Notes: generated from the sequence alone by a model not told the origin. 64,000 nucleotides of DNA from Candidatus Poribacteria bacterium (GCA_028818695.1 JAPPNK010000012.1:124001-188000), one strand, 5' to 3'. Numbered from the stretch's first letter, positions 1 to 64,000 are shown. Numbers and translations are program-made.

Positions 1-1076
1 GCGTTCTGAATGCGCTTTCGCCGGCTGTAAAGTTCTCCGCCCGCTTCCGCCAGTTTTGCCAGCGACTTGAGCGTTTCCAGCGCCTCTCGTTCTAGCTTGT
101 CGTCCCAGGCGAGCTCCAGGGAAGGTTCCGCGGCGACCAGCTCGGCGTACTCATTCATATGCGCGCGCGCGGTCCCCAACGTTTCTTTTCCCCAGAAAGC
201 GGCGCTTCCAACCCTGCCGAAAGAACGCGCCGCGCCAGCTTTGGTCGTGAACAGCTCGCGGATGCAGACCGAGTCCCGCTTCTCTGTCGCCTCCAGCATG
301 TTCGCGCGCAGCTCCACCATTTTGTCCTCTCCGTCCTTGGGCGGAGGGCAATTTTCAACAGCGCGCGTCAGGTCGAGAACCTGCGCCGAGTTGAAAAACT
401 CCTCTTTAAAATTGGCGATGTACTGCTCCGCGTCGGCGCGGTAGGCGTCCAGCAGCGCGTCCGTATCGGTTGTCAAAAAACGGCGCATCCACGGCTGCAG
501 ATCGTAACGCCTTTCGATCAGCGCCTTCACCGCGGAACCGACCAGCGCTCTCCTCCGGCGATGCATGAGCCAGCGCCGCAGATCTTCCCGCAGCGGCGCT
601 GTCGGATCAAAGGCGGTCTCGTCCAAAATGCGATCGACGGAGCGAAGCAGCAGCGTGTCCGCCTCAAAGCCTTCTATGACGCGGTATTCTCGGTCGACGC
701 CTGGATCGTTTCCCGCGCCGGGGACAAGGTTCGGAAAACGGCGCAGAGTCTTCGCAAAAAACGAATGCATCGTTGAAACGAAGTTGTCCGAATAGTTTTC
801 TTTAAGGGAGGTTAGGCGATCTAGGCGCGCGCCTTCCGCTGTTTCCATCTCGCTCATGATCGCGCGGTAGATGCGTCCGCGTATTTCGCTGGCGGCTTCT
901 TCGTTGAAGGCGAGTACGAGAGCCTGCTCAATGCGCTCAACTCCTGTCAAGAGGCGGGTGATGCGGTCGATCATGGCGCGCGTCTTGCCGGTTCCGGCGC
1001 CTGCCGTCACAGCGACCGCCCCTGGCCGTTCGACCGTCTCCCGCTGCTCTTTTGTGAGGGCGAATTTAGCCGCCAT
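1..1076 (-). CDS. AddA/UvrD-like helicase-nuclease, N-terminal part
   Basis: The first 358 residues of a superfamily 1A DNA helicase; the rest lies beyond the window start. The frame is open from ATG 1076 to base 1. A Q-motif (LTKEQRETVERP) at residues 7-18 precedes the Walker A segment VTAGAGTGKTRA near residue 23. A helicase motif Ia region follows (FVSTMHSFFAKTLRRFP), as in AddA and RecB proteins. The ATG overlaps the end of the upstream addB-like gene by 11 bases, so translation is probably coupled. Together the two would form an AddAB-type helicase-nuclease for double-strand break processing. The C-terminal nuclease domain expected for AddA cannot be seen here, so a plain UvrD-like helicase is not excluded. 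Confidence 0.85.
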   Translation of the reverse strand, partial: MAAKFALTKEQRETVERPGAVAVTAGAGTGKTRAMIDRITRLLTGVERIEQALVLAFNEEAASEIRGRIYRAIMSEMETAEGARLDRLTSLKENYSDNFVSTMHSFFAKTLRRFPNLVPGAGNDPGVDREYRVIEGFEADTLLLRSVDRILDETAFDPTAPLREDLRRWLMHRRRRALVGSAVKALIERRYDLQPWMRRFLTTDTDALLDAYRADAEQYIANFKEEFFNSAQVLDLTRAVENCPPPKDGEDKMVELRANMLEATEKRDSVCIRELFTTKAGAARSFGRVGSAAFWGKETLGTARAHMNEYAELVAAEPSLELAWDDKLEREALETLKSLAKLAEAGGELYSRRKRIQN

Positions 1077-4000
1077 TCTCTTCATCGCCTCCAAACGGTT
1101 TTGGACGGTACGCCGGCAGCTCTTCGGGCATCCCGCTCTGCCTTGTTTCGTCCACCCTGCAGATTTCTTTGAATTGGCAGTAGGCGCAGCCGGCGTCGAT
1201 GGGTTTGATGATCGTCGGGTGGAACCGCCCCGCGCGGATATGCGCGTCGATTTCGGCGATGCGCTTGCGCGTGAACTGCAGCAGCCCGCTAAACTCGTTC
1301 GATTGCATCATGCCCGAACGCCTGCTGGACGCCCCCTCTAGGAGCGCGCCGACCGGTTCCTGCTTGCCGGCATCGCGCGGATCTCCCGCTGAATAGTACG
1401 CGCCGCCGACCGGCCGCTCGCACCCTTTATGCCCAGACGCCGCCATCATATACAGCGGCAGTTGGAAATGCAGACCCTCCAGCGTCAAGCGCGCCCTTGG
1501 CAGGCGGCCCGTTTTGTAGTCGTACACCGTAAATTCGCCGGTCTCCTTATTCAGATCGATTCGATCAATGACGCCGCGCGTCTGTATCGGCTCCTCCATA
1601 TCTTCGCGTTCAATCGCAACATGCGGAAACGCTTGGAGCTCTGGCAACCCTGGCATCTCGCCAAAGGTCTTCTCAACGAGATAGCCGCGGTCAAAATGCG
1701 CCCCGAAGGCAAACTCGGAACCGTCCATCTCGGCGTCTATGAATAGGCGGAGGACGCCCTTCGGCTCATCCTTGTCGGTCAAGCCGCTTAACAGGTCGCG
1801 CCGGCGCTCCTGCCAGTAAAGGTTGCGGTAACGCGCGTCGTATGGGCGCGCCTTCTCCCGCGCGTGGTCATAAAGCGTCTTGCGCAGCCGTTTTTTCGCT
1901 TCGTCGTCTAGGTTCTCTGCGGTTCCCTGCCATGACCTGAAAAAGCTCTCCAAGATCTGATGGATCAGCTTGCCGTAGATGATCGGGGCGACGTCGGAAT
2001 CGTCCTGATCAGCGTCTTGCAGACGCAGAACGCTTGCGAAGAAGTAGCGCATCGGGCAGCTCGCATACATTTCCAAGCGGTAGGCGCTGTAAGGCTCCAG
2101 GGCGATTTTGCGCAGCAGTTCGAGAGCTGTCCGATTTTGGGTTACATGCCCGTCATGGACGCTCCATTCTTTGCGCGATTGACGCAGCCGCTCCTGTTCA
2201 ATGAGGCGGGGGGCGTTGCTGTGCGGGAGGCGCAGCCGTTCATGGTTTTCCGCGTTCGCCTGCCCTCCCATTGCGATGAGGGCGTCGCGCGCGCAGAGAA
2301 GCGCCGCGTACTCATGCTCTTGAAGCGGGTCGATTTCGTCTTCCGCCTCTTCAAAGAGGGCGAGCGCGTCGTCAATGAAGGGGGAGGGTTCCATCCGCTT
2401 TCCGCGTTCTCGGCGCGGATAGGTTAGAACGGCTGAATCGGAGTTGAGCAGCGTCTGCTGAAAGAAGAAGCGGTCGGAGAGCGGCGCGCTGATCCGCTCT
2501 GAAAATCGATGGACGTTAGACGGAGCGGGCGCCTCGCCTTCCGCCAGACCGAGAATAAAGAGCGTGTCGAACGACAAGCCCGCCGCTTCTCGAAAGGAGA
2601 GAACCGAGACGGCGTTCATCGGTTGCGCCGAGTCGATCGTTCGGCTTGCGTCCGCTAAAGACTGCGCTAGGAAGTCCGCATACGCTCCGGCTTCAAATTC
2701 TTCGCCTTCGACAGACCTGAAGACGCGGACCGCTTCGTCCATGAGATTGTTGAAGGCTGACCATGCGCTGCGCTCCTTCGGGGCGTTTGCCGGCAAGCCG
2801 TAATCTTGGAAGAGTCGGCGGAGGGCTGCGCGGGCGTCTTCAGGGGTTTTTGCGTCTGAAAACGCCTGCGCCTTTTCAACAAAACGTTCGATCTCGCTTA
2901 GATCGAAGGCGAGGCGGAGCAGTTTTTCTTGGGAAATCGACTCCTGCTGTTCAAAAAAGTCGTTCTCGTCGCGGGGCGCATCTGTGAGAGACAGCTTGAC
3001 GGCGTCCATCCATTCGTCGGCGTTGAACGGGGCGATGTAGAGGCCGGCGGCGCGCGCCTGTTGCGAGATGCGCCGCATATAGAATCGGCTTGGGCGGGCA
3101 GACATTTTGACGGCGCCGCCTAGAAGCCGGGAGGCTGCCGGGGAGATGTCTTCTGAATGGGCGATTTCGGCGCGGGTCAGTACCTCGGACAGATCCTCTA
3201 TGTCCCATTGCTCCGAGAAGCCGTCGCCGCCCAGTTTTAAGGCGATGCGTTCTAGGAGCGTGTGCGCGAATCGGATTGCGGCGAATTGAAGGAGCGGCGC
3301 GCCCCGCCCAAAGCGCGTCGGCAAGCCGTAGGATGCAAACTCGGACGCCGCCAAATCTCGATACAGGGGGAGCGACGGAGCCGCGACAGCGAAGCGGTTA
3401 AAATCTGCCTCGTCGGGAGAGACGTTCCCCAGCGCAAGGCGTATTAAACGGGCGGCTGTGCGGGCTTCATTGCGTCGGCTGGCGCAGCTCAACACGCGGA
3501 ATCTGCCATTTCCGTCGGAGGCTTCGACGCGCGCGTTTTGCTGAAATACGGCGGCGCCGACCCGCTGCGTCAAGCTTTTTTTGCCCGACGGCGCTTCCAA
3601 TTCCTCCGCCCCTAGGTCTAGATGCCAGAGGCGCAGCTCTTCGGTTTCTCGGCTAAGAGGAAGCGTCGCGGCAGCCGCTTCAAAGAAGGGAAGCAGCGAT
3701 TGAATAAGGCTCCTGTCTAAAGCGCGCAGGCGGGTGAATTCATCCAGGACGAGCGCTCTGGCGCGAACAGGCGCGTCGGTTCCGATATGGGCGGCGGCGG
3801 AGCGCGAGTCCCAGTAACCTAAGCGCTCCAGTGTCTGATCGTAAACGTCGGCGAATAAGGACAGGTCTTGAAACGGCGCCTCTTCGCTCATGTCGTAGAG
3901 CATGTCGAGCGCCTGCCTCGCAAAGTTGCGCGTTGCCGGCTCTCCGTCAAAGAGGCGGCGCTGTTGGATCAGCTTTTGGGCAAGGCTCGTTCGCGCGCCT

Positions 4001-4266
4001 TCGGAGATCCATCGCCTGCGCGAGGGCATGCTCAAGGCGCGTTCGCGGAGAAACGAGTCGACCGTCATTACCTTCGGCGACCAGACGCGCCCATTGAAAA
4101 AGCGGTCGACTGCCGACTTTAAAGCCTCGCCTCTCCGCCGACTTGGCGCAAGAAGCAGCGCGTCCAGCCGGCGGGAGGCGGGATGCGCATACTGCGCGAG
4201 CCACTCCATTAAGGCGCGCTCCCGGTCGCGCTGCCGATCCGCTGTGATGAGAAGCAAGCGGCTCAT
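1066..4266 (-). CDS. AddB-like nuclease with Fe-S cluster (PD-(D/E)XK)
   Basis: 1066 residues, the usual length of AddB. The C-terminal third is a RecB-type PD-(D/E)XK nuclease: CPMRYFF starts the domain, GKLIHQILESFF supplies the conserved His, TRGVIDRIDL and VYDYKTGRLP carry the catalytic Asp and the DYK motif, and CAYCQFKEIC closes it. The isolated first Cys plus the three late Cys match the four ligands of the AddB/AdnB 4Fe-4S cluster. The N-terminus (LLLITADRQRDRERAL) lacks a recognisable Walker A, so the helicase-like half is probably inactive as an ATPase. It lies 18 bases downstream of lptG and overlaps addA by 11 bases. The ATG at 4266 has an AAAGAGG ribosome site. Confidence 0.85.
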   Translation of the reverse strand: MSRLLLITADRQRDRERALMEWLAQYAHPASRRLDALLLAPSRRRGEALKSAVDRFFNGRVWSPKVMTVDSFLRERALSMPSRRRWISEGARTSLAQKLIQQRRLFDGEPATRNFARQALDMLYDMSEEAPFQDLSLFADVYDQTLERLGYWDSRSAAAHIGTDAPVRARALVLDEFTRLRALDRSLIQSLLPFFEAAAATLPLSRETEELRLWHLDLGAEELEAPSGKKSLTQRVGAAVFQQNARVEASDGNGRFRVLSCASRRNEARTAARLIRLALGNVSPDEADFNRFAVAAPSLPLYRDLAASEFASYGLPTRFGRGAPLLQFAAIRFAHTLLERIALKLGGDGFSEQWDIEDLSEVLTRAEIAHSEDISPAASRLLGGAVKMSARPSRFYMRRISQQARAAGLYIAPFNADEWMDAVKLSLTDAPRDENDFFEQQESISQEKLLRLAFDLSEIERFVEKAQAFSDAKTPEDARAALRRLFQDYGLPANAPKERSAWSAFNNLMDEAVRVFRSVEGEEFEAGAYADFLAQSLADASRTIDSAQPMNAVSVLSFREAAGLSFDTLFILGLAEGEAPAPSNVHRFSERISAPLSDRFFFQQTLLNSDSAVLTYPRRERGKRMEPSPFIDDALALFEEAEDEIDPLQEHEYAALLCARDALIAMGGQANAENHERLRLPHSNAPRLIEQERLRQSRKEWSVHDGHVTQNRTALELLRKIALEPYSAYRLEMYASCPMRYFFASVLRLQDADQDDSDVAPIIYGKLIHQILESFFRSWQGTAENLDDEAKKRLRKTLYDHAREKARPYDARYRNLYWQERRRDLLSGLTDKDEPKGVLRLFIDAEMDGSEFAFGAHFDRGYLVEKTFGEMPGLPELQAFPHVAIEREDMEEPIQTRGVIDRIDLNKETGEFTVYDYKTGRLPRARLTLEGLHFQLPLYMMAASGHKGCERPVGGAYYSAGDPRDAGKQEPVGALLEGASSRRSGMMQSNEFSGLLQFTRKRIAEIDAHIRAGRFHPTIIKPIDAGCAYCQFKEICRVDETRQSGMPEELPAYRPKPFGGDEENGG

Positions 4267-4284
4267 TTGAACGCCTCTTTCCGT

Positions 4285-5418
4285 CTATCGCCGGACGCCG
4301 CGGAACAGAAGAACCGAAGCGCCTGCAAACAGTATATTCGCAAGCCAGGCTGCAAGCATAGGGGGCAGGCGTCCGTTTTCGCCCATCGCCTCAAAAGTGG
4401 CGCTCGCCAGCCCCCAGTAGATGAAGCTGATGAGCAGCGTCGCGGGAAAGCCGATTGAAACAGCGAATCGTCCAAAAAGCAGCGACAACGGAAGACTCAA
4501 CATGACGCCCACCAGCAGGGTGAACGAATAGGCGATGTTATGATGAAACTGCACCTCCTCAGCGAGGGAGGAGAAACCGATGCGGCGTTTGAAATCGGCG
4601 ACGCGGCGCAGTTCCGCAAAGGTGAGCTCCTCCGGCTTGGAGGCGGCGGCGAGCAGCGTGCGCGGGTCGGCGTCCAGAACGCGCTCTTGGCGTTGGAAGG
4701 GTTCAAACTTTGCGACGCCGTTGTCGCTGTATTCGCGCGTCCATCCGAAGCTCAAGAACCAGTTTTGGTCGTCCCAGCGCGCCTGTTGCGCATAGATTTG
4801 GCGGATCGGTTTGCCGTTTTCGAACTCAAAAAAGGTGAGGTTTCGGGCGATTTTATGCGTGACGGTGAGGCTCTGGATGAAGGCGAGGGCGCCTGTTTTT
4901 TCGCGGTAAACAACTTCGCGCGCTTGGGTCGCCGTTGGACGCATCGGGTCGATTTCGGCGGCGAGACGGGTACTTGGCGCCAGGATCTTGTCCGTAAAAA
5001 TAAGGGAGATGACGCAGACGGCGCATGTGAAGAGGCAGATCGGAAGCGCCAAGCGGCTTAGATTAAAACCGAGCGCGCGGAACGCGGTCAGCTCGTTGGA
5101 GCGTATCAAGCTGCCGGCGGTAAAGAAACATGCCAAGATGCCCGAACCTGGAATCACCTCCATGATGCGCGGCGGCGACTTATACAAAAACAGAAGCCAC
5201 GCTTGCTTCGCCGATCCTGCCGCTTTCATATGGTCTATTTCCTTGTCGAACAGGCGCACAATCAGAATGAGGCAGACCCACATGAGAAAGCAGAGCAGGA
5301 AGGAAACGGCGAACTTTTGAAGCGCATACCGGTCGCGCAGCGGCATCGGCAACTTCCACACGGCTAGCGCCAGCAATGCGCAGGGCAGCAGGACATACAC
5401 AGCCAGATCGAAGATCAT
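4285..5418 (-). CDS. lptG: LptG-like LPS export permease
   Basis: Member of the YjgP/YjgQ (LptF/LptG) family, inner-membrane subunits of the Lpt transporter that moves lipopolysaccharide to the outer membrane. The 377-residue protein has hydrophobic segments at its start (MIFDLAVYVLLPCALLALAV) and at about residues 40-60. A periplasmic beta-rich domain follows, then a C-terminal cluster of membrane helices (FTLLVGVMLSLPLSLLFGRF). I chose the ATG at 5418 because it forms an ATGA overlap with the stop of the preceding lptF-like gene; a longer in-frame extension upstream sits inside that gene. Assignment as LptG rather than LptF rests on its being second in the pair. Confidence 0.85.
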   Translation of the reverse strand: MIFDLAVYVLLPCALLALAVWKLPMPLRDRYALQKFAVSFLLCFLMWVCLILIVRLFDKEIDHMKAAGSAKQAWLLFLYKSPPRIMEVIPGSGILACFFTAGSLIRSNELTAFRALGFNLSRLALPICLFTCAVCVISLIFTDKILAPSTRLAAEIDPMRPTATQAREVVYREKTGALAFIQSLTVTHKIARNLTFFEFENGKPIRQIYAQQARWDDQNWFLSFGWTREYSDNGVAKFEPFQRQERVLDADPRTLLAAASKPEELTFAELRRVADFKRRIGFSSLAEEVQFHHNIAYSFTLLVGVMLSLPLSLLFGRFAVSIGFPATLLISFIYWGLASATFEAMGENGRLPPMLAAWLANILFAGASVLLFRGVRR

Positions 5419-6638
5419 CGCCGCGCCATCCGTATCGTCAGATAGATTCCCATTGCAAGCGGAGGAATGTTCGGCAGCCAGACGCCTAAGCCCGCGCCGA
5501 GCCAAGCCGATTCAAACAGCGGTCCGAGCAGCGACCCGCCTCCGTCCTGAGACGCGCCGAGAAGGATGCCGATGTCTTCTCCCGCGCGCAGCATGACGTA
5601 ATAGACGATGATGAGCGGGAGGCCGATCACCAGCCCCGCCATGAAACCGCTTCGGCGGGTCAGCGCTCCGATCGGGACGCTGAGGAGCGCAAACGCCAGA
5701 CATGCGAACGGGATCGACAGCTTTTTATGCCACTCGACCCAGGCTTTGTAGATGGAGGAGCGGAGGTACACAGAGGTGTAGTCGGAGGGGGATTCTATGA
5801 GCCGCTTCTCCAGTTTCTCAACCTCGCTCAAGATGTCGCCCATACGCATTGCTCGGAAGCTGGTTGAGCGGAAGGTTGTCCCTCTCGTTTCATCTTCCAT
5901 CGGCAAATAGATGGCTTGTCGGTCGAATTTTCTCCATGCGGCCGTTTCGGGCTGGTCTTTGTCGCCTGGTTCGTAGGTTGATCCGTTGTAGAGAGCGAGG
6001 ACGGAGCGGCCGTTTACAGTTTCTACGGCGCCTTCTTCGGCGACGCTGAAGGTCGGGATGCCGGTTTCGTACGACTGCCAGACGCGCACATTTTCGAGCC
6101 GCCCGGTTTCCAGATTGTCGCGTTCGTACATCCAAAGTATCTTTTCTCTTTCAAAGGTGCGCATGACAGAGCCTTCTGTCAAGATGAGCGTCGGATACCG
6201 TCGGCTGATCTCCCAGCGCAGGTGAGAAAATTGACGGTTGCCCCATGGAAGCGCAAACTCCATGACGCAGAAATCGGCGGCAAAGAAAAGCAAACCCATG
6301 CCGAGCGCAAACGGAGCAAGCTGATGGACGCCGATTCCGCTCGCTTTCATGGCGGTGATCTCGCCAGAGAAGGAGAGCTGACCCAGCGCCATGAGCATGC
6401 CCGCCAGGACAGAGATCGGCATAGTCAGCGCGAGGACGGACGGAAGCGCGTAAAGCACCAGCTCCGCCATGTGCCAGAGGGAGACGTCCTTCTGCACAAA
6501 TTGCCGCGTCAACAGAAACACCTGGCGCAGGATCAAAACCGTAGTGGACGCCGACAGCATGAGCGAAAAATAAAGCAGGAACTCAGCCGCAACGTAACGT
6601 ATGATTAGGCGCACGACGCTCTCAAGAACAACCTCCAA
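5415..6638 (-). CDS. lptF: LptF-like LPS export permease
   Basis: About 400 residues of the YjgP/YjgQ family. N-terminal membrane helices (YVAAEFLLYFSLML; LYALPSVLALTMPISVLAGM) are followed by the family-typical segment LGQLSFSGEITAMKASGIG, a periplasmic domain, and C-terminal helices including FACLAFALLSVPIGALTRRSG. It pairs with the next gene to form the membrane part of the Lpt bridge; the ATPase LptB is not in the window. The frame opens with a TTG at 6638, but a GTG at 6614 is an equally plausible start, since the homologous part begins near RLIIRYVAAEF. It lies 30 bases downstream of the SDR gene, in the same direction. Confidence 0.85.
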   Translation of the reverse strand: MEVVLESVVRLIIRYVAAEFLLYFSLMLSASTTVLILRQVFLLTRQFVQKDVSLWHMAELVLYALPSVLALTMPISVLAGMLMALGQLSFSGEITAMKASGIGVHQLAPFALGMGLLFFAADFCVMEFALPWGNRQFSHLRWEISRRYPTLILTEGSVMRTFEREKILWMYERDNLETGRLENVRVWQSYETGIPTFSVAEEGAVETVNGRSVLALYNGSTYEPGDKDQPETAAWRKFDRQAIYLPMEDETRGTTFRSTSFRAMRMGDILSEVEKLEKRLIESPSDYTSVYLRSSIYKAWVEWHKKLSIPFACLAFALLSVPIGALTRRSGFMAGLVIGLPLIIVYYVMLRAGEDIGILLGASQDGGGSLLGPLFESAWLGAGLGVWLPNIPPLAMGIYLTIRMARR

Positions 6639-6668
6639 TATGCAATCGATTCACATCCACGCCTTTGC

Positions 6669-7424
6669 CTACACTGGAAATTCTGCGTTGCCGGCGGTCA
6701 ATCCGCCGTCGATGACAAATGCGGCGCCGGTCGCAAACGAGGATTCGTCCGACGCCAGAAACAGGGCGCAGTTTGCGATGTCGTCCGGTTCGCCCAGCCT
6801 TCCGAGCGGGTAGAAGCGAACAATTTCGTCCCAGATGGCGGGGTTTCGCTCCAGCATCGGTTTCCATATCTCCGTTTGAACGGTGCCTGGGCAGATCGCG
6901 TTGACGCGGATGCCATGCTTCCCCTGTTCAACCGCGAGCGAACGGGTGAAAGCGACGACCCCGCCCTTCATGGCGCTGTAGATATGCAGCCCCTGCAGTC
7001 CGAAGATGCCGTTCACCGAGGCGATGTTGACGATGCTGCCGCCGCTGTCTTGCATCGCTTCGACGGCGGCCATTGAGCAGCGGTACACGCCGCGCAAAAT
7101 CACTTCGGACTGTATCTCCCATTCGTGCGCCAGCACCTGCTCGGTTCCGCAGACAGCGTTGTTGACAAGAATGTCCAGCTGTCCGTACCGTTCAAGCGCG
7201 AAGTCGAACAGTGCGCCGACCTGTTCGCCGCTTGTCACGTCCGCTTGAAAAAAGGCGGCTTCTCCGCCGTCTTGGCGAGCTTCGGCGGCTGCCGCTTCGC
7301 CCCGTTCCGCGTTCAGATCGTCTATGACGACCTTGGCGCCTTCTTGGGCGAAGCGCAGCGCGGTTGCTTTGCCGATTCCCCGCGCGGCTCCCGTGACGAT
7401 CGCCGTTTTACCTTTTAACCGCAT
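6669..7424 (-). CDS. Short-chain dehydrogenase/reductase
   Basis: A classical SDR oxidoreductase of 251 residues. The NAD(P)-binding motif TGAARGIGKA is at residues 8-17, NNAVCG follows in the middle, then the catalytic Ser region (GGSIVNIASVNG) and YSAMKGG with catalytic Tyr and Lys (YxxxK). The end LASDESSFATGAAFVIDGGL is typical of the family. DD at the end of beta-2 (VVIDDLN) suggests NAD preference. Start chosen at ATG 7424; the frame runs further upstream only from a TTG inside the VOC gene. Substrate unknown. The neighbouring VOC and HpcH aldolase genes suggest catabolism of a small oxo- or hydroxy-acid or a sugar. Confidence 0.85.
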   Translation of the reverse strand: MRLKGKTAIVTGAARGIGKATALRFAQEGAKVVIDDLNAERGEAAAAEARQDGGEAAFFQADVTSGEQVGALFDFALERYGQLDILVNNAVCGTEQVLAHEWEIQSEVILRGVYRCSMAAVEAMQDSGGSIVNIASVNGIFGLQGLHIYSAMKGGVVAFTRSLAVEQGKHGIRVNAICPGTVQTEIWKPMLERNPAIWDEIVRFYPLGRLGEPDDIANCALFLASDESSFATGAAFVIDGGLTAGNAEFPV

Positions 7425-7446
7425 TTTACCCGCATCGCTCTCCGCG

Positions 7447-7875
7447 TCAATGCGTTTCAAAAAACTCAATCACTTCGCCGCTCGGTCCGATGAAGAAGGA
7501 GATCGTGACCTTCAACGCGCCGAGATCGACATCCCTTGGCTCAACGGTCACCTTGCAGCCGGCTTCGCGGACGCGCTCGGTAGCGGCTCTTGCGTCGGTT
7601 GTCGCTAAAGCAAAGTGTATCACCGGATCGTTGACGGCGTCGTCCCCTTCTGAAGGAGTCGCGTCGGTGGGTTGAAACAGCTCGATATGGCTTCCGTCGC
7701 CGGCGTCCAGCAGGACGATCTTGCGCTCCGGCGATCCGAATTCGGCGACCAGCTTCATTCCTAGGACGTCTTGGTAAAACGCCATGGACTTGTCCCAGTC
7801 GCGCGTCTGGACGGCGATGTGGTGCGTTCCGCAGCCTTTGATCGCTTCGTTCCGTGTTCCGACAGGCATCTCCAT
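7447..7875 (-). CDS. VOC-family (glyoxalase-like) protein
   Basis: 142 residues with the two beta-alpha-beta-beta-beta modules of the vicinal oxygen chelate fold. THHIAVQTRDWDKSMAFYQD opens module one, followed by HIELFQP. Module two contains VIHFALATTD and ends VIEFFETH. His and Glu residues in these segments are the expected metal ligands. Family members include glyoxalase I, extradiol dioxygenases and epimerases; nothing here fixes the substrate. It lies between the aldolase and SDR genes on the same strand, with 51 and 22 base gaps, so the three probably serve one pathway. ATG 7875 is used; an ATG at 7869 is also possible. Confidence 0.8.
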   Translation of the reverse strand: MEMPVGTRNEAIKGCGTHHIAVQTRDWDKSMAFYQDVLGMKLVAEFGSPERKIVLLDAGDGSHIELFQPTDATPSEGDDAVNDPVIHFALATTDARAATERVREAGCKVTVEPRDVDLGALKVTISFFIGPSGEVIEFFETH

Positions 7876-7926
7876 TTCTCCAATCTTGAACGCGCCCGCT
7901 AGGGGCTTCTTTTACATATGTTACCG

Positions 7927-8712
7927 CTATTTTCCTTCTAAAGCCTTGCGCATTTCGTCTCCGTTGCGCGTCCACCAGCTGCGCAGGACGGCAAGATCGA
8001 CGCCGAGGCTGAAATGGCGCACGCCGATGTCAAGCCATCGCTTTGCGTCGCCGGGGGAGCCGATCTCTGCGCGGGGAGGGATTCCCGCCGCGATGGCGGA
8101 GCTGAAGACCCGCTCCTGCGCCTTTGCCACTTCGGGCGCGCCGCGGTCGCCTAGGCGTCCGACGCTCATGGAGTAATCGGAACCTCCCCATTGAATCATA
8201 TCCAGACCAGGGAGCTCTAGTATCGCGTCCAGCTGTTCGACGGCGCCTTTCTTTTCGATCATGAGAACGACGACAATGTCGCGCAGCATCTGGGCGTAAT
8301 CTTTTCCGCCGTAGCCCATGTAGGTGAACCGGCGGGCGACGGAGCCGAAGGTTCCGCGGTCTTCGGGGGTGTCCGGTCGGACGGAGCGGATGCATTCCTG
8401 GGCGTCTTCAACGGATCGGCAGTCGGCAAACAGGACGCTTTGGAAGCCGGAGCCGACAGCGCGCTGGGCGAGGTATCCGCGCGATTCCGCCTCTACTTTG
8501 ATCATGAGGTCAATGTTGTGGACGTCGGCGGCGCGGGCTAGGTTGTCCAGGTCGTGGGCGGTGTAAGGGGCGTATTCGCCTAAGAACTCGACATAGTCGT
8601 ACATTCCCGACTGCGCCGCCAGCTCTATGACCGACGGCCAGGGGGAATTGACGCGGGTGCCTAAGGAGGGGGCGTCCTCCTGCAGCAGTTGGCGAAGCCT
8701 GTTTTGACGCAT
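7927..8712 (-). CDS. HpcH/HpaI family aldolase
   Basis: 261 residues of the HpcH/HpaI aldolase and citrate lyase family, class II pyruvate aldolases that cleave 4-hydroxy-2-oxo acids. Seen: LGTRVNSPWPSVIELAAQSG near the start, the DYVEFLGEYAPY strand, VLMIEKKGAVEQLDAIL with the metal-binding Glu, and IQWGGSDYSMSVG with the Asp that completes the metal site. A strong ribosome site (AAAGGAG) precedes ATG 8712. This is the first gene of the minus-strand run that continues through the VOC and SDR genes to lptFG and addBA. The natural substrate cannot be read from sequence. Confidence 0.85.
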   Translation of the reverse strand: MRQNRLRQLLQEDAPSLGTRVNSPWPSVIELAAQSGMYDYVEFLGEYAPYTAHDLDNLARAADVHNIDLMIKVEAESRGYLAQRAVGSGFQSVLFADCRSVEDAQECIRSVRPDTPEDRGTFGSVARRFTYMGYGGKDYAQMLRDIVVVLMIEKKGAVEQLDAILELPGLDMIQWGGSDYSMSVGRLGDRGAPEVAKAQERVFSSAIAAGIPPRAEIGSPGDAKRWLDIGVRHFSLGVDLAVLRSWWTRNGDEMRKALEGK

Positions 8713-8775
8713 CGCGCGCTCCTTTCAGGGACGTATCATTCCAGTTTATGGCGGAAACGGCAAGCTGGTTTATCT

Positions 8776-8939
8776 GACCTTAGCGCTTTAGTTGGGACAT
8801 TCCGCCTGGCGAACGCGGACGGTTTCTGCGGCGCCTCTGGATTCCCGCTTTCGCGGGAATGACGGCCTGGTTGGCGGTGCCTTTTTCCCATAAATAGAGC
8901 GATTATTCGTTCAAATGTCCCAACTTTACGCATGAGGTC
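8776..8939. repeat. MITE-like inverted-repeat element, copy A
   Basis: A 164-bp unit with imperfect 25-bp terminal inverted repeats: GACCT at 8776 and its complement AGGTC at 8935, with a perfect inner 10-mer GTTGGGACAT (8791-8800) matched by ATGTCCCAAC (8915-8924). The centre holds the palindrome ATTCCCGCTTTCGCGGGAAT (8841-8860), of the dRS3/REP type known in many bacteria. A second full copy is at 52980-53145. No transposase is inside, so a non-autonomous element is the best reading. It fills most of the gap between 8713 and the sigma-54 region. Confidence 0.75.
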
Positions 8940-9065
8940 GGGGTTTATGGGCGGATGTTCTTAGCAAACGACGATCTTCATATCTTTTGTTTGAGGACTC
9001 TGAGATTTCCGCTCGGACATGCCGGGCGGAGATGACCGAATGAGGACGCTTGTTGCGAGAGGAAG

Positions 9066-9103
9066 TGTCCAAAATTTGAACAGCGCTGTGTCATAAATGG
9101 ACA
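9066..9103. promoter_or_regulatory. Palindromic activator-binding site candidate
   Basis: TGTCCA (9066-9071), ACAGCGCTGT (9080-9089) and TGGACA (9098-9103) are placed exactly symmetrically around 9084.5, giving three-part dyad symmetry over 38 bp. It ends about 40 bp upstream of the sigma-54 promoter, in the usual region for an enhancer-binding protein. The binding protein is not identified. Confidence 0.55.
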
Positions 9104-9143
9104 GCGCAAGGCGTTTGCGAAGGGAAATAGGCGCAAAGCTGGG

Positions 9144-9159
9144 TGGCACGATTATTGCT
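9144..9159 (+). promoter_or_regulatory. Sigma-54 (RpoN) promoter
   Basis: TGGCACG-N4-TTGCT matches the -24/-12 consensus at every conserved position, with exactly ten bases between the GG and GC doublets. The expected start is near 9170, about 35 bases before the pentapeptide lipoprotein ATG at 9206. Sigma-54 dependence implies an ATP-driven enhancer-binding protein, so the operon should be tightly off until induced. Confidence 0.8.
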
Positions 9160-9205
9160 GTAGGCTTAAGACAGAATGTTGGCGTATGAACCGAAAGGCG
9201 TATAG

Positions 9206-9856
9206 ATGTTGGAAAAACTCTCTGCCGCTTCCGCCGTTGCTCTTGTTCTTTTTTGTCTAGGGGGATTCAGCGGCTGCTCTGGGGCGGCGGTTCAGCCTCG
9301 CAATGTGGACGATCTGTTGAGCGAATCGCTTGAAGAGGCGGATCTGCGCGGCGGTATGTTGGAAGGGGTTAATCTTGAAGGGCGGAACATGGAGGGCGTC
9401 AATCTTCAAGGAGCGAATCTGCAGAGGGCTAATCTTCGACAGGCAAATCTGAGGTATGCGAATCTGCGCGGCGCCAATCTCTCCGGCGCGAACTTGCGGC
9501 TTGCAAATCTGTTTGAGGCGGATCTGCGCGGCGCCAACCTTGAAAACGCGCTCCTGGGCGACCCCGACATTGAAGGGAATGTCGGCGCGCTGCTGCGAAG
9601 GGCGGATCTGCGAAAGGCGATTTTGACCGGAGCCGACCTGAAAGGCGTCGCGTTCACGAGCGCAAATCTACAGCATGCGAATCTATCGAACGCGGACGCC
9701 CGGGGGGTCGACTTTGGAAACGCAAATCTGCGCGGAGCTAAATTGGACGGCGCTCGGCTGGACGGCTCCCGTTATACGCAGATCACTCAATTTCTGGGCG
9801 GGTTCAATCCCGATCAACATGGCATGCGCCGCGGCCGATCTTCACAAGGTTTCTAA
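9206..9856 (+). CDS. Pentapeptide-repeat lipoprotein
   Basis: 216 residues. A lipoprotein signal peptide ends near GGFSGC, with the lipobox Cys at about residue 24. From about residue 45 to 200 the protein is almost continuous A(N/D)LXX pentapeptide repeats (GANLQRANLRQANLRYANLR), which fold as a right-handed quadrilateral beta-helix. The repeats are interrupted once near residues 115-125 (GDPDIEGNVGALL). Some pentapeptide proteins mimic DNA, but an envelope lipoprotein more likely has a structural or binding role. First gene after the sigma-54 promoter; its TAA is 18 bases before the TonB receptor start, so both are probably co-transcribed. Confidence 0.85.
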   Translation: MLEKLSAASAVALVLFCLGGFSGCSGAAVQPRNVDDLLSESLEEADLRGGMLEGVNLEGRNMEGVNLQGANLQRANLRQANLRYANLRGANLSGANLRLANLFEADLRGANLENALLGDPDIEGNVGALLRRADLRKAILTGADLKGVAFTSANLQHANLSNADARGVDFGNANLRGAKLDGARLDGSRYTQITQFLGGFNPDQHGMRRGRSSQGF

Positions 9857-9874
9857 ATGAAAGAAGGAGTCGCA

Positions 9875-12154
9875 ATGCGCCCCATTTGGTCTCAAACTGT
9901 TGCTGTATGGATTGTCGGCGCGTTGGCTCTTGCAGCCGCAGCGGAAGACGACAGCGAGGTGGAACTTCCCGAAATCGATGTGACGGCGACGCGCGCGGAA
10001 CGGTCCAGCTTCGACATCCCGAACGCTGTCAGCTCCGTTACGCTGGAGGAGCTTCAGCGTCGGATGCCGATCTCGCTCATCGACGGGCTGATTGATGAAG
10101 CGGGCGTTTTCTCCCAGCGCACAACGAACGGGCAAGGCTCCCCGTTCATCCGAAACTTCACGGGTTACCACACGCTCATGCTGATCGACGGGGTGCGTCT
10201 CAACAATTGGACGTTCCGCTCCGGTCCGAATCAGTATTTCAATACGCAGAATGTGGACGACATTGAGCGGGTTGAGATTTTGCGCGGTCCGAGCTCCGTT
10301 TTATACGGCAACTCGGCGATCGGGGGCGTTATCCACACGATTTCGCGTAGGCCGACCTTCTATGACGACGGCTTCAAAATCGCGCCAAAGCTGTATGCGC
10401 GGTATGGGACCGCCTCGCAGGATTCCGCGTTTGGATTGAGCTTACATGGCGGTCAGGACAATCTCAGCTTCCGCGCCAATATCACGCGCAAAAGCGCCGG
10501 CGACATACAGCCCGGCGCCGGGCATGATGTGCATTTAGAGGGGCGCAAGTTCTTGATCACCAGCGAAGAGGATGCGGAAAACATACCGACCTCTTTCAAC
10601 GCCAAAACAGGCTCTTTAGAGAGGACGGAGCTTTACGATAAACAGGCTCCGACCTCTTACAGCGAGACGGCAGGCGCCGCCTCCATCGCCTGGAGCGCCG
10701 GCGAGAATCAGACGCTGCGGCTTCATTATCAAGCGGTTGATCAGAAGGTGGATTCCAGATGGGACAAGATCGCATCCAAAGAAGAGTTTGCGGAGCTGAT
10801 CTATGATCCGCAAAGAAGGCATCTCGCCTATGGGAACTACAGGATAGACGGCTTCTTTAATGGCGAGGGAAGCCTTTCAGCGACGCTTTCCTATCAGCGC
10901 CAGATGGAGACGCAGTCGAGCCTCAGGGTCGGCCCGGGGAGCGATAGAAGCGAAACGCATGACGACATCGGCTCCGTCGGTCTTTCGGTTCTGGCGAAGA
11001 AGCCGCTGGATGGGCGGAATTCGTTGAGTATCGGCATTGACGCCTACTCCGACAGCGTTTCGAGCGTTCGCAATTTGCCGACCGAGAGGGCATGGGGGCG
11101 CTATCCGGACGGTTCCTCCGCTTACGACGTCAACCTGTTTGCGCAGAACGAGATGGAGTTGAGCGATCGGCTTGAAGCGGTTGTCGGCGTGAACGGCACG
11201 CTTTATAACGTCAATGCCGACCTTTCGCTTGAGGATTCGTCGTTTGGGGAGCTGGATAAGAGCGGCGCGGCGCTGACAGGCAGCGCGTCCGCGTCGTATG
11301 AGGCGGCCGCGGGGTTGAAGGCGTTTGCGTCGGTGGGGAGCGGTTTTCGCGCCGCCTCAATTGACGATCTGACAGGCGTTCAGGCAACGAACCAAGGCAT
11401 TCAGGCGCCCAGTCCAGATGTTCTCCCTGAACGTTCGGTGAACGCGGAGATTGGGGTGAAGGTTCAACGGCATCGGTTTGGCGGCACGGCGGCTTTTTTC
11501 TCCACATGGCTCAACAATCAGATGGCGCAGCGTCTTGTCTCTGAAGTGTACGGCGACAATCCGCCGCAGCTGTTTCAGAACATCGCCGCGCAGCATGAGG
11601 GTCTTGTCATCACCGTTTTGGACAACCTTGACCGGTCGGTTGTGCGGGGGATTGAGGCGGACGCCTACGTTGCGCTGGATTCGAGTTGGACATTGTTCGC
11701 CGCGGCGGGGTTGATACGCGGCGAGGTGTTGACGTTGAACGGCAAGGCGCCGGATCCTGACAAGCCTTGGGAGGCGCGCATACGGCGCGAGACGCCCCCG
11801 CATGCGGCTCTTGGGGCGCGGTGGAAGCCGTCCGGTAAGCCGTTTTGGGCGGAATTCATTGCGCGCGGCGCCGCGAAACAGAACCGCCTCAGCAAGGGCG
11901 ACATACGCGACGCGCGCATCCCCGGCCTCACGCGCGACCCTGAAGAGGTGTCGTTTGATGAGAACGGGCGGGCATTGGACGCCGGGACGCCCGGCTGGTT
12001 CACGCTGAACGCGCGCCTCGGCGTTCAAATCAACAGCTATGCGCGGGTGAACGCGGCGCTTGAAAACATACTGGATCGGCGGTATCGGTGGCATGGGTCG
12101 GGGGTGAATGCCCCGGGTCGGAATTTGATTGTGAGCCTTGATTCGCAGTTTTAA
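9875..12154 (+). CDS. TonB-dependent outer-membrane receptor
   Basis: 759 residues. The signal peptide is MRPIWSQTVAVWIVGALALA; the ATG at 9875 is chosen because AAGGAGT lies four bases upstream, although the frame opens 18 bases earlier. The plug domain shows LPEIDVTATR, MLIDGVRLNN and DDIERVEILRGPSSVLYGNSA, with GGVIHTISRRP closing it. The beta-barrel fills the rest and ends in an aromatic residue (SLDSQF), the signal for barrel assembly. LNARLGVQIN and YARVNAALENILDRRYRWH are typical last-strand features. Ligand unknown (siderophore, cobalamin or glycan). Sigma-54 control with a pentapeptide lipoprotein partner is unusual for iron receptors, which are commonly Fur-regulated. Confidence 0.9.
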   Translation: MRPIWSQTVAVWIVGALALAAAAEDDSEVELPEIDVTATRAERSSFDIPNAVSSVTLEELQRRMPISLIDGLIDEAGVFSQRTTNGQGSPFIRNFTGYHTLMLIDGVRLNNWTFRSGPNQYFNTQNVDDIERVEILRGPSSVLYGNSAIGGVIHTISRRPTFYDDGFKIAPKLYARYGTASQDSAFGLSLHGGQDNLSFRANITRKSAGDIQPGAGHDVHLEGRKFLITSEEDAENIPTSFNAKTGSLERTELYDKQAPTSYSETAGAASIAWSAGENQTLRLHYQAVDQKVDSRWDKIASKEEFAELIYDPQRRHLAYGNYRIDGFFNGEGSLSATLSYQRQMETQSSLRVGPGSDRSETHDDIGSVGLSVLAKKPLDGRNSLSIGIDAYSDSVSSVRNLPTERAWGRYPDGSSAYDVNLFAQNEMELSDRLEAVVGVNGTLYNVNADLSLEDSSFGELDKSGAALTGSASASYEAAAGLKAFASVGSGFRAASIDDLTGVQATNQGIQAPSPDVLPERSVNAEIGVKVQRHRFGGTAAFFSTWLNNQMAQRLVSEVYGDNPPQLFQNIAAQHEGLVITVLDNLDRSVVRGIEADAYVALDSSWTLFAAAGLIRGEVLTLNGKAPDPDKPWEARIRRETPPHAALGARWKPSGKPFWAEFIARGAAKQNRLSKGDIRDARIPGLTRDPEEVSFDENGRALDAGTPGWFTLNARLGVQINSYARVNAALENILDRRYRWHGSGVNAPGRNLIVSLDSQF

Positions 12155-12180
12155 TGGGCTTCCGCTCCTTATAGAAGAAC

Positions 12181-12222
12181 GGATCGGCGCCGGGCGCATG
12201 ATGTCGGCGCCGATTCTTTTTT
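12181..12222 (+). terminator. Intrinsic terminator of the TonB receptor operon
   Basis: A ten-pair stem ATCGGCGCCG (12183-12192) with CGGCGCCGAT (12205-12214) is followed by TTCTTTTTT. It starts about 30 bases after the receptor stop. Confidence 0.85.
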
Positions 12223-12322
12223 AAACCGAAGAAAAACGGCGCGCAACGCCGCATGGAGTTCTGGATTCTTGCTTGCGCAGGAATAGCGTTAGCCGGCGCC
12301 GGCTCACTGTTCATGACCGAAC

Positions 12323-12913
12323 TTAAGAGGGCGAATCAACGGCATACACCGCAAGAATGCGATACGGACCAGGCTCGCCGTAGACCGCTCCCGTCTCAAT
12401 GCTCCGCTTCGTCTCTTCAAAGGAATCGAACAGGCAATTGCGGTTTACCTCCGACACCTCATTCGCCATGTAGTTGCATGACAACGGCGAACATTCGGCG
12501 TTCGATCCGGTTTCATAGGTAATGGCGTCGTAGCCGAGCAGCGCCGGACAGCTCGGAGGCTGCACATTATCCAGGCGCAATTTTTCAATCCCGTAGGGGT
12601 GCCATTCGCCCATTTCTTCATAGAACTGCTTGTCGTGCGCCTCGTAGTAAAAGGTCGTCGCTTCGTCCAGACAAACGCCGGCGGCGTCCGCTATCTCCTT
12701 GATGAGAGCGGGCGAATCGAACAGCCAGTAATCGTTGTGCTTCCAGTACTTGATCCACTTCATGGGGTCCATGAAGTCGCCCGAGACGCATGGGCTGACG
12801 GAGCAGATCTGATCCACGCGCTCTGGATTCAGATGATGATCCTTTTTCTGCACAAACTTGCACATGTATCCGACCGGCAGCAGCATAGGAGCGTCCGTAT
12901 GTGTTAGCGTCAT
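12323..12913 (-). CDS. Unrecognised cysteine-containing protein
   Basis: 196 residues that I cannot assign to a family. No signal peptide or membrane segment is visible, so it is probably cytoplasmic. Seven to eight cysteines are spread along it (PVGYMCKFV, ICSVSPCVSG, NAECSPLSCNY), as well as a Trp/Tyr-rich central part (MKWIKYWKHNDYWLFDSP). ATG 12913 is chosen for its good ribosome site (AGAGGAT seven bases upstream); the frame opens earlier only with a GTG lacking such a site. It stands alone, convergent with the TonB receptor gene and divergent from the DUF255 gene. The cysteine spacing could bind metal, but no standard CxxC pair set is present. Confidence 0.6.
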   Translation of the reverse strand: MTLTHTDAPMLLPVGYMCKFVQKKDHHLNPERVDQICSVSPCVSGDFMDPMKWIKYWKHNDYWLFDSPALIKEIADAAGVCLDEATTFYYEAHDKQFYEEMGEWHPYGIEKLRLDNVQPPSCPALLGYDAITYETGSNAECSPLSCNYMANEVSEVNRNCLFDSFEETKRSIETGAVYGEPGPYRILAVYAVDSPS

Positions 12914-12990
12914 GCGTCTATCCTCTTTAAAAGTGAAGCGTCTGTCCGATGATACGCTGCAGATGGAGAGGTTGTCCACTTTTATATTCT

Positions 12991-13055
12991 GACCTTACGG
13001 GTTTAGTTGGAACATGTCGGCATGCAGACGCGGACGCTGTCTACTGGATTTTAGA
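12991..13055. repeat. Degenerate end of the inverted-repeat element
   Basis: GACCTTACGGGTTTAGTTGG at 12991-13010 followed by AACATGTCGGCATG reproduces the left end of the element at 52980 with one change in the core (GTTGGAACAT for GTTGGGACAT). The right end and a clean central palindrome are missing. The remaining 13056-13202 shows no gene. Confidence 0.5.
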
Positions 13056-13202
13056 TTCTCGCTCCCCGTTCCCCGTTTTCACGAGGCATGCTTCACGGAG
13101 ACATGCTGCGCAGAAATGGCGGGAGAGGGGCGCGCGCAACGCCGCATGCGGAAACAGCGCTATCATTAAAGAAATAAGGAAAACGCTGTCAAGGAGCTCC
13201 GC

Positions 13203-15266
<2,064 letters not shown>

Positions 15267-15309
15267 ATATCGGCGGAGCGTTTTACTTTTAAACAAAAGG
15301 AGCGGAACA

Positions 15310-17268
15310 GTGAACCTGCATCGACGCGCGATTCTATGGTTCATGGTCAGTCTCATACCGGCGGCAGCCGGGGACGCGCCGGCGCGCGCTCCTCAATATG
15401 CGCCTTCTGCAACGTTTCTTGAAAAACGCACAGGTCCGTTTGATGAGATAGACTATTCGCCCGATGAGAACAAGCTGGCGATCCAAACGGCAGACGGCGT
15501 CTGGATATACGACGCGCAGACCTTTGAAAAAATCGAACGGTTGCAGGGGGCGCGCCCATTAAACGATTCATATACGCACATCATTTTTCAGACATATTCG
15601 CCGGATGGAACGCTTGCCGCTGGGAGTACCGTCGCCGGCCATCTTCTCATCTGGGACGTGGAGTCAGACCGACTGAAACATGCGCTGAAAGAGCAGTCAG
15701 ATCGGGTTGTGGCGGCGGCATTTTCGCCCGACAATAAATCGTTTGCCGCTTCTGTACAAGACTATAAGATACGCCTGTGGAATGCGCAGACGGGCGAACT
15801 GCAGCATACGCTGGAAGGCGATTTCGGCTGGGTCAAAGCGCTAGAATATTCGCCGGACAGCCGCGTCCTTGCCGCCGGCGACGGCAAAACCCATGCGATT
15901 CTGCTTTACGACGCGCAGACGGGCGATTTTAAAAAGAGGCTGACGGGACATACGGGCGACATTGACGCGCTCGATTATTCGCCCGACGGACGGACGCTGG
16001 CGAGCGGCAGTTGGGACGGCGCGATACGGCTTTGGGACGCTGAAACAGGCGACCCTCTCTCCATTCTACAGGCGCCGCCCAAAGATATTGTCGAAACGCT
16101 CGATTATTCGCCCGACGGCAAAACGATTGCGAGCGGAGAAAGCCGCAGAGTTCGGCTATGGGACGCTCAAACAGGTCGACTGAAAACGACGTTGGTCATG
16201 CCTAGATTTGTCAGCTCCGTTCGGTTCTTGCCGGACGGGAACGCGCTTCTTGTGGTGGACAGCTTTTACACCATGCTCTGGGATTTAAAGACGGGAGCGG
16301 AGGTTGTCCCTTTGCAGGGTCATACAGGCGCGGTCGTCTCGCTGGCGTTTTCATCGGACGGCGGAAGCGCGTTGACCGGCAGCCATGACACGACGGCTCG
16401 CCTATGGAACGTCGAGACAGGGGAGATGATTCGCGCGTTTGAGGGGCATACCGCGCGCGTCAATTCCGCCGCATATTTGACAGACGGGCAGTCGGTATTG
16501 ACCGGCAGCCATGACAAGACGGTACGCCTATGGGACGCCAAGACAGGCGCCGAGATTCGAACCTTGGAGGGGCATGCGGGACCAGTGTTGTCGGCGTCGG
16601 CTTCATCAGACGGGCGAACGATCGCGAGCGGAGGGCATGACAAGACGGTACGCCTATGGGACGCCGAAACGGGCGCGCTCATCCATACGCTGGGCGGACA
16701 TATCGACTGGGTGACGTCGATCGCCTTTTCGCCGGACGGCAAAGCGGTTATGAGCGGCAGCCTCGACACAACCTTTCGGCTATGGGACGCGCAAACGGGC
16801 ATGATACTGAAAACGAATCCGCTGCATCGGGATATCTACTCGGTCGGCTATCTGCAAAGCGGCGATATGTTTGTTTCAGGCATAGCGACGATACAGACGC
16901 TAGACCGAAAAAGAGGGGATCAGATCCAACGGATCGAAAGCCATATGGCCGGCGAGGACGGGCTTCATGACAACGCGTTCACGGGCGAGTATGTCCCTCT
17001 CGAAATCTCGAATAGGGAGCTTTACGAGAGCTGGTATTTGGCGGCGGACGTCTCGCCGGACGGCAAAACGGCCGCTGCCGGCGCCGTTGACAGCCTTCTC
17101 ATTTTGATCGATGTAGAGACGCGGAAATATAAACGGCTCTTCGGAGGTCATTCGTCTTCTGTCAAGTCGGTCGCATACTCGCCGGACGGAACGCGCCTCG
17201 CCAGCGGAGGAGAGGACGGTACCGCTATGATTTGGCGGCTGCCGAAGCCTGCAAAGGAAGTTGAATGA
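15310..17268 (+). CDS. Exported WD40-repeat protein 1
   Basis: 652 residues starting at a GTG preceded by AAAGGAG. The signal sequence is NLHRRAILWFMVSLIPAAAG, so the protein should act outside the cytoplasm. Around a dozen WD40 blades follow, each with FSPDG-type and IRLWDAxTG-type strands and GH...D structural pairs, enough for about two seven-bladed propellers. Between the penultimate blades lies a non-WD insert (ESHMAGEDGLHDNAFTGE, about residues 545-575) that recurs in the next two proteins. It overlaps the next gene by four bases (ATGA). No enzyme domain is seen; a protein-binding scaffold is the likely role. Confidence 0.85.
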   Translation: MNLHRRAILWFMVSLIPAAAGDAPARAPQYAPSATFLEKRTGPFDEIDYSPDENKLAIQTADGVWIYDAQTFEKIERLQGARPLNDSYTHIIFQTYSPDGTLAAGSTVAGHLLIWDVESDRLKHALKEQSDRVVAAAFSPDNKSFAASVQDYKIRLWNAQTGELQHTLEGDFGWVKALEYSPDSRVLAAGDGKTHAILLYDAQTGDFKKRLTGHTGDIDALDYSPDGRTLASGSWDGAIRLWDAETGDPLSILQAPPKDIVETLDYSPDGKTIASGESRRVRLWDAQTGRLKTTLVMPRFVSSVRFLPDGNALLVVDSFYTMLWDLKTGAEVVPLQGHTGAVVSLAFSSDGGSALTGSHDTTARLWNVETGEMIRAFEGHTARVNSAAYLTDGQSVLTGSHDKTVRLWDAKTGAEIRTLEGHAGPVLSASASSDGRTIASGGHDKTVRLWDAETGALIHTLGGHIDWVTSIAFSPDGKAVMSGSLDTTFRLWDAQTGMILKTNPLHRDIYSVGYLQSGDMFVSGIATIQTLDRKRGDQIQRIESHMAGEDGLHDNAFTGEYVPLEISNRELYESWYLAADVSPDGKTAAAGAVDSLLILIDVETRKYKRLFGGHSSSVKSVAYSPDGTRLASGGEDGTAMIWRLPKPAKEVE

Positions 17269-19199
17269 TGCGCTTGCGTCCGCTTTTATATCTCGCCGTT
17301 TGGATTTTAGCGGGCGTTGTTTCCGCTCAACAGTATGCGCCCGCCGCAATCATTTTTCATGGACACAAAGGCTATTCCGGCGGGGCGGCGTTCTCTGACG
17401 GCCGGAACATGCTGGCGCTCATAGGGCGCGAGGGGATCTGGCTTTATGACGGGGACTCTTTTGAGACAATCAAGCTATTGAAGATTCCTGAAAATTTAGC
17501 GCCGCCCTTTAAAAATATCGTCGCGGCGGCGCTTTCCGCAGATGGAACGCTGGCTGCCGGCGGCTCCTTCTATGGAGCGGTTCTCATTTGGGATGTTGAA
17601 TCGGGACGGCTGCTGCATGCGTTGGGGGGTTCCACGGGCAGAGTCAGCGCGGCGGCGTTTTCGATGGACGGCAAAACGCTCGCCGTCTCAAGCGACTACA
17701 ACAACAAGATAGAGCTCTGGGACCCGCTGACGGGTCAACTCAAAAAAACGATCGACGCGAAGATCAGCGGCGATAAATCGCTGGCCTATTCGCCGGACGG
17801 TCGGACGCTGGCGAGCGGAAGTTGGAACGATGCGATACAGCTCTGGGACGCCGAGACGGGCGATTTGAAAAAGACGTTGACGGGGCATACCGGCACGGTC
17901 TCTTGCCTCGCCTATTCGCCGGACGGTCGGACGCTGGCGAGCGGAAGTTGGGACTACACGGTACGGCTCTGGGACGCCGAGACGGGCGAGCCTCGCTCAA
18001 CCGTTTTGGAAGGGCATTTGGAGATTGTCGAGTCGGTCGCCTATTCTCCTGACGGCAAAATCCTCGCCGCCGGCGCTGGGCGAGCGGTACGGCTCTGGAA
18101 CGCCGAAACCGGACAGCTGAAGAAAACGCTGGTTGGAACAATGCGGCTCGAAAAGGTTCTTTTTTCTTTGAACGGCAAATCGCTTGCGGTTGAAGGGCGT
18201 CATGAAATACTGATCTGGAATTTGGAAACGGGGGCGGAGATTATCCCGATGAAGGGGCATACAGACGCGGTCGCCTCGCTGGCGTTTTCTAAAGACGGCG
18301 CGACCGTCTTGACCGGCAGCCATGACAAGACGATTCGCTTATGGAGCGCCGAGACCGGAGAGGCGATCCGAACGCTGGAAGGGCATACGGAGGCGGTCAA
18401 TTCCGCCGCGTTTTCTAACGACGGAAAACTTGTGGTGAGCGGCGGTCATGACAACGCGGTACGGCTTTGGAACGCGGAAGCGGGGGAGTTGATAAGGACG
18501 CTGGAAGGGCATACGGCGCCGGCGCTGTCGGTTGCGTTTTCTCCTGACGGGCGGACAGCTGCGAGCGCCGGGCATGACAAGACGATCCGGCTCTGGAACG
18601 TCGAAACAGGCGAGGCGCTTCATATGCTTGGCGGGCATACGGACTGGATAACGTCGGTCGCGTTTTCGCCGGACGGCAAAACCGTTTTGAGCGGCGGGCT
18701 TGATACGACCATACGGATCTGGGACGCGCAGACAGGCGAACCCATACGAGCCGATAGACCGTACTTCGAGATATTCTCGGTCGGCTATGTGCAGAAGAGC
18801 GGCATGTTCGCCTCAGGCGGCTCCCAGATTCTATTGTACTTGGACGGCAGAAGGGGAAATATGATCGAAAGCCATATGCAAGGCGATGACCATATGAACA
18901 GCGACGCGCTCACAGGAGAGTGGGTTCCGATTGGGATCTCGAATGCGGATTTTTATGAGAACTGGTACCATGCCTTCGCCGTCTCGCCGGACGGCAAAAC
19001 GGTCGCAGCAGGGGCGCGAGACAGCCTGGTTGTGTTGATTGACGCATCGACTCGCAAAAATAGAATGTTCTTCGGGGGATTTTCGTCGCCTGTCAGGTCG
19101 CTCGCCTATTCTCCGGACGGGACGCGCCTCGCCGGCGGAGCTAAGGACGGTTCCGCTATGATTTGGCGGCTGCCGACGACTGCTCAGGAGATTGAATGA
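17265..19199 (+). CDS. Exported WD40-repeat protein 2
   Basis: 644 residues. The signal peptide MMRLRPLLYLAVWILAGVVS is followed by QQYAPAA, almost identical to that of the next protein, so the two arose by tandem duplication. Roughly a dozen WD40 blades span residues 35-640. The family-specific insert is present as IESHMQGDDHMNSDALTGEW, followed by VPIGISNADFYENWYH. Start ATG 17265 overlaps the previous stop, and the gene itself overlaps the following one by four bases, so all three are translationally coupled. Function unknown. Confidence 0.85.
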   Translation: MMRLRPLLYLAVWILAGVVSAQQYAPAAIIFHGHKGYSGGAAFSDGRNMLALIGREGIWLYDGDSFETIKLLKIPENLAPPFKNIVAAALSADGTLAAGGSFYGAVLIWDVESGRLLHALGGSTGRVSAAAFSMDGKTLAVSSDYNNKIELWDPLTGQLKKTIDAKISGDKSLAYSPDGRTLASGSWNDAIQLWDAETGDLKKTLTGHTGTVSCLAYSPDGRTLASGSWDYTVRLWDAETGEPRSTVLEGHLEIVESVAYSPDGKILAAGAGRAVRLWNAETGQLKKTLVGTMRLEKVLFSLNGKSLAVEGRHEILIWNLETGAEIIPMKGHTDAVASLAFSKDGATVLTGSHDKTIRLWSAETGEAIRTLEGHTEAVNSAAFSNDGKLVVSGGHDNAVRLWNAEAGELIRTLEGHTAPALSVAFSPDGRTAASAGHDKTIRLWNVETGEALHMLGGHTDWITSVAFSPDGKTVLSGGLDTTIRIWDAQTGEPIRADRPYFEIFSVGYVQKSGMFASGGSQILLYLDGRRGNMIESHMQGDDHMNSDALTGEWVPIGISNADFYENWYHAFAVSPDGKTVAAGARDSLVVLIDASTRKNRMFFGGFSSPVRSLAYSPDGTRLAGGAKDGSAMIWRLPTTAQEIE

Positions 19200-21175
19200 C
19201 AATGCGCTTGCGTCCGCTTTTATATGTCGCCGTTTGGGTTTTAGCGGGCGCTGTCTCCGCTCAACAGTATGCGCCCGCCGCGCGGGTCTACCAAGAACAC
19301 AACGACCTTTTCAGGGGCATGGCGTATTCGCCCGACGGAAAAACGCTGGCGATCGCAGGACGGAAGGGAATTTGGCTGCATGACGCGGCCTCCTTCGAGA
19401 CGACGGGATTGCTGGCGCCTCCAGAGCGGTTCTATGAAGAAGAGAAGATTGCGTTCATGTGGTCGGCGGCGTTTTCGCCGGACGGAACGCTCGCCGCAGG
19501 CGGTTCCACAGGCGGTCCCGTTTTTATCTGGGAACTGAAATCGGGTCGGTTGAAGCATGCGCTGGAGGGACATAAAGATTCTGTCTATGCGGCGGCGTTT
19601 TCGCCGGACAGCAAGACGCTCGCCACAGGCGGGAGCGACAACTTGATACGCCTATGGGATGTTGAGTCGGGCGAACTGAAACATACGCTGGAGGGGCATA
19701 CCAGTTGGGTCCGAGATTTGGAGTATTCGCCGGACGGGCGGACCTTGGCGAGCGGGGGTTGGGACGATACGGTACGGCTCTGGGACGCGCAGACCGGGCG
19801 GCTGAAACATACGCTTGAAGGGCATACGGAAGACGTTAAGTCGATCGCTTATTCGCCGGACGGTCGTACGTTGGCGAGCGGGAGTCGGGACTACACGGTA
19901 CGGCTCTGGGACGTCGGCAAGGGCGAGCCTCGCCCAACCGTTTTGGAAGGGCGTTTGGATATTGTCGAGTCGGTCGTCTTTTCTCCAGACGGCAAAACTC
20001 TCGCTGCCGCCAGCGGAAGCAGAAGAATAAGGACCTGGGACGCTAACACGGGGCGTCTAAAACAAATGTTGTTTGCGCCGACTACCGCCGAGATCGTCCA
20101 GTTTTCGCCGGACGGCAAAACGCTGGCGAGCGGCGGAAGCCTTGAGACGATGTTTTGGGATTTGGAAACAGGGGCGGAGATAGCGCCGCTGGTGGGGCAT
20201 ACAGGGGCGGTCGCGTCGTTGGCGTTTTCTTCAGACGGCAGAACAGCGTTGAGCGGAAGCCATGATAAAACGATACGCATATGGGACGCGGAAACAGGCG
20301 AGCTTGTCCGAACTTTAACGGGGCATACGGAGAGAGTCAATTCCGCCGCGTTTTCACCGGACGGCAAAGCGGTTTTGAGCGGAAGCCATGACAAAACGGC
20401 GCGCATATGGGATGCGGAAACAGGCGAGCTTGTCCAAACTTTAATGGGGCATACGGCGCCGGTATTGTCGGTTGCTTTTTCTCCTGACGGACGGACGGCG
20501 GCGAGCGCCGGGCATGACAAGACGGTACGGCTCTGGAGCGCCGAAACAGGGGCGCTAGTTCATACATTGGGAGGACATACCGACTGGGCAACCTCTATAG
20601 CGTTTTCGCCGGACGGCAAAGCGATTTTGAGCGGCGGGCTTGACGCGACTATTCGGATCTGGAATACGCTGACAGGCGCGCCGATTCTCACAACGGAAGG
20701 GGGCGTTGGGGAGGCATTCTCGGTCAGTTATACGCAGAAGGGCGATGTTTTTGTTACCGGCGAAGGGAGCATGCAGTTCATTGACGGACGAGGAGGCTAC
20801 CATCTGAAATGGGTTGAAACCCATATGGCAGGCGAGGATAGGTACAATCACGACGCGCTGACGGGCGAGATTTTTCCGTATGAGATCACAGCTGCGGAGA
20901 TGTATGAGAGCTGGTTTCTAGCTTCCGCTCTTTCGCCGGACGGAAAAACAGCGGCAACCGGCGCTAGAGACAGCGTTGTCTTATTGATTGATGTTGAGAC
21001 GGGCAGGTTTCAAACAGTTCTTGGAGGGTTGTTGTCGCCTGTCAAGTCGCTCGCCTATTCGCCGGACGGGACGCGCCTCGCCGGCGGGAGCGCGGACGGA
21101 TCGGCGGTCATCTGGAAGATGCCGAACCCGCAGCGCGTCTCTTGTTCTCTTGACGCCGACCCTAATCCCCCTTAA
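19196..21175 (+). CDS. Exported WD40-repeat protein 3
   Basis: 659 residues with signal peptide MTMRLRPLLYVAVWVLAGAV and QQYAPAA start of the mature chain. WD40 blades fill the protein, each with a near-invariant FSPDGKT core. The shared insert appears as VETHMAGEDRYNHDALTGE plus a TAAEMYESWF segment, then a final blade pair. It ends with a short low-complexity tail (SLDADPNPP). An ATGA overlap joins it to protein 2, and the fourth WD40 gene follows after 35 bases. Blade DNA is so alike within and between the three genes that recombination changing blade number is likely. Confidence 0.85.
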   Translation: MTMRLRPLLYVAVWVLAGAVSAQQYAPAARVYQEHNDLFRGMAYSPDGKTLAIAGRKGIWLHDAASFETTGLLAPPERFYEEEKIAFMWSAAFSPDGTLAAGGSTGGPVFIWELKSGRLKHALEGHKDSVYAAAFSPDSKTLATGGSDNLIRLWDVESGELKHTLEGHTSWVRDLEYSPDGRTLASGGWDDTVRLWDAQTGRLKHTLEGHTEDVKSIAYSPDGRTLASGSRDYTVRLWDVGKGEPRPTVLEGRLDIVESVVFSPDGKTLAAASGSRRIRTWDANTGRLKQMLFAPTTAEIVQFSPDGKTLASGGSLETMFWDLETGAEIAPLVGHTGAVASLAFSSDGRTALSGSHDKTIRIWDAETGELVRTLTGHTERVNSAAFSPDGKAVLSGSHDKTARIWDAETGELVQTLMGHTAPVLSVAFSPDGRTAASAGHDKTVRLWSAETGALVHTLGGHTDWATSIAFSPDGKAILSGGLDATIRIWNTLTGAPILTTEGGVGEAFSVSYTQKGDVFVTGEGSMQFIDGRGGYHLKWVETHMAGEDRYNHDALTGEIFPYEITAAEMYESWFLASALSPDGKTAATGARDSVVLLIDVETGRFQTVLGGLLSPVKSLAYSPDGTRLAGGSADGSAVIWKMPNPQRVSCSLDADPNPP

Positions 21176-21210
21176 AATGCCCCGCATGCAGCCCGCACAG
21201 GAGCGCGTCC

Positions 21211-23763
21211 ATGAATAACCGCCGAATCTTTCCGCTTCTATGGATCGCCGCGGCGCTTCTCGCCTTCTGCGCATACGGATGCGGAACCAAAACGCGCATC
21301 TCCAAAAAGGCGCGTTCATCGACGGCGCAGATCTTAACCAACAGCCCGACTTTTCCCAAATTTGTCGGAACAGGCTTTGTGGTCGGAGACGGGCTGATTG
21401 CAGTCGATTACCGCCTTGTCAGCAATCTATCGTCTCTTTACACGCGCCTCGCGGGAGACGACCATGTCCATTCTGCTGAATCCATCGCCGCGATAGACGA
21501 TGAGCGCAATCTGGCAATTCTGCGCGTCTCAACGCATGACGCCCCCGCTCTGCCGCTTGGGGAGATCGGCGCGCTTCAAGCAGGCGACCCGCTCTACGCC
21601 GCCGAGATCGGAGAAAAGGGCAAGATCAAGGTCTCAAAGGCGGAGTTCAGCAAGACGCAGACAGGTCCCCGCGGCGAGACGATGATTGAGGCGCCGGCGC
21701 TCCCGTTCGACATCGTCGGCGCGCCCGTCTTCAACAAACAAGGCGAAGCGGTAGGGATCGCGAGCCAAGCCTTTCTTGACGGCGAACTGAAGAGCTATGC
21801 CGTTCCGTCAAGCGCATTGAAGCCGCTGATTGAGAGAGCGATGGGGCGGGGCGTCCGCGCGGAGGAGCCGCCCTTGACCAAGAAGTATACCGCGGTTTCT
21901 CAATGGAATCTTCCAGAGGGGGCTGCCGCTCGGTTCGGGAAAGGATACGCGCGGCGTATCGCCATTTCGCCGGACGGCAAGACGCTTGCCTCTTCCGGCG
22001 GCGCGGGCGTCTGGCTTCATGACGCGGAAACTGGGAAGGAGACTGCGCTGCTGCGGACGGACGCTTATGAAATGCAGTCCGCAGCGTTTTCTCCAGACGG
22101 ACGCTCCATTGCGGCTGTAGGTCATGAGTTATACAACAGCAGCTTGATTTGGATTTGGGACGTTCGCACAGGCAAGAAGCTGCTAACTCTCAAAGACGAT
22201 ACCGCTCGGTACGAGTATAACGACGACCATGTGATCTATTCGCCGGACAGCGCCGTCATCGCCAGTACTGGACATGCCCCTTTTCAACGGTACGTACGGC
22301 TATGGGACGCCCGCACAGGCGCGCTGATCAACAAGCTGAAGTCTAGTGAAAGACGAATGAACGGAAGTGTTACGTCCATGGCGATCGCCTTTAGTCCGGA
22401 CGGAACCATCCTCGCCTCTGGAATGCGAAACAAAGGTATAGAACTATGGGATGTTCAGAAGGCGCAGCTGTTGCATACGCTTAGAGGGCATATTGATCAG
22501 GTCAGGTACATGGAATTTTCGCCGAATGGTCGGACGCTAGTAAGCGTGGGCGGCATTAAGGACAAAACAGTACGTATATGGGATGTTGACGCCAAATCTT
22601 TTCTCTACTCCATTGAGGAAAAGTACATGAGAGTCAATGCCGCCGCGTATTCTCCGAATGGACAGTTCATCGCAACGGGCGGCGGCGAAAAGGTACGGAT
22701 TTGGGACGCTTTCACAGGCAGCCTTCTGCTCAAAATTGAGACAGGGAAGGGCGACGTCATAGACGTCGCCTATTTTCCAGACGGGAATGAACTTGCAAGC
22801 TTAAATACCAACGGCTTGATTCGTATCTGGGATGCCTGGACAGGAATCAAGCTGCGGACGATCCGAGGTTATACGGACGGAAGGTTCCATATGGGCGTCT
22901 ATGCGGTCGCTTATTCACCGGACGGGCGGACGATTGCAAGCGGAGAAGGCAACGCGGTCACAGTATGGGACGCCCGCTCCGGCGCGCTTCTTAGAAAATT
23001 CGTCGACACATCGAGAGTCAATGCGCTCGTATTTTCGCCGGACGGGAAGACGCTCGCCAGCGGCGCATACCGCGCGCTGATTTGGGATATGAAGACAGGC
23101 GCTCTGCTTCATCAACTGAAAGGTCATGAGGCAGAGGTCAATGCGATCGCATATTCGCCGGACGGACAGTACCTTGTCAGCGGCGGCAACGACAAGACAG
23201 CGCGCATATGGGACGCCCGCTCCGGCGCGCGTCTCCATACGCTTAAAGGGCATACGCGCAGGGTCAACGGGGCGGCGTTTTCGCCGGACGGAAAAAATGC
23301 CGCGACCGTCAGCTCAGACTGGACGCTGCGCATCTGGAACGCCCGTACGGGAACGGCGCTCAAAACAATCCAGCCGCAACAGGGTACGTTAAAATGCGTC
23401 GCGTATTCGCCTGATCAAACGATGATCGCAGTCGGAACTGTCGGCCAAGTCGCAGCGCTTTTGGATGCGTCCACAGGCGAGCTTCTCCATACCTATAAAA
23501 TGGAGGAGGCAGAGAATAGGGGGGATTACGGCGGGTTCACTTCCCTAGCGTTCTCTTCTGACGGACAGACTCTCGCCGCCAGCTTCAACCAGACGATTTG
23601 GCTGTGGGACATCGAGACAGGCGAGCTCCAAAATGAGATCAAGGGGCATGGGGGGATTGTTACGGGCGCTGCGTTTTCTTCGGACGGACAGCGGCTCTTG
23701 AGCGGAAGCCTAGACGGCTCCATGCTGCTCTGGGACCTCAACAGCGTTTCAAGCCGCCCTTAA
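21211..23763 (+). CDS. Trypsin-like pseudoprotease fused to WD40 propellers
   Basis: 850 residues. The signal peptide ends near AYGC (Cys24), a possible though weak lipobox. Residues 38-210 match the HtrA/trypsin-2 fold: GTGFVVGDGLIA, then NLAILRV, then GAPVFNKQGEAVGIAS. All three catalytic positions are changed: His to Arg68 (VDYRLVS), Asp to Asn100, Ser to Val169 (DIVGAPVF). It should therefore bind rather than cleave. From about residue 245 to the end are roughly 13 WD40 blades. AGGAG precedes the ATG. Its stop overlaps that of the converging LarA-like gene by three to four bases. The His-Met insert shared by the three upstream WD40 proteins is absent. Confidence 0.85.
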   Translation: MNNRRIFPLLWIAAALLAFCAYGCGTKTRISKKARSSTAQILTNSPTFPKFVGTGFVVGDGLIAVDYRLVSNLSSLYTRLAGDDHVHSAESIAAIDDERNLAILRVSTHDAPALPLGEIGALQAGDPLYAAEIGEKGKIKVSKAEFSKTQTGPRGETMIEAPALPFDIVGAPVFNKQGEAVGIASQAFLDGELKSYAVPSSALKPLIERAMGRGVRAEEPPLTKKYTAVSQWNLPEGAAARFGKGYARRIAISPDGKTLASSGGAGVWLHDAETGKETALLRTDAYEMQSAAFSPDGRSIAAVGHELYNSSLIWIWDVRTGKKLLTLKDDTARYEYNDDHVIYSPDSAVIASTGHAPFQRYVRLWDARTGALINKLKSSERRMNGSVTSMAIAFSPDGTILASGMRNKGIELWDVQKAQLLHTLRGHIDQVRYMEFSPNGRTLVSVGGIKDKTVRIWDVDAKSFLYSIEEKYMRVNAAAYSPNGQFIATGGGEKVRIWDAFTGSLLLKIETGKGDVIDVAYFPDGNELASLNTNGLIRIWDAWTGIKLRTIRGYTDGRFHMGVYAVAYSPDGRTIASGEGNAVTVWDARSGALLRKFVDTSRVNALVFSPDGKTLASGAYRALIWDMKTGALLHQLKGHEAEVNAIAYSPDGQYLVSGGNDKTARIWDARSGARLHTLKGHTRRVNGAAFSPDGKNAATVSSDWTLRIWNARTGTALKTIQPQQGTLKCVAYSPDQTMIAVGTVGQVAALLDASTGELLHTYKMEEAENRGDYGGFTSLAFSSDGQTLAASFNQTIWLWDIETGELQNEIKGHGGIVTGAAFSSDGQRLLSGSLDGSMLLWDLNSVSSRP

Positions 23764-24941
23764 CCCGAACGCCAACCGACGCCCGCATACGGATAAAACG
23801 CGATTCTGGGCGACCTTCCCTTTTTCTCTTTGACAAGCTGAAGAACGCTCTCCCAAGACGCATGATGTTGAACATTCGCAAGAACTTCGTTCACCTCCCG
23901 CGCGCCAATCAGCGGCGAATAAAGATGAAACGACGGCTCCCCGCTCGGCGGAGGCGCAAACGGAGCTCCCCCCGCCTTAAACAGCTGATGGTAACCCGAC
24001 CCCTCCGGCGAATAGGCGACCAGAATGCGCAGCGCGTTCGGATGCGCCTCAAACGCCCAGGTTCCGCGCCATGTGTAGCGCAGGTTTGTGTCGAACGGGT
24101 AGGCGTTGGAGACGACAACGTCCGCCTCCTGCGCCGTTGGAGTTAGAGCGGTTTGATTGACGCATTCTGCCGCCGCCCTGTGCGCCTGGACGACATCGCC
24201 CGCAAAGAGAGCGGCGATCTGCCGTTTTCCGTTCAAAACGGCGTTCACAATCATATCGACGCCGGCGGTCCGCGCGATCCATTCAATTTCTTGGCGCATT
24301 TCGCTGTCCGTCCGCAGATGTTCGCCGCCGCGCAGCCCATGATACGCCTTGATCGTTTCAAACGCGGCGGTTCCCGGCACAAGGCATTTGGCGCCTCCGC
24401 CGTAGCCTGTGCCGCTTCTCGGATACGCCGTCCCGATCAGTATCTTCAGGTCTGCCGACATGACCGCCTCGCTGATGCGTATCGGGACTCCGCGCTCCGA
24501 GACGCCTAAATCTCGGAACTTGCCGGTCAGGTCATGGTTGAGCGTTTCATACCGCCCGACGACGTTATGCCCCAGCTTTTTGACCATCTCAGCGCGCGGC
24601 GCCTGGCGGTGGCATCCTAAGGCGAAGACGAACCGGACAGCGTCTTCGCCCAAACCGGCGGCGCGCAGCTCATCCAGCAGAAGCGGTATGAAGAGCCGCG
24701 TCGGCGTCGGGCGGGTCATGTCCTCCACAACAACCGCGGCGGAACGCGCCGACTTCCGCGCCGCAATCTCGCGCAGGGCGGGCGTTCCGATCGGATTTTG
24801 AAGCGCGGCGCGCATCTGTTCTCGGCTCAACGGCGGACGGGGCGGAGGGGCGCATCTCTCCGCTTGCCAGCTGTCCGGAATCGGCAGCGACGCCTGTTTG
24901 TCGCCGTACCACGCCATCACAGGCATTTTCAGCTGCGCCAT
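23760..24941 (-). CDS. LarA-like nickel-pincer hydroxyacid racemase/epimerase homologue (DUF2088)
   Basis: 393 residues of the LarA superfamily, cytoplasmic enzymes using the nickel-pincer nucleotide cofactor to racemise or epimerise 2-hydroxy acids. Seen: VEDMTRPTPT (cofactor phosphate site), LGCHRQ (first catalytic His), GGGAKCLVPG (the Lys that forms the cofactor thioamide link) and AYHGL (probable Ni-ligand His). The second catalytic His of lactate racemase, in a PH motif just before the GGxK loop, is replaced by Arg here (AYPRSGTGY). The substrate is therefore likely not lactate. It is the last gene of the ileS-led run, 15 bases after the sulfatase. Confidence 0.8.
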   Translation of the reverse strand: MAQLKMPVMAWYGDKQASLPIPDSWQAERCAPPPRPPLSREQMRAALQNPIGTPALREIAARKSARSAAVVVEDMTRPTPTRLFIPLLLDELRAAGLGEDAVRFVFALGCHRQAPRAEMVKKLGHNVVGRYETLNHDLTGKFRDLGVSERGVPIRISEAVMSADLKILIGTAYPRSGTGYGGGAKCLVPGTAAFETIKAYHGLRGGEHLRTDSEMRQEIEWIARTAGVDMIVNAVLNGKRQIAALFAGDVVQAHRAAAECVNQTALTPTAQEADVVVSNAYPFDTNLRYTWRGTWAFEAHPNALRILVAYSPEGSGYHQLFKAGGAPFAPPPSGEPSFHLYSPLIGAREVNEVLANVQHHASWESVLQLVKEKKGRSPRIAFYPYAGVGWRSG

Positions 24942-24956
24942 CCTCCGCCTCCCGTT

Positions 24957-26438
24957 TTAATCCAGCCCAAGCCGCTCATACTGCTCTTCGGGCGCGCTGC
25001 ACTCCTGCATGAGCCGCTTCATATGCGCGGTCATGCGCTCCTCAACCGCCGGATCGTCCAGCGGGCGTTCCTGCTTCGGATCGTTTTCCAGATCGAACAG
25101 AAGCGAGCCGTAGCGGTGGATTCCGCCGCGTCCTCCGCTGCGTATCTTCATCGTTTGGCATCCTTTTGTGAAGGAGAACGGGTCGGCGAGCTCCATATTT
25201 CCGCGCAGCTCATTCACCGAAAAATGCGCCTTCATGCGCGTCGGCATGAGAGTGTAGTCGTAAAGCGGCTGATTGTCTTCGGCGGCGGGTCCGCGCATAT
25301 ACGCATACCGCCCGGCGACGCAGTTCACCTGATGCCCGTGCTGTCCGAAGATTGCCGCTTCGCGCTGCGGCTCGTCCTTGGCGACGACATCGGTCAGCGG
25401 CTTGCCAGTCATGTCCGCGGTCGGCTCTAGGTCGAAAAAGTCCAGCAGCGTCGGACCGAGGTCAATGGATGGCTGAACGAGGCTTTGCCGCCGTTCGCCT
25501 TGAACGCCTGAGCGCGGGTCCCACACAAAGAACGGCGTATGCGCGATCTCCTCATAAAACGGCATCCAGCATTTCGCCCACATGTCATGCTCGCCCAGCA
25601 GGAAGCCGTGGTCAGTCCAGACGACCAGCATCGTGTCGTCCCACATTCCGTGTTCGTCCATCAGATCAAGGATATTGCCGAGTTTCGAGTCGCACATCGT
25701 CAGCAGCGAGGCGTACTCATACCGCATATGTTCAATCTGCTCGCGCGTTTCGGTCACTTTTGAATAAGGCGGCCAATCGTGGAGCGGCCCGTCGTAGTTG
25801 GCGTAATGTTCTGGGTATCGGTCTTTGAAGGAGCGGTGGGCATAAAACGGCTCGTGCGGGTCGAAGGTTTCGATCTGGAGAAACCAGTTGTCTTCGCTTG
25901 CGTTTCGGTTGATGAATTCGACGCCGGCGTCGAAAGTTTTTGCTTGGGAGAAGTCCTGCTCTCTGCGCATGAATTCTCGGTTGATGCGGTCTTGTCGATG
26001 CCATACATTGGTAGCGGCGTTTCGTCCGGCGGCGTCCACTTTCGGCGGATCGGCGACCTGCCCCTTCCACGGATCGCCTTCCTGCCCGCGGAAGAATTCC
26101 CATGTGCTGTACTGGGTGTGATAGGTGGCGCCGCCCGCTTCCCAATAATGGTAATGGTCGCTGATGAGATGGGAGCTGACGCCGTTTTGACGCAGCATGC
26201 GCGGAACCGAGTCGTCGAACGGCTCCAGCGGTCCCCAGCTGCGGTGAAGGAAGTTGGGGCGCCCCGTGTGGAGGTCGCGCCGGGCGGGCATGCAAGGCAT
26301 TGAACAGATGTAGGATCGGTCAAACGCGGCGGAACGCTCGGCAAGCCGCTGAAAATTGGGCGCATGCGTCCAATCGCATCCATACGGCGGCAGCATATGC
26401 CGGTTGAGCGAGTCGAACATGACCATGACCGCTTTCAT
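24957..26438 (-). CDS. Type I sulfatase
   Basis: 493 residues of the alkaline phosphatase/sulfatase fold. MVMFDSLN near the N-terminus carries the first metal-binding Asp. The sulfatase signature CMPAR (Cys49-x-Pro51-x-Arg53) marks Cys49 for conversion to formylglycine by a separate maturase not seen here. VVWTDHGFLLGEHDMW is the second metal-binding block. No signal peptide is visible, so the substrate is likely a small intracellular sulfate ester or the protein leaves by another route. ATG 26438 is chosen over an upstream start because AAGGAGAAC precedes it. It lies 47 bases after the GT39 gene. Confidence 0.88.
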   Translation of the reverse strand: MKAVMVMFDSLNRHMLPPYGCDWTHAPNFQRLAERSAAFDRSYICSMPCMPARRDLHTGRPNFLHRSWGPLEPFDDSVPRMLRQNGVSSHLISDHYHYWEAGGATYHTQYSTWEFFRGQEGDPWKGQVADPPKVDAAGRNAATNVWHRQDRINREFMRREQDFSQAKTFDAGVEFINRNASEDNWFLQIETFDPHEPFYAHRSFKDRYPEHYANYDGPLHDWPPYSKVTETREQIEHMRYEYASLLTMCDSKLGNILDLMDEHGMWDDTMLVVWTDHGFLLGEHDMWAKCWMPFYEEIAHTPFFVWDPRSGVQGERRQSLVQPSIDLGPTLLDFFDLEPTADMTGKPLTDVVAKDEPQREAAIFGQHGHQVNCVAGRYAYMRGPAAEDNQPLYDYTLMPTRMKAHFSVNELRGNMELADPFSFTKGCQTMKIRSGGRGGIHRYGSLLFDLENDPKQERPLDDPAVEERMTAHMKRLMQECSAPEEQYERLGLD

Positions 26439-26485
26439 TCGTTCTCCTTTTCGGTTGAATCGCATTGAAGCGGCGCCATGATCGT

Positions 26486-27859
26486 TTATTTTGGTTTAAA
26501 CTGCAAGCTCTCCTTTGGCGCGCTGTTTAAACAAAACGCCTCAATCGTTCGGTCGGAGGCGCGGGCGTATCCTGGGACTCGGACGATGCGCCGTCCGTTT
26601 GCGTCCAGCCAGCGATGGAACGCCCCTGTCGGATCCACGGAGGATGCCCATTTTGCGTCCCAGATCACATAGGCGCGTTTCGCCCAGTCAGCCGTCTCTG
26701 GGTTTTGAACGCGGTTGAGACCGATTTTAACCCAACGGACGTTCCGTTTCTTTGCATAATAGCCGCCCAATTCTGGGGCGTGGAAATAAATCGCGCTGTT
26801 TGGCTCCGCCCGCTCTGCCGTTTGCTTCAGGGCGGCTCTCCAATCGGGGCGTCCGCCGTTTTCAGCTCCGTAGTAGAGCGCCGTTTGAAACAGCGCCGCC
26901 GCCAGCAGCGCCGCGACAGCGACCCGCGAACGGCGCGAAGCGTATGCCGCCAACAGCAGCGCAAACGGCGTTAAAAAGAAGAGGTAGTAGCCTGCCACAT
27001 TTTGAAAAAGCGACGCTGTTAAAAAAAACATGAACGGAAACGCAAGCGTACACCAGCAAAACAGCCTTGGAACGGACGAAAAGCCGCCGCACAAGCTGAA
27101 CAATAACGCCGCCGCGGTCGGCCATGTCAACCCATGCGCGAAAGTGAGCAGCACATAGAGCGCGCCGCGCGACCACATGTTCCGCCCCCAACCTGACATG
27201 ACGCCTTCGCGCAGGGCTGGTATCGTCAGCGCCGCAAGCCCCGCCAGCGCGATCGGTCCGAAATAAAACAGGCAGAAACGTGGAGCGTCCTGCGGAAGCG
27301 GGAACCGCGCGCGCAGCCGCCAGCGGATGAACGCGTAACCCGCAAAACCGAGCCACAGGACAGACGCCGGCGTATGCGACAGAGAGAGGCTGATCAGCGC
27401 GCCCAGGGCGGCGAGCGTTCTCCATATTCCGCCCTTTTCAAACGCGGCGTAAAACGCCCACGCCGCCAGCAGCGCGAAGAAAAACGCGAAGGCGTAATGG
27501 CGCGCGTTTTGCGACCAGTAGAGGTGCCAAGGCGAGACGGCGACCAGCGCCGAAGCGATCAACCCGACGCGCATGCTGAAGAGGCGCCGCCCCAGCGCCA
27601 GGGTCAATGGAACGGACGCGGCGCCGATGAGCGCAGGGGCAAGGCGCGCCGACCATTCAGACGTTCCGAACAGCTTGAGGCAAAGCGAAACGGCGGCGTA
27701 CGGCAGAGGGTTCAACCTGAGCGGTTTTGGAAACTGCGCGGCGTCTCGGAGCGTGTAGATTTCGTCCGCCCAGAAGCTCCACTCGCCCAGATAAATGAAG
27801 CGGAGGGCGGCGGCGAGCAAAACGATGCCCGCGGCGGCGCGCCGTTCAGCGCGGGACAT
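26486..27859 (-). CDS. GT39/ArnT-like membrane glycosyltransferase
   Basis: 457 residues with about ten to eleven hydrophobic helices. The first periplasmic loop has WADEIYTLRD; the Asp-Glu pair is the catalytic and metal-binding site of the PMT/ArnT (GT-C) superfamily. VSPWHLYWSQNARHYAFAFF is typical of the dolichyl- or undecaprenyl-phosphate-sugar-dependent members. It probably adds a sugar to a lipid or protein on the periplasmic side. The ATG at 27859 lies 14 bases inside the end of the uracil-DNA glycosylase gene, showing coupling; the frame is open further upstream but with no homology. Confidence 0.8.
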   Translation of the reverse strand: MSRAERRAAAGIVLLAAALRFIYLGEWSFWADEIYTLRDAAQFPKPLRLNPLPYAAVSLCLKLFGTSEWSARLAPALIGAASVPLTLALGRRLFSMRVGLIASALVAVSPWHLYWSQNARHYAFAFFFALLAAWAFYAAFEKGGIWRTLAALGALISLSLSHTPASVLWLGFAGYAFIRWRLRARFPLPQDAPRFCLFYFGPIALAGLAALTIPALREGVMSGWGRNMWSRGALYVLLTFAHGLTWPTAAALLFSLCGGFSSVPRLFCWCTLAFPFMFFLTASLFQNVAGYYLFFLTPFALLLAAYASRRSRVAVAALLAAALFQTALYYGAENGGRPDWRAALKQTAERAEPNSAIYFHAPELGGYYAKKRNVRWVKIGLNRVQNPETADWAKRAYVIWDAKWASSVDPTGAFHRWLDANGRRIVRVPGYARASDRTIEAFCLNSAPKESLQFKPK

Positions 27860-28448
27860 CGGCGACGGCGCGGAGCGCTTGATCCAGCAGCGCCGCGTTT
27901 TCAGGCTTGTTGAGCCAGAGACTTGCGCCTGAGCAGTGGGGCAGCGGAGCGAGAACGGCGCTTTTGGGGTCATGCAGCAGCTGTGAAAAGGGGAGCGCCG
28001 AATCGGCCGGCATGAGCCTGCCGACAAACTGCGTCAACGCGCCGGGTCCTAAAAACTCCTTCACCGCCATTCCGCCCAACAAGAGAACGAGACGCGGCTG
28101 AAGCGCCGACAGCTCGGCATGAAGATGCGGGCGGCAGTTGCGTACCTCCTGCCGCGTTGGGACGCGGTCGCCTTTGCCGGATGCGCTTGCGCCGGGGTAG
28201 CACCTCGTCAGCGCGGAGAAGTAGACGTCCGATTCCGCAATGTCGGCGCGTTCAAGCCATGAGCGGAGCCGTTTTCCGCCGGGTCCGCTAAACATCCTGC
28301 CCGTACGTTCATCGGCGCGGCTGGGCGCCTGTCCGATGATCATAACGCGGGCGGAGGCGGAGCCGGCCGCTGTCGGTCGGTTGCCGCCTTCTGGAAAGCA
28401 GAGGCTGCAGGCGCGTATCTCCCGCTGTATCTCGGCGACGGTTCGCAT
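27846..28448 (-). CDS. Uracil-DNA glycosylase, family 4/5 (Fe-S)
   Basis: 200 residues. The uracil-pocket motif is IIGQAPSRADERTGRMFSGP (near residues 37-56). The distal motif is LPHCSGASLW, in place of the usual HPS or HPA segment. CSLC at residues 14-17, plus CYPG near 85 and NCRPH near 103, supply four cysteines spaced as in the 4Fe-4S family 4/5 enzymes. It removes uracil from DNA in base excision repair. The ATG follows the leuA TGA with no spacer. A DNA-repair gene in the middle of a biosynthetic run is probably a transcriptional convenience. Confidence 0.85.
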   Translation of the reverse strand: MRTVAEIQREIRACSLCFPEGGNRPTAAGSASARVMIIGQAPSRADERTGRMFSGPGGKRLRSWLERADIAESDVYFSALTRCYPGASASGKGDRVPTRQEVRNCRPHLHAELSALQPRLVLLLGGMAVKEFLGPGALTQFVGRLMPADSALPFSQLLHDPKSAVLAPLPHCSGASLWLNKPENAALLDQALRAVADVPR

Positions 28449-29987
28449 TCAGACCGATTCTTCATGCGCCGCTTTGTTGATGGCGTCCAGCATTGCCTTC
28501 GCGCTTGCTTCCAACACATCGGGGCTGGCGCCGACGCCAACATAGCTGCTGCCGTTTCGTCGGACGCGCACGGTTACCTCGCCCATCGCGTCCTTTCCGC
28601 CTGTGACGGAGCTGATCGCGTAGCTCTCCAGCTTCATCTTGACGCCTGTGACGCGCTCAATCGCCTTGTAGAGAGCGTCCACCGGCCCGTTGCCAGTTTC
28701 GGAGGCTTCCAGCGTCTCATCTCCCCGCTTGACGCTGATCGTTGTCGTCGGGACAAGGTTCGTCCCGCTCAACGCCTGCATGTAGTTGAAGAGAAAAGTG
28801 GGCGGCGTTGAATGCGTCTCATCCTTCACGATCGCTTCCAGGTCGGCGTCCGTCACCTCTTTTTTCTGATCGGCGACGCGGACGAACCGCTCGTGGACGC
28901 GGACGAACTGCTCCTCAGACAGCTCATAACCAAGCTCTTCAAGGCGGTGGCGCAGCGCGCGGCGTCCGGAGCGCGCCGTCAAGATCAGCTTGCTTTCGCT
29001 GATGCCGACATCCGCCGGGTTCATGATTTCAAACGTCTCCGGATTTTTCAAATACCCGTCCTGATGGATGCCGGAGCTGTGCGCGAAGGCGTTGTCGCCG
29101 ACGATCGGCTTGTTGGGCGGCACCGGCATGTTCATCAACCGGCGCACAACGCGGCTGATCGGCATGATCTCTTTCGTGTTGATGTCGGTATAGATGTCGC
29201 CGAAGTAGTCCTGCCGCGTCCGTATCGCCATGACGCACTCTTCGAGCGAGGCGTTGCCGGCGCGTTCTCCGACGCCGTTGATTGTGCATTCGATCTGCCG
29301 CGCGCCGCGCTGAACCGCCGTGAGCGAGTTGATGGTCGCCATGCCGAGGTCGTCGTGGCAGTGGACGCTCAGCCGCGCTTGGTCGATGTTCGGGACGTTT
29401 TCAAACAGGTACTGTATCAGTTTGCCGAACTGCCGCGGGACGGCGTATCCGACGGTGTCGGGTATGTTGATAACGCTCGCGCCCGCTTCGATGGTCGCCG
29501 TCACGACGTCGCGCAGATAGGCGGGTTCCGTCCGCGTCGCATCCATCGGAGAGAATTCGACCGTTTCGCAGAGCGAGCGCGCCAGAGAGACGGCGTCGAC
29601 CGCGATTTTGAGCGCTTCGTCGCGCGTCTTGCGCAGCTGTGAGCGTATATTCACATCGGAGGTGCCGATGAAAGTATGCAGGCGCGGCTTCTCGGCGCCC
29701 TTGATCGCCTCGGCGCACACTTCAATGTCTTCAGGGACGGCGCGCGCCAGCCCGCAGATTTCAGGTCCGCGTATCTCTTCCGCGATGCGCGCGACCGATT
29801 CAAAATCGCCCGGCGAGGAGCGCGGAAAGCCCGCCTCAATCACGTCGACATTCAACCGCGCCAGACGGCGCGCGATCTCCAGCTTCTCATGGAGGTTCAG
29901 CTTGGCGCCGGGAACCTGCTCGCCGTCGCGCAGCGTTGTGTCGAAAATATGCGTTTTGTTTGGGTCTGCCGTTTTATTCTCCGCCAT
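28449..29987 (-). CDS. leuA: 2-isopropylmalate synthase
   Basis: 512 residues, full length for LeuA, which condenses acetyl-CoA with 2-oxoisovalerate in leucine biosynthesis. The TIM barrel starts [31 protein letters not shown] carries the metal-binding HxH pair and [14 protein letters not shown] follows. The C-terminal regulatory dimer domain (about residues 390-512) includes [19 protein letters not shown] and ends in [18 protein letters not shown], so leucine feedback is likely. ATG 29987 is selected for its AAAGGAG ribosome site. It overlaps the end of the GNAT gene by 14 bases. Citramalate or homocitrate synthase is less likely given the length and NGVGERAGN block. Confidence 0.9.
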
Positions 29988-30525
29988 CGTTTTTCTCCTT
30001 TGCTTGATTGGTTCGTTCATAATCGTCTTTTTTTAAAATGAAACAGGCGACTGTTCCTCGCGCGTCCTCTTCTTCTCCATCCGGCTGGAAGCCGCATTTT
30101 TCGAGAATGCGAATCGACGCAGGGTTGTGAGTGAGACTGCGCGACACGATGATCGGATAGCCGCGTTCCGAAAAGACGCGCGTCAACACAGCGCGCGCCG
30201 CCGCGTATCCGTATCCGCGCCCCCAGAACGGCTTGCCGATCCAGTAGCCGATCTCCGGCTTCCCTTCTCGTCCGCGCTTGTCTAGATCTATTCCGCAGAC
30301 GCCGACGAAAGAATCCTCGGCGATCACGGCGTAGGTGAAAGAGACGCCTTTTTCCCGACGGCTCCGATCGTATCGGACAAACTCTTTGGCGCCGTTTTCA
30401 GGGTAAGGGTGCGGGAGGGTTGTCGTGGCGGCGACGGCGGCGTCGGACGCATACCGCTGTATGAAGGGGGCGTGGCGCATCTCCAACGGTTCGATCCGCA
30501 CTGAAGCCGCTTTCTTTTCAGCCAT
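29974..30525 (-). CDS. GNAT N-acetyltransferase (RimJ/RimL type), copy 1
   Basis: 183 residues. GYWIGKPFWGRGYGYAAARA carries the acetyl-CoA pyrophosphate loop (Q/RxxGxG/A). HNPASIRILEKCGF is the family-typical C-terminal element. It begins with RIEPLEMRHAPFIQRYASD, shared almost word for word with the two genes upstream. Substrate unknown; relatives acetylate ribosomal proteins, other N-termini or small amines. ATG 30525 follows GGAGGAGAG and lies eight bases inside copy 2. Confidence 0.85.
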   Translation of the reverse strand: MAEKKAASVRIEPLEMRHAPFIQRYASDAAVAATTTLPHPYPENGAKEFVRYDRSRREKGVSFTYAVIAEDSFVGVCGIDLDKRGREGKPEIGYWIGKPFWGRGYGYAAARAVLTRVFSERGYPIIVSRSLTHNPASIRILEKCGFQPDGEEEDARGTVACFILKKDDYERTNQAKEKNDGGE

Positions 30526-31060
30526 CTTTACTCTCCTCCGTTTGAGCGGCTCGTTTAAAATCGTTCTGTTTCAAAATATAACACACCCATGCGCCTCGTT
30601 CGTCTATTTCGGTTCCTTCGGGTTGGAAGCCGCATTTTTCTAGGATGCGTATCGACGCGGGATTGTCTTCATGGCTCCGCGCGACGATGAACGGGTAGCC
30701 GCGTTCCGAAAAGACGCGCGTCAACACGGCGCGCGCCGCCGCGTATCCGTATCCGCGCCCCCAGAACGGCTTGCCGATCCAGTAGCCCAGCTCGGGCCGC
30801 CCTTGTCTGTCGCATTTGTCTAACCCAACGCTGCATACCCCGACAAATGTTTCTTCGGCGATCACGGCGTAGGTGAAAGCGGCGCCTTTTTCCCGACGGC
30901 TCTGATCGTATCGGACATACTCTTCGGCGCCGTTTTCTGGGTACGGATGCGGGATGGTTGTCATGGCGGCGACGGCGGCGTCAGACGCATACCGCTGTAT
31001 GAAGGGGGCGTGGCGCATTTCCAACGGCATGATCTGCGCTTCAGGGCGTTTTATTTTCAT
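30518..31060 (-). CDS. GNAT N-acetyltransferase (RimJ/RimL type), copy 2
   Basis: 180 residues, most similar to copy 1: both have AVIAE(D/E)(S/T)FVGVC, GYWIGKPFWGRGYGYAAARA and VLTRVFSERGYP. The two differ mainly at the tail (TEIDERGAWVCYILKQND). Recent tandem duplication is evident also at the DNA level around 30160-30250 and 30690-30790. ATG 31060 overlaps copy 3 by four bases. Catalytic residues cannot be assigned with certainty in this family. Confidence 0.85.
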   Translation of the reverse strand: MKIKRPEAQIMPLEMRHAPFIQRYASDAAVAAMTTIPHPYPENGAEEYVRYDQSRREKGAAFTYAVIAEETFVGVCSVGLDKCDRQGRPELGYWIGKPFWGRGYGYAAARAVLTRVFSERGYPFIVARSHEDNPASIRILEKCGFQPEGTEIDERGAWVCYILKQNDFKRAAQTEESKDG

Positions 31061-31584
31061 CGCCGCATCTCCCTTGTTTGAACGATGCGGTTGAAATCGT
31101 CCTGTTTCAAAACGTACCAGTTCAATGTGCCGGGTTCATACTCTTCAGAGCTTTCATATTGAAAGCCGCATTTTTCTAGGATGCGTATGGACGCCAGGTT
31201 GGCGGCAAGGCTGCGGGCGGCGATGAGCGGATAGCCCTGCTCTGAAAAGACGCGCTTCAATACGGCAAACGCCCCCGCGGTTCCATGACCATGACCCCAA
31301 AACGGCTTCCCGATCCAGTAAAACAGATTCGGCCGCTCTTCGTTGATGCGTACGCCGCACAGACCGACAAATGTTTCGTCGTTGTACACGGCATAAATAG
31401 AACCGGAGCCTTCATCCCGAAGGCGCACCGCCCAGCGAACGCTCTCCTTCCCGAAGTTTTCTGGAAGAGGATGGGGAACATGCGTCGTGGCGGCGATGGC
31501 GGGATCCGACGCATACCGCTGTATGAACGGCGCATGCTTCATTTCCAGCGGCTCTATTCGCGCTTCGGTCGGTCGTTTTTTCAT
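31057..31584 (-). CDS. GNAT N-acetyltransferase (RimJ/RimL type), copy 3
   Basis: 175 residues; the most diverged of the three. It keeps RIEPLEMKHAPFIQRYASDP and NLASIRILEKCGF, but the acetyl-CoA loop reads FYWIGKPFWGHGHGTAGAFA and the central strand LCGVRINEERPNL is shorter. Different substrate-facing residues suggest the copies have split functions. Its ATG overlaps the ileS stop by four bases. Confidence 0.85.
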   Translation of the reverse strand: MKKRPTEARIEPLEMKHAPFIQRYASDPAIAATTHVPHPLPENFGKESVRWAVRLRDEGSGSIYAVYNDETFVGLCGVRINEERPNLFYWIGKPFWGHGHGTAGAFAVLKRVFSEQGYPLIAARSLAANLASIRILEKCGFQYESSEEYEPGTLNWYVLKQDDFNRIVQTREMRR

Positions 31585-34500
31585 GCGTTCACCCTCCGCA
31601 CCGAGAGAGCCGCCTTGTCGCCGTCGATCTCCGCCTCTTTGGCGTATGCCCCCTCTTTCGGCTGATCGTCGATCTGGACAGCCAGCGTTTCGCGCATGAT
31701 GTCGTCCCGCAGGTTTTCAAAGGCGCGCTTCGAGTCGCCGACGCCTTCAAAGGTGAGCGCGATTCTGTCCGTCACATGGAAGCCCGCCTCTTTGCGCATC
31801 GCTTGAATGCGGTTGACAAGTTCGCGCGCCCGCCCTTCCTGAATCAGTTCCGGCGTCATGGTCAAATCCAGCGCGGCAAAAACGGTGCCGTTTGAGACGA
31901 CCGCATAACCCTCTCGGCTGCGCATGGAGACGGTAAAATCGTCCGGTTCCAAGACGAATTCGCCCGCTTCGGTTTGAATGCGCGCCTGTCCGCGTTTGTC
32001 CGCTTCGCGTTTCAGCTGCGCCGCGTCCGCGGTTTGGACGGCGCGCGCGATCTGTTGAACCGCCCTGCCGTGCTTCGGTCCGAGCGTTTTGAAGTTCGGC
32101 TTCGCTTCATACGCCGCAAAGTCGCTCAGGTTGCCGCCCCATTCGACCGCCTTGACGTTCAGCTCCTCCAGAGCGATCGGCGTCAGCTCGTTCATCGCCT
32201 CCCGCTCCGCTTCGCTGAATCCGCCGAGGATGATGCGGGAGAGCGGTTGTCGAGTGCGGATTTTGCTGTCGTTGCGCGCCGCTCTGCCCATGAGCGTGAC
32301 GCGCCTTGCCGTTTCCATCGCGCGCTCCAGATCGGCGTCCATGAGCCGTTCGTCAGCCGCGGGGAATGAACAGAGATGGACGCTTTCAGGCGCGTCAGGG
32401 TTGACGGAGCGTACCAGGTTTTGATGGATTTCTTCAGCCGCAAACGGGGTGAAGGGAGCCGTCAACAGCGCCGCCCCCGTTAAGGTTTCATGCAGCGTCG
32501 CAAACGCCGAGAGCGTGTCCGCTTCATCTGTCGAACCCCAGAAGCGGCTGCGCGAGCGGCGCACATACCAGTTGCTGAGATCGTCCACAAAACGATCCAG
32601 CGCCCGCGCAGCGCGCGTGATCTGATACTCTTCCATCTCCTTAAAAACCTCCCGCGCCGTCGAATGAAAACGGGAGACCGCCCATCTGTCCATCGCTGGA
32701 CGCTCCTTGACGGGAGGCGAGTTCTTCGTCGGGTCGATATTCTCCGCGTTCGCATACATCGCAAAAAAAGCGCACATGTTTTGGAGCGTTCCGAGATATT
32801 TATTGAGCGATTCGGCGACGCCGGCTTCGCTGTAAATGCGCGGCTGCCATGGCGGAGCTGCCGTGTAGAAGTTCCAGCGCACCGCGTCCGCGCCATGCTT
32901 GTTGAGAACTGTCCATGGGTCGACCGCGTTGCCTCGGCTCTTGCTCATCTTCTGTCCGTCTTCGCCCAGAACAAGCTCAAGGCAGAGGCAGTTGCGGTAT
33001 GCCGGCTCGTCGTAGAGGAACGCCCCTGTCGCGAGCAGGCTGTAAAACCAGCCGCGCGTCTGGTCGATGGCTTCAGAGATGTAGTCGGCGGGGTAATTCG
33101 CGCGCTGTTTCTGCTCGTTTTCAAAGGGAGCATGCCACTGGGCAGTATGGGCGCAGCCTGAATCGAACCATGCGTCCGCCACTTCTGGGATGCGCCGCAT
33201 TTCGCCGCCGCATTTTCCGCATTCAACAGATATTTCGTCGATATACGGGCGGTGGAGGTCCAGCTTTTCTGGGAAATTTGTCGCCCGTTTCTTCAGCTCG
33301 GCGACGCTGCCGAAGCATTCCGTTTCGCCGCATTCTCCGCATCTCCATATGGGCATCGGCGTTCCCCAGTAACGTTCGCGCGAGATCGCCCAGTCCACAT
33401 TGTTGCTGAGCCAGTCGCCGAAGCGTCCGCGGCGGATATGATCGGGGCGCCAGTTCACCTGGTCGTTCAGCTCCATCATGCGGTCTTTATACGCTGTCGT
33501 TTTGATGAACCATGAGGCGCGGGCGTAGTAGAGCAGAGGGGAATCGCATCGCCAGCAGAACGGGTATTCATGCGTGTACCGCTCCGATTTGAGCAGCTGT
33601 CCGCGTTTTTCCAGGTCGGCGGCGATCTCTGGATCGGCGTCCTTCACGAAAACGCCCGCCCATGGCTCCGCTTCTTTAGTGAACCGCCCCTCCGCGTCCA
33701 CGAGCTGAATTGTCGGCAGCCCATGGGTCTGCCCTATCTCGTAGTCGTCCTGTCCGAAAGCGGGGGCGATGTGGACGATGCCGGTTCCGTCCTGCATCGT
33801 CACAAACTCGGCTCCGATGACCTGATAGGCGTTTTCGAAGTCGCCGGCAAAGGGGAACAGCGGCTCATACCGCCGTCCGATCAGGTCGCTTCCCTTTTCG
33901 GTTTTGACGATCTGCGCGTCTATGCCGTCCAGAACCTTCGGCGCAAGGTCTGCCGCGAGCGTCCATGTTTCCGCGCCGCACTGGACGAGGGCGTAGTCGG
34001 CGTCCGGCTTCACCGCTAAGGCGGCGTTGGACGGCAGAGTCCACGGGGTGGTCGTCCAGACAAGGTAGCTGCGGTTCGGGTCCTCTTCGTCGCGGAACTT
34101 CACATAGACGGACGGGTCTTCCGTTTCGGCGTAGCCTTGGGCGACCTCATGGCTTGAAAGCGTCGTTCCGCAGCGGGGGCAGTAAGGCGCCACCTTATGC
34201 CCTTCGTAGAGCAGCCCCTTGTCATCCATCTGCTTGAGAACCCACCAGACCGATTCAATGTAGTCGTTGCGGTAGGTGATGTACGGATTCTCCATGTCGA
34301 TCCAGAAGCCGATGCGTTCGGTTGTTTTTTTCCAGTCCTGTTCATAGGCGAGGACGCTTTCGCGGCATTTTTCGACGAACTGCTGGATGCCGTACTGCTC
34401 GATTTCTTTTTTTCCGTCCAGTCCGAGGGCTTTTTCGACTTCGATTTCGACGGGGAGTCCGTGCGTATCCCATCCGCCTTTGCGTTCGACAAGGCGTCCA

Positions 34501-34733
34501 GTCATGGTTTTGTATCGGCAGACGACATCTTTCATGGCGCGGGCGAGGATATGGTGGACTCCCGGTTTTCCGTTTGCAGTCGGAGGTCCTTCTAGGAAGA
34601 CAAACGGTTTTTCAGCGCGTCTGTTTTCGATAGACTTTTGAAAGATGCCGCTTTCGCGCCAGAACTGGATGACCGCTTCTTCTCTTTGCGGACGATTCAA
34701 GCCGGGTGCGATCTCTTTGAAGAGCGGCGCCAT
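31581..34733 (-). CDS. ileS: Isoleucyl-tRNA synthetase, type 2 with GXHH signature
   Basis: 1050 residues. GWDTHGLPVEIEVEK and the long C-terminal part resemble the eukaryote-like IleRS2 branch. At the class I HIGH position the protein reads GVHH (Gly58-Val59-His60-His61 in GKPGVHHILARAMKD), i.e. the first and third motif residues are swapped relative to HXGH. KMSKS is normal (GQKMSKSRGN, near residue 595). An intact CP1 editing region lies between. ATG 34733 is chosen for GGAGAG six bases upstream; the frame also opens at 34799 but that region forms the terminator hairpin. It heads a nine-gene overlapping run ending with the LarA-like gene. Confidence 0.92.
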   Translation of the reverse strand: MAPLFKEIAPGLNRPQREEAVIQFWRESGIFQKSIENRRAEKPFVFLEGPPTANGKPGVHHILARAMKDVVCRYKTMTGRLVERKGGWDTHGLPVEIEVEKALGLDGKKEIEQYGIQQFVEKCRESVLAYEQDWKKTTERIGFWIDMENPYITYRNDYIESVWWVLKQMDDKGLLYEGHKVAPYCPRCGTTLSSHEVAQGYAETEDPSVYVKFRDEEDPNRSYLVWTTTPWTLPSNAALAVKPDADYALVQCGAETWTLAADLAPKVLDGIDAQIVKTEKGSDLIGRRYEPLFPFAGDFENAYQVIGAEFVTMQDGTGIVHIAPAFGQDDYEIGQTHGLPTIQLVDAEGRFTKEAEPWAGVFVKDADPEIAADLEKRGQLLKSERYTHEYPFCWRCDSPLLYYARASWFIKTTAYKDRMMELNDQVNWRPDHIRRGRFGDWLSNNVDWAISRERYWGTPMPIWRCGECGETECFGSVAELKKRATNFPEKLDLHRPYIDEISVECGKCGGEMRRIPEVADAWFDSGCAHTAQWHAPFENEQKQRANYPADYISEAIDQTRGWFYSLLATGAFLYDEPAYRNCLCLELVLGEDGQKMSKSRGNAVDPWTVLNKHGADAVRWNFYTAAPPWQPRIYSEAGVAESLNKYLGTLQNMCAFFAMYANAENIDPTKNSPPVKERPAMDRWAVSRFHSTAREVFKEMEEYQITRAARALDRFVDDLSNWYVRRSRSRFWGSTDEADTLSAFATLHETLTGAALLTAPFTPFAAEEIHQNLVRSVNPDAPESVHLCSFPAADERLMDADLERAMETARRVTLMGRAARNDSKIRTRQPLSRIILGGFSEAEREAMNELTPIALEELNVKAVEWGGNLSDFAAYEAKPNFKTLGPKHGRAVQQIARAVQTADAAQLKREADKRGQARIQTEAGEFVLEPDDFTVSMRSREGYAVVSNGTVFAALDLTMTPELIQEGRARELVNRIQAMRKEAGFHVTDRIALTFEGVGDSKRAFENLRDDIMRETLAVQIDDQPKEGAYAKEAEIDGDKAALSVRRVNA

Positions 34734-34758
34734 TTGTAACTCTCCATGCGGATTTAAC

Positions 34759-34790
34759 AAAAAAGCCCATCCCGCTGAGCGGCGATGGGC
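34759..34790 (-). terminator. Intrinsic terminator inside the ileS leader
   Basis: GCCCATC (34790-34784) pairs with GATGGGC (34771-34765), with an inner CCGC/GCGG stem and a TCA loop, followed directly by TTTTTT (34764-34759). It lies 26 bases before the ileS ATG and downstream of its promoter, the arrangement of an attenuator. Confidence 0.85.
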
Positions 34791-34935
34791 TTCAACCATG
34801 CTTCGAAATTCCTGAGAGAACTTAGACGCTGTCCGCCCGCTCGCCGCCTATTCCGCCCCGTAAAATGGGGCGAATAAGTCGAAGCGCTTTGGCGCGGTAT
34901 GCAAACTTCATCGTTCGTCTCTCAGATACGACCTA
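34791..34935 (-). promoter_or_regulatory. Candidate attenuation leader of ileS
   Basis: About 145 bases of untranslated leader between the predicted start (near 34935) and the terminator. GAGCGGGCG, upstream in the leader, can pair with CGCCGCTC inside the terminator stem (with one bulge), offering a simple antiterminator. A UGGU just before the hairpin could pair with the ACCA end of tRNA-Ile as in a T-box, but the usual GGUGGNACCGCG block is absent, so I do not call a T-box. Confidence 0.45.
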
Positions 34936-34941
34936 GAATAA

Positions 34942-34970
34942 AGCATACTTGCCGCTATAGGGGTTGTCAA
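34942..34970 (-). promoter_or_regulatory. Sigma-70 promoter of the ileS operon
   Basis: TTGACA (34970-34965), 17-base spacer, TATGCT (34947-34942). The predicted start near 34935 gives a leader of about 200 bases. The 34971-35165 stretch beyond it, leading to the divergent reductase gene, shows no clear gene or site. Confidence 0.75.
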
Positions 34971-35165
34971 ATTAAATCGATTTTTTATGGGAAGGGGCTT
35001 GCTTGCGCGGAAATCTTAAAGTACCCATCGCCGTCTAAATCGGTTCCCGGGCGCTGCCGCCGCCTTCGGATACTTGTTCGCCGCAGATTGCGTTGCGCTC
35101 AGACGGCAAGCATGGTAGTACTAATCTATGCGAGCAACAGGCGCAGTATAGAAAGGCGTCGTTCA

Positions 35166-36710
35166 ATGGATCGTATTCAGGGTTTCTACGCCGGGAAAAC
35201 CGCTCTCATTGTAGGAGCCACCGGCTTTTTGGGAAAGCCGCTGGTAGAAAAACTGCTGCGCGGCGCTCCCGATATACGCCAAATCTATGTTCTCATACGC
35301 GAAAAAAGGGACGCGCGCGGACGAACCGTCGATGCTCAGGAGCGGTTTGAACAGGAGATGCTGCCGATAGGCGTCTTCGACAGGCTGCGCGAAGAATGGG
35401 GCGCCGACTTTGACGCGCGCGTACGGGACAAGGTGAAGGCGGTTGCCGGCGACATCGGCCTGCCGAAACTTGGCATGTCGGACGAAGAGTACGCCGCTCT
35501 CGCATCGGAGGTTCAGATCGTCGTCAACAGCGCCGCGGTCGTTGTCTTCGATTCGCCCTTGGACGAGGCGCTGGAGATGAACGCGGAGGCTCCGAGGCGG
35601 ATTGTTCAGTTTGCTAAAGAGTGCGGCGGCGCCGTTCTGGCGCATATCTCCACCGCGTATGTGAACGCCGGGAATCCGAACGCCGCCCCTGAAGCCGCCC
35701 TGCCGACCGATCAAGAGCGGCCCGACGGATGGAACGGTCCTGTTCTGCCGCATGATGTCGACAAGGAGATCGAAACGCTCAAACGGGCATGCGAAGAGGA
35801 GGAATACGCCAGCGAGGAGAAACGCCAAGCCGCGCTCGTCAAAGCCGGCATGGACAGGGCGCGCGAACGCGGATGGAGCGACACCTACGCCTACACGAAA
35901 GCTCTCGGCGAACGAGTGACGGAGCTGTCGCGCGGCGACCTGCCCGTTCTGATTGTGCGTCCGTCCATCATCGAAAGCAGCTTGCAGGAACCTGACCCTG
36001 GGTGGATCGACGGGTTTCGGATGGCGGATCCGATCATTGCGGCGTATGGAAAGGGGCGTCTGCCCGATTTTCCGCTCAACCCTGATGTCACCGCGGATCT
36101 GATACCGGTCGACTATGTTGTGAACGCGGCGCTCACCGCGATAGTTGAGACGGCGGAAAAAGGCGGGCTGCGGTATTACCATGTCGCCAGCGGCGCCGAA
36201 AACCCGCTTTCGTACCGGAACCTGTATAGATACTCCCGCGACTATTTTCTCCAGTGGCCGATGACCGACAAATCAGGGTCGCCTGTGGCGGTTCCAGAGT
36301 TCACCTTTCCGTCGATAGAGGCGTACCGCGCCCAGTTGCGGCGTAAACTGAAGCTGTTGGGCGTTTTCGATCAGCTGCTGTCGCTCATACCGTCGAAACG
36401 GATGAAACGGCGCCGGCAGCGCCTGGGTCTTCTTCGCAACGCGGGCGAACGTCTGCTTTACTACACGGTGATTTACGGACCGTATATTCAGAACCGGTAT
36501 CTGTTCGACACGTCCAATACGCGCGCGATGATAGAGCGTCAAACAGAAGAGGAGCGGGAGCGGTGGGGTTTTGACGTCTCGAAGATCGACTGGCGCGCCT
36601 ATCTGATGGAGGCGCATATACCGGGGCTGAAACGCAACGTATTGAAAATCTCGGATGACGCCGAGCATGTGGATCGTCCTATGTCGGAGGGTTCCGAATC
36701 ATGGACATAG
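35166..36710 (+). CDS. Fatty acyl-CoA/ACP reductase (NAD-binding 4, FAR type)
   Basis: 514 residues. The extended-SDR nucleotide motif GATGFLGKPLVEKLL is at residues 17-31, LIREKRDARGR follows as in male-sterility reductases, HISTAYVNAG is the Ser strand and YAYTKALGE supplies the YxxxK catalytic pair. The C-terminal 150 residues match the FAR C domain region. It would reduce a long-chain acyl thioester to aldehyde or alcohol. ATG 35166 is used; 89 in-frame codons upstream have no homology and run into the ileS promoter region. Its end overlaps the ligase gene by ten bases. See the ether-lipid finding. Confidence 0.85.
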   Translation: MDRIQGFYAGKTALIVGATGFLGKPLVEKLLRGAPDIRQIYVLIREKRDARGRTVDAQERFEQEMLPIGVFDRLREEWGADFDARVRDKVKAVAGDIGLPKLGMSDEEYAALASEVQIVVNSAAVVVFDSPLDEALEMNAEAPRRIVQFAKECGGAVLAHISTAYVNAGNPNAAPEAALPTDQERPDGWNGPVLPHDVDKEIETLKRACEEEEYASEEKRQAALVKAGMDRARERGWSDTYAYTKALGERVTELSRGDLPVLIVRPSIIESSLQEPDPGWIDGFRMADPIIAAYGKGRLPDFPLNPDVTADLIPVDYVVNAALTAIVETAEKGGLRYYHVASGAENPLSYRNLYRYSRDYFLQWPMTDKSGSPVAVPEFTFPSIEAYRAQLRRKLKLLGVFDQLLSLIPSKRMKRRRQRLGLLRNAGERLLYYTVIYGPYIQNRYLFDTSNTRAMIERQTEEERERWGFDVSKIDWRAYLMEAHIPGLKRNVLKISDDAEHVDRPMSEGSESWT

Positions 36711-39262
36711 CTTTCTCCGAAATGACGCTGGCGCGGATGCTGCTTCAGACGGCGGAGCAGTTTGACGACAAGACCGCTTTTCGTATGAAACGTCAGAATG
36801 CGTGGTACGAGATCTCCTACAGGGAGGCCGTTCGGCGGTCGCAAGGATTCGCGCGGCATCTGGCGGAGCGGGGGTTCGGTAGGGGAAGTCGGGCGATTCT
36901 GTTTGGGGAAAGTTGCCCCGAATGGGCGGTTGCGTATTTTGGATGCGCCGCGGCCGGTATGAGCGTCATTCCGCTGGATCCGCAAACGCGCATCGACGAG
37001 GCGCTGGCGATACTTGATTTTGCGGAGGCGCAGTGTTTCATTGCGTCGGACAGTCTTGCGCCCCCTCTCAAAAAGAGTTTGGACGAGGCGGGATGCGAGG
37101 AGCCTTTATGGACATTCACGACGCTGCCGGAGGAGCCAGGGGGAGAAATCGACCGCGGAGAGCCTGACGCCGTCGCATCGGTCATCTTCATCGCCGGGAC
37201 GACGATTGAACCGCGCGCCGCCATGCTGTCCCATTCGAATCTGTTGGCGAATGTCGCAAGCGTCTCGCGCCTTCTGCATCCGTTTCCTACGGACGAGTTT
37301 CTGTCCATCTTGCCGTTGAATACCGGTTTTGAGTTTACGAACGGGCTTCTGGGACCGATCACCGCGGGCGCGTCTGTGACCTATGCGGGTACGTTCAACC
37401 CGCGCAAGATCCTGGCGATGTTGAACGAGGTGGGCGCGACGGTCATGCTCGGCATCCCGCGTCTGTTTCAGATGTGCGCGGATATGGCGCGTCGGCGCGC
37501 CGCCGAGTCGAACGAATCGCCTGAAAGCGAATTGCGGAAGCTGTTTGGCGACAGCGTCCGCGTGCTGGTGTGCGGCGGTTCGGCTCTTGACCATGACGTT
37601 TATGAGCTGTTTTTGAGCGCGGATATGCCGATTCATGAGGGTTATGGGTTGACAGAGGCTTCGCCCGTGTTGACGGTGAATCCGTACCGCAAGACGAAAA
37701 AAGCGAGCGTCGGCGTCGCCGTGCCGGAGGTGGAGATTCGGATCGACGCGCCGGGGAGCGACGGAATCGGGGAGGTGATTGCGCGCGGGCCGAATGTGAT
37801 GCAGGGATATTTGAAGAATCCGGCGACGAGCGCCGAAAAACTGCGCGGCGGATGGCTCCGCACAGGCGATCTTGGGCGTCTGGACGAGGATCGGTACCTC
37901 TACCTGACGGGGCGCATCAAGGATATGATCGTCACAAGCGCCGGCAAAAATGTGTATCCGGACGAGGTGGAGCTGATCTATAAGAACCTGCCGTATGTGC
38001 GCGAGATGTGCGTCATCGGCGTCAAGAGTCCGCAGCAGCGGGAAGAGGTACATGGCGTCTTTTCGGTCGCGTCCGTCGTTCTGCGCGACGAGGAGAAGAT
38101 GGCGGAACTGCAGGCGGCGATACAGGAGCGGAGCGCATCGATTCCGTCCTACCAGCGTCTTCAGAGGACGCATTTTCGGGCTGAGGAGCTGCCGAAGACG
38201 AGCTCCATGCGTCTGCGGCGGGACGCTGTGCGGGAGTGGATTCTTGAAGGCGGGGGGAAGCGGGCGGTCGATGCGCCCAGCGCCGAAGCGGCTGAACCGA
38301 TAGAGGAAGGTTGGAAGCGGGAGCTGGCGAATGAGATTGCGCTCATATCGGGCGCGGACGCCGATTCGGTGCAGTTGAGCGACGACCTTGACCAGGATCT
38401 GCAGCTCGATTCGCTCATGAAGGTGGAGATGCTGGCGGCGGTTGAGAAGCGTTTCAGCGTCTCGATTCCAGAGCAGATTGCGCTTCGTTTTCAGACGATT
38501 CAGGACGCTGTCGATTTCCTAGAGCCGTATGTTGAAGAGTGGATTCCGCGCGAGGGCGAGTCGGAATATGACGAATCGGCGTCGCTTGAAGCGGAGATGC
38601 GGTATTTGGACTATTCGTCGTTTCAGAAGATCCTCGGGCGCAGTTTTCGTTGGACGATGCGCCTGATTTTCAAGACGGCGTTTCGCTTGAAAGCTGAAGG
38701 GACGGAGCGGCTGCCGACCGGCGCGCCTTATATTATCGCGGCAAACCATGCGAGTCATTTGGACAGCCCTGCGGCGCTTTCGGCTTTGGGGGAAGCGGCG
38801 TCGCGCTTTCATGTGCTTGGGGCGAAGGATTACTTTTTCGATTCGTACGCTAAAGGCTGGGCGGTCAACACGCTGCTGAACGTTCTTCCGTTTGATCGGC
38901 AGGGGAATTTTTTGCGCAGCTTGCAGCTGTCGCGGGAGGCGCTGCATCGCGGGCGGTCGCTGCTGATCTTCCCTGAAGGCACGCGGTCGCGGGACGGCGG
39001 CATACAGCCGTTTAAACCTGGGCTGGGGCTTTTGGCGCTTGAGCTGGGGGCTGCGATTGTGCCGGCGCATATTTCTGGGACGCGCCGGGCGTTGCCGGTT
39101 GGGCGCCGATTTCCGGCGCTGGCGCCTGTTCATGCGCGTTTTGGGGAGCCGATTTTGATGTCGCCCTATCAGGAGCGCGCCGCTTCCGAGCCGAATTACC
39201 TTCTCTATCGAGAGATCGCCGATCGAGTGGAGCGGGCGGTGAGAGAGCTCGGAGGCGTATGA
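36701..39262 (+). CDS. Fatty-acid ligase - ACP - PlsC acyltransferase fusion
   Basis: 853 residues with three domains. Residues 1-515: AMP-forming acyl ligase, with EGYGLTEASPV, GWLRTGDLG and LTGRIKDMIVTSAGKNVYPDEVE. The phosphate-binding loop is unusual (FIAGTTIEPRAAMLSH at 163-178) where SGTTGxPKG is expected. Residues 530-605: acyl carrier protein, with phosphopantetheine Ser571 in LQLDSLMKVE. Residues 650-853: PlsC-type acyltransferase with NHASHLD (682-688) and FPEGTRSR (757-764). It would activate a fatty acid, hold it on the ACP and pass it on, probably to the neighbouring reductase or to a glycerol acceptor. Confidence 0.88.
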   Translation: MDIAFSEMTLARMLLQTAEQFDDKTAFRMKRQNAWYEISYREAVRRSQGFARHLAERGFGRGSRAILFGESCPEWAVAYFGCAAAGMSVIPLDPQTRIDEALAILDFAEAQCFIASDSLAPPLKKSLDEAGCEEPLWTFTTLPEEPGGEIDRGEPDAVASVIFIAGTTIEPRAAMLSHSNLLANVASVSRLLHPFPTDEFLSILPLNTGFEFTNGLLGPITAGASVTYAGTFNPRKILAMLNEVGATVMLGIPRLFQMCADMARRRAAESNESPESELRKLFGDSVRVLVCGGSALDHDVYELFLSADMPIHEGYGLTEASPVLTVNPYRKTKKASVGVAVPEVEIRIDAPGSDGIGEVIARGPNVMQGYLKNPATSAEKLRGGWLRTGDLGRLDEDRYLYLTGRIKDMIVTSAGKNVYPDEVELIYKNLPYVREMCVIGVKSPQQREEVHGVFSVASVVLRDEEKMAELQAAIQERSASIPSYQRLQRTHFRAEELPKTSSMRLRRDAVREWILEGGGKRAVDAPSAEAAEPIEEGWKRELANEIALISGADADSVQLSDDLDQDLQLDSLMKVEMLAAVEKRFSVSIPEQIALRFQTIQDAVDFLEPYVEEWIPREGESEYDESASLEAEMRYLDYSSFQKILGRSFRWTMRLIFKTAFRLKAEGTERLPTGAPYIIAANHASHLDSPAALSALGEAASRFHVLGAKDYFFDSYAKGWAVNTLLNVLPFDRQGNFLRSLQLSREALHRGRSLLIFPEGTRSRDGGIQPFKPGLGLLALELGAAIVPAHISGTRRALPVGRRFPALAPVHARFGEPILMSPYQERAASEPNYLLYREIADRVERAVRELGGV

Positions 39263-39930
39263 GCAAGGCGGCAGCGTTTTTTGACATTGACGGAACGCTT
39301 CTAGATTCCACCATCGTTCATTTTTATGCGCATCTCTCGACGGCGGAGATGTCTCCGCGGCGGCGCGCTTGGTGGACGATTCGATTCGCGCCATGGATAC
39401 CGGTACTCATGGCGGTTGATATGTTCAGTCGGGCGGCGTTCAACCGCATGTTTTACCGCTTTTATAAAGGGATGGAAGCGGAGCGGCTGTTTCATCTGAT
39501 GGAAGAAACGGCGGAGTCGTTTGCGCTGCCGAAGATGTTTCCCGAAGCTAAAGAGACGTTTGAGCGTCATGCGTCGCAGGGGCATGAAACGGCTCTTGTG
39601 ACAGGGACGGCGGAGATGATCGCCGCGCCGCTGGGCCGTCTGCTGGGAGCGTCTGGGGTGATGGCGGTTCAGCTGGAGGTGTCGGAGGGGCGGTTTACAG
39701 GCGAGCTGACGACTCCGCCGTTGAGCGGGAAGGCGAAGGCGGAAGCGGCGCGCGCGTTCGCGTCGGAGCGGGGAATCGATCTGTCGGCGAGTTACGCATA
39801 CGGGGACAGCATGGCGGACGCGGAGCTGCTTCGTTTGGCGGGTCATCCGACGGCGGTGAATCCGTCGCGGGGACTGCTCTCTTTGGCGCGGCGGGAGGGC
39901 TGGCCCGTGAAGCGGTGGACGAAGGGATGA
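39259..39930 (+). CDS. HAD-IB family phosphatase
   Basis: 223 residues. FFDIDGTLLDST at residues 7-18 is the nucleophile motif DxDGT; ALVTGT is motif II, the Lys of LSGKAKAEA is motif III and YAYGDSMADAELL is motif IV. Subclass IB (SerB-like) because of the helical cap between motifs I and II. Such HADs often accompany PlsC domains and may remove phosphate from lysophosphatidate-type intermediates. ATGA overlap with the ligase gene makes this the third gene of the operon. The following 175 bases to uvrA hold no gene. Confidence 0.88.
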   Translation: MSKAAAFFDIDGTLLDSTIVHFYAHLSTAEMSPRRRAWWTIRFAPWIPVLMAVDMFSRAAFNRMFYRFYKGMEAERLFHLMEETAESFALPKMFPEAKETFERHASQGHETALVTGTAEMIAAPLGRLLGASGVMAVQLEVSEGRFTGELTTPPLSGKAKAEAARAFASERGIDLSASYAYGDSMADAELLRLAGHPTAVNPSRGLLSLARREGWPVKRWTKG

Positions 39931-40105
39931 GCGGTCGCGCCGCATTTCATGAAACGGACGCGCCTATGTGAACGTATCTATCAGGGGGTCGGCGCGGCCG
40001 ATTTGCGTTGACATATTGCTTGACGCGGCCGTTGGACGCCCCATTCTACGATACAATATAGCTAAACAGGAATCGTTTCAGCCTCTAAGGCGTGTGGAAC
40101 ACGGC

Positions 40106-43100
40106 ATGCAATCAAACGAACGCATTGAACTGATCACCGTGCGGGGCGCCCGCGAACACAATCTGCGCAACATTGACCTTGACCTTCCCAAAAATCAGCT
40201 GATCTGTTTTACCGGCGTGAGCGGATCCGGCAAATCGTCGCTCGCCTTCGACACGCTCTACGCCGAAGGGCGCCGCCGATACATTGAGTCGCTCTCCGCC
40301 TACGCGCGGCAGTTTCTAGGGCAGATGGAAAAGCCGGCGGTCGACTTCATCGGCGGGCTGTCGCCGACCATCTCCATTGACCAGAAATCGACCGGTTACA
40401 ACCCGCGCTCCACTGTCGCGACGATCACCGAGATCTACGACTATCTTCGGCTTCTATACGCGCGCGTCGGCTCCATGAGATGCCTTGAATGCGGCGGCGA
40501 GGTCGGCGCGCAGAGCCGAGAGGAGATCGTCAATCAGCTGCTCAACCTGGAAACAGGAACGCGGCTGCAGATACTCGCGCCCGTCGCGCAGGGGCGGAAA
40601 GGCGAACACAAAGAGGAGCTGGAGGACGCCCTCCGCGCCGGTTACGCCCGCGCCCGCATCGACGGGGAGATCTACGAGTTGACGAACGCCGTTCAGCTGG
40701 ATAAAAACCTGCGCCACAACATCGAGATCGTCATTGACCGCATCGTCGTCAAAGAGGATATACGGGAGCGGCTCTCCGACTCGGTTGAGAGCGCGCTTCA
40801 GCTGGCGGGCGGAATCATGATCGCCGACATCGTCGACGGCGGGGAGATCATGTTTAGCCAGCTCTACGCCTGCGCCGAGTGCGGCGTCAGCTATGAGGAG
40901 CCGTCGCCGCAGATGTTTTCGTTCAACAGCCCAAAGGGGGCATGCCCAACCTGCAACGGCATCGGAAGCGCGACGCAGGCGTCGGCAGATAGAATCATCA
41001 AGGACGCGACGCTGTCGATACGCGCGGGGGCGGTCGCGCCTTGGGGCGAATTGAAGGATCATCACCCGACGGCGGAGGGGCTGGCGGAGCATATCGGCTT
41101 TTCGCTGGACGAGCCATGGGAGACGCTCCCGGAGCGCGCCCAGAACGCTGTTTTAAACGGAATTGGAAGAAAGCGGCTTCCTGTAACTGTCTACCGCAAC
41201 GGAGAGGCGAGGCGGCGAAGATGGGGTTTTGAGGGGCTTCTCAACAACGCGAACAGGCGGTTCAAAGACACCCGCTCCGAGAACGTCCGCAAATGGCTCA
41301 TGAAGTTTATGGAGGTCCAGACATGCGCAGAATGCGACGGGCGGCGGCTTCGGCGGGAAGCGTCGGCTGTGCGCATCAACGGGAAAACGATCTTCGACAT
41401 TGCCGCTATGACGGTCGGCGAGGCGCAGGAGTTTTTTGACAATCTAGAGCTGAATCCGCGGCAGTTGCAGATCGGCGAGCAGGTATTGAAAGAGATTCGC
41501 GCGCGGCTCTGGTTTTTAAAAAATGTCGGGCTGCATTATCTTGCGCTGAACCGGACAGCCCCGACGCTTTCGGGCGGCGAATCGCAGCGGATACGTCTGG
41601 CGAGCCAGATTGGGGCGGGTCTGGTCGGCGCGCTGTATGTTCTGGATGAGCCGAGCATCGGCCTCCACGCGCGCGACAATCTCAAACTTCTCAACACGCT
41701 GAAACGGCTGCGCGACATCGGCAACACGATCATCATTGTTGAACATGACGAAGAGACGATGCTGAACTCGGACTACCTGGTCGATTTTGGACCGGGCGCC
41801 GGCGTTCAGGGCGGAGAGATGGTGGCGGCGGGTACGCCGGCGCGCATCATGCAGTGCGAGCGGTCCGTCACAGGCAAGTATCTTTCAGGGGAAAAGGAGA
41901 TACCGGTTCCCGAAACGCGGCGGACGCCGAACGGCAGCTGGCTGAAAATCAAGGGGGCGCGGCAGAACAATCTGAAAAACATCGATGTGGAAATCCCTCT
42001 TGGCGCGTTTACATGCGTCACAGGCGTCAGCGGGTCGGGCAAGTCGTCGCTTGTGAACGATATTCTTGCGAAGCGTCTGTCGCGCGATCTCATGCGCGCC
42101 GAGGAGCGCCCCGGCGAACATGACGAGATCGAAGGGATGGACGAAATCGACAAGATGATCTGCATCAACCAGTCGCCCATCGGCAGGACGCCGCGTTCCA
42201 ATCCCGCGACCTATGTGAAGGTGTGGGACGCGATTCGGGCTTTATATGCGCAGCTGCCTGAATCGCAGGTGCGCGGATATAAACCTGGCAGGTTCAGCTT
42301 CAACGTCAAAGGCGGGCGGTGCGAAGCATGCCAAGGGTATGGGTATAAAAAAATAGAGATGCAGCTCATGGCTGATGTCTGGATCAAGTGCGAGGTGTGC
42401 AACGGCTCCCGTTTCAACGACGAGACGCTGAGCATCGACTACAAGGGGAAGCATATCGCCGATATTTTGGATATGGATGTGAACGAGGCGTTGGAGCATT
42501 TTGGCGGTCTGCCGAAGATCGCGCGGAAGCTGGAGGGGCTTCGGGATGTCGGACTGGACTACATCAAGCTGGGTCAGCCGGCGCCGACGCTCTCTGGGGG
42601 AGAGGCGCAGCGGGTGAAACTCGCCAAGGAGTTGAGCCGCGCCTCGACGGGGCATACGCTGTATGTGCTGGACGAGCCGACGACAGGGCTTCATTTTGAA
42701 GATGTGCGGAAGCTGCTGGATGTTCTGCATGCTCTTGTGGATCGGGGCAACGCAGTCGTTGTCATTGAGCATAATATGGAGGTCGTGAAGACGGCGGATC
42801 ATATCATCGACCTCGGTCCTGAAGGCGGGGAGGAGGGCGGTTATCTTCTCGCCGCCGGGACGCCCGAAGAGATCGCCTCCGCTGAGAATCGGACCGAAAC
42901 GGGGCGTTTTTTGAGAGCGGCTCTTCAGAAGCGGTCGTCCGCCGAGGAGGCGGAGAAGGAGTCGCCTCCGCCGAAGCGGCCGGAACCTTTGCGCGAAATC
43001 AAGGTGCGCGGCGCCGCCGAACATAACCTGAAAAACATCGATGTCGATATTCCGATGCGGCAGATGGTCGCGTTCACAGGGGTTTCGGGTTCCGGAAAAA

Positions 43101-45808
43101 CATCGTTGGCGTTGGACACGATCTACGCCGAGGGGCAGCGCCGATATGTTGAATCGCTTTCGGCGTATGCGCGGCAGTTTTTAGGGCGCGTCGATAAGCC
43201 GCATGTGGAGAGCATCGAAGGGCTTTCGCCTGCGATCGCGATTGACCAGAAAGCGCCGAGCAAAAGCCCGCGTTCGACCGTCGGGACGGTGACGGAAATC
43301 TACGACTATCTGCGGGTGCTGTTTGCGCGGGCGGGGACGGCGCATTGTCCAGAATGCGGATCCGCTGTCGGGACGCAGACCTCGCAGCAGATCGTCGAAA
43401 ACATCATGTCGCTCCCGGCGGAGAGCCGCCTGAATGTTCTGGCTCCAGTACAGCTGGCGCGCGGGGAAGAATACAGCGAGGTTTTTCAGCGCGCCGCAAA
43501 AGACGGGTTCATACGCGCATGGGTGAACGGAGAGACGGTCGACATCGTCGAAAACATGGAGCTGGACAGGCGCATACGTCATGACGCCGCGTTGGTCGTC
43601 GATCGGCTGATTCTGCGCGATTCGGAGAAGGCGCGGCTGGCTGAAGCGGTTGAAACGGCTTTGGAGCAGGGCAAAGGCGTTATGCGCATCGAAGGGACAT
43701 ACCGCGTTTTGAACGAGGAGGGGGTTGAGGAGACTCGGCGTTTGTCGGAGACCTACTCGGAACATTTTGCGTGCGCGCCGTGCGGGCTTAGTTTTGAGCC
43801 GCTCACGCCTCAACATTTTTCGTTCAACAGCCCGCTTGGGCGCTGCGATCGGTGCGAGGGCATCGGGCGGGTGACAGGGGCGGACGCAAAGGCGGTCGTC
43901 GCCAACCCCCGAAAGTCGCTGCGCGGCGGGGCGGTTCTGGCATGGGGACCTGTGCTGCCGGGGAATCCGCTCGCGAGCTTCATCGCTGTCTTGTGCCGAG
44001 AGTACGGCTTCTCGCTGTCGACTCCGTTTGAAAGAATACCGCTTGAGGCGCAGGAGATACTGCTCTACGGATCCGATCAGCTTTACGAGATGGACGGCGC
44101 CAAAGTTCAATTCCGCGGCGCTGTCGGGACGGTCGACTGGCTGCATGTTCGCGGCGCGCGAACGCGGGAGGTTCGTCCGTTTCTGCGCGAGGTGGTCTGC
44201 CCGTCATGCAAAGGCTCGCGTTTGAACCCGTTTGCGCTGGGCGCGCAGATCGGGGGGCTGAATATGACGGAGGTCACGGAGCTGACGACCGAGGCGGCGC
44301 TGCGTTTTTTCCGCGACCTGCGGCTCGAAGGGCAGAAGGCGCAGATCGCGCAGGAGCTGCTGAGCGAAATCATCAACCGGCTGCAGTTTTTGGTGGATGT
44401 CGGGCTTGAGTATCTCACGTTGAACCGTCCTGCGCCTGGTCTCTCCGGCGGGGAGGCGCAGCGCATTCGTCTCGCGTCGCAGCTTGGGTCGGGGTTGACA
44501 GGCGTGTTGTATGTGCTGGACGAGCCGACAATCGGTCTGCATCCGCGCGACAATGAGCGGCTTCTGAAGGCGTTGGCGCGGCTGCGCGATCTTGGGAACA
44601 CGGTCATTGTTGTTGAACATGACGACGCGACGATTCGTTCCGCCGACAGGGTATTCGATTTCGGTCCAAGAGCGGGGCGGCACGGCGGAGAGATTGTGGC
44701 GGAAGGCAGCGCAGGCGAGCTGACGCAAAACTCGAAGTCGTTGACGGGGCTGTACCTGTCGGGAAAAGAAAAGATTCCGCGCCGCAACGGACAGCGGTCC
44801 CTGCCGAGGGGGCATATCCGCATCACGGGAGCCAGACTCAACAATCTGAAAGAGATTGACGCGGCGTTCCCGCTCGGCGCGCTCACCTGCGTTACGGGGG
44901 TTTCCGGCTCCGGCAAGTCGTCGCTGGTTCAGGAGACGCTGTATCCGGCGCTTGCTCGTCGGCTTGGAGGCGTCCAGGCGCGCGAGCCTGGTCCGTTCAA
45001 GGAGCTGCTGGGCGTTGAGCGGCTTGACAAGGTCATCAACATAGACCAGAAACCGATCGGCGAGACGCCGCGTTCCAACCCCGCCACCTATACGGATGTG
45101 TTCACCGATATACGAAAGATCTTTGCCGAGATGCCGGAGGCGCGGGCGCGCGGCTATGATCCGCGTCGGTTCAGCTCCAACCTGCCGTTCGGGCAGTGCG
45201 AATCGTGCCGCGGGCATGGGAGCAACCGCATCGAGATGCAATTTCTGCCGGATGTGTGGATCGAGTGCGAGACATGCGCAGGGGCGGGCTACAACCGAGA
45301 GACGCTGGATGTGCTGTACCGCGGCAAAAATATCGCTGAAGTTTTGCAAATGACGGTGACGGAGGCGCTGGCGCATTTTGACAGCATCCCCCAGGTACGG
45401 CGGCGGCTGCAGACGCTGAGAGATGTCGGTTTGGATTATGTTCATCTTGGGCAGTCGGCGCCGACGCTGTCCGGCGGGGAGGCGCAGCGGGTGAAGCTCG
45501 CTAAAGAGCTGGCGCGCCGCTCGACGCAGGGGACGGCGTATCTGATGGACGAGCCGACGACAGGGCTGCATTACGACGATGTCCGCAAGCTGCTGAACGT
45601 CATCCATCGCCTCGTTGATCAGGGCAGCGCGGTGATTGTGATTGAGCATCATCTGTCGGTCATCGCGGCGGCGGATCATGTGATCGACCTTGGTCCTGAA
45701 GGAGGCGAGGAGGGCGGATATATCGTGGCGCAGGGACCGCCTAAAGAGATCGCCGCGGCGGAAAGCTCCTACACGGGCAAGTTTTTGCGCGAGGCGCTTG
45801 GGCTGTAA
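40106..45808 (+). CDS. uvrA: Double-length UvrA (tandem UvrA-UvrA fusion)
   Basis: 1900 residues from ATG 40106, twice the normal UvrA of about 950. Each half is a complete UvrA: Walker A motifs GVSGSGK(S/T) occur four times and LSGGE(S/A)QR signatures four times, one pair per half. Each half has its zinc-binding modules (RCLECGG and CEACQGYGYKKIEMQ in half one; CPECGS and CESCRGHGSNRIEMQ in half two). Half two starts near residue 960 (REIKVRGAAEHNLKNIDV). UvrA normally works as a homodimer that scans DNA for damage, so this is a covalent dimer. The frame runs 46 codons further upstream without homology. A short palindromic repeat follows 15 bases after the stop. The halves are clearly diverged. 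Confidence 0.9.
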   Translation: MQSNERIELITVRGAREHNLRNIDLDLPKNQLICFTGVSGSGKSSLAFDTLYAEGRRRYIESLSAYARQFLGQMEKPAVDFIGGLSPTISIDQKSTGYNPRSTVATITEIYDYLRLLYARVGSMRCLECGGEVGAQSREEIVNQLLNLETGTRLQILAPVAQGRKGEHKEELEDALRAGYARARIDGEIYELTNAVQLDKNLRHNIEIVIDRIVVKEDIRERLSDSVESALQLAGGIMIADIVDGGEIMFSQLYACAECGVSYEEPSPQMFSFNSPKGACPTCNGIGSATQASADRIIKDATLSIRAGAVAPWGELKDHHPTAEGLAEHIGFSLDEPWETLPERAQNAVLNGIGRKRLPVTVYRNGEARRRRWGFEGLLNNANRRFKDTRSENVRKWLMKFMEVQTCAECDGRRLRREASAVRINGKTIFDIAAMTVGEAQEFFDNLELNPRQLQIGEQVLKEIRARLWFLKNVGLHYLALNRTAPTLSGGESQRIRLASQIGAGLVGALYVLDEPSIGLHARDNLKLLNTLKRLRDIGNTIIIVEHDEETMLNSDYLVDFGPGAGVQGGEMVAAGTPARIMQCERSVTGKYLSGEKEIPVPETRRTPNGSWLKIKGARQNNLKNIDVEIPLGAFTCVTGVSGSGKSSLVNDILAKRLSRDLMRAEERPGEHDEIEGMDEIDKMICINQSPIGRTPRSNPATYVKVWDAIRALYAQLPESQVRGYKPGRFSFNVKGGRCEACQGYGYKKIEMQLMADVWIKCEVCNGSRFNDETLSIDYKGKHIADILDMDVNEALEHFGGLPKIARKLEGLRDVGLDYIKLGQPAPTLSGGEAQRVKLAKELSRASTGHTLYVLDEPTTGLHFEDVRKLLDVLHALVDRGNAVVVIEHNMEVVKTADHIIDLGPEGGEEGGYLLAAGTPEEIASAENRTETGRFLRAALQKRSSAEEAEKESPPPKRPEPLREIKVRGAAEHNLKNIDVDIPMRQMVAFTGVSGSGKTSLALDTIYAEGQRRYVESLSAYARQFLGRVDKPHVESIEGLSPAIAIDQKAPSKSPRSTVGTVTEIYDYLRVLFARAGTAHCPECGSAVGTQTSQQIVENIMSLPAESRLNVLAPVQLARGEEYSEVFQRAAKDGFIRAWVNGETVDIVENMELDRRIRHDAALVVDRLILRDSEKARLAEAVETALEQGKGVMRIEGTYRVLNEEGVEETRRLSETYSEHFACAPCGLSFEPLTPQHFSFNSPLGRCDRCEGIGRVTGADAKAVVANPRKSLRGGAVLAWGPVLPGNPLASFIAVLCREYGFSLSTPFERIPLEAQEILLYGSDQLYEMDGAKVQFRGAVGTVDWLHVRGARTREVRPFLREVVCPSCKGSRLNPFALGAQIGGLNMTEVTELTTEAALRFFRDLRLEGQKAQIAQELLSEIINRLQFLVDVGLEYLTLNRPAPGLSGGEAQRIRLASQLGSGLTGVLYVLDEPTIGLHPRDNERLLKALARLRDLGNTVIVVEHDDATIRSADRVFDFGPRAGRHGGEIVAEGSAGELTQNSKSLTGLYLSGKEKIPRRNGQRSLPRGHIRITGARLNNLKEIDAAFPLGALTCVTGVSGSGKSSLVQETLYPALARRLGGVQAREPGPFKELLGVERLDKVINIDQKPIGETPRSNPATYTDVFTDIRKIFAEMPEARARGYDPRRFSSNLPFGQCESCRGHGSNRIEMQFLPDVWIECETCAGAGYNRETLDVLYRGKNIAEVLQMTVTEALAHFDSIPQVRRRLQTLRDVGLDYVHLGQSAPTLSGGEAQRVKLAKELARRSTQGTAYLMDEPTTGLHYDDVRKLLNVIHRLVDQGSAVIVIEHHLSVIAAADHVIDLGPEGGEEGGYIVAQGPPKEIAAAESSYTGKFLREALGL

Positions 45809-45820
45809 GCCGACTTCAAG

Positions 45821-45875
45821 ATTGTCATTCCCGCGCAAGCGGGAATCCAGAGGCGCCGCAGAAACCGTCCGCGCC
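45821..45875. repeat. Dispersed palindromic repeat, left of R-M genes
   Basis: GTCATTCCCGCGCAAGCGGGAATCC at 45824-45848 plus the flank to 45875 is the reverse complement of the centre of the element at 8776-8939. As a strong hairpin just after the uvrA stop it may also act as a transcription end or RNA-stabilising site. Confidence 0.65.
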
Positions 45876-45887
45876 GAAAAGGGCGAC

Positions 45888-45916
45888 TTGAACCAAAAGA
45901 CAGCTTGGCATATAAT
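45888..45916 (+). promoter_or_regulatory. Sigma-70 promoter of the methyltransferase-nuclease pair
   Basis: TTGAAC (45888-45893), 17-base spacer, TATAAT (45911-45916). The expected start near 45923 leaves a leader of only about 25 bases before the ATG at 45949. Confidence 0.7.
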
Positions 45917-45948
45917 TGCGCGCATACGGGCGGAATTGGATGTATGTT

Positions 45949-46911
45949 ATGGCGAAAAATCAGTCTTTGCACGCTGCGAACAGGGCAAAGAAAGATGAAT
46001 TTTACACACAGCTCCCGGACATCGAAAATGAGCTGACGCATTATGAGGAACATTTTCGCGGCAAAACGGTCTACTGCAATTGCGACGATCCCGCCGTCAG
46101 CAATTTCTTTCGCTACTTTCATTTAAAGTTCGAGGAACTTGGACTCAAAAAACTGATCACAACCTGCTATCAAAATCGGCAGACACGCCTATTCAGTCAG
46201 CACGACTCGCCGTCCGCCGCCGGACTTGAGTATGCCGGCAATGGAGAAGAACCCGCCGTATTTGAACTCGAAGAAGATGGCGATTTCAGAAGCGAAGAAT
46301 GCGTTGAGCTGCTTCAACAGGCGGACATCGTCGTTACGAATCCGCCGTTTTCATTGTTCAGGGAGTATGTCGCGCAACTGGTCGAATACGGCAAAAAATT
46401 CCTCGTGATCGGGAACATGAACGCGATAACGTACAAGGAGATATTTCCTCTGATTAAGGATAACAAGCTCTGGTACGGCGCCAGCATAAAGAGCGGCGAT
46501 CGGGAGTTTGGCGTACCGCCCCATTATCCATTGACGGCGGCTAGCTCCAGAGTAGACGATGCAGGAAACAGATTTGTCAGGGTGAAAGGAGTCAGATGGT
46601 TCACCAACCTTGATCACAAGAAGCGGCACGAAGACCTAATCCTTACCAAGAAATATACCCCTGAGAAATATCCGCGCTACGATAACTACGACGCCATAAA
46701 CGTAAATAAAACCGCTGAAATTCCAAAAGATTATGCTGAGAAAATGGGCGTTCCGATAACCTTCTTGGACAAGCACAACCCAGACCAGTTTGAAATTACG
46801 GGATCAATGGCCACGACGAAAATCACGGATTACAATTTTGGTTATCCATTCATAAATGGAAAAAAGAAATACGCCCGAATCATCATCCGCAACAGGAGGC
46901 CGCAGCAATGA
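45949..46911 (+). CDS. EcoRI-family adenine-specific DNA methyltransferase
   Basis: 320 residues of the M.EcoRI family. RAKKDEFYTQLPDIENEL at residues 12-29 is the family hallmark, and VVTNPPFSLF (NPPF at 131-134) is motif IV of N6-adenine methyltransferases. VYCNCDDPAVSNF serves as the S-adenosylmethionine motif I region. C-terminal KKYARIIIRN ends the fold. ATG 45949 matches homologues; an ATG nine bases upstream is possible. The gene and its partner are visibly richer in A/T than the flanking uvrA, a sign of transfer. Downstream, the nuclease gene overlaps by four bases, so this is probably the protective half of a restriction-like system. Confidence 0.88.
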   Translation: MAKNQSLHAANRAKKDEFYTQLPDIENELTHYEEHFRGKTVYCNCDDPAVSNFFRYFHLKFEELGLKKLITTCYQNRQTRLFSQHDSPSAAGLEYAGNGEEPAVFELEEDGDFRSEECVELLQQADIVVTNPPFSLFREYVAQLVEYGKKFLVIGNMNAITYKEIFPLIKDNKLWYGASIKSGDREFGVPPHYPLTAASSRVDDAGNRFVRVKGVRWFTNLDHKKRHEDLILTKKYTPEKYPRYDNYDAINVNKTAEIPKDYAEKMGVPITFLDKHNPDQFEITGSMATTKITDYNFGYPFINGKKKYARIIIRNRRPQQ

Positions 46912-47993
46912 AAATCGATCTGCTAGACCTCACAGTGAAAGAGCTTGTCAAAGATTACAAAGACGACGACGAAGGCGGCGTGACCGGGTACGGCGGCAAA
47001 TTGGACATACGTCCGCCGTATCAGCGGGAGTTTATCTACAAAGAAAAAGAGCGCAACGCCGTCATCGAATCGATCCAGAAAGGGTTCCCGTTGAACGTGA
47101 TGTACTGGGCGGATCGGGAAGACGGCAGTTTCGAAATCATCGACGGACAGCAGCGCACCATCTCCATTGCGCAGTATGTGTGGGGCAAGTTCTCGGTCGA
47201 CTATAAATATTTTCACAATCTCACGCCCGACAAGAAGGCATTGATCGAGAATTACAAGTTGATGGTCTACGTTTGCACCGGGACCGACAGCGAGAAGTTG
47301 GATTGGTTCAAGACGATCAACATTGCGGGAATGAAGTTGAAGAATCAAGAATTGCGCAACGCCGTCTACGCCGGACCATGGTTGTCCGACGCGAAGCGGT
47401 ATTTTAGCCGACACCTTGGCCCTGCATACCAAATCGGCAAGGACTATGTCAAAGGCGCGGCAAACCGGCAAGAGTACTTGGAGACGGCGATCAAGTGGAT
47501 CAGCGGCGACTCGATTGAAGACTACATGGGGAAGCGTCAGCATGACGAAAACGCGCTGCCTTTATGGGAATATTTTCAAGAGGTGATCGAGTGGGTTGAG
47601 TCCACTTTCACGAACACAAGACCCAAAATGATGCAGGGCGTAGATTGGGGTACGCTGCATCGCGACTTTGGCGACGCCCACCTTGACCCCGATAAGATTG
47701 AACAGGAAACCGAGCGGCTTGTCATGGACGATGATGTGACGCAGAAATCGGGCATCTACCCGTACATTCTGACGGGCAAGGAGAAGCATCTGAACATACG
47801 CGCCTTTACACAGAGCATGAAGCAAAAGATGTACGAAAAACAGTCCGGCATTTGCCCCATCTGTAAGGACGAATTCGAAATCAAAGAGATGGAAGCAGAC
47901 CATATCACGCCATGGTCCGAGGGCGGCAAGACCAACGAGGACAATTGCCAGATGCTTTGTAAAACGTGTAACAAGGAAAAGTCTGCGCAGTAA
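46908..47993 (+). CDS. DUF262-HNH endonuclease
   Basis: 361 residues. The N-terminal DUF262 (ParB-like) domain has RPPYQREF near residue 35 and IDGQQRT at 78-84, the nucleotide-binding DGQQR motif seen in GmrS-type and related defence proteins. The C-terminal HNH nuclease spans 316-361: CPIC (316-319), EADHI (Asp331-His332), Asn346 and CKTC (351-354), with a zinc knuckle from the four cysteines. It overlaps the methyltransferase by four bases, so the pair is made together. It is likely the restriction partner; whether NTP hydrolysis gates cutting is unknown. Confidence 0.85.
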   Translation: MKIDLLDLTVKELVKDYKDDDEGGVTGYGGKLDIRPPYQREFIYKEKERNAVIESIQKGFPLNVMYWADREDGSFEIIDGQQRTISIAQYVWGKFSVDYKYFHNLTPDKKALIENYKLMVYVCTGTDSEKLDWFKTINIAGMKLKNQELRNAVYAGPWLSDAKRYFSRHLGPAYQIGKDYVKGAANRQEYLETAIKWISGDSIEDYMGKRQHDENALPLWEYFQEVIEWVESTFTNTRPKMMQGVDWGTLHRDFGDAHLDPDKIEQETERLVMDDDVTQKSGIYPYILTGKEKHLNIRAFTQSMKQKMYEKQSGICPICKDEFEIKEMEADHITPWSEGGKTNEDNCQMLCKTCNKEKSAQ

Positions 47994-48057
47994 TCCGACG
48001 CGCCATCGGCAATCCTGTAATCTTTTCAATCTTGGCAATCCTAGTTCAGACAACTAA

Positions 48058-48125
48058 GATTCCCGCTTACGCGGGAATGACGACACGTGGGAAGACGGCT
48101 TTTCCGCTGTTTGATGTTCCAACTT
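48058..48125. repeat. Dispersed palindromic repeat, right of R-M genes
   Basis: GATTCCCGCTTACGCGGGAATGAC at 48058-48081, opposite in orientation to the copy at 45824. It is followed by a degenerate right end of the element (ATGTTCCAACTT near 48114). It lies between two convergent genes and may serve as a shared terminator. Confidence 0.6.
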
Positions 48126-49394
48126 CTATTGATGCCGTATCGCATCGACGGGCGGCATCAGCCCGGCGCGGAAAGCGGGAAATATCCCCGCCAAGACGCC
48201 GATGCAGCCTGAGATGAGCATGGCGAACAGCGCCGACTCAAGCGAGACGACGGAGGGCCAATCGACGATCAAGCCTTCTCCGCTTGAACGGCGCAAGGCG
48301 GACGAGATGCCGAACGAGGCGAGCTTGCTTAAACCCCATCCGAAGCCGACGCCGAGTACTCCGCCAATGCCGCCTAGGACGACCGCTTCAATCAGAAACT
48401 GAGAAAGGATATGCCGCCGTCTGGCGCCGACCGCCTTTCGCAAGCCGATCTCGTGCGTCCGTTCGGTGACGGTCACGAGCATCATGTTCATGATTCCGAC
48501 GCCGCCGACGATCAGGGCGATGCTGGCGACGCCCGACAGGAACGCTTTCATGACGAAGCTGACCTGCTGAACGGCTCGGATGATTTCGTCCGAGGTTTGG
48601 AACTGAAAGGCGTCGGTTGCCGCGCTCAAACGATGCCGGCGGCGCAGCGTCAGCTTCACCTCTTTCACCGCCTGTTCAACCGCGAGGGCAGATTTTGCAC
48701 GAATAAAGAACACGCCGACGCCGTCATGCCCGGCGAACCGCTGGCTGAAGGTTGTCAGCGGCATGATGAGGCTGTTGTTGGAGCCTGTGAAGTCGGGCGA
48801 GTCGTCAGGCTTGCGCTCCATAACGCCGACGATGGTCAGCCTCTCCCCCGCCAATGTGATGTCCTTGCCTAAGGCGGAGTCGCCTGGATAAAGGTCGCGT
48901 TCCAGGTCGGCTCCGACGACGCACACCTTGCTTTCGCGCTCAACGTCTAGGCCGGTTAAAAATCTGCCTCTGTCCAGCTTCCAGTTGTGTCCCGTCCCGT
49001 AATGCTGGGTTGTTCCGACGGCGCGCGCCTGTTTTGAGCGACCGCCATGGGTCGCGCGCAGGTCCCACCACATCTCCGGCAGGACAAACTCAACGGACGG
49101 AGCGTTCGACTCGATCGCCTGAACATCGCCGTAGCGCAGGTAGGCGCGGGCGTCGTTTCGCTCCCAGCGTCCGTCCTCGCGCTCAACCCATTCGGGGCGG
49201 AAGCAGATGATCGTATTGCCCATGCCCATCTGGTTGAGAAGGTCCATGATCATCTGGTTCAAGCCTTCGCTGACGGAGACGGAGACGGTGACGGAAGCGA
49301 TGCCAATGACCATTCCGAGCGTCGTTAAGAAGGCGCGGAACTTGTGGCGGAACAGCGCCATGACGCCTTGCAGGAAGCTGTGGGTGAAGACCAT
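48126..49394 (-). CDS. MacB/FtsX-type ABC transporter permease B
   Basis: 422 residues. The first helix (FLTTLGMVIGIASVTVSVSV) is followed by a large periplasmic MacB_PCD domain. Then come three helices: IALIVGGVGIMNMMLVTVTE with the family block RTHEIGLRKAVGARRRHIL, then VVLGGIGGVLGVGFGW, then a final helix ending FPAFRAGLMPPVDAIRH. The ATG at 49394 shares one base with the stop of permease A (TAATG), which I take as the true start; an upstream extension lies inside that gene. Such permeases use mechanical coupling rather than a membrane channel. No ATPase gene adjoins it. Confidence 0.85.
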   Translation of the reverse strand: MVFTHSFLQGVMALFRHKFRAFLTTLGMVIGIASVTVSVSVSEGLNQMIMDLLNQMGMGNTIICFRPEWVEREDGRWERNDARAYLRYGDVQAIESNAPSVEFVLPEMWWDLRATHGGRSKQARAVGTTQHYGTGHNWKLDRGRFLTGLDVERESKVCVVGADLERDLYPGDSALGKDITLAGERLTIVGVMERKPDDSPDFTGSNNSLIMPLTTFSQRFAGHDGVGVFFIRAKSALAVEQAVKEVKLTLRRRHRLSAATDAFQFQTSDEIIRAVQQVSFVMKAFLSGVASIALIVGGVGIMNMMLVTVTERTHEIGLRKAVGARRRHILSQFLIEAVVLGGIGGVLGVGFGWGLSKLASFGISSALRRSSGEGLIVDWPSVVSLESALFAMLISGCIGVLAGIFPAFRAGLMPPVDAIRHQ

Positions 49395-50635
49395 TACGGA
49401 TGCCTCAGGGCGTCGACGGGGGGAAGTTTTGCGGCGCGTATGGCGGGGGCTGCGCTGGCGACGACGCCTGTCAACGAGCCGACCGACACAGAGAGCGCTA
49501 CGGACGTCCAAGAGATGAGAGAGGGCCAGGAGCCGCCCTTCATGACAAACGTGACGACGGCGAAAGCGAGGGCGCGTTCGGTGAGCCATCCGAAGAAGAC
49601 GCCGATAAGGCTCCCAATCAGGCAGAGAAAGGCGCCTTCAACAAGAAACTGAACGGCGATGTTGACGCGCGTCGCGCCGACCGCTTTTCTAAGCCCGATC
49701 TCGCGCACCCGTTCGGCGACGCTGACAAGCATGATGTTGAGAATGCCGATGCCTGCAATCAGAAGCGACATGGCGGCGATGGCTCCGAGGGCGATCTGTA
49801 TCGCATTTCCTAGAAAGTTGGCGCCGCTTTCTATTTCGGCGGCTTGGGAGTAGATTTGGACAAAGTCGTCGCCTCCGTGGTGTCGGCGGAGAACGGCTTG
49901 CGTTTCTTTCTCCGCTTTTTCGCGCAGGTCCGGCGAGAACGCCTTCAGAAGAAGATTGTCGACCTGTTGCCCTCCCCAGAAAGCGGTATGCGCCGTTGTG
50001 TAGGGAACGAAGACCTGGTTGTCGAGGCTGCCGGCGGGGCTGTCTCCTCCGCCTTTGGATTCCATGACGCCGACGACCGTGAACCGCTGGTTGTTGATGC
50101 GCAGCCCCTCGCCGACAGGGTCCAGCTTGCCGAACAGATCGGAGGCGACCTCCGAGCCGATGACGACAACTTTGTTCCAGAGGTCGACGTCGGCGTCCTC
50201 TAAGAAACGGCCGAGGCTGTTTGACCAGTCGCGGATATGCTTGTATACGCCGGTTGTGGCGCGTAGGTCGGATATTTTGGAATCGCCTTCGTTTGAAAGA
50301 AACACCTGGCGTCCTGCGTCCGGGGCAACCCATTCAACGGAGGGACAGTAGGTTTCGATCAGTTCTATATCGCGCATCGAGAGGCGTTCGCTGCTCGGGT
50401 TCGGAATCCACCGCCCGTCTCGGCGCACCCAGCTGGGGCGGTAGACGTTGAAGGTGGAGGCTCCGCCGATCTTATCGACCTCCATCATGACAAGTTGCCG
50501 GGCGCCGTCGCCGAAGGAGATGGTGCCGATGACGCCGCCCGTTCCGATGACGATTCCGAGCATCGTTAAGAGGGAGCGCAGCTTGTTGGCTTTCAGCGCC
50601 GACCAGCCGGAAAAAATGCCTTCGATGAAACGCAT
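49394..50635 (-). CDS. MacB/FtsX-type ABC transporter permease A
   Basis: 413 residues with the same plan as permease B: LRSLLTMLGIVIGTGGVIGT as first helix, a periplasmic domain, LLIAGIGILNIMLVSVAERV with REIGLRKAVGATRVNI, and the end APAIRAAKLPPVDALRHP. The pair likely forms a heterodimer (LolCE-like or macrolide-exporter-like). Two HEAT-repeat lipoprotein genes lie directly upstream on the same strand, so the four could form one envelope machine. The required ATPase would have to come from elsewhere. Confidence 0.85.
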   Translation of the reverse strand: MRFIEGIFSGWSALKANKLRSLLTMLGIVIGTGGVIGTISFGDGARQLVMMEVDKIGGASTFNVYRPSWVRRDGRWIPNPSSERLSMRDIELIETYCPSVEWVAPDAGRQVFLSNEGDSKISDLRATTGVYKHIRDWSNSLGRFLEDADVDLWNKVVVIGSEVASDLFGKLDPVGEGLRINNQRFTVVGVMESKGGGDSPAGSLDNQVFVPYTTAHTAFWGGQQVDNLLLKAFSPDLREKAEKETQAVLRRHHGGDDFVQIYSQAAEIESGANFLGNAIQIALGAIAAMSLLIAGIGILNIMLVSVAERVREIGLRKAVGATRVNIAVQFLVEGAFLCLIGSLIGVFFGWLTERALAFAVVTFVMKGGSWPSLISWTSVALSVSVGSLTGVVASAAPAIRAAKLPPVDALRHP

Positions 50636-50655
50636 CGCTTTTCCGCTTTACACCC

Positions 50656-51957
50656 TTATGAATCGGGCGATTCGACCAGTTGGCGCACAAACTCCTCAAC
50701 GCCTGGGCTTGGGGAGGTTTGCAGGAACGCTCGCAGCTGCTGCGTTCCGCCCACTTTTGCGAGCGCTGTTGCGATGGTCAGTTGAAGCGTCACATCTTCC
50801 GCGGAACGCAGAGCGTTGATGAGCTCTTGGCGGGCTGCGTTTCCGCCGATTTCGCCCAGAGCGGAGGCGGCGATGTCCTGAACGCGGAGCGACGCCCCCG
50901 CGCGCAGCGCCGAACGGAGCGCCGGCAGAGAGCGTTCTCCCAGACGGCTCAAGACGACGCCCGCTTGGAGCTGAACGCCTGGGTCGGAGTCCTTCATCGC
51001 AGCGGCGGCCGAGGCGACCGCGTTTTCGTCAAAAGCTTTGGCTCCAAGCGTTTTCGAGAGCGATTCGATCATGGAAGCGGCGCTTCGGCGTATCTCGACA
51101 TCCGGCTCATGCGCCTCGCTGAGGCGGCGCAGCGCGGCTTCCAGGAGGCGTTTGTCCTTTTGGCTTGGCGCCAGGGCTTCCAGGGCGCGCGCCGCGGTTC
51201 GGCGGACGGCGGGGTCTTTCTCGCGCTCCATGATCGCTAGAAGTCTGTCGAGCGCTTTTGGGCTGTCGGCGCCGAGCTGTCCTACGGCGCGTATCGCTTC
51301 GATTTTGATGCCCGCCAGCTCATGGGTGTACACATAGACCTGCGCGGCGTTTTTGGCGCGTTCCGCAGCTTTCTTGAACGCCTTGACGCTTTCGACCGCG
51401 TCCTCATCAATGACGGCTGCGACGCGGTCGCCGGGCGCGACGCCCGCCGCTTCCGCCGGGCTGAGCGACTGGGACGATTCGTAGCCCGCGCGGACGGACG
51501 AGACCTGCGTTCCCGAAAAGGCGGCGCCATGCCTCTTCCATTCGGAGGGCTTGCGGGCGGCAAGTTCGATATAGATCGTTTCGCCGTCCCGTTCCACTTC
51601 AAGCAGCGCCGACGCATCCGATCGATCTTCCGCGCCAATTTGCCAAAATCGTTTTTGCGGCGCCATCGCGCGTTTCAGAGCCGCCTCCAGCTCGTCCTCG
51701 GAAGAGACGGGATAACGCGCCGCCAGATGTGTGATGAGATCGCCCGGTTCCAGTTCGGAATTGGGCGGAACCTTCGCTGCCGCGACGCCCTTGGCGCCCC
51801 ATCGATCTTCGAGCTGCGGGTCTAGCCGCTCCGCCGTCAGCCCTAGCCGTTCGTCTTTCCATTCGTTCAGTTCGCCGCAGCCGGTCCATGCGGCCGTCAA
51901 CAAAGCCGCGGCGCATATCCAGCCGGCGCGTTTGATCGCTGTCAAGCGTTTGATCAT
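50656..51957 (-). CDS. Lipoprotein with PDZ-like and HEAT repeats
   Basis: 433 residues. The lipoprotein signal ends AAWTGC (Cys27). Residues 35-215 contain PDZ-like segments (GVAPGDRVAAVIDEDAVESV; SELEPGDLITHLAARYP). From about residue 215 to the end come HEAT repeats (RTAARALEALAP, IRRSAASMIESL, VQLQAGVVLSRLGE, VQDIAASALGEIGG). HEAT and PDZ modules bind proteins or peptides, so an adaptor role is likely. The ATG lies one base after the stop of the HEAT gene upstream, and permease A begins 20 bases downstream. Confidence 0.8.
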   Translation of the reverse strand: MIKRLTAIKRAGWICAAALLTAAWTGCGELNEWKDERLGLTAERLDPQLEDRWGAKGVAAAKVPPNSELEPGDLITHLAARYPVSSEDELEAALKRAMAPQKRFWQIGAEDRSDASALLEVERDGETIYIELAARKPSEWKRHGAAFSGTQVSSVRAGYESSQSLSPAEAAGVAPGDRVAAVIDEDAVESVKAFKKAAERAKNAAQVYVYTHELAGIKIEAIRAVGQLGADSPKALDRLLAIMEREKDPAVRRTAARALEALAPSQKDKRLLEAALRRLSEAHEPDVEIRRSAASMIESLSKTLGAKAFDENAVASAAAAMKDSDPGVQLQAGVVLSRLGERSLPALRSALRAGASLRVQDIAASALGEIGGNAARQELINALRSAEDVTLQLTIATALAKVGGTQQLRAFLQTSPSPGVEEFVRQLVESPDS

Positions 51958-51958
51958 C

Positions 51959-52909
51959 TCATCGTACCTGCGTCAAGGTTCGTCCGTTTCGCCGGGATGA
52001 ATTCCACCCGTCTGCGCCGCCGCTGTCTTCTTGGAGCAGGTCTAACAGCGCGTCGATGGAGGTTTCGCTTTCGCCGGCGGCAATGAGCGCTTGTAAGGCG
52101 TCTGAGCGGAGCGAGGAGCCTTTGTTGCGCAGGACGCCGAGCAGTTCGTCAACGGCTCCCATCGTTCCGAGGGCGCGGACGGACAGGGCGCGCGTTTCGG
52201 GCGCTTCGCGTTCGCCTTCTCTATCCCACACCTTCCACCAGACGCGCTTCGGCTTTCCGTCGATCTTTTCCACCAGCTCCGGGATAAAGGAGCGGGCGGC
52301 TTCGGGTTTATGCTGCGCCAGCTCTTCGATGGCGGCGACGGCGTTCAGGCGCGTCTCCATGCGTTTGTGCGTCAACGCTTGCTTGATGCCGTCCTTCAAG
52401 GAGCTGTCTTGGGCGGCGAGGTATCCGAGAACCCATGCGGCGTCGGCGCGCGCGCGGTTGTCCTTGCCTTTGAGCGCGTCCATCAAGGCGCGCCGTATCG
52501 GCTCTTTGCGGGACTTATACCGCTCCGCCAGCGCCATGCGCACCGCATCTCGAATATCAGCGGCTTGGTCGCGCAGCGCTTCATGGATGAGAGAGTCTTC
52601 GTAACGTCTTGGTTCCAAGCGGGCGGCTTCTGAAAACAGCTCGGCGCGCTTTTCAACGGCAAGGTCGCTGCCGTAATAACCGAGCAGGTAACGCGCTTCG
52701 GCTTCATCTCGGTTCGTAAGGTCAGCCTCTAGAGCGCGGTTCAGTTGATTGGCGGCGAGTTCAATGCGGTTGCGCTTGTCCGATTTGAGAAGCGACTTTG
52801 CCTCGGTGAGCGACTCATTCTGCTGTCCGCATCCGAACATGAGCGCCAGCGCCGCCAATGCGCATACGCCTTGAATACCTTTTAGCGCCGCCTGACCTTT
52901 ACACTTCAT
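51959..52909 (-). CDS. HEAT-repeat lipoprotein
   Basis: 316 residues. The signal peptide ends ALMFGC (Cys27). A TPR-like helical stretch (NQLNRALEADLTNRDEAEAR) comes first, then HEAT units (AAWVLGYLAAQDSSLKDGI, RLNAVAAIEELAQH, LSVRALGTMGAVDELLGVL, LRSDALQALIAAGE). It ends in a short polar tail. GGGAGACGCG precedes the ATG. First gene of the four-gene envelope operon; no catalytic motif is seen. Confidence 0.8.
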   Translation of the reverse strand: MKCKGQAALKGIQGVCALAALALMFGCGQQNESLTEAKSLLKSDKRNRIELAANQLNRALEADLTNRDEAEARYLLGYYGSDLAVEKRAELFSEAARLEPRRYEDSLIHEALRDQAADIRDAVRMALAERYKSRKEPIRRALMDALKGKDNRARADAAWVLGYLAAQDSSLKDGIKQALTHKRMETRLNAVAAIEELAQHKPEAARSFIPELVEKIDGKPKRVWWKVWDREGEREAPETRALSVRALGTMGAVDELLGVLRNKGSSLRSDALQALIAAGESETSIDALLDLLQEDSGGADGWNSSRRNGRTLTQVR

Positions 52910-52979
52910 CGCGTCTCCCGCTTCCGTTTCTATGAATGTATGTTATCGTCTTATGGGTTGAGAATCAACCGGCGTCTCT

Positions 52980-53145
52980 GACCTTACGTCTTTAGTTGGG
53001 ACATGTCGACATGCGAACGCAAGCGGCGTCTGCGGCGCCTCTAGATTCCCGCTTTCGCGGGAATGACGCTTTGGCGGGCGGAGCCTTTTCCCCATTAATA
53101 GAGCTATCAATCGCTCAAATGTCCCAACTTTACGCATGAGGCTAG
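52980..53145. repeat. MITE-like inverted-repeat element, copy B
   Basis: Second full copy of the element at 8776: GACCTTACG at the left end, GTTGGGACAT (52995-53004), central palindrome ATTCCCGCTTTCGCGGGAAT (53045-53064), ATGTCCCAAC (53119-53128) and a decayed outer right end (GAGGCTA). It fills most of the 350-base gap 52910-53259, which holds no gene. A TATACT box at 53228-53233 lies 27 bases before the cytochrome ATG. Confidence 0.75.
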
Positions 53146-53259
53146 GCGTCTCTTACCCCGTCTTGGACATCAGGCAAAAGACCGCCGGCAAACCGCTTCC
53201 GCGCAAGCGCCGCAGGTCTTGTTCGGTTATACTTTCGGCGTTCTGGGACGGGAAATAGG

Positions 53260-54300
53260 ATGAAACGCCGACTTGCCGCCGCCGCTGTTTTCGCTGCGCT
53301 GTTCGCCTTTGCTGCCGCATGGGTTCTTCATGCGCAGAAGAGCTATCCTGACGCGAACGAGATGCGCGCGCATATGGAGGAGGGAAAATGCGCCGACTGC
53401 CATCAAGAGATCTGGGAGGAGTGGGAAACGTCGGGGCATGCCCAGGCGTGGGAAAGCAAGCTTTACCAAAAACTGCGCGCCCAGTATGAGGACGCGCCGA
53501 AAGCATGCGACCCGTGCCACGCCCCGCAGCCGATACTCATCACAGGCGCGGGGGCGAAACTGACGAAGGAGAACCCGTACCCAATGCCGCTTCTGCGCAG
53601 CGAGGGAAAGAAGTCGGGCGTCGACTGCCTGACGTGCCATCTGGACGCGGACGGCTCCATGAAAGGTCCCTACAACGACCCGTCGCCGTTCCACAAAACG
53701 AAAGCGTCCAACGTCTACTATACGCGGCAGATACAGCTGTGCGGGAGCTGTCATGGGCAGCCGAAGGTTGCCGCGCACAATCAGGTGAAGGATCGGGGGG
53801 AAGGGTCTAGAGAGACATGCCAGCGGTGCCATATGCCAGAAACTCAGCGGAAGCCAAGCCAGTACAGCGCTGAAGTCAAACGCTCCGCCTCGCATGCGTT
53901 TTTGGGATCGCGCAGCGAAGAGTTTCTGCAGTCAGCCTATTATCTGGACTATGAAACGACGGAGGAAGGCGTCCAGCTCTATTTGACGAACACGGCGGAT
54001 CATCCCGTCCCTGCGGCGCCTCTGCGGGAAATTGAGCTGCGCATACGGATCGCAGCGGCGGACGGCGCCGTTCTCCATGACGCGCGCGAGACGCACAAAC
54101 ATCCGCTGGATGAGGCGGGCAAGCCTGTTCAACCTGCGGCGAAGGACATACGGCTAAAAGCGAACGAAACGCGCGTCATCGCGGTCCCGTTAAACCGCGC
54201 GAGCCTGAGCGGCGCCGAGATGAACGCAACGGTACGATACCGCCGAACCGCAGACGATCCCTGGATTTTGATGACAGAGCTGAAGGCGCCGTTGAATTGA
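53260..54300 (+). CDS. Pentaheme c-type cytochrome
   Basis: 346 residues with an N-terminal signal or anchor (MKRRLAAAAVFAALFAFAAA). Five CxxCH heme sites: CADCH near residue 44, CDPCH near 84, CLTCH near 124, CGSCH near 163 and CQRCH near 188. The spacing and GHAQAWESKLYQK resemble the cytochrome c-554 family. The last 130 residues are a beta-rich domain without heme (YLTNTADHPVPAAPLREIEL). It would carry electrons in the periplasm. The outer-membrane protein gene follows 69 bases downstream, so the two may work together. Electron donor and acceptor are unknown. Confidence 0.88.
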   Translation: MKRRLAAAAVFAALFAFAAAWVLHAQKSYPDANEMRAHMEEGKCADCHQEIWEEWETSGHAQAWESKLYQKLRAQYEDAPKACDPCHAPQPILITGAGAKLTKENPYPMPLLRSEGKKSGVDCLTCHLDADGSMKGPYNDPSPFHKTKASNVYYTRQIQLCGSCHGQPKVAAHNQVKDRGEGSRETCQRCHMPETQRKPSQYSAEVKRSASHAFLGSRSEEFLQSAYYLDYETTEEGVQLYLTNTADHPVPAAPLREIELRIRIAAADGAVLHDARETHKHPLDEAGKPVQPAAKDIRLKANETRVIAVPLNRASLSGAEMNATVRYRRTADDPWILMTELKAPLN

Positions 54301-54369
54301 CAAGCAGGCGTCTTCATGGCATATTAGCAATACAGCATGAATCGAGACTCATTGCGAAGGGAGCTTGCC

Positions 54370-55206
54370 ATGTTCATGAGAGCGTTCATTTCCGCTTTGT
54401 TTCTGCTTGCGTTTGCATTGCCGTCCCTCGCCCTGAATCATCTGTTCATTTATCCGCTGGATGAATTCGCGACGACGCCCGACCGCGATCATATCCGCAT
54501 CGGATACGCCCATACGGATGAGACAAGCTTCCTCCCGAACGGCAACGGCTTAAACTTCCTGGGCGGAAAAACGATAGGTCGGCATCTCCATGCGTGGGGA
54601 AGCGGGTATGCGAATCGTTATTTTCGAAGCGCCGTTGTGCATTACAATGGAGAAGAACTCCGCCTGAGCGGAACCGCGCGCTACTCCTCTTTGAGCGCAG
54701 GAGTCGGGGCGCATGCGGAGCCGATCGACCGCCTCCAACTCTACGCGCGGGCCGGCTATTCGTTCCATAATACACGCTACGCTTCGGACAATCTGTCGGG
54801 CGAGAAAACTGTAAGTTCGCAGACTTTAGACGGGTATGCGCTTCTCCTGGGAGGCTCCGTGTTTGCGACTCCCGATCTGGTCTTGTCGGCGAATATGAAC
54901 CGCTCAACCTTTAACGAAGACGAATACCAGACGTCCTTTGCAATCAACCGCTTTCATGTGGAGATGTCCTACCGCATTCTCAAAGACCTGAAGGCGTCCG
55001 CGGGCATTCTCATGGGCGAGCTGCGGAGTTTTAACGATCGGCGCGATAGAACCTCCGCGGCGCATTGGACGACGCCTCATGCGCGTTTGGAGTATCGGTT
55101 CTCGGACCCTGCCGCCGCGTATGTGGAAGCGTCGCGACTCAACTTCGAAGGAGAAGGCGATTCTACGGTCGGATTTGCGGGAGGGCTGCGATTCTTTTTG
55201 CGTTGA
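54370..55206 (+). CDS. Outer-membrane beta-barrel protein
   Basis: 278 residues. The signal peptide is MFMRAFISALFLLAFALPSL; ATG 54370 is preferred over 54337 because AAGGGAGC lies just upstream. The rest shows alternating strands rich in aromatic residues and turns (YARAGYSFHNTRYASDN, LLGGSVFATPDLVLSANMNR, ARLEYRFSDPAAAYVEASRL) and ends in GFAGGLRFFLR. That pattern suggests a barrel of about 10-14 strands. No specific family recognised. Its stop is seven bases from the converging selD stop. Confidence 0.75.
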   Translation: MFMRAFISALFLLAFALPSLALNHLFIYPLDEFATTPDRDHIRIGYAHTDETSFLPNGNGLNFLGGKTIGRHLHAWGSGYANRYFRSAVVHYNGEELRLSGTARYSSLSAGVGAHAEPIDRLQLYARAGYSFHNTRYASDNLSGEKTVSSQTLDGYALLLGGSVFATPDLVLSANMNRSTFNEDEYQTSFAINRFHVEMSYRILKDLKASAGILMGELRSFNDRRDRTSAAHWTTPHARLEYRFSDPAAAYVEASRLNFEGEGDSTVGFAGGLRFFLR

Positions 55207-55213
55207 GCGGAAT

Positions 55214-56260
55214 CTACGCCAGGAGCGAGACGCCGCCCGCCGGCGCCTCGACGGCGCGCCCAACCTCCGCCGCATAGACGCAGCCGCGCTCATGCAGCGC
55301 TTCCAGCGCCGCCGCCGCGCGATCCGGCGGGAACGCAATCAGCAAGCCGCCGGAGGTCTCCGCCTCTAAGAACAGCTGGCGCGCCGCTTTTGAAACGCCG
55401 CGCGCTGTTTTCAAGTTTTTGCCGACATAGGCGGCGTTCGTCTTCGGCGCGCGCGTCTTGACGCCCTTGCGAATCAGCGCCAGCGCCAACGGCAATACAG
55501 GCAGCCGTTCGGCGTCAAACTCCAGCGCAACTTCGCTCGCCGCCGCCATTTCATAACCATGCCCCGCCAGACCGTAACCTGTGACGTCGGTCGCAGCTCT
55601 GCCCTCGCACTCCTGAAGGACGAAGCCCGCCGCGTCGTTCAGCTGACGCATCGAATCGATGGCGAGCTGCAGCTCCGCCTCGCTGATCATGTTGAACTTT
55701 GCCGCGGTTGTGAGGACGCCGACGCCGAGCGGTTTTGTCAAAATGAGAATGTCGCCCGCCCGCGCGCCGCGGTTGCGCTTGAAACGCTTCGGATGGACGC
55801 TGCCCGTCACCGCCAAGCCGTACATCAGCTCCGGCGCTTCGACCGAGTGTCCGCCAACGAGAGCGCAGCCGGCGCGTTCCAGCTGACGCGCCCCGCCGAG
55901 AAGGATCTCCGCCAGAATCTCAATCGGCAGGTTCTTGTTCCAATAGACGATGTTGAGAGCCGTTTTGGGGACGGCGCCCATCGCGTAAATGTCGCTCAAC
56001 GCGTTCGCCGCGGCGATCTCGCCAAACATGCGCGGATCGTCCACAATGGGCGTGAAGTAGTCGACGCTGTTGACAACGGCGATCTCGTCAGAGAGCTGGT
56101 ACACGCCGGCGTCGTCCGACGTCTCTATCCCCCAAAGCAGGGACGGATCGTCCGTTTTCGGCAAAAGACCGACCGCCTTCTCCAGCGCCGCTGGAGACAA
56201 CTTAGACGCTCAACCCGCGCACTCGACCGTTTCTGTCAAACGTATCTTCTTGGCTGTCAT
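55214..56260 (-). CDS. selD: Selenophosphate synthetase, itself a selenoprotein (UGA at codon 17)
   Basis: 348 residues if UGA at 56212-56210 is read as selenocysteine. From ATG 56260 the frame reads MTAKKIRLTETVECAG-U-ASKLSP, placing Sec17 and Lys20 exactly where E. coli SelD has catalytic Cys17 and Lys20. Downstream are SDIYAMGAVPKTALNIVYW, ALVGGHSVEAPELMYGLAVT, LTKPLGVGVLTT, TDVTGYGLAGHG and ETSGGLLIAFP, all SelD hallmarks. A hairpin follows the UGA by 12 bases (separate entry). SelD makes selenophosphate from selenide and ATP for Sec-tRNA and 2-selenouridine. Automated calls starting at the TTG (56200) would drop the active site. SelA, SelB and tRNA-Sec are not in the window. The PhyH-like gene lies 54 bases upstream. 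Confidence 0.92.
56179..56197 (-). promoter_or_regulatory. Bacterial SECIS-like hairpin of selD
   Basis: In the mRNA, UCUCCAGC and GCUGGAGA form a perfect eight-pair stem with a GGC loop, starting 12 bases after the UGA. Position and G-containing apical loop fit bacterial SECIS elements recognised by SelB. Confidence 0.7.
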
Positions 56261-56314
56261 ACGCCAATCTTACGCGATTCGGCGTCCGAACGCAACGGCG
56301 CCTTGCCGCAGCCG

Positions 56315-57121
56315 CTACGGCTGCCGGTCGGTGTTGACGGTCGGCTCGTCGTTCCCGACAAAACGCTCAATCGTGTTGTGCGTCGCAGGGCGCGTGCGGA
56401 AGTCGGCGACCCAAGGCTCCCTGAAATACGCCTGTTTCTCGCGCGGCAGGGCGTTCAACACGGCGGGCGGAATCGTCAACCGGTGCCAGTGCGTCGCCAG
56501 ATGCGCGTAGGCGTTGAAAACCGTAACGCGCGGCGTGTCCCGCTTCCATTCGGGACCCGCATGGCACAGGTTTTCCGTGAAGAAAAGCGCGCTGCCGGCA
56601 GGGCAGTCGTAGCTTGTCAAAAACGGGCTGCGCTTCCCGTCCTCCAACGACATATGATCAGGATGCATCGGGAAGTTGGACTTGTGGCTGCCCGGTATGA
56701 AATGCGTCCCGCCGTCCTCTTTGGAAACTGCCGTCAACTCAAACGCGACGCGCACCATCCCCGCATGGATCCGCCCGTTGCGAACCCGATAGCCGAAGAT
56801 CGGGTCCCCCTGACTCGGGCCGCCGCCATGCAAACCGCCCGCGCTCTGACCCTTATGCCGCCAGATGCAAAAACTGCTCTCCAGACGGATTTCAGGCCCG
56901 ATGATGTCCTGCAGAACGCCGATCACCATCGGATGATCAATCAACACGCTGGACGGACCGCCCGGCACGGCGCGATGTTCAGGCGGCAGCGATTCAGGGT
57001 CATGCTTGATGCGGTCGATCTGGTCAATGATCGCGTCGATCTCGTCTTGGGACAGAATCGCCGGACGCAGCAGATACCCGTTCAGGTCAAAACGAAAACG
57101 CTCCTCGTCGGTCATTTTCAT
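56315..57121 (-). CDS. Phytanoyl-CoA dioxygenase-like protein (altered iron site)
   Basis: 268 residues of the PhyH family of Fe(II)/2-oxoglutarate enzymes. MTDEERFRFDLNGYLLRP is the usual start, GGTHFIPGSHKSNFP the conserved strand, and His187 with Arg198 (CHAGPEWKRDTPRVT) are the distal iron ligand and 2-oxoglutarate anchor. At the expected HxD motif the protein reads His98-Gly-Gly (GLHGGGP), so the carboxylate ligand is missing or supplied elsewhere. ATG 57121 is chosen because GGAGG lies eight bases upstream. Substrate unknown. selD follows 54 bases downstream on the same strand. Confidence 0.8.
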   Translation of the reverse strand: MKMTDEERFRFDLNGYLLRPAILSQDEIDAIIDQIDRIKHDPESLPPEHRAVPGGPSSVLIDHPMVIGVLQDIIGPEIRLESSFCIWRHKGQSAGGLHGGGPSQGDPIFGYRVRNGRIHAGMVRVAFELTAVSKEDGGTHFIPGSHKSNFPMHPDHMSLEDGKRSPFLTSYDCPAGSALFFTENLCHAGPEWKRDTPRVTVFNAYAHLATHWHRLTIPPAVLNALPREKQAYFREPWVADFRTRPATHNTIERFVGNDEPTVNTDRQP

Positions 57122-57205
57122 CGAAAAAGCCTCCATAACGAACCGATTGCCGATACAGCGTAACGCATCGGAGCGGGGGGCGCAAGGAAGAACAAGTCTG
57201 GTTCG

Positions 57206-57697
57206 TTAGTCTGCCTCGCCCGCCTTTTCCAGAGCTAGACGGATGACCGATTCGCCTAGACGCACTCCGCTGTCTTTCAATGCGATTAAATGCGGTTCAA
57301 CCTTGTCAATCAAACGCTTCTCCTTTGCCTCCATCAAAACGCCGACAATCCCCTTGACGATTAACCCGCGTTCTTTGGCTTCCTTCCGCGCTTTTTTATC
57401 GTCCATAAGAACGAAACGCGCCTTTTTCTCGTCGGCAAAAGCAAAAGCCGCGGCTTCCCCATCGCCAGGTCTATAACCGTCCTCTGTTTTTTGCGGGTTC
57501 TGTAAATCAACGACTCGGATCCATGGGGCGTTGTCAAGCGCCTCACGGCGGGCAATTGGAGACCATCGAAGAAACTCGTTTTCAACGGCTCTAGGAATCA
57601 GAACCTCTGTATACAGATCCCGAAGAAGAGAAAGCAGATTCAGATTGAACAGCCCGACAAGCGGGCTGTTGTCGCTGACGACAGGACCTAATGACAT
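57206..57697 (-). CDS. DUF3368 PIN-like toxin, copy 1
   Basis: 163 residues of the DUF3368 family, PIN-fold predicted nucleases. VVSDNSPLVGL holds the first acidic residue, GDGEAAAFAFADEK the Glu, and VLMDDKKARKEAKERGL the paired Asp residues, which together form the acidic PIN centre. VKGIVGVLMEAKEKRLIDKV is the family C-terminal block. The ATG directly follows the antitoxin TGA with no spacer, as in copies 2 and 3. The likely action is RNA cleavage held in check by the upstream protein. Confidence 0.82.
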   Translation of the reverse strand: MSLGPVVSDNSPLVGLFNLNLLSLLRDLYTEVLIPRAVENEFLRWSPIARREALDNAPWIRVVDLQNPQKTEDGYRPGDGEAAAFAFADEKKARFVLMDDKKARKEAKERGLIVKGIVGVLMEAKEKRLIDKVEPHLIALKDSGVRLGESVIRLALEKAGEAD

Positions 57698-58210
57698 TCA
57701 AAGCCCGTCGTCGTCATCGGTGACGGTGATGAGATAAAGCCCGTAATCGCCCATGAGATACCAAAACTCTTCGCGCATCACGCCGGCAAGCTTCGCCGCA
57801 AGACCGCTGCCGAGCTCGTCGTTCGCGTAATAGCGCATCGCCAAGGCGACGCGAGCCTCCTTGTCCATCTCAAACGGGACGCCATCCCGCGGTCTCAACA
57901 GCTCCGCAATCTCTGTCGGCAGACGAACGCCTGTTTTCTCTTCAAAGGCGGCGGCGCTTCCGAAGGTCTCCTCAAATGCGGCGGCAACGTCCACGCCTTG
58001 AAGGAGCGACGCGGACAGGTCGTCCCGCGCGCCTTCCCAATCTTTTGCCAGCAGGCGCGTCTCGCCGCGTATGTAGAAGTGATGCGCGACCTTCGGACGC
58101 ATCTCTAGCAAGCAGGTGTAGTCCGCAATCGCCTTGTCGATTTCGCCTTTGGCGCGGTAAGCGTTGCCGCGCTGAAGATACGCCTCGGCGTCGTTTAGCG
58201 GTTTGCCCAT
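57698..58210 (-). CDS. TPR-UPF0175 fusion antitoxin, copy 1
   Basis: 170 residues. Residues 1-70 are two TPR units (AYLQRGNAYRAKGEIDKAIA). A linker follows (AAFEETFGSAAAFEEKTGV). Residues 100-160 match UPF0175 (LPTEIAELL; ARVALAMRYYANDELGSGLA then AKLAGVMREEFWYLMGDYGL), the usual antitoxin partner of DUF3368. A clean ATG at 58210 follows a weak ribosome site. Bases 57919-58210 are identical to 59032-59323, so copying was recent. UPF0175 normally binds DNA and the toxin; the TPR part is an unusual addition. Confidence 0.8.
   Translation of the reverse strand: MGKPLNDAEAYLQRGNAYRAKGEIDKAIADYTCLLEMRPKVAHHFYIRGETRLLAKDWEGARDDLSASLLQGVDVAAAFEETFGSAAAFEEKTGVRLPTEIAELLRPRDGVPFEMDKEARVALAMRYYANDELGSGLAAKLAGVMREEFWYLMGDYGLYLITVTDDDDGL
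57919..58210. repeat. Segmental duplication shared by antitoxin copies
   Basis: By eye these 292 bases are identical to 59032-59323, and about 225 of them also match 60122-60349 without difference. The neighbouring toxin genes differ at many positions, so sequence exchange seems confined to the antitoxin part. Confidence 0.8.
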
Positions 58211-58321
58211 GGACTTTCTCCACGCTTCAATTTCTCAAAACGGTTGATTCTACGGTAGCGCGCCAGGCGGGCGATGTCAAACGCAGCGGCGGAGGGCGCA
58301 AGAAAGAGTGCGTCTTGTTCG

Positions 58322-58813
58322 TTAGTCCGCCTCGCCTGCCATTTCCAGAACTCGACGGATGACCGAATCGGTTATATACATCCCGCTTTCTTTCAATGCG
58401 ATCACATACGGTTCCGCCTTGTCGATCAAGCCTTTTTCCTTTGCCTCCAGCAAAAGGGCTAACGTTCTCTTGACGATAAACCCGCGCGCTTTGGCTGCCT
58501 TCCGTCCTCTATTCTCATCCATAAGAACAAGACGCGCCTTTTTCTCGTCGACAAGAACCAATGCTTCGGCTTCTCCTAGATCAAGGTTCGCATACTCCGC
58601 TATTTTGTGCGGGTCCTGTAAATCAACGACTCGGATCCATGGGGCGTTGTCAAGCGCCTCCCTGGAGGCTGTTGGAAACTTATCAAGAAACTCGTTTTCC
58701 ACCGCTCTAGGGATCAGAACCTCTGTATACAGATCCCGAAGAAGAGAAAGCTTCTTGATTTCCAACAGCGATATAAGCGGACTGGTGTCGCTGACGACAG
58801 GACCTTTTGACAT
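58322..58813 (-). CDS. DUF3368 PIN-like toxin, copy 2
   Basis: 163 residues. It shares LSLLRDLYTEVLIPRAVENE with copy 1 but differs strongly in the core-flanking parts: VVSDTSPLISLLEIKKL at the start, LGEAEALVLVDEK, VLMDENRGRKAAKARGF. The first two acidic positions are kept, while the second Asp of the VLMDD motif is Glu. A short AT-richer spacer with TTGACA separates it from copy 1. Confidence 0.8.
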   Translation of the reverse strand: MSKGPVVSDTSPLISLLEIKKLSLLRDLYTEVLIPRAVENEFLDKFPTASREALDNAPWIRVVDLQDPHKIAEYANLDLGEAEALVLVDEKKARLVLMDENRGRKAAKARGFIVKRTLALLLEAKEKGLIDKAEPYVIALKESGMYITDSVIRRVLEMAGEAD

Positions 58814-59323
58814 TCAAAGCTCGTCGTCATCGCCGACGCTAAAGATAGAAAGCCCGTAATCGCCCATGAGATACCAAAAATCCACGCGCGACACGCCGGC
58901 AAGACGGGCGGCAAGACCGCTGCTCAGCTCGTCGTTCGCGTAATAACGCATCGCCAAGGCGACGCGAGCGTCCTTGTCCATCTCAAACGGGACGCCTTCC
59001 CGCGGCCGCAACAGCTCCGCAATCTCTGCCGGCAGACGAACGCCTGTTTTCTCTTCAAAGGCGGCGGCGCTTCCGAAGGTCTCCTCAAATGCGGCGGCAA
59101 CGTCCACGCCTTGAAGGAGCGACGCGGACAGGTCGTCCCGCGCGCCTTCCCAATCTTTTGCCAGCAGGCGCGTCTCGCCGCGTATGTAGAAGTGATGCGC
59201 GACCTTCGGACGCATCTCTAGCAAGCAGGTGTAGTCCGCAATCGCCTTGTCGATTTCGCCTTTGGCGCGGTAAGCGTTGCCGCGCTGAAGATACGCCTCG
59301 GCGTCGTTTAGCGGTTTGCCCAT
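58814..59323 (-). CDS. TPR-UPF0175 fusion antitoxin, copy 2
   Basis: 169 residues. The N-terminal TPR part is identical to copy 1; the UPF0175 end differs where it would contact its own toxin (ARLAGVSRVDFWYLMGDYGL, then SIFSVGDDDEL). ATG 59323 is chosen for the GAGGAGAAA ribosome site; the frame opens 24 bases earlier. The stop abuts the toxin ATG. Changes concentrate in the last 60 residues, consistent with cognate pairing. Confidence 0.8.
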   Translation of the reverse strand: MGKPLNDAEAYLQRGNAYRAKGEIDKAIADYTCLLEMRPKVAHHFYIRGETRLLAKDWEGARDDLSASLLQGVDVAAAFEETFGSAAAFEEKTGVRLPAEIAELLRPREGVPFEMDKDARVALAMRYYANDELSSGLAARLAGVSRVDFWYLMGDYGLSIFSVGDDDEL

Positions 59324-59407
59324 GGGCTTTCTCCTCGCCGCGCTCATAACATGCCCCGCATCATGACATGCCCCGACGGGCGGGCAAGAAAGAACGCGCC
59401 TTGTTCG

Positions 59408-59896
59408 TTAGTCTGCCTCGCCCGCCTCTTTCAGAACTTTATAGCGGAGCGATTTGCTTATACGCTTTCCGCTTGCCTCCAATGCGATGATATTCGGTTC
59501 AACCATGTCAATCAAACTTTTCTTCTTTGCATCCAGCAAAATGCCCAATACTCCCGTGATGGTGAATCCGCGCGCTTTGGCTACCTTCCGTCCTTCCGCC
59601 TCATCAAGGAGAACGAGACGCGCCTTTTTCTCGTCGGCAAGAACCAACGCCGCGGCTTCTCCCTTATCAAGCGGATATTCCGCTATTTTTTCCGGGTCCT
59701 GTAAATCAACAACTACGATCCATGGGGAGCTGTCAAGCGTCTCCCGGCGGGCAGTTGAAAACTTTTTAAGAAACTCCTCTTCAACAGCGCGAGGAATCAA
59801 AACCTCTGTATAAAGATCCCGAAGAAGAGAAAGCAGATTGAGCCTCCACAGAAAAACAAGGGGGCTATTGTCGCTGACAACAGGACCTACCGACAT
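59408..59896 (-). CDS. DUF3368 PIN-like toxin, copy 3
   Basis: 162 residues, closer to copy 1 at the start (VVSDNSPLVFLWRLNLLSLL) and to copy 2 in the middle (KIAEYPLDKGEAAALVLADE). VLLDEAEGRKVAKARGF again has Glu in place of the second Asp. It ends LRYKVLKEAGEAD. It is preceded without spacer by the giant TPR antitoxin. Confidence 0.8.
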   Translation of the reverse strand: MSVGPVVSDNSPLVFLWRLNLLSLLRDLYTEVLIPRAVEEEFLKKFSTARRETLDSSPWIVVVDLQDPEKIAEYPLDKGEAAALVLADEKKARLVLLDEAEGRKVAKARGFTITGVLGILLDAKKKSLIDMVEPNIIALEASGKRISKSLRYKVLKEAGEAD

Positions 59897-62020
59897 TCAA
59901 AGCCCGTCGTCGTCATCGGTGATCTTAAAGAGAGAAAGCCCGTAATCGCCCATGAGATACCAAAAATCCTCACGCAGCACGCCGGCAAGACGGGCGGCAA
60001 GCCCGCTGCTCAACTCGCCGTTCGCGTAATAGCGCATCGCCAAGGCGACGCGCGCGTCCTTGTCCATCTCAAACGGGACGCCCTCCCGCGGCCGCAACAG
60101 CTCCGCAATTTCGGTCGGCAAACGAACGCCTGTTTTCTCTTCAAAGGCGGCGGCGCTTCCGAAGGTCTCCTCAAATGCGGCGGCAACGTCCACGCCTTGA
60201 AGGAGCGACGCGGACAGGTCGTCCCGCGCGCCTTCCCAATCTTTTGCCAGCAGGCGCGTCTCGCCGCGTATGTAGAAGTGATGCGCGACCTTCGGACGCA
60301 TCTCTAGCAAGCAGGTGTAGTCCGCAATCGCCTTGTCGATTTCGCCTTTAGCGCAGTAAACAAGACCGCGCTGAAGATATGCATCAGCGAAATTAGGTTG
60401 CAGCTGTATCGCCTTACCATAGCCATCGGCGGCTCTGTCAAAATCGCCTTTATGGGTATAAGCCTTGCCGAGATTCATATAGAGGCCGGCATTGTCTGGA
60501 TTGTCTGGGTCCAGTTCAATCGCTTTGTCAAAATCTTCAATGGCGGCGTCAAAATCGCTTTTTTGGGCGTAAGCCAAGCCGCGAGTGTTATAGACGCCGA
60601 GATCGTTTGGCTTCAGCTCAAGCGCCTTGTCAAAATCTTCGATGGCAGCGTCAAAATCGCCTTTTTGGGTGTAAGCTTCACCGCGAATGAGATAAGCGAT
60701 GGCGTTGTTCGGCTTCAGCTCAAGCACCTTATCAAAATCTTCGATAGCAGCGTCAAAATCGCCTTTATCTGCATAAGTGCAGCCGCGATTGTGGTAGGCG
60801 TCGGGATCGTTTGGCTCCAGTCCAATCGCCTTGGAATAATCTTTGATGGCCGCCTCGAAGTCGTTGTTTTCAGCATAAGAGCTGCCGCGATTGTGATAGG
60901 CTTCGGCGTATTTTGGGTCCAATTCAATCGCTTTGGTGTAATCTTCAATGGCGGCATCAAAATCGCCTTTTCTGGCATAAGCACCGCCGCGATTATAGTA
61001 GATTTTGCCATTGCTTGGGTCCTGTTGAATCGCTTTGGTGTAATCTTTGATGGCAGCCTCAAAATCGTTGTTTTCAGCATAAGCACTGCCACGGATGCTA
61101 TAAACGTCGGCAGAGCTCGGATCCAGTTCAATCGCTTTGCTGGAGTCTTCAATGACAGCCTCAATATCGCCTTTTTTCTCGTAAGCAATGCCGCGATTGC
61201 GATAGGCTTCGGCGTATTTTGAGTCCAGTTCAATCGCTTTGCTGAAATCTTCGATGGCTTTGTCAAGTTTATCTTTTTTACCATAAGCGTTGCCGCGATT
61301 GTGATAGGCATAGGCATCGTTTGAATCCAGTTCAATCGCTTTGGTGTAATCTTCGATAGCAGCGTCAAAATCGCTTTTTTGGATGTAAGCTGCGCCGCGA
61401 TTGTGATAGGCATAGGCAGAGTTTGGGTTCAACTCAATCGCTTTGTTGAAATCTTTAATGGCGGCGTCAAAATCGCTTTTTTGCGCGTAGGTAAAGCCGC
61501 GAGCCAAATAAAAAGCGAAGGCGTTGTCTGACTCCAGTTCAATCGCTTTGCTGGAGTCTTTGAGGGTGGCGTCAAAATCGCCTTTTACGGCGTAAGCAAG
61601 ACCGCGATTGTGATAGGCATAGGCATCGTTTGAATCCAGTTCAATCGCTTTGGTATAGTCTCTGATTGCAGCATCAAGATCGCCTTTATTGGCATGAGCA
61701 AGACCACGATTGTTATAGGCTTCGGCAGAGTTTGGATTGATCTCAATGGCTCTGTTGCAATCCTTTATGGCAGCATCAAAATCGCCTTTCATGTATGCGA
61801 CAATACCGCGTCTTAGGCTGTCCTGGACATCAGGTTCGCTGTATGACCTGTTATCCGCACTCTCATTCGGAAGGTCGCGGAACAGATACGGATCTGCCCC
61901 AAATTCCAGAAACTTTGCCGGGCTCAGAATAACGAGAGACTGCTGCTTTTCGTTAAACTGTGCCAGGCTCGGAACAAACTGTGCCGAGCTCGGAATAACG
62001 CGAGACAGTCTTTCGTTCAT
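59897..62020 (-). CDS. Giant TPR-UPF0175 fusion (about 16 TPR units)
   Basis: 707 residues. An unusual N-terminus of about 65 residues (RVIPSSAQFVPSLAQF) is followed by about 16 consecutive 34-residue TPR units with the consensus AYHNRGxAYxxKGDFDAAI, ending near residue 610. The C-terminal 100 residues are the same UPF0175 end as copies 1 and 2 (ARLAGVLREDFWYLMGDYGL). TPR solenoids bind protein partners, so the antitoxin may sense or recruit another protein. The gene has its own promoter and the DUF3368 copy 3 follows directly. The repeat region is richer in A/T than its surroundings. Confidence 0.82.
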   Translation of the reverse strand: MNERLSRVIPSSAQFVPSLAQFNEKQQSLVILSPAKFLEFGADPYLFRDLPNESADNRSYSEPDVQDSLRRGIVAYMKGDFDAAIKDCNRAIEINPNSAEAYNNRGLAHANKGDLDAAIRDYTKAIELDSNDAYAYHNRGLAYAVKGDFDATLKDSSKAIELESDNAFAFYLARGFTYAQKSDFDAAIKDFNKAIELNPNSAYAYHNRGAAYIQKSDFDAAIEDYTKAIELDSNDAYAYHNRGNAYGKKDKLDKAIEDFSKAIELDSKYAEAYRNRGIAYEKKGDIEAVIEDSSKAIELDPSSADVYSIRGSAYAENNDFEAAIKDYTKAIQQDPSNGKIYYNRGGAYARKGDFDAAIEDYTKAIELDPKYAEAYHNRGSSYAENNDFEAAIKDYSKAIGLEPNDPDAYHNRGCTYADKGDFDAAIEDFDKVLELKPNNAIAYLIRGEAYTQKGDFDAAIEDFDKALELKPNDLGVYNTRGLAYAQKSDFDAAIEDFDKAIELDPDNPDNAGLYMNLGKAYTHKGDFDRAADGYGKAIQLQPNFADAYLQRGLVYCAKGEIDKAIADYTCLLEMRPKVAHHFYIRGETRLLAKDWEGARDDLSASLLQGVDVAAAFEETFGSAAAFEEKTGVRLPTEIAELLRPREGVPFEMDKDARVALAMRYYANGELSSGLAARLAGVLREDFWYLMGDYGLSLFKITDDDDGL
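60355..61840. repeat. Tandem 102-bp repeats encoding TPR units
   Basis: About fourteen head-to-tail units of 102 bp (one of 105, one with a 9-base addition) within the giant TPR gene. Recurring blocks such as the complement of GGCGATTTTGACGC make slippage or recombination likely; unit number may differ between strains. Confidence 0.8.
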
Positions 62021-62045
62021 ACCGCCGCTCCAATCAACACACTAA

Positions 62046-62074
62046 AACCTAGCATGTCCGACAGCGAATGTCAA
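62046..62074 (-). promoter_or_regulatory. Promoter of the TPR/DUF3368 array
   Basis: TTGACA (62074-62069), 17-base spacer, TAGGTT (62051-62046). The -35 is perfect, the -10 weak. The expected start near 62040 is 20 bases before the giant TPR gene ATG. Confidence 0.5.
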
Positions 62075-62107
62075 CGAGAGCGGCGCCGCGCGCTCTTAGC
62101 CTTCCGC

Positions 62108-63490
62108 TTAAAACAGCCCCTGCTGCATCAGCTTGCCCGTGTACGGATTCGTCATCGGCGGGAGGGGGCAGGGGCGGTTGTTGAAGTAGTCGTCAATCGA
62201 CCAGAGGCTCAGCCGCCGGTAAGATTGACCGCGGACGGCAATCGTTCCCTGTTCCGCCGCGCGCGACCTCGCATCCGCAGACCCGACAGGTTCCAATGTG
62301 ATAAAGCGTCCAATCGCCGCCTTGTCGTTGTTGACGACGCCGATAAAGTCGCGCAGCGCGCTGGCGCTGAACTTCCCGCCCTTCACCTGCGCAAGAGCGA
62401 GACGCGAGTCCCAGTCGTCCGGCTGGTCGAACAGCATGCCGCGCCCGTCGACGCCGCCGTCCGCAACCTGCTTCGTGTTCGGCGCGAACCCAGGCAGGCG
62501 CGTCACCGCCCAGGATTCAAACTCAAACGGCTTCTCGCGCGCCAACTTGCGCGCCGACTCCAGATCGGCGGGAATCCCTTTGATCGGTATCGACTCATCC
62601 TTCAGGCGTTTCCGAACGAGATCGATCGCAAAGGAGCTGATGTCGATGCCTGCCCAGCGGCGTTTGAGACGACGCGCCGCATCAACCGCTGTGCCGCAGC
62701 CGCAGAACGGATCCAGCACAAGATCGCCCTCATTGGACGACGCCTTGACAATCCGCTCCAGCAGTTTCAACGGCTTTTGAGTAGGGTAACCCGTATGCTC
62801 GCTTGCCCACGGCATGATCGAATTGAGAGCGATTACATCATCCGGCAGTTTGCCTTTCTCATAGTCTCTTTCTGAACCGTCCGCTCGCCGCTGTCCCTTT
62901 GTCCATTTGTATGGAACGCGAACCTCGTCCACATTGAACGTCCAGCGGTTCGATTTTGTATAAAAAAAGATCGTGTCATGCTTGCGCGCAAACCGTTTCT
63001 TGGACGCTCCACCGCCGCTGTAGTACCACACGAGCTCGTTTTGGAAATGCCTCTCCCCAAAAACTGCGTCCATAACGATCTTAAGATAGTGGCTGGCGTA
63101 TGGGTCGCAATGGAGGTAGATGGAGCCTGTCGGTTTCAGCAGGCGGCTCATCTCTTCCAGCCGTTCCGCCATATAGGTCAGATACGCCAGCATTCCGCAC
63201 CTGCCGATGATGCGGCGCAGTCCGACCATCGCGTCATGCGCGGGGCGCGCTGGGGCGTTCTCAAACTTCGCATACCGTTCCGCTGCGGCGTCGTCCCAGT
63301 GCCATGTGTCGTTGAAGGCTCGGTATTGCGCTTTTCCGTCGCCCTTCGCGCCGAAGAGAACGTTGTAGTTCGCGTTGCTGTTGAACGGCGGGTCGAGATA
63401 GATCAGGTCGACGCAGTCTGCCTCCCATTCGCGCATCCAGTCGAGGCAGTCGCCGTAGTAGAGGCAGTTGGGCATAAAATCTTGCGCCAC
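62108..63490 (-). CDS. Beta-class DNA methyltransferase with possible Mrr-like nuclease tail
   Basis: 460 residues from GTG 63490, chosen because GGAAAGG lies six bases upstream; ATG 63475 is the alternative. DLIYLDPPFNSN (DPPF at 33-36) is motif IV; VLDPFCGCGTAVDAARRL near residue 258 is motif I. Motif IV before motif I marks the beta class (N4-cytosine or N6-adenine). The last 110 residues have GGVDGRGMLFDQ and LALAQVKGG; the D...QVK pattern resembles the Mrr-type PD-(D/E)XK core. This could be a methyltransferase with its own cutting domain. The frame reaches 63595 only through a TTG. Confidence 0.82.
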   Translation of the reverse strand: MAQDFMPNCLYYGDCLDWMREWEADCVDLIYLDPPFNSNANYNVLFGAKGDGKAQYRAFNDTWHWDDAAAERYAKFENAPARPAHDAMVGLRRIIGRCGMLAYLTYMAERLEEMSRLLKPTGSIYLHCDPYASHYLKIVMDAVFGERHFQNELVWYYSGGGASKKRFARKHDTIFFYTKSNRWTFNVDEVRVPYKWTKGQRRADGSERDYEKGKLPDDVIALNSIMPWASEHTGYPTQKPLKLLERIVKASSNEGDLVLDPFCGCGTAVDAARRLKRRWAGIDISSFAIDLVRKRLKDESIPIKGIPADLESARKLAREKPFEFESWAVTRLPGFAPNTKQVADGGVDGRGMLFDQPDDWDSRLALAQVKGGKFSASALRDFIGVVNNDKAAIGRFITLEPVGSADARSRAAEQGTIAVRGQSYRRLSLWSIDDYFNNRPCPLPPMTNPYTGKLMQQGLF

Positions 63491-63664
63491 AGCTCGCCTT
63501 TCCTGCGATTCCAATATGCTGTTCAGCGCGTCTGTCCACGCGCTTTTGTGCAGTATGCCAAACGCCGTCTGTTTGCGCAACGGCTCGCCTCTCAACGCTT
63601 CTTGACCGAGCGCGCCGGATCAAGTATCATCATTGCGTCAACTTGCCTCAACAAAGGACGCTAT

Positions 63665-64000
63665 ATGCGCTCTCTTTTTTGTTGGGCGGCTGCGCTTCTT
63701 CTCTGCGGAGGCGGCGCATTCGCCTATGCCGACATTCGAATCGCCGGCGCCGACGGCCATGGACTGAACATTGAATTCACGCTGAACAATCTGCGCGAAA
63801 GCGGCGGCTCGTTCACCTTTGACGGCGCCGTCCCCGGCAAGCCCTACGCCGCGGCGGCGCTCGCCCTTCCCCCTGATTCTAAGCCGACAGCGGTCGTTCT
63901 CTCCAAGACGACGCGGCGCGTTCCGCTCACCCGGTTTCCGAAGGCGCAGGGTCTGCCTGAAACGTACAGCCCCGATTTAGTCGCCGTGCGCGCCGTCGGC
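63665..64000 (+). CDS. Exported protein, N-terminal part
   Basis: The 112 visible residues run off the window end. The signal peptide is RSLFCWAAALLLCGGGAFAY, then IRIAGADGHGLNIEFTLNN and a beta-rich stretch (SGGSFTFDGAVPGKPYAAAA; SKPTAVVLSKTTRRVPL). AAAGGA precedes ATG 63665. The pattern recalls the propeptide region of large secreted peptidases of the gingipain/PorU kind, but too little is present to claim that. Confidence 0.6.
   Translation, partial: MRSLFCWAAALLLCGGGAFAYADIRIAGADGHGLNIEFTLNNLRESGGSFTFDGAVPGKPYAAAALALPPDSKPTAVVLSKTTRRVPLTRFPKAQGLPETYSPDLVAVRAVG

What the first reader, a model, noticed from the sequence alone, without database searches (positions are those of the whole stretch)
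57206..62020. Triplicated toxin-antitoxin array with TPR-fused UPF0175 antitoxins
Three head-to-tail pairs each have a TPR-UPF0175 protein followed with zero spacing by a DUF3368 PIN-like protein. UPF0175-DUF3368 is a known pair, but here the antitoxin carries TPR repeats (two units, or about sixteen in copy 3). A TPR sensor on an antitoxin could couple toxin release to binding of a cellular or phage protein. This is my strongest candidate for an undescribed system.
Basis: partly seen in the sequence, partly recalled or inferred. Interest (0 to 1): 0.8.

Follow-up and report, generated by a model that had tools for sequence, protein, structure and literature searches.

The report
TPR-armed antitoxins with PIN toxins
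In a Poribacteria genome, three side-by-side toxin-antitoxin gene pairs have antitoxins with a long protein-binding arm attached, a design conserved across this phylum and not described in the papers searched; it suggests that these toxins are released when the arm senses something, perhaps a virus.

Summary
Three minus-strand pairs (62020→57206) encode TPR–UPF0175 antitoxins followed at zero spacing by DUF3368/PIN toxins, all above Pfam cut-offs. The genome is a Poribacterium. UPF0175–DUF3368 is a known predicted type II toxin-antitoxin pair (COG2886–PIN; PADLOC PDC-S70, an unvalidated antiviral candidate). The TPR fusion was found in no paper searched. It is not a local oddity: at least 41 of 84 Poribacteria genomes carry it, and 42 of 55 fused antitoxins outside the window have an intact DUF3368 gene downstream.

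New evidence here: (1) decay is one-sided, with 13 intact antitoxins beside broken or missing toxins and no intact toxin without its antitoxin; (2) at one conserved site antitoxin length runs from 245 to 970 aa while the UPF0175 end and toxin stay conserved; (3) one homologue adds a TIR domain; (4) in the window the TPR-linker DNA of copies 1 and 2 is identical over 89 codons although the toxins differ by about 35%; (5) composition and tree suggest transfer from another Poribacteria family. Most likely these are toxin-antitoxin modules whose TPR arm is a fast-evolving sensor. Toxicity, trigger and antiviral role are untested. New variant of a known kind.

The parts
59897..62020 (-). Antitoxin 3: N-terminal leader, about 16 TPR units, linker, UPF0175 (707 aa)
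   Evidence: Pfam TPR_1 15 stretches, UPF0175 E 4.7e-11; ORF
59909..60118 (-). UPF0175 domain of antitoxin 3
   Evidence: PF03683, 47 bits
59408..59896 (-). Toxin 3: DUF3368 / PIN (162 aa); conserved acidic residues aligned with D9, E41, E81, D99 of toxin 1
   Evidence: PF11848 E 1.6e-8; PADLOC PDC-S70 E 1.8e-43; site alignment
58814..59347 (-). Antitoxin 2: two TPR units, linker, UPF0175; likely real start ATG at 59323
   Evidence: Pfam; GAGGAG before the inner ATG
58823..59029 (-). UPF0175 domain of antitoxin 2
   Evidence: PF03683, 49 bits
58322..58813 (-). Toxin 2: DUF3368 / PIN (163 aa)
   Evidence: PF11848 E 4.3e-11; PDC-S70 E 2e-42
57698..58210 (-). Antitoxin 1: two TPR units, linker, UPF0175 (170 aa)
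   Evidence: Pfam
57710..57877 (-). UPF0175 domain of antitoxin 1
   Evidence: PF03683, 45.2 bits
57206..57697 (-). Toxin 1: DUF3368 / PIN (163 aa)
   Evidence: PF11848 E 2.3e-10; PDC-S70 E 4e-39
57929..58195 (-). TPR+linker segment of copy 1, identical in DNA to copy 2 (about 59042-59308) and for about 75 codons also to copy 3 (about 60125-60349)
   Evidence: 0 substitutions in 89 codons between copies 1 and 2

Best explanation
Each pair is a UPF0175-PIN type II toxin-antitoxin module whose antitoxin has gained an N-terminal TPR superhelix. The UPF0175 domain holds the DUF3368 PIN ribonuclease inactive, and its predicted helix-turn-helix probably represses the operon. The TPR arm binds a polypeptide, most likely a phage protein or a host protein that changes on infection, and this binding weakens or removes the antitoxin so that the PIN toxin cleaves RNA and stops growth. 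In the window one such locus, probably acquired from another Poribacteria family, was tandemly triplicated. Its toxins have since diverged while the TPR-linker part is kept identical by gene conversion. SHOWN by sequence: domains, phylum-wide pairing, one-sided decay, variable arrays, homogenised sensor segment. INFERRED: neutralisation, RNase activity, autoregulation, TPR ligand, defence role.
For: Domains above cut-offs. Toxins match PADLOC PDC-S70 at E 4e-39 to 1.8e-43. The modelled toxin half aligns to VapC/PIN structures (5x3t_B Z 12.4, rmsd 2.6 over 112 residues; 2mdt Z 11.7 over 118). Acidic residues E41, E81 and D99 are invariant in the toxins that cover them. UPF0175 was found in 73 of 84 Poribacteria genomes; all 53 long UPF0175 proteins parsed have at least 2 TPRs. 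Of 55 fused antitoxins outside the window, 42 have an intact downstream DUF3368 toxin. Decay is one-sided: 13 intact antitoxins with broken or absent toxin, 0 intact toxins without antitoxin once three contig-end cases are set aside. Ten loci sharing both flanks have antitoxins of 245-970 aa. Toxin identity tracks UPF0175 identity (rho 0.68) but hardly the N-terminal 60 aa (rho 0.25). Toxin dN/dS is 0.27 across the phylum against about 0.6-0.9 among the window copies (ratios of the values). One homologue is TIR-TPR-UPF0175 + DUF3368 (TIR_2 E 8.5e-16; ThsB profile E 2.8e-25).
Against: No toxicity, neutralisation or phage data exist for these proteins. In all 35 TPR-linked toxins outside the window that could be scored, the first PIN aspartate is asparagine, which could weaken catalysis, although the same change occurs in DUF3368 of cyanobacterial TA pairs. 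TPR arrays change length easily for mechanical reasons (tandem repeats), so variation alone does not prove selection for new ligands. Fusions were not found in phage, plasmid or viral collections. PDC-S70 is itself unvalidated (PMC12988326). The fused AlphaFold model gives no confident interface (pTM 0.55, linker pLDDT under 50).
Confidence: 0.5

Rival explanations
1. Ordinary addiction or stress module: the TPR arm only oligomerises or stabilises the antitoxin, or presents it to a protease, with no specific trigger. Array length drifts because tandem repeats are unstable.
For: Array length varies freely, down to 2 units. Repeats are generic TPR_1 with the usual variable positions. One-sided decay is expected of any TA pair.
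Against: Two or more TPRs are kept in every long UPF0175 protein parsed. The last TPRs plus linker evolve under strong constraint (dN/dS 0.20). A TIR domain is added in one homologue.
Confidence: 0.28
2. The DUF3368 partner is no longer an active nuclease, and the locus is a TPR-controlled DNA-binding regulator with a PIN-fold corepressor.
For: The first PIN Asp is Asn in 35 of 35 scored TPR-linked toxins outside the window.
Against: The window's three copies have Asp. E41, E81 and D99 are invariant where covered. The Asn form also occurs in UPF0175-DUF3368 pairs elsewhere. Toxins are lost in a one-sided way, as toxic genes are.
Confidence: 0.13
3. The TPR proteins are 'eukaryote-like' symbiosis proteins aimed at the sponge host, as TPR proteins of Poribacteria are usually read (PMC3909097).
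For: TPR is the most frequent eukaryote-like repeat in Poribacteria.
Against: A C-terminal DNA-binding-type antitoxin domain and a coupled PIN gene point to the cytoplasm. No obvious signal peptide is seen in the N-termini by eye (no predictor was run).
Confidence: 0.04

Closest known systems
COG2886 (UPF0175)-PIN / COG2405 (DUF3368) type II toxin-antitoxin pair (Makarova et al. 2009, PMC2701414; Geobacillus VapBC composite, PMC6929052)
   Same: Same antitoxin domain, same toxin family, antitoxin first, overlapping or abutting genes.
   Different: Known UPF0175 antitoxins are small; here a TPR superhelix of 2 to about 20 units precedes it. PMC2701414 does not mention TPR.
PADLOC PDC-S70 (unvalidated phage-defence candidate)
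   Same: Toxins match PDC-S70 profiles over almost their whole length.
   Different: The antitoxins match the PDC-S70 profiles only weakly and only in the UPF0175 part; the TPR arm is outside those matches.
TPR-GreA/B-C-PIN conflict system (PMC8195603)
   Same: TPR plus PIN with exchangeable N-terminal effectors, including TIR.
   Different: There a single protein with a GreA/B-C domain; here two genes, UPF0175 in place of GreA/B-C, and a DUF3368-type PIN.
CapRel (PMC9712102)
   Same: Functional model only: an antitoxin domain that doubles as phage sensor and frees a toxin.
   Different: Unrelated domains; one fused protein; trigger known there, unknown here.

Membership tests
UPF0175-DUF3368 (COG2886-PIN) toxin-antitoxin pair | UPF0175 domain in the upstream gene | tested here: met
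   PF03683 above gathering score in all three
UPF0175-DUF3368 (COG2886-PIN) toxin-antitoxin pair | DUF3368 / PIN protein directly downstream, same strand | tested here: met
   PF11848 in all three, zero spacing; PIN fold matches
UPF0175-DUF3368 (COG2886-PIN) toxin-antitoxin pair | Conserved acidic PIN residues | tested here: met
   D9, E41, E81, D99 present in the window copies; D9 is Asn in the TPR-linked relatives
UPF0175-DUF3368 (COG2886-PIN) toxin-antitoxin pair | Toxicity of the PIN protein and its neutralisation | not testable with these tools
   Only indirect: one-sided gene decay
PADLOC PDC-S70 | Toxin matches PDC-S70 profiles | tested here: met
   E 4e-39, 2e-42, 1.8e-43
PADLOC PDC-S70 | Partner matches PDC-S70 UPF0175 profiles | tested here: inconclusive
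   E 0.002 and 3.1e-5 over about 45 residues
PADLOC PDC-S70 | Protection against phage | not testable with these tools
   Unvalidated even for the family (PMC12988326)
TPR-GreA/B-C-PIN system | GreA/B-C domain between TPR and PIN in one protein | tested here: not met
   No GreA/B-C match; UPF0175 there instead and PIN is a separate gene; PIN-TPR-GreABC profile only E 0.05, below cut-off
Classical VapBC | PIN toxin with VapC fold | tested here: met
   VapC structures align to the toxin part
Classical VapBC | VapB-type (RHH, AbrB or Phd) antitoxin | tested here: not met
   Antitoxin is UPF0175; no such domain in the Pfam scan

The most novel reading that the evidence does not exclude
A phylum-wide family of modular immune receptors: the UPF0175 antitoxin-PIN core is a fixed trigger, the TPR array is a rapidly reshaped pattern-recognition arm that senses phage (or host) polypeptides, sometimes reinforced by a TIR effector. 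In the window one shared sensor segment is kept identical across three diverging toxins. A share of the 'eukaryote-like' TPR proteins of sponge symbionts would then be antiviral receptors rather than host-directed effectors.
Probability: 0.3. Interest if true: 0.82.

Novelty: new variant of a known kind. Interest (0 to 1): 0.6.

Why it matters
It offers a concrete case in which an antitoxin carries a recognisable, evolvable binding arm, so that the open question 'what releases a chromosomal toxin?' becomes a pull-down experiment. It also gives a cytoplasmic, conflict-related explanation for part of the TPR protein surplus of sponge symbionts, which is usually read as host interaction.

Tried and rejected
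TPR-UPF0175 outside Poribacteria: the one genome-contig scan returned only Poribacteria, but its two peptide patterns came from three near-identical sequences, so this does not show absence elsewhere. The Nostoc plasmid TPR hit is TPR-only. First-Asp-to-Asn was considered a hallmark of TPR-linked toxins and rejected as such, because Asn also occurs in small-UPF0175-linked toxins and in cyanobacterial plasmid DUF3368. Profile search of solved structures found no DUF3368 or UPF0175 relative, and Foldseek with the UPF0175 model gave only weak HTH-type matches (best E 0.72). The antitoxin-toxin read-through model was made to look for an interface, but no coordinates or PAE are returned and the linker is unreliable. 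Promoter and terminator scans did not exceed shuffles clearly. Genomes of other phyla could not be reached with the genome search.

Full report
What is there. On the minus strand the window has three head-to-tail gene pairs in the order 62020→57206. Each is a TPR–UPF0175 gene followed by a DUF3368 gene. Pfam confirms both domains in all three copies above gathering scores. The antitoxin stop TGA abuts the toxin ATG in each pair. Copies 1 and 2 carry two TPR units. Copy 3 carries about 16, behind a non-TPR leader of some 65-70 residues. The short copies most likely share the start MGKPLNDAEAYLQRG, because copy 2 has GAGGAG before its inner ATG at 59323. No other UPF0175 or DUF3368 gene exceeds cut-off in this genome, while other TPR genes are scattered through it.

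Where it is. All named relatives from the genome collection are Candidatus Poribacteria. In the phylum search UPF0175 occurs in 73 of 84 genomes. Taking the fetched loci together, at least 41 of 84 genomes (counted by hand) hold a long UPF0175 protein. The 53 that were parsed, the window's three included, all carry at least two TPRs. Nearly all lie in one family (f8). The window's genome (f1) and one f6 genome are the exceptions.

It is a conserved pair. Of 55 fused antitoxins outside the window, 42 are followed by an intact DUF3368 toxin, usually overlapping or 2-3 nt away. The other 13 have a toxin that is frameshifted, internally deleted, truncated or missing. A separate toxin-led search of the same genomes found no intact TPR-family toxin lacking its antitoxin, except three whose contig ends 1-8 bases upstream. 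Thirteen to zero gives a two-sided sign-test p of about 2.4e-4, although the antitoxin gene is the longer target. Two further toxins look frameshifted and were counted as intact. Caveats: these are MAGs, loci are related, and a fused antitoxin broken inside its TPR part could escape the count.

The toxin. PADLOC assigns all three to PDC-S70 (E 4e-39, 2e-42 and 1.8e-43). An AlphaFold2 model of pair 1, made by reading the single TGA between the genes as a residue, has mean pLDDT 88. Its toxin half aligns with VapC/PIN structures (Z 12.4, rmsd 2.6 over 112 residues for 5x3t_B). The acidic residues E41, E81 and D99 are invariant where covered. The first PIN aspartate is Asp in the window but Asn in 35 of 35 scored TPR-linked relatives. 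Asn also occurs in DUF3368 of cyanobacterial plasmids beside small UPF0175 genes, so it is a family-wide variant. In a toxin tree the window copies form one clade (100/100) inside the Asn-type f8 toxins (96/92), which suggests a return from Asn to Asp.

The antitoxin arm. Ten loci that share both flanking regions have antitoxins of 245 to 970 aa, so the array is reshaped in place. Among all pairs of loci, toxin identity follows UPF0175 identity (Spearman 0.68) and the last TPRs plus linker (0.64), but hardly the N-terminal 60 residues (0.25). Across the phylum dN/dS is 0.27 for toxins, 0.21 for UPF0175 and 0.20 for the last TPRs plus linker, so all are under purifying selection. One f6 homologue is TIR_2–TPR–UPF0175 followed by DUF3368 (TIR_2 E 8.5e-16; Thoeris ThsB profile E 2.8e-25). 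TIR is a common effector of bacterial immune systems.

The triplication. Copies 1 and 2 have identical DNA over 89 codons of TPR and linker, and copy 3 joins them over about 75 codons. Their toxins differ by dS 0.29-0.39 and dN 0.23-0.26, and the antitoxin C-tails differ mainly at amino-acid-changing sites, though on few sites. This is the pattern expected if gene conversion keeps the sensor part uniform while the toxin-antitoxin contact diverges, but a chance recent conversion tract cannot be excluded. Toxins (50-51% GC) and the TPR array (48%) are AT-rich against 58.7% for the window, with the converted C-terminal parts near 60%. f8 loci average 46.6% and f1 loci about 59-61%. Together with the tree this suggests transfer from an f8-type Poribacterium.

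What is known. COG2886 (UPF0175)–PIN was predicted as a TA pair in 2009 and that paper does not mention TPR (PMC2701414). UPF0175–DUF3368 is listed in Geobacillus (PMC6929052). PDC-S70 is an unvalidated candidate antiviral family said to be mainly archaeal (PMC12988326). TPR is the most frequent eukaryote-like repeat of Poribacteria and is read there as a possible host-interaction feature (PMC3909097). TPR–GreA/B-C–PIN proteins with exchangeable N-terminal effectors, TIR among them, are proposed conflict systems (PMC8195603). The GreA/B-C domain is absent here, so this is not a member, only similar in logic. No paper in the library joins UPF0175 with TPR; the library lacks most subscription journals.

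Mechanism. Most likely UPF0175 neutralises the PIN RNase and represses its own operon, and the TPR superhelix binds a polypeptide that disturbs this. Shown: the parts, the pairing, the one-sided decay, the variable arm. Inferred: neutralisation, RNase action, ligand, defence. The main rival is an ordinary TA module with a TPR used only for assembly or stability.

Noticed in passing
window 62108-63595 (-): An N6/N4 DNA methyltransferase fused to an Mrr-type nuclease domain (PF01555 + PF04471) lies 88 bp upstream of the array on the same strand, a possible restriction gene beside it.
   Followed up: partly
L052:4503-6218 (-), genome G020: TIR-TPR-UPF0175 antitoxin followed by a DUF3368 toxin; the TIR part matches the Thoeris ThsB profile.
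   Followed up: partly
N-termini of TPR-UPF0175 proteins, e.g. L049, L053, L080: A short motif like YNSDFA / YLHCGFA / YKHRFA recurs ahead of the TPRs (23 of 51 against 5.3 in shuffles, related sequences not corrected for).
   Followed up: no
L018 and L032 (genomes G019, G018): Toxins paired with small UPF0175 genes without TPR fall inside the clade of TPR-linked toxins, suggesting loss of the arm.
   Followed up: no
window toxins, first PIN Asp (57671-57673 in toxin 1): Window toxins carry Asp at the first PIN position although nested among Asn-type toxins, a possible return to the canonical catalytic residue.
   Followed up: partly
window 56315-57136 (-): A PhyH-family dioxygenase directly downstream of the array, one of the enlarged poribacterial phyH family noted in PMC3909097.
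   Followed up: no
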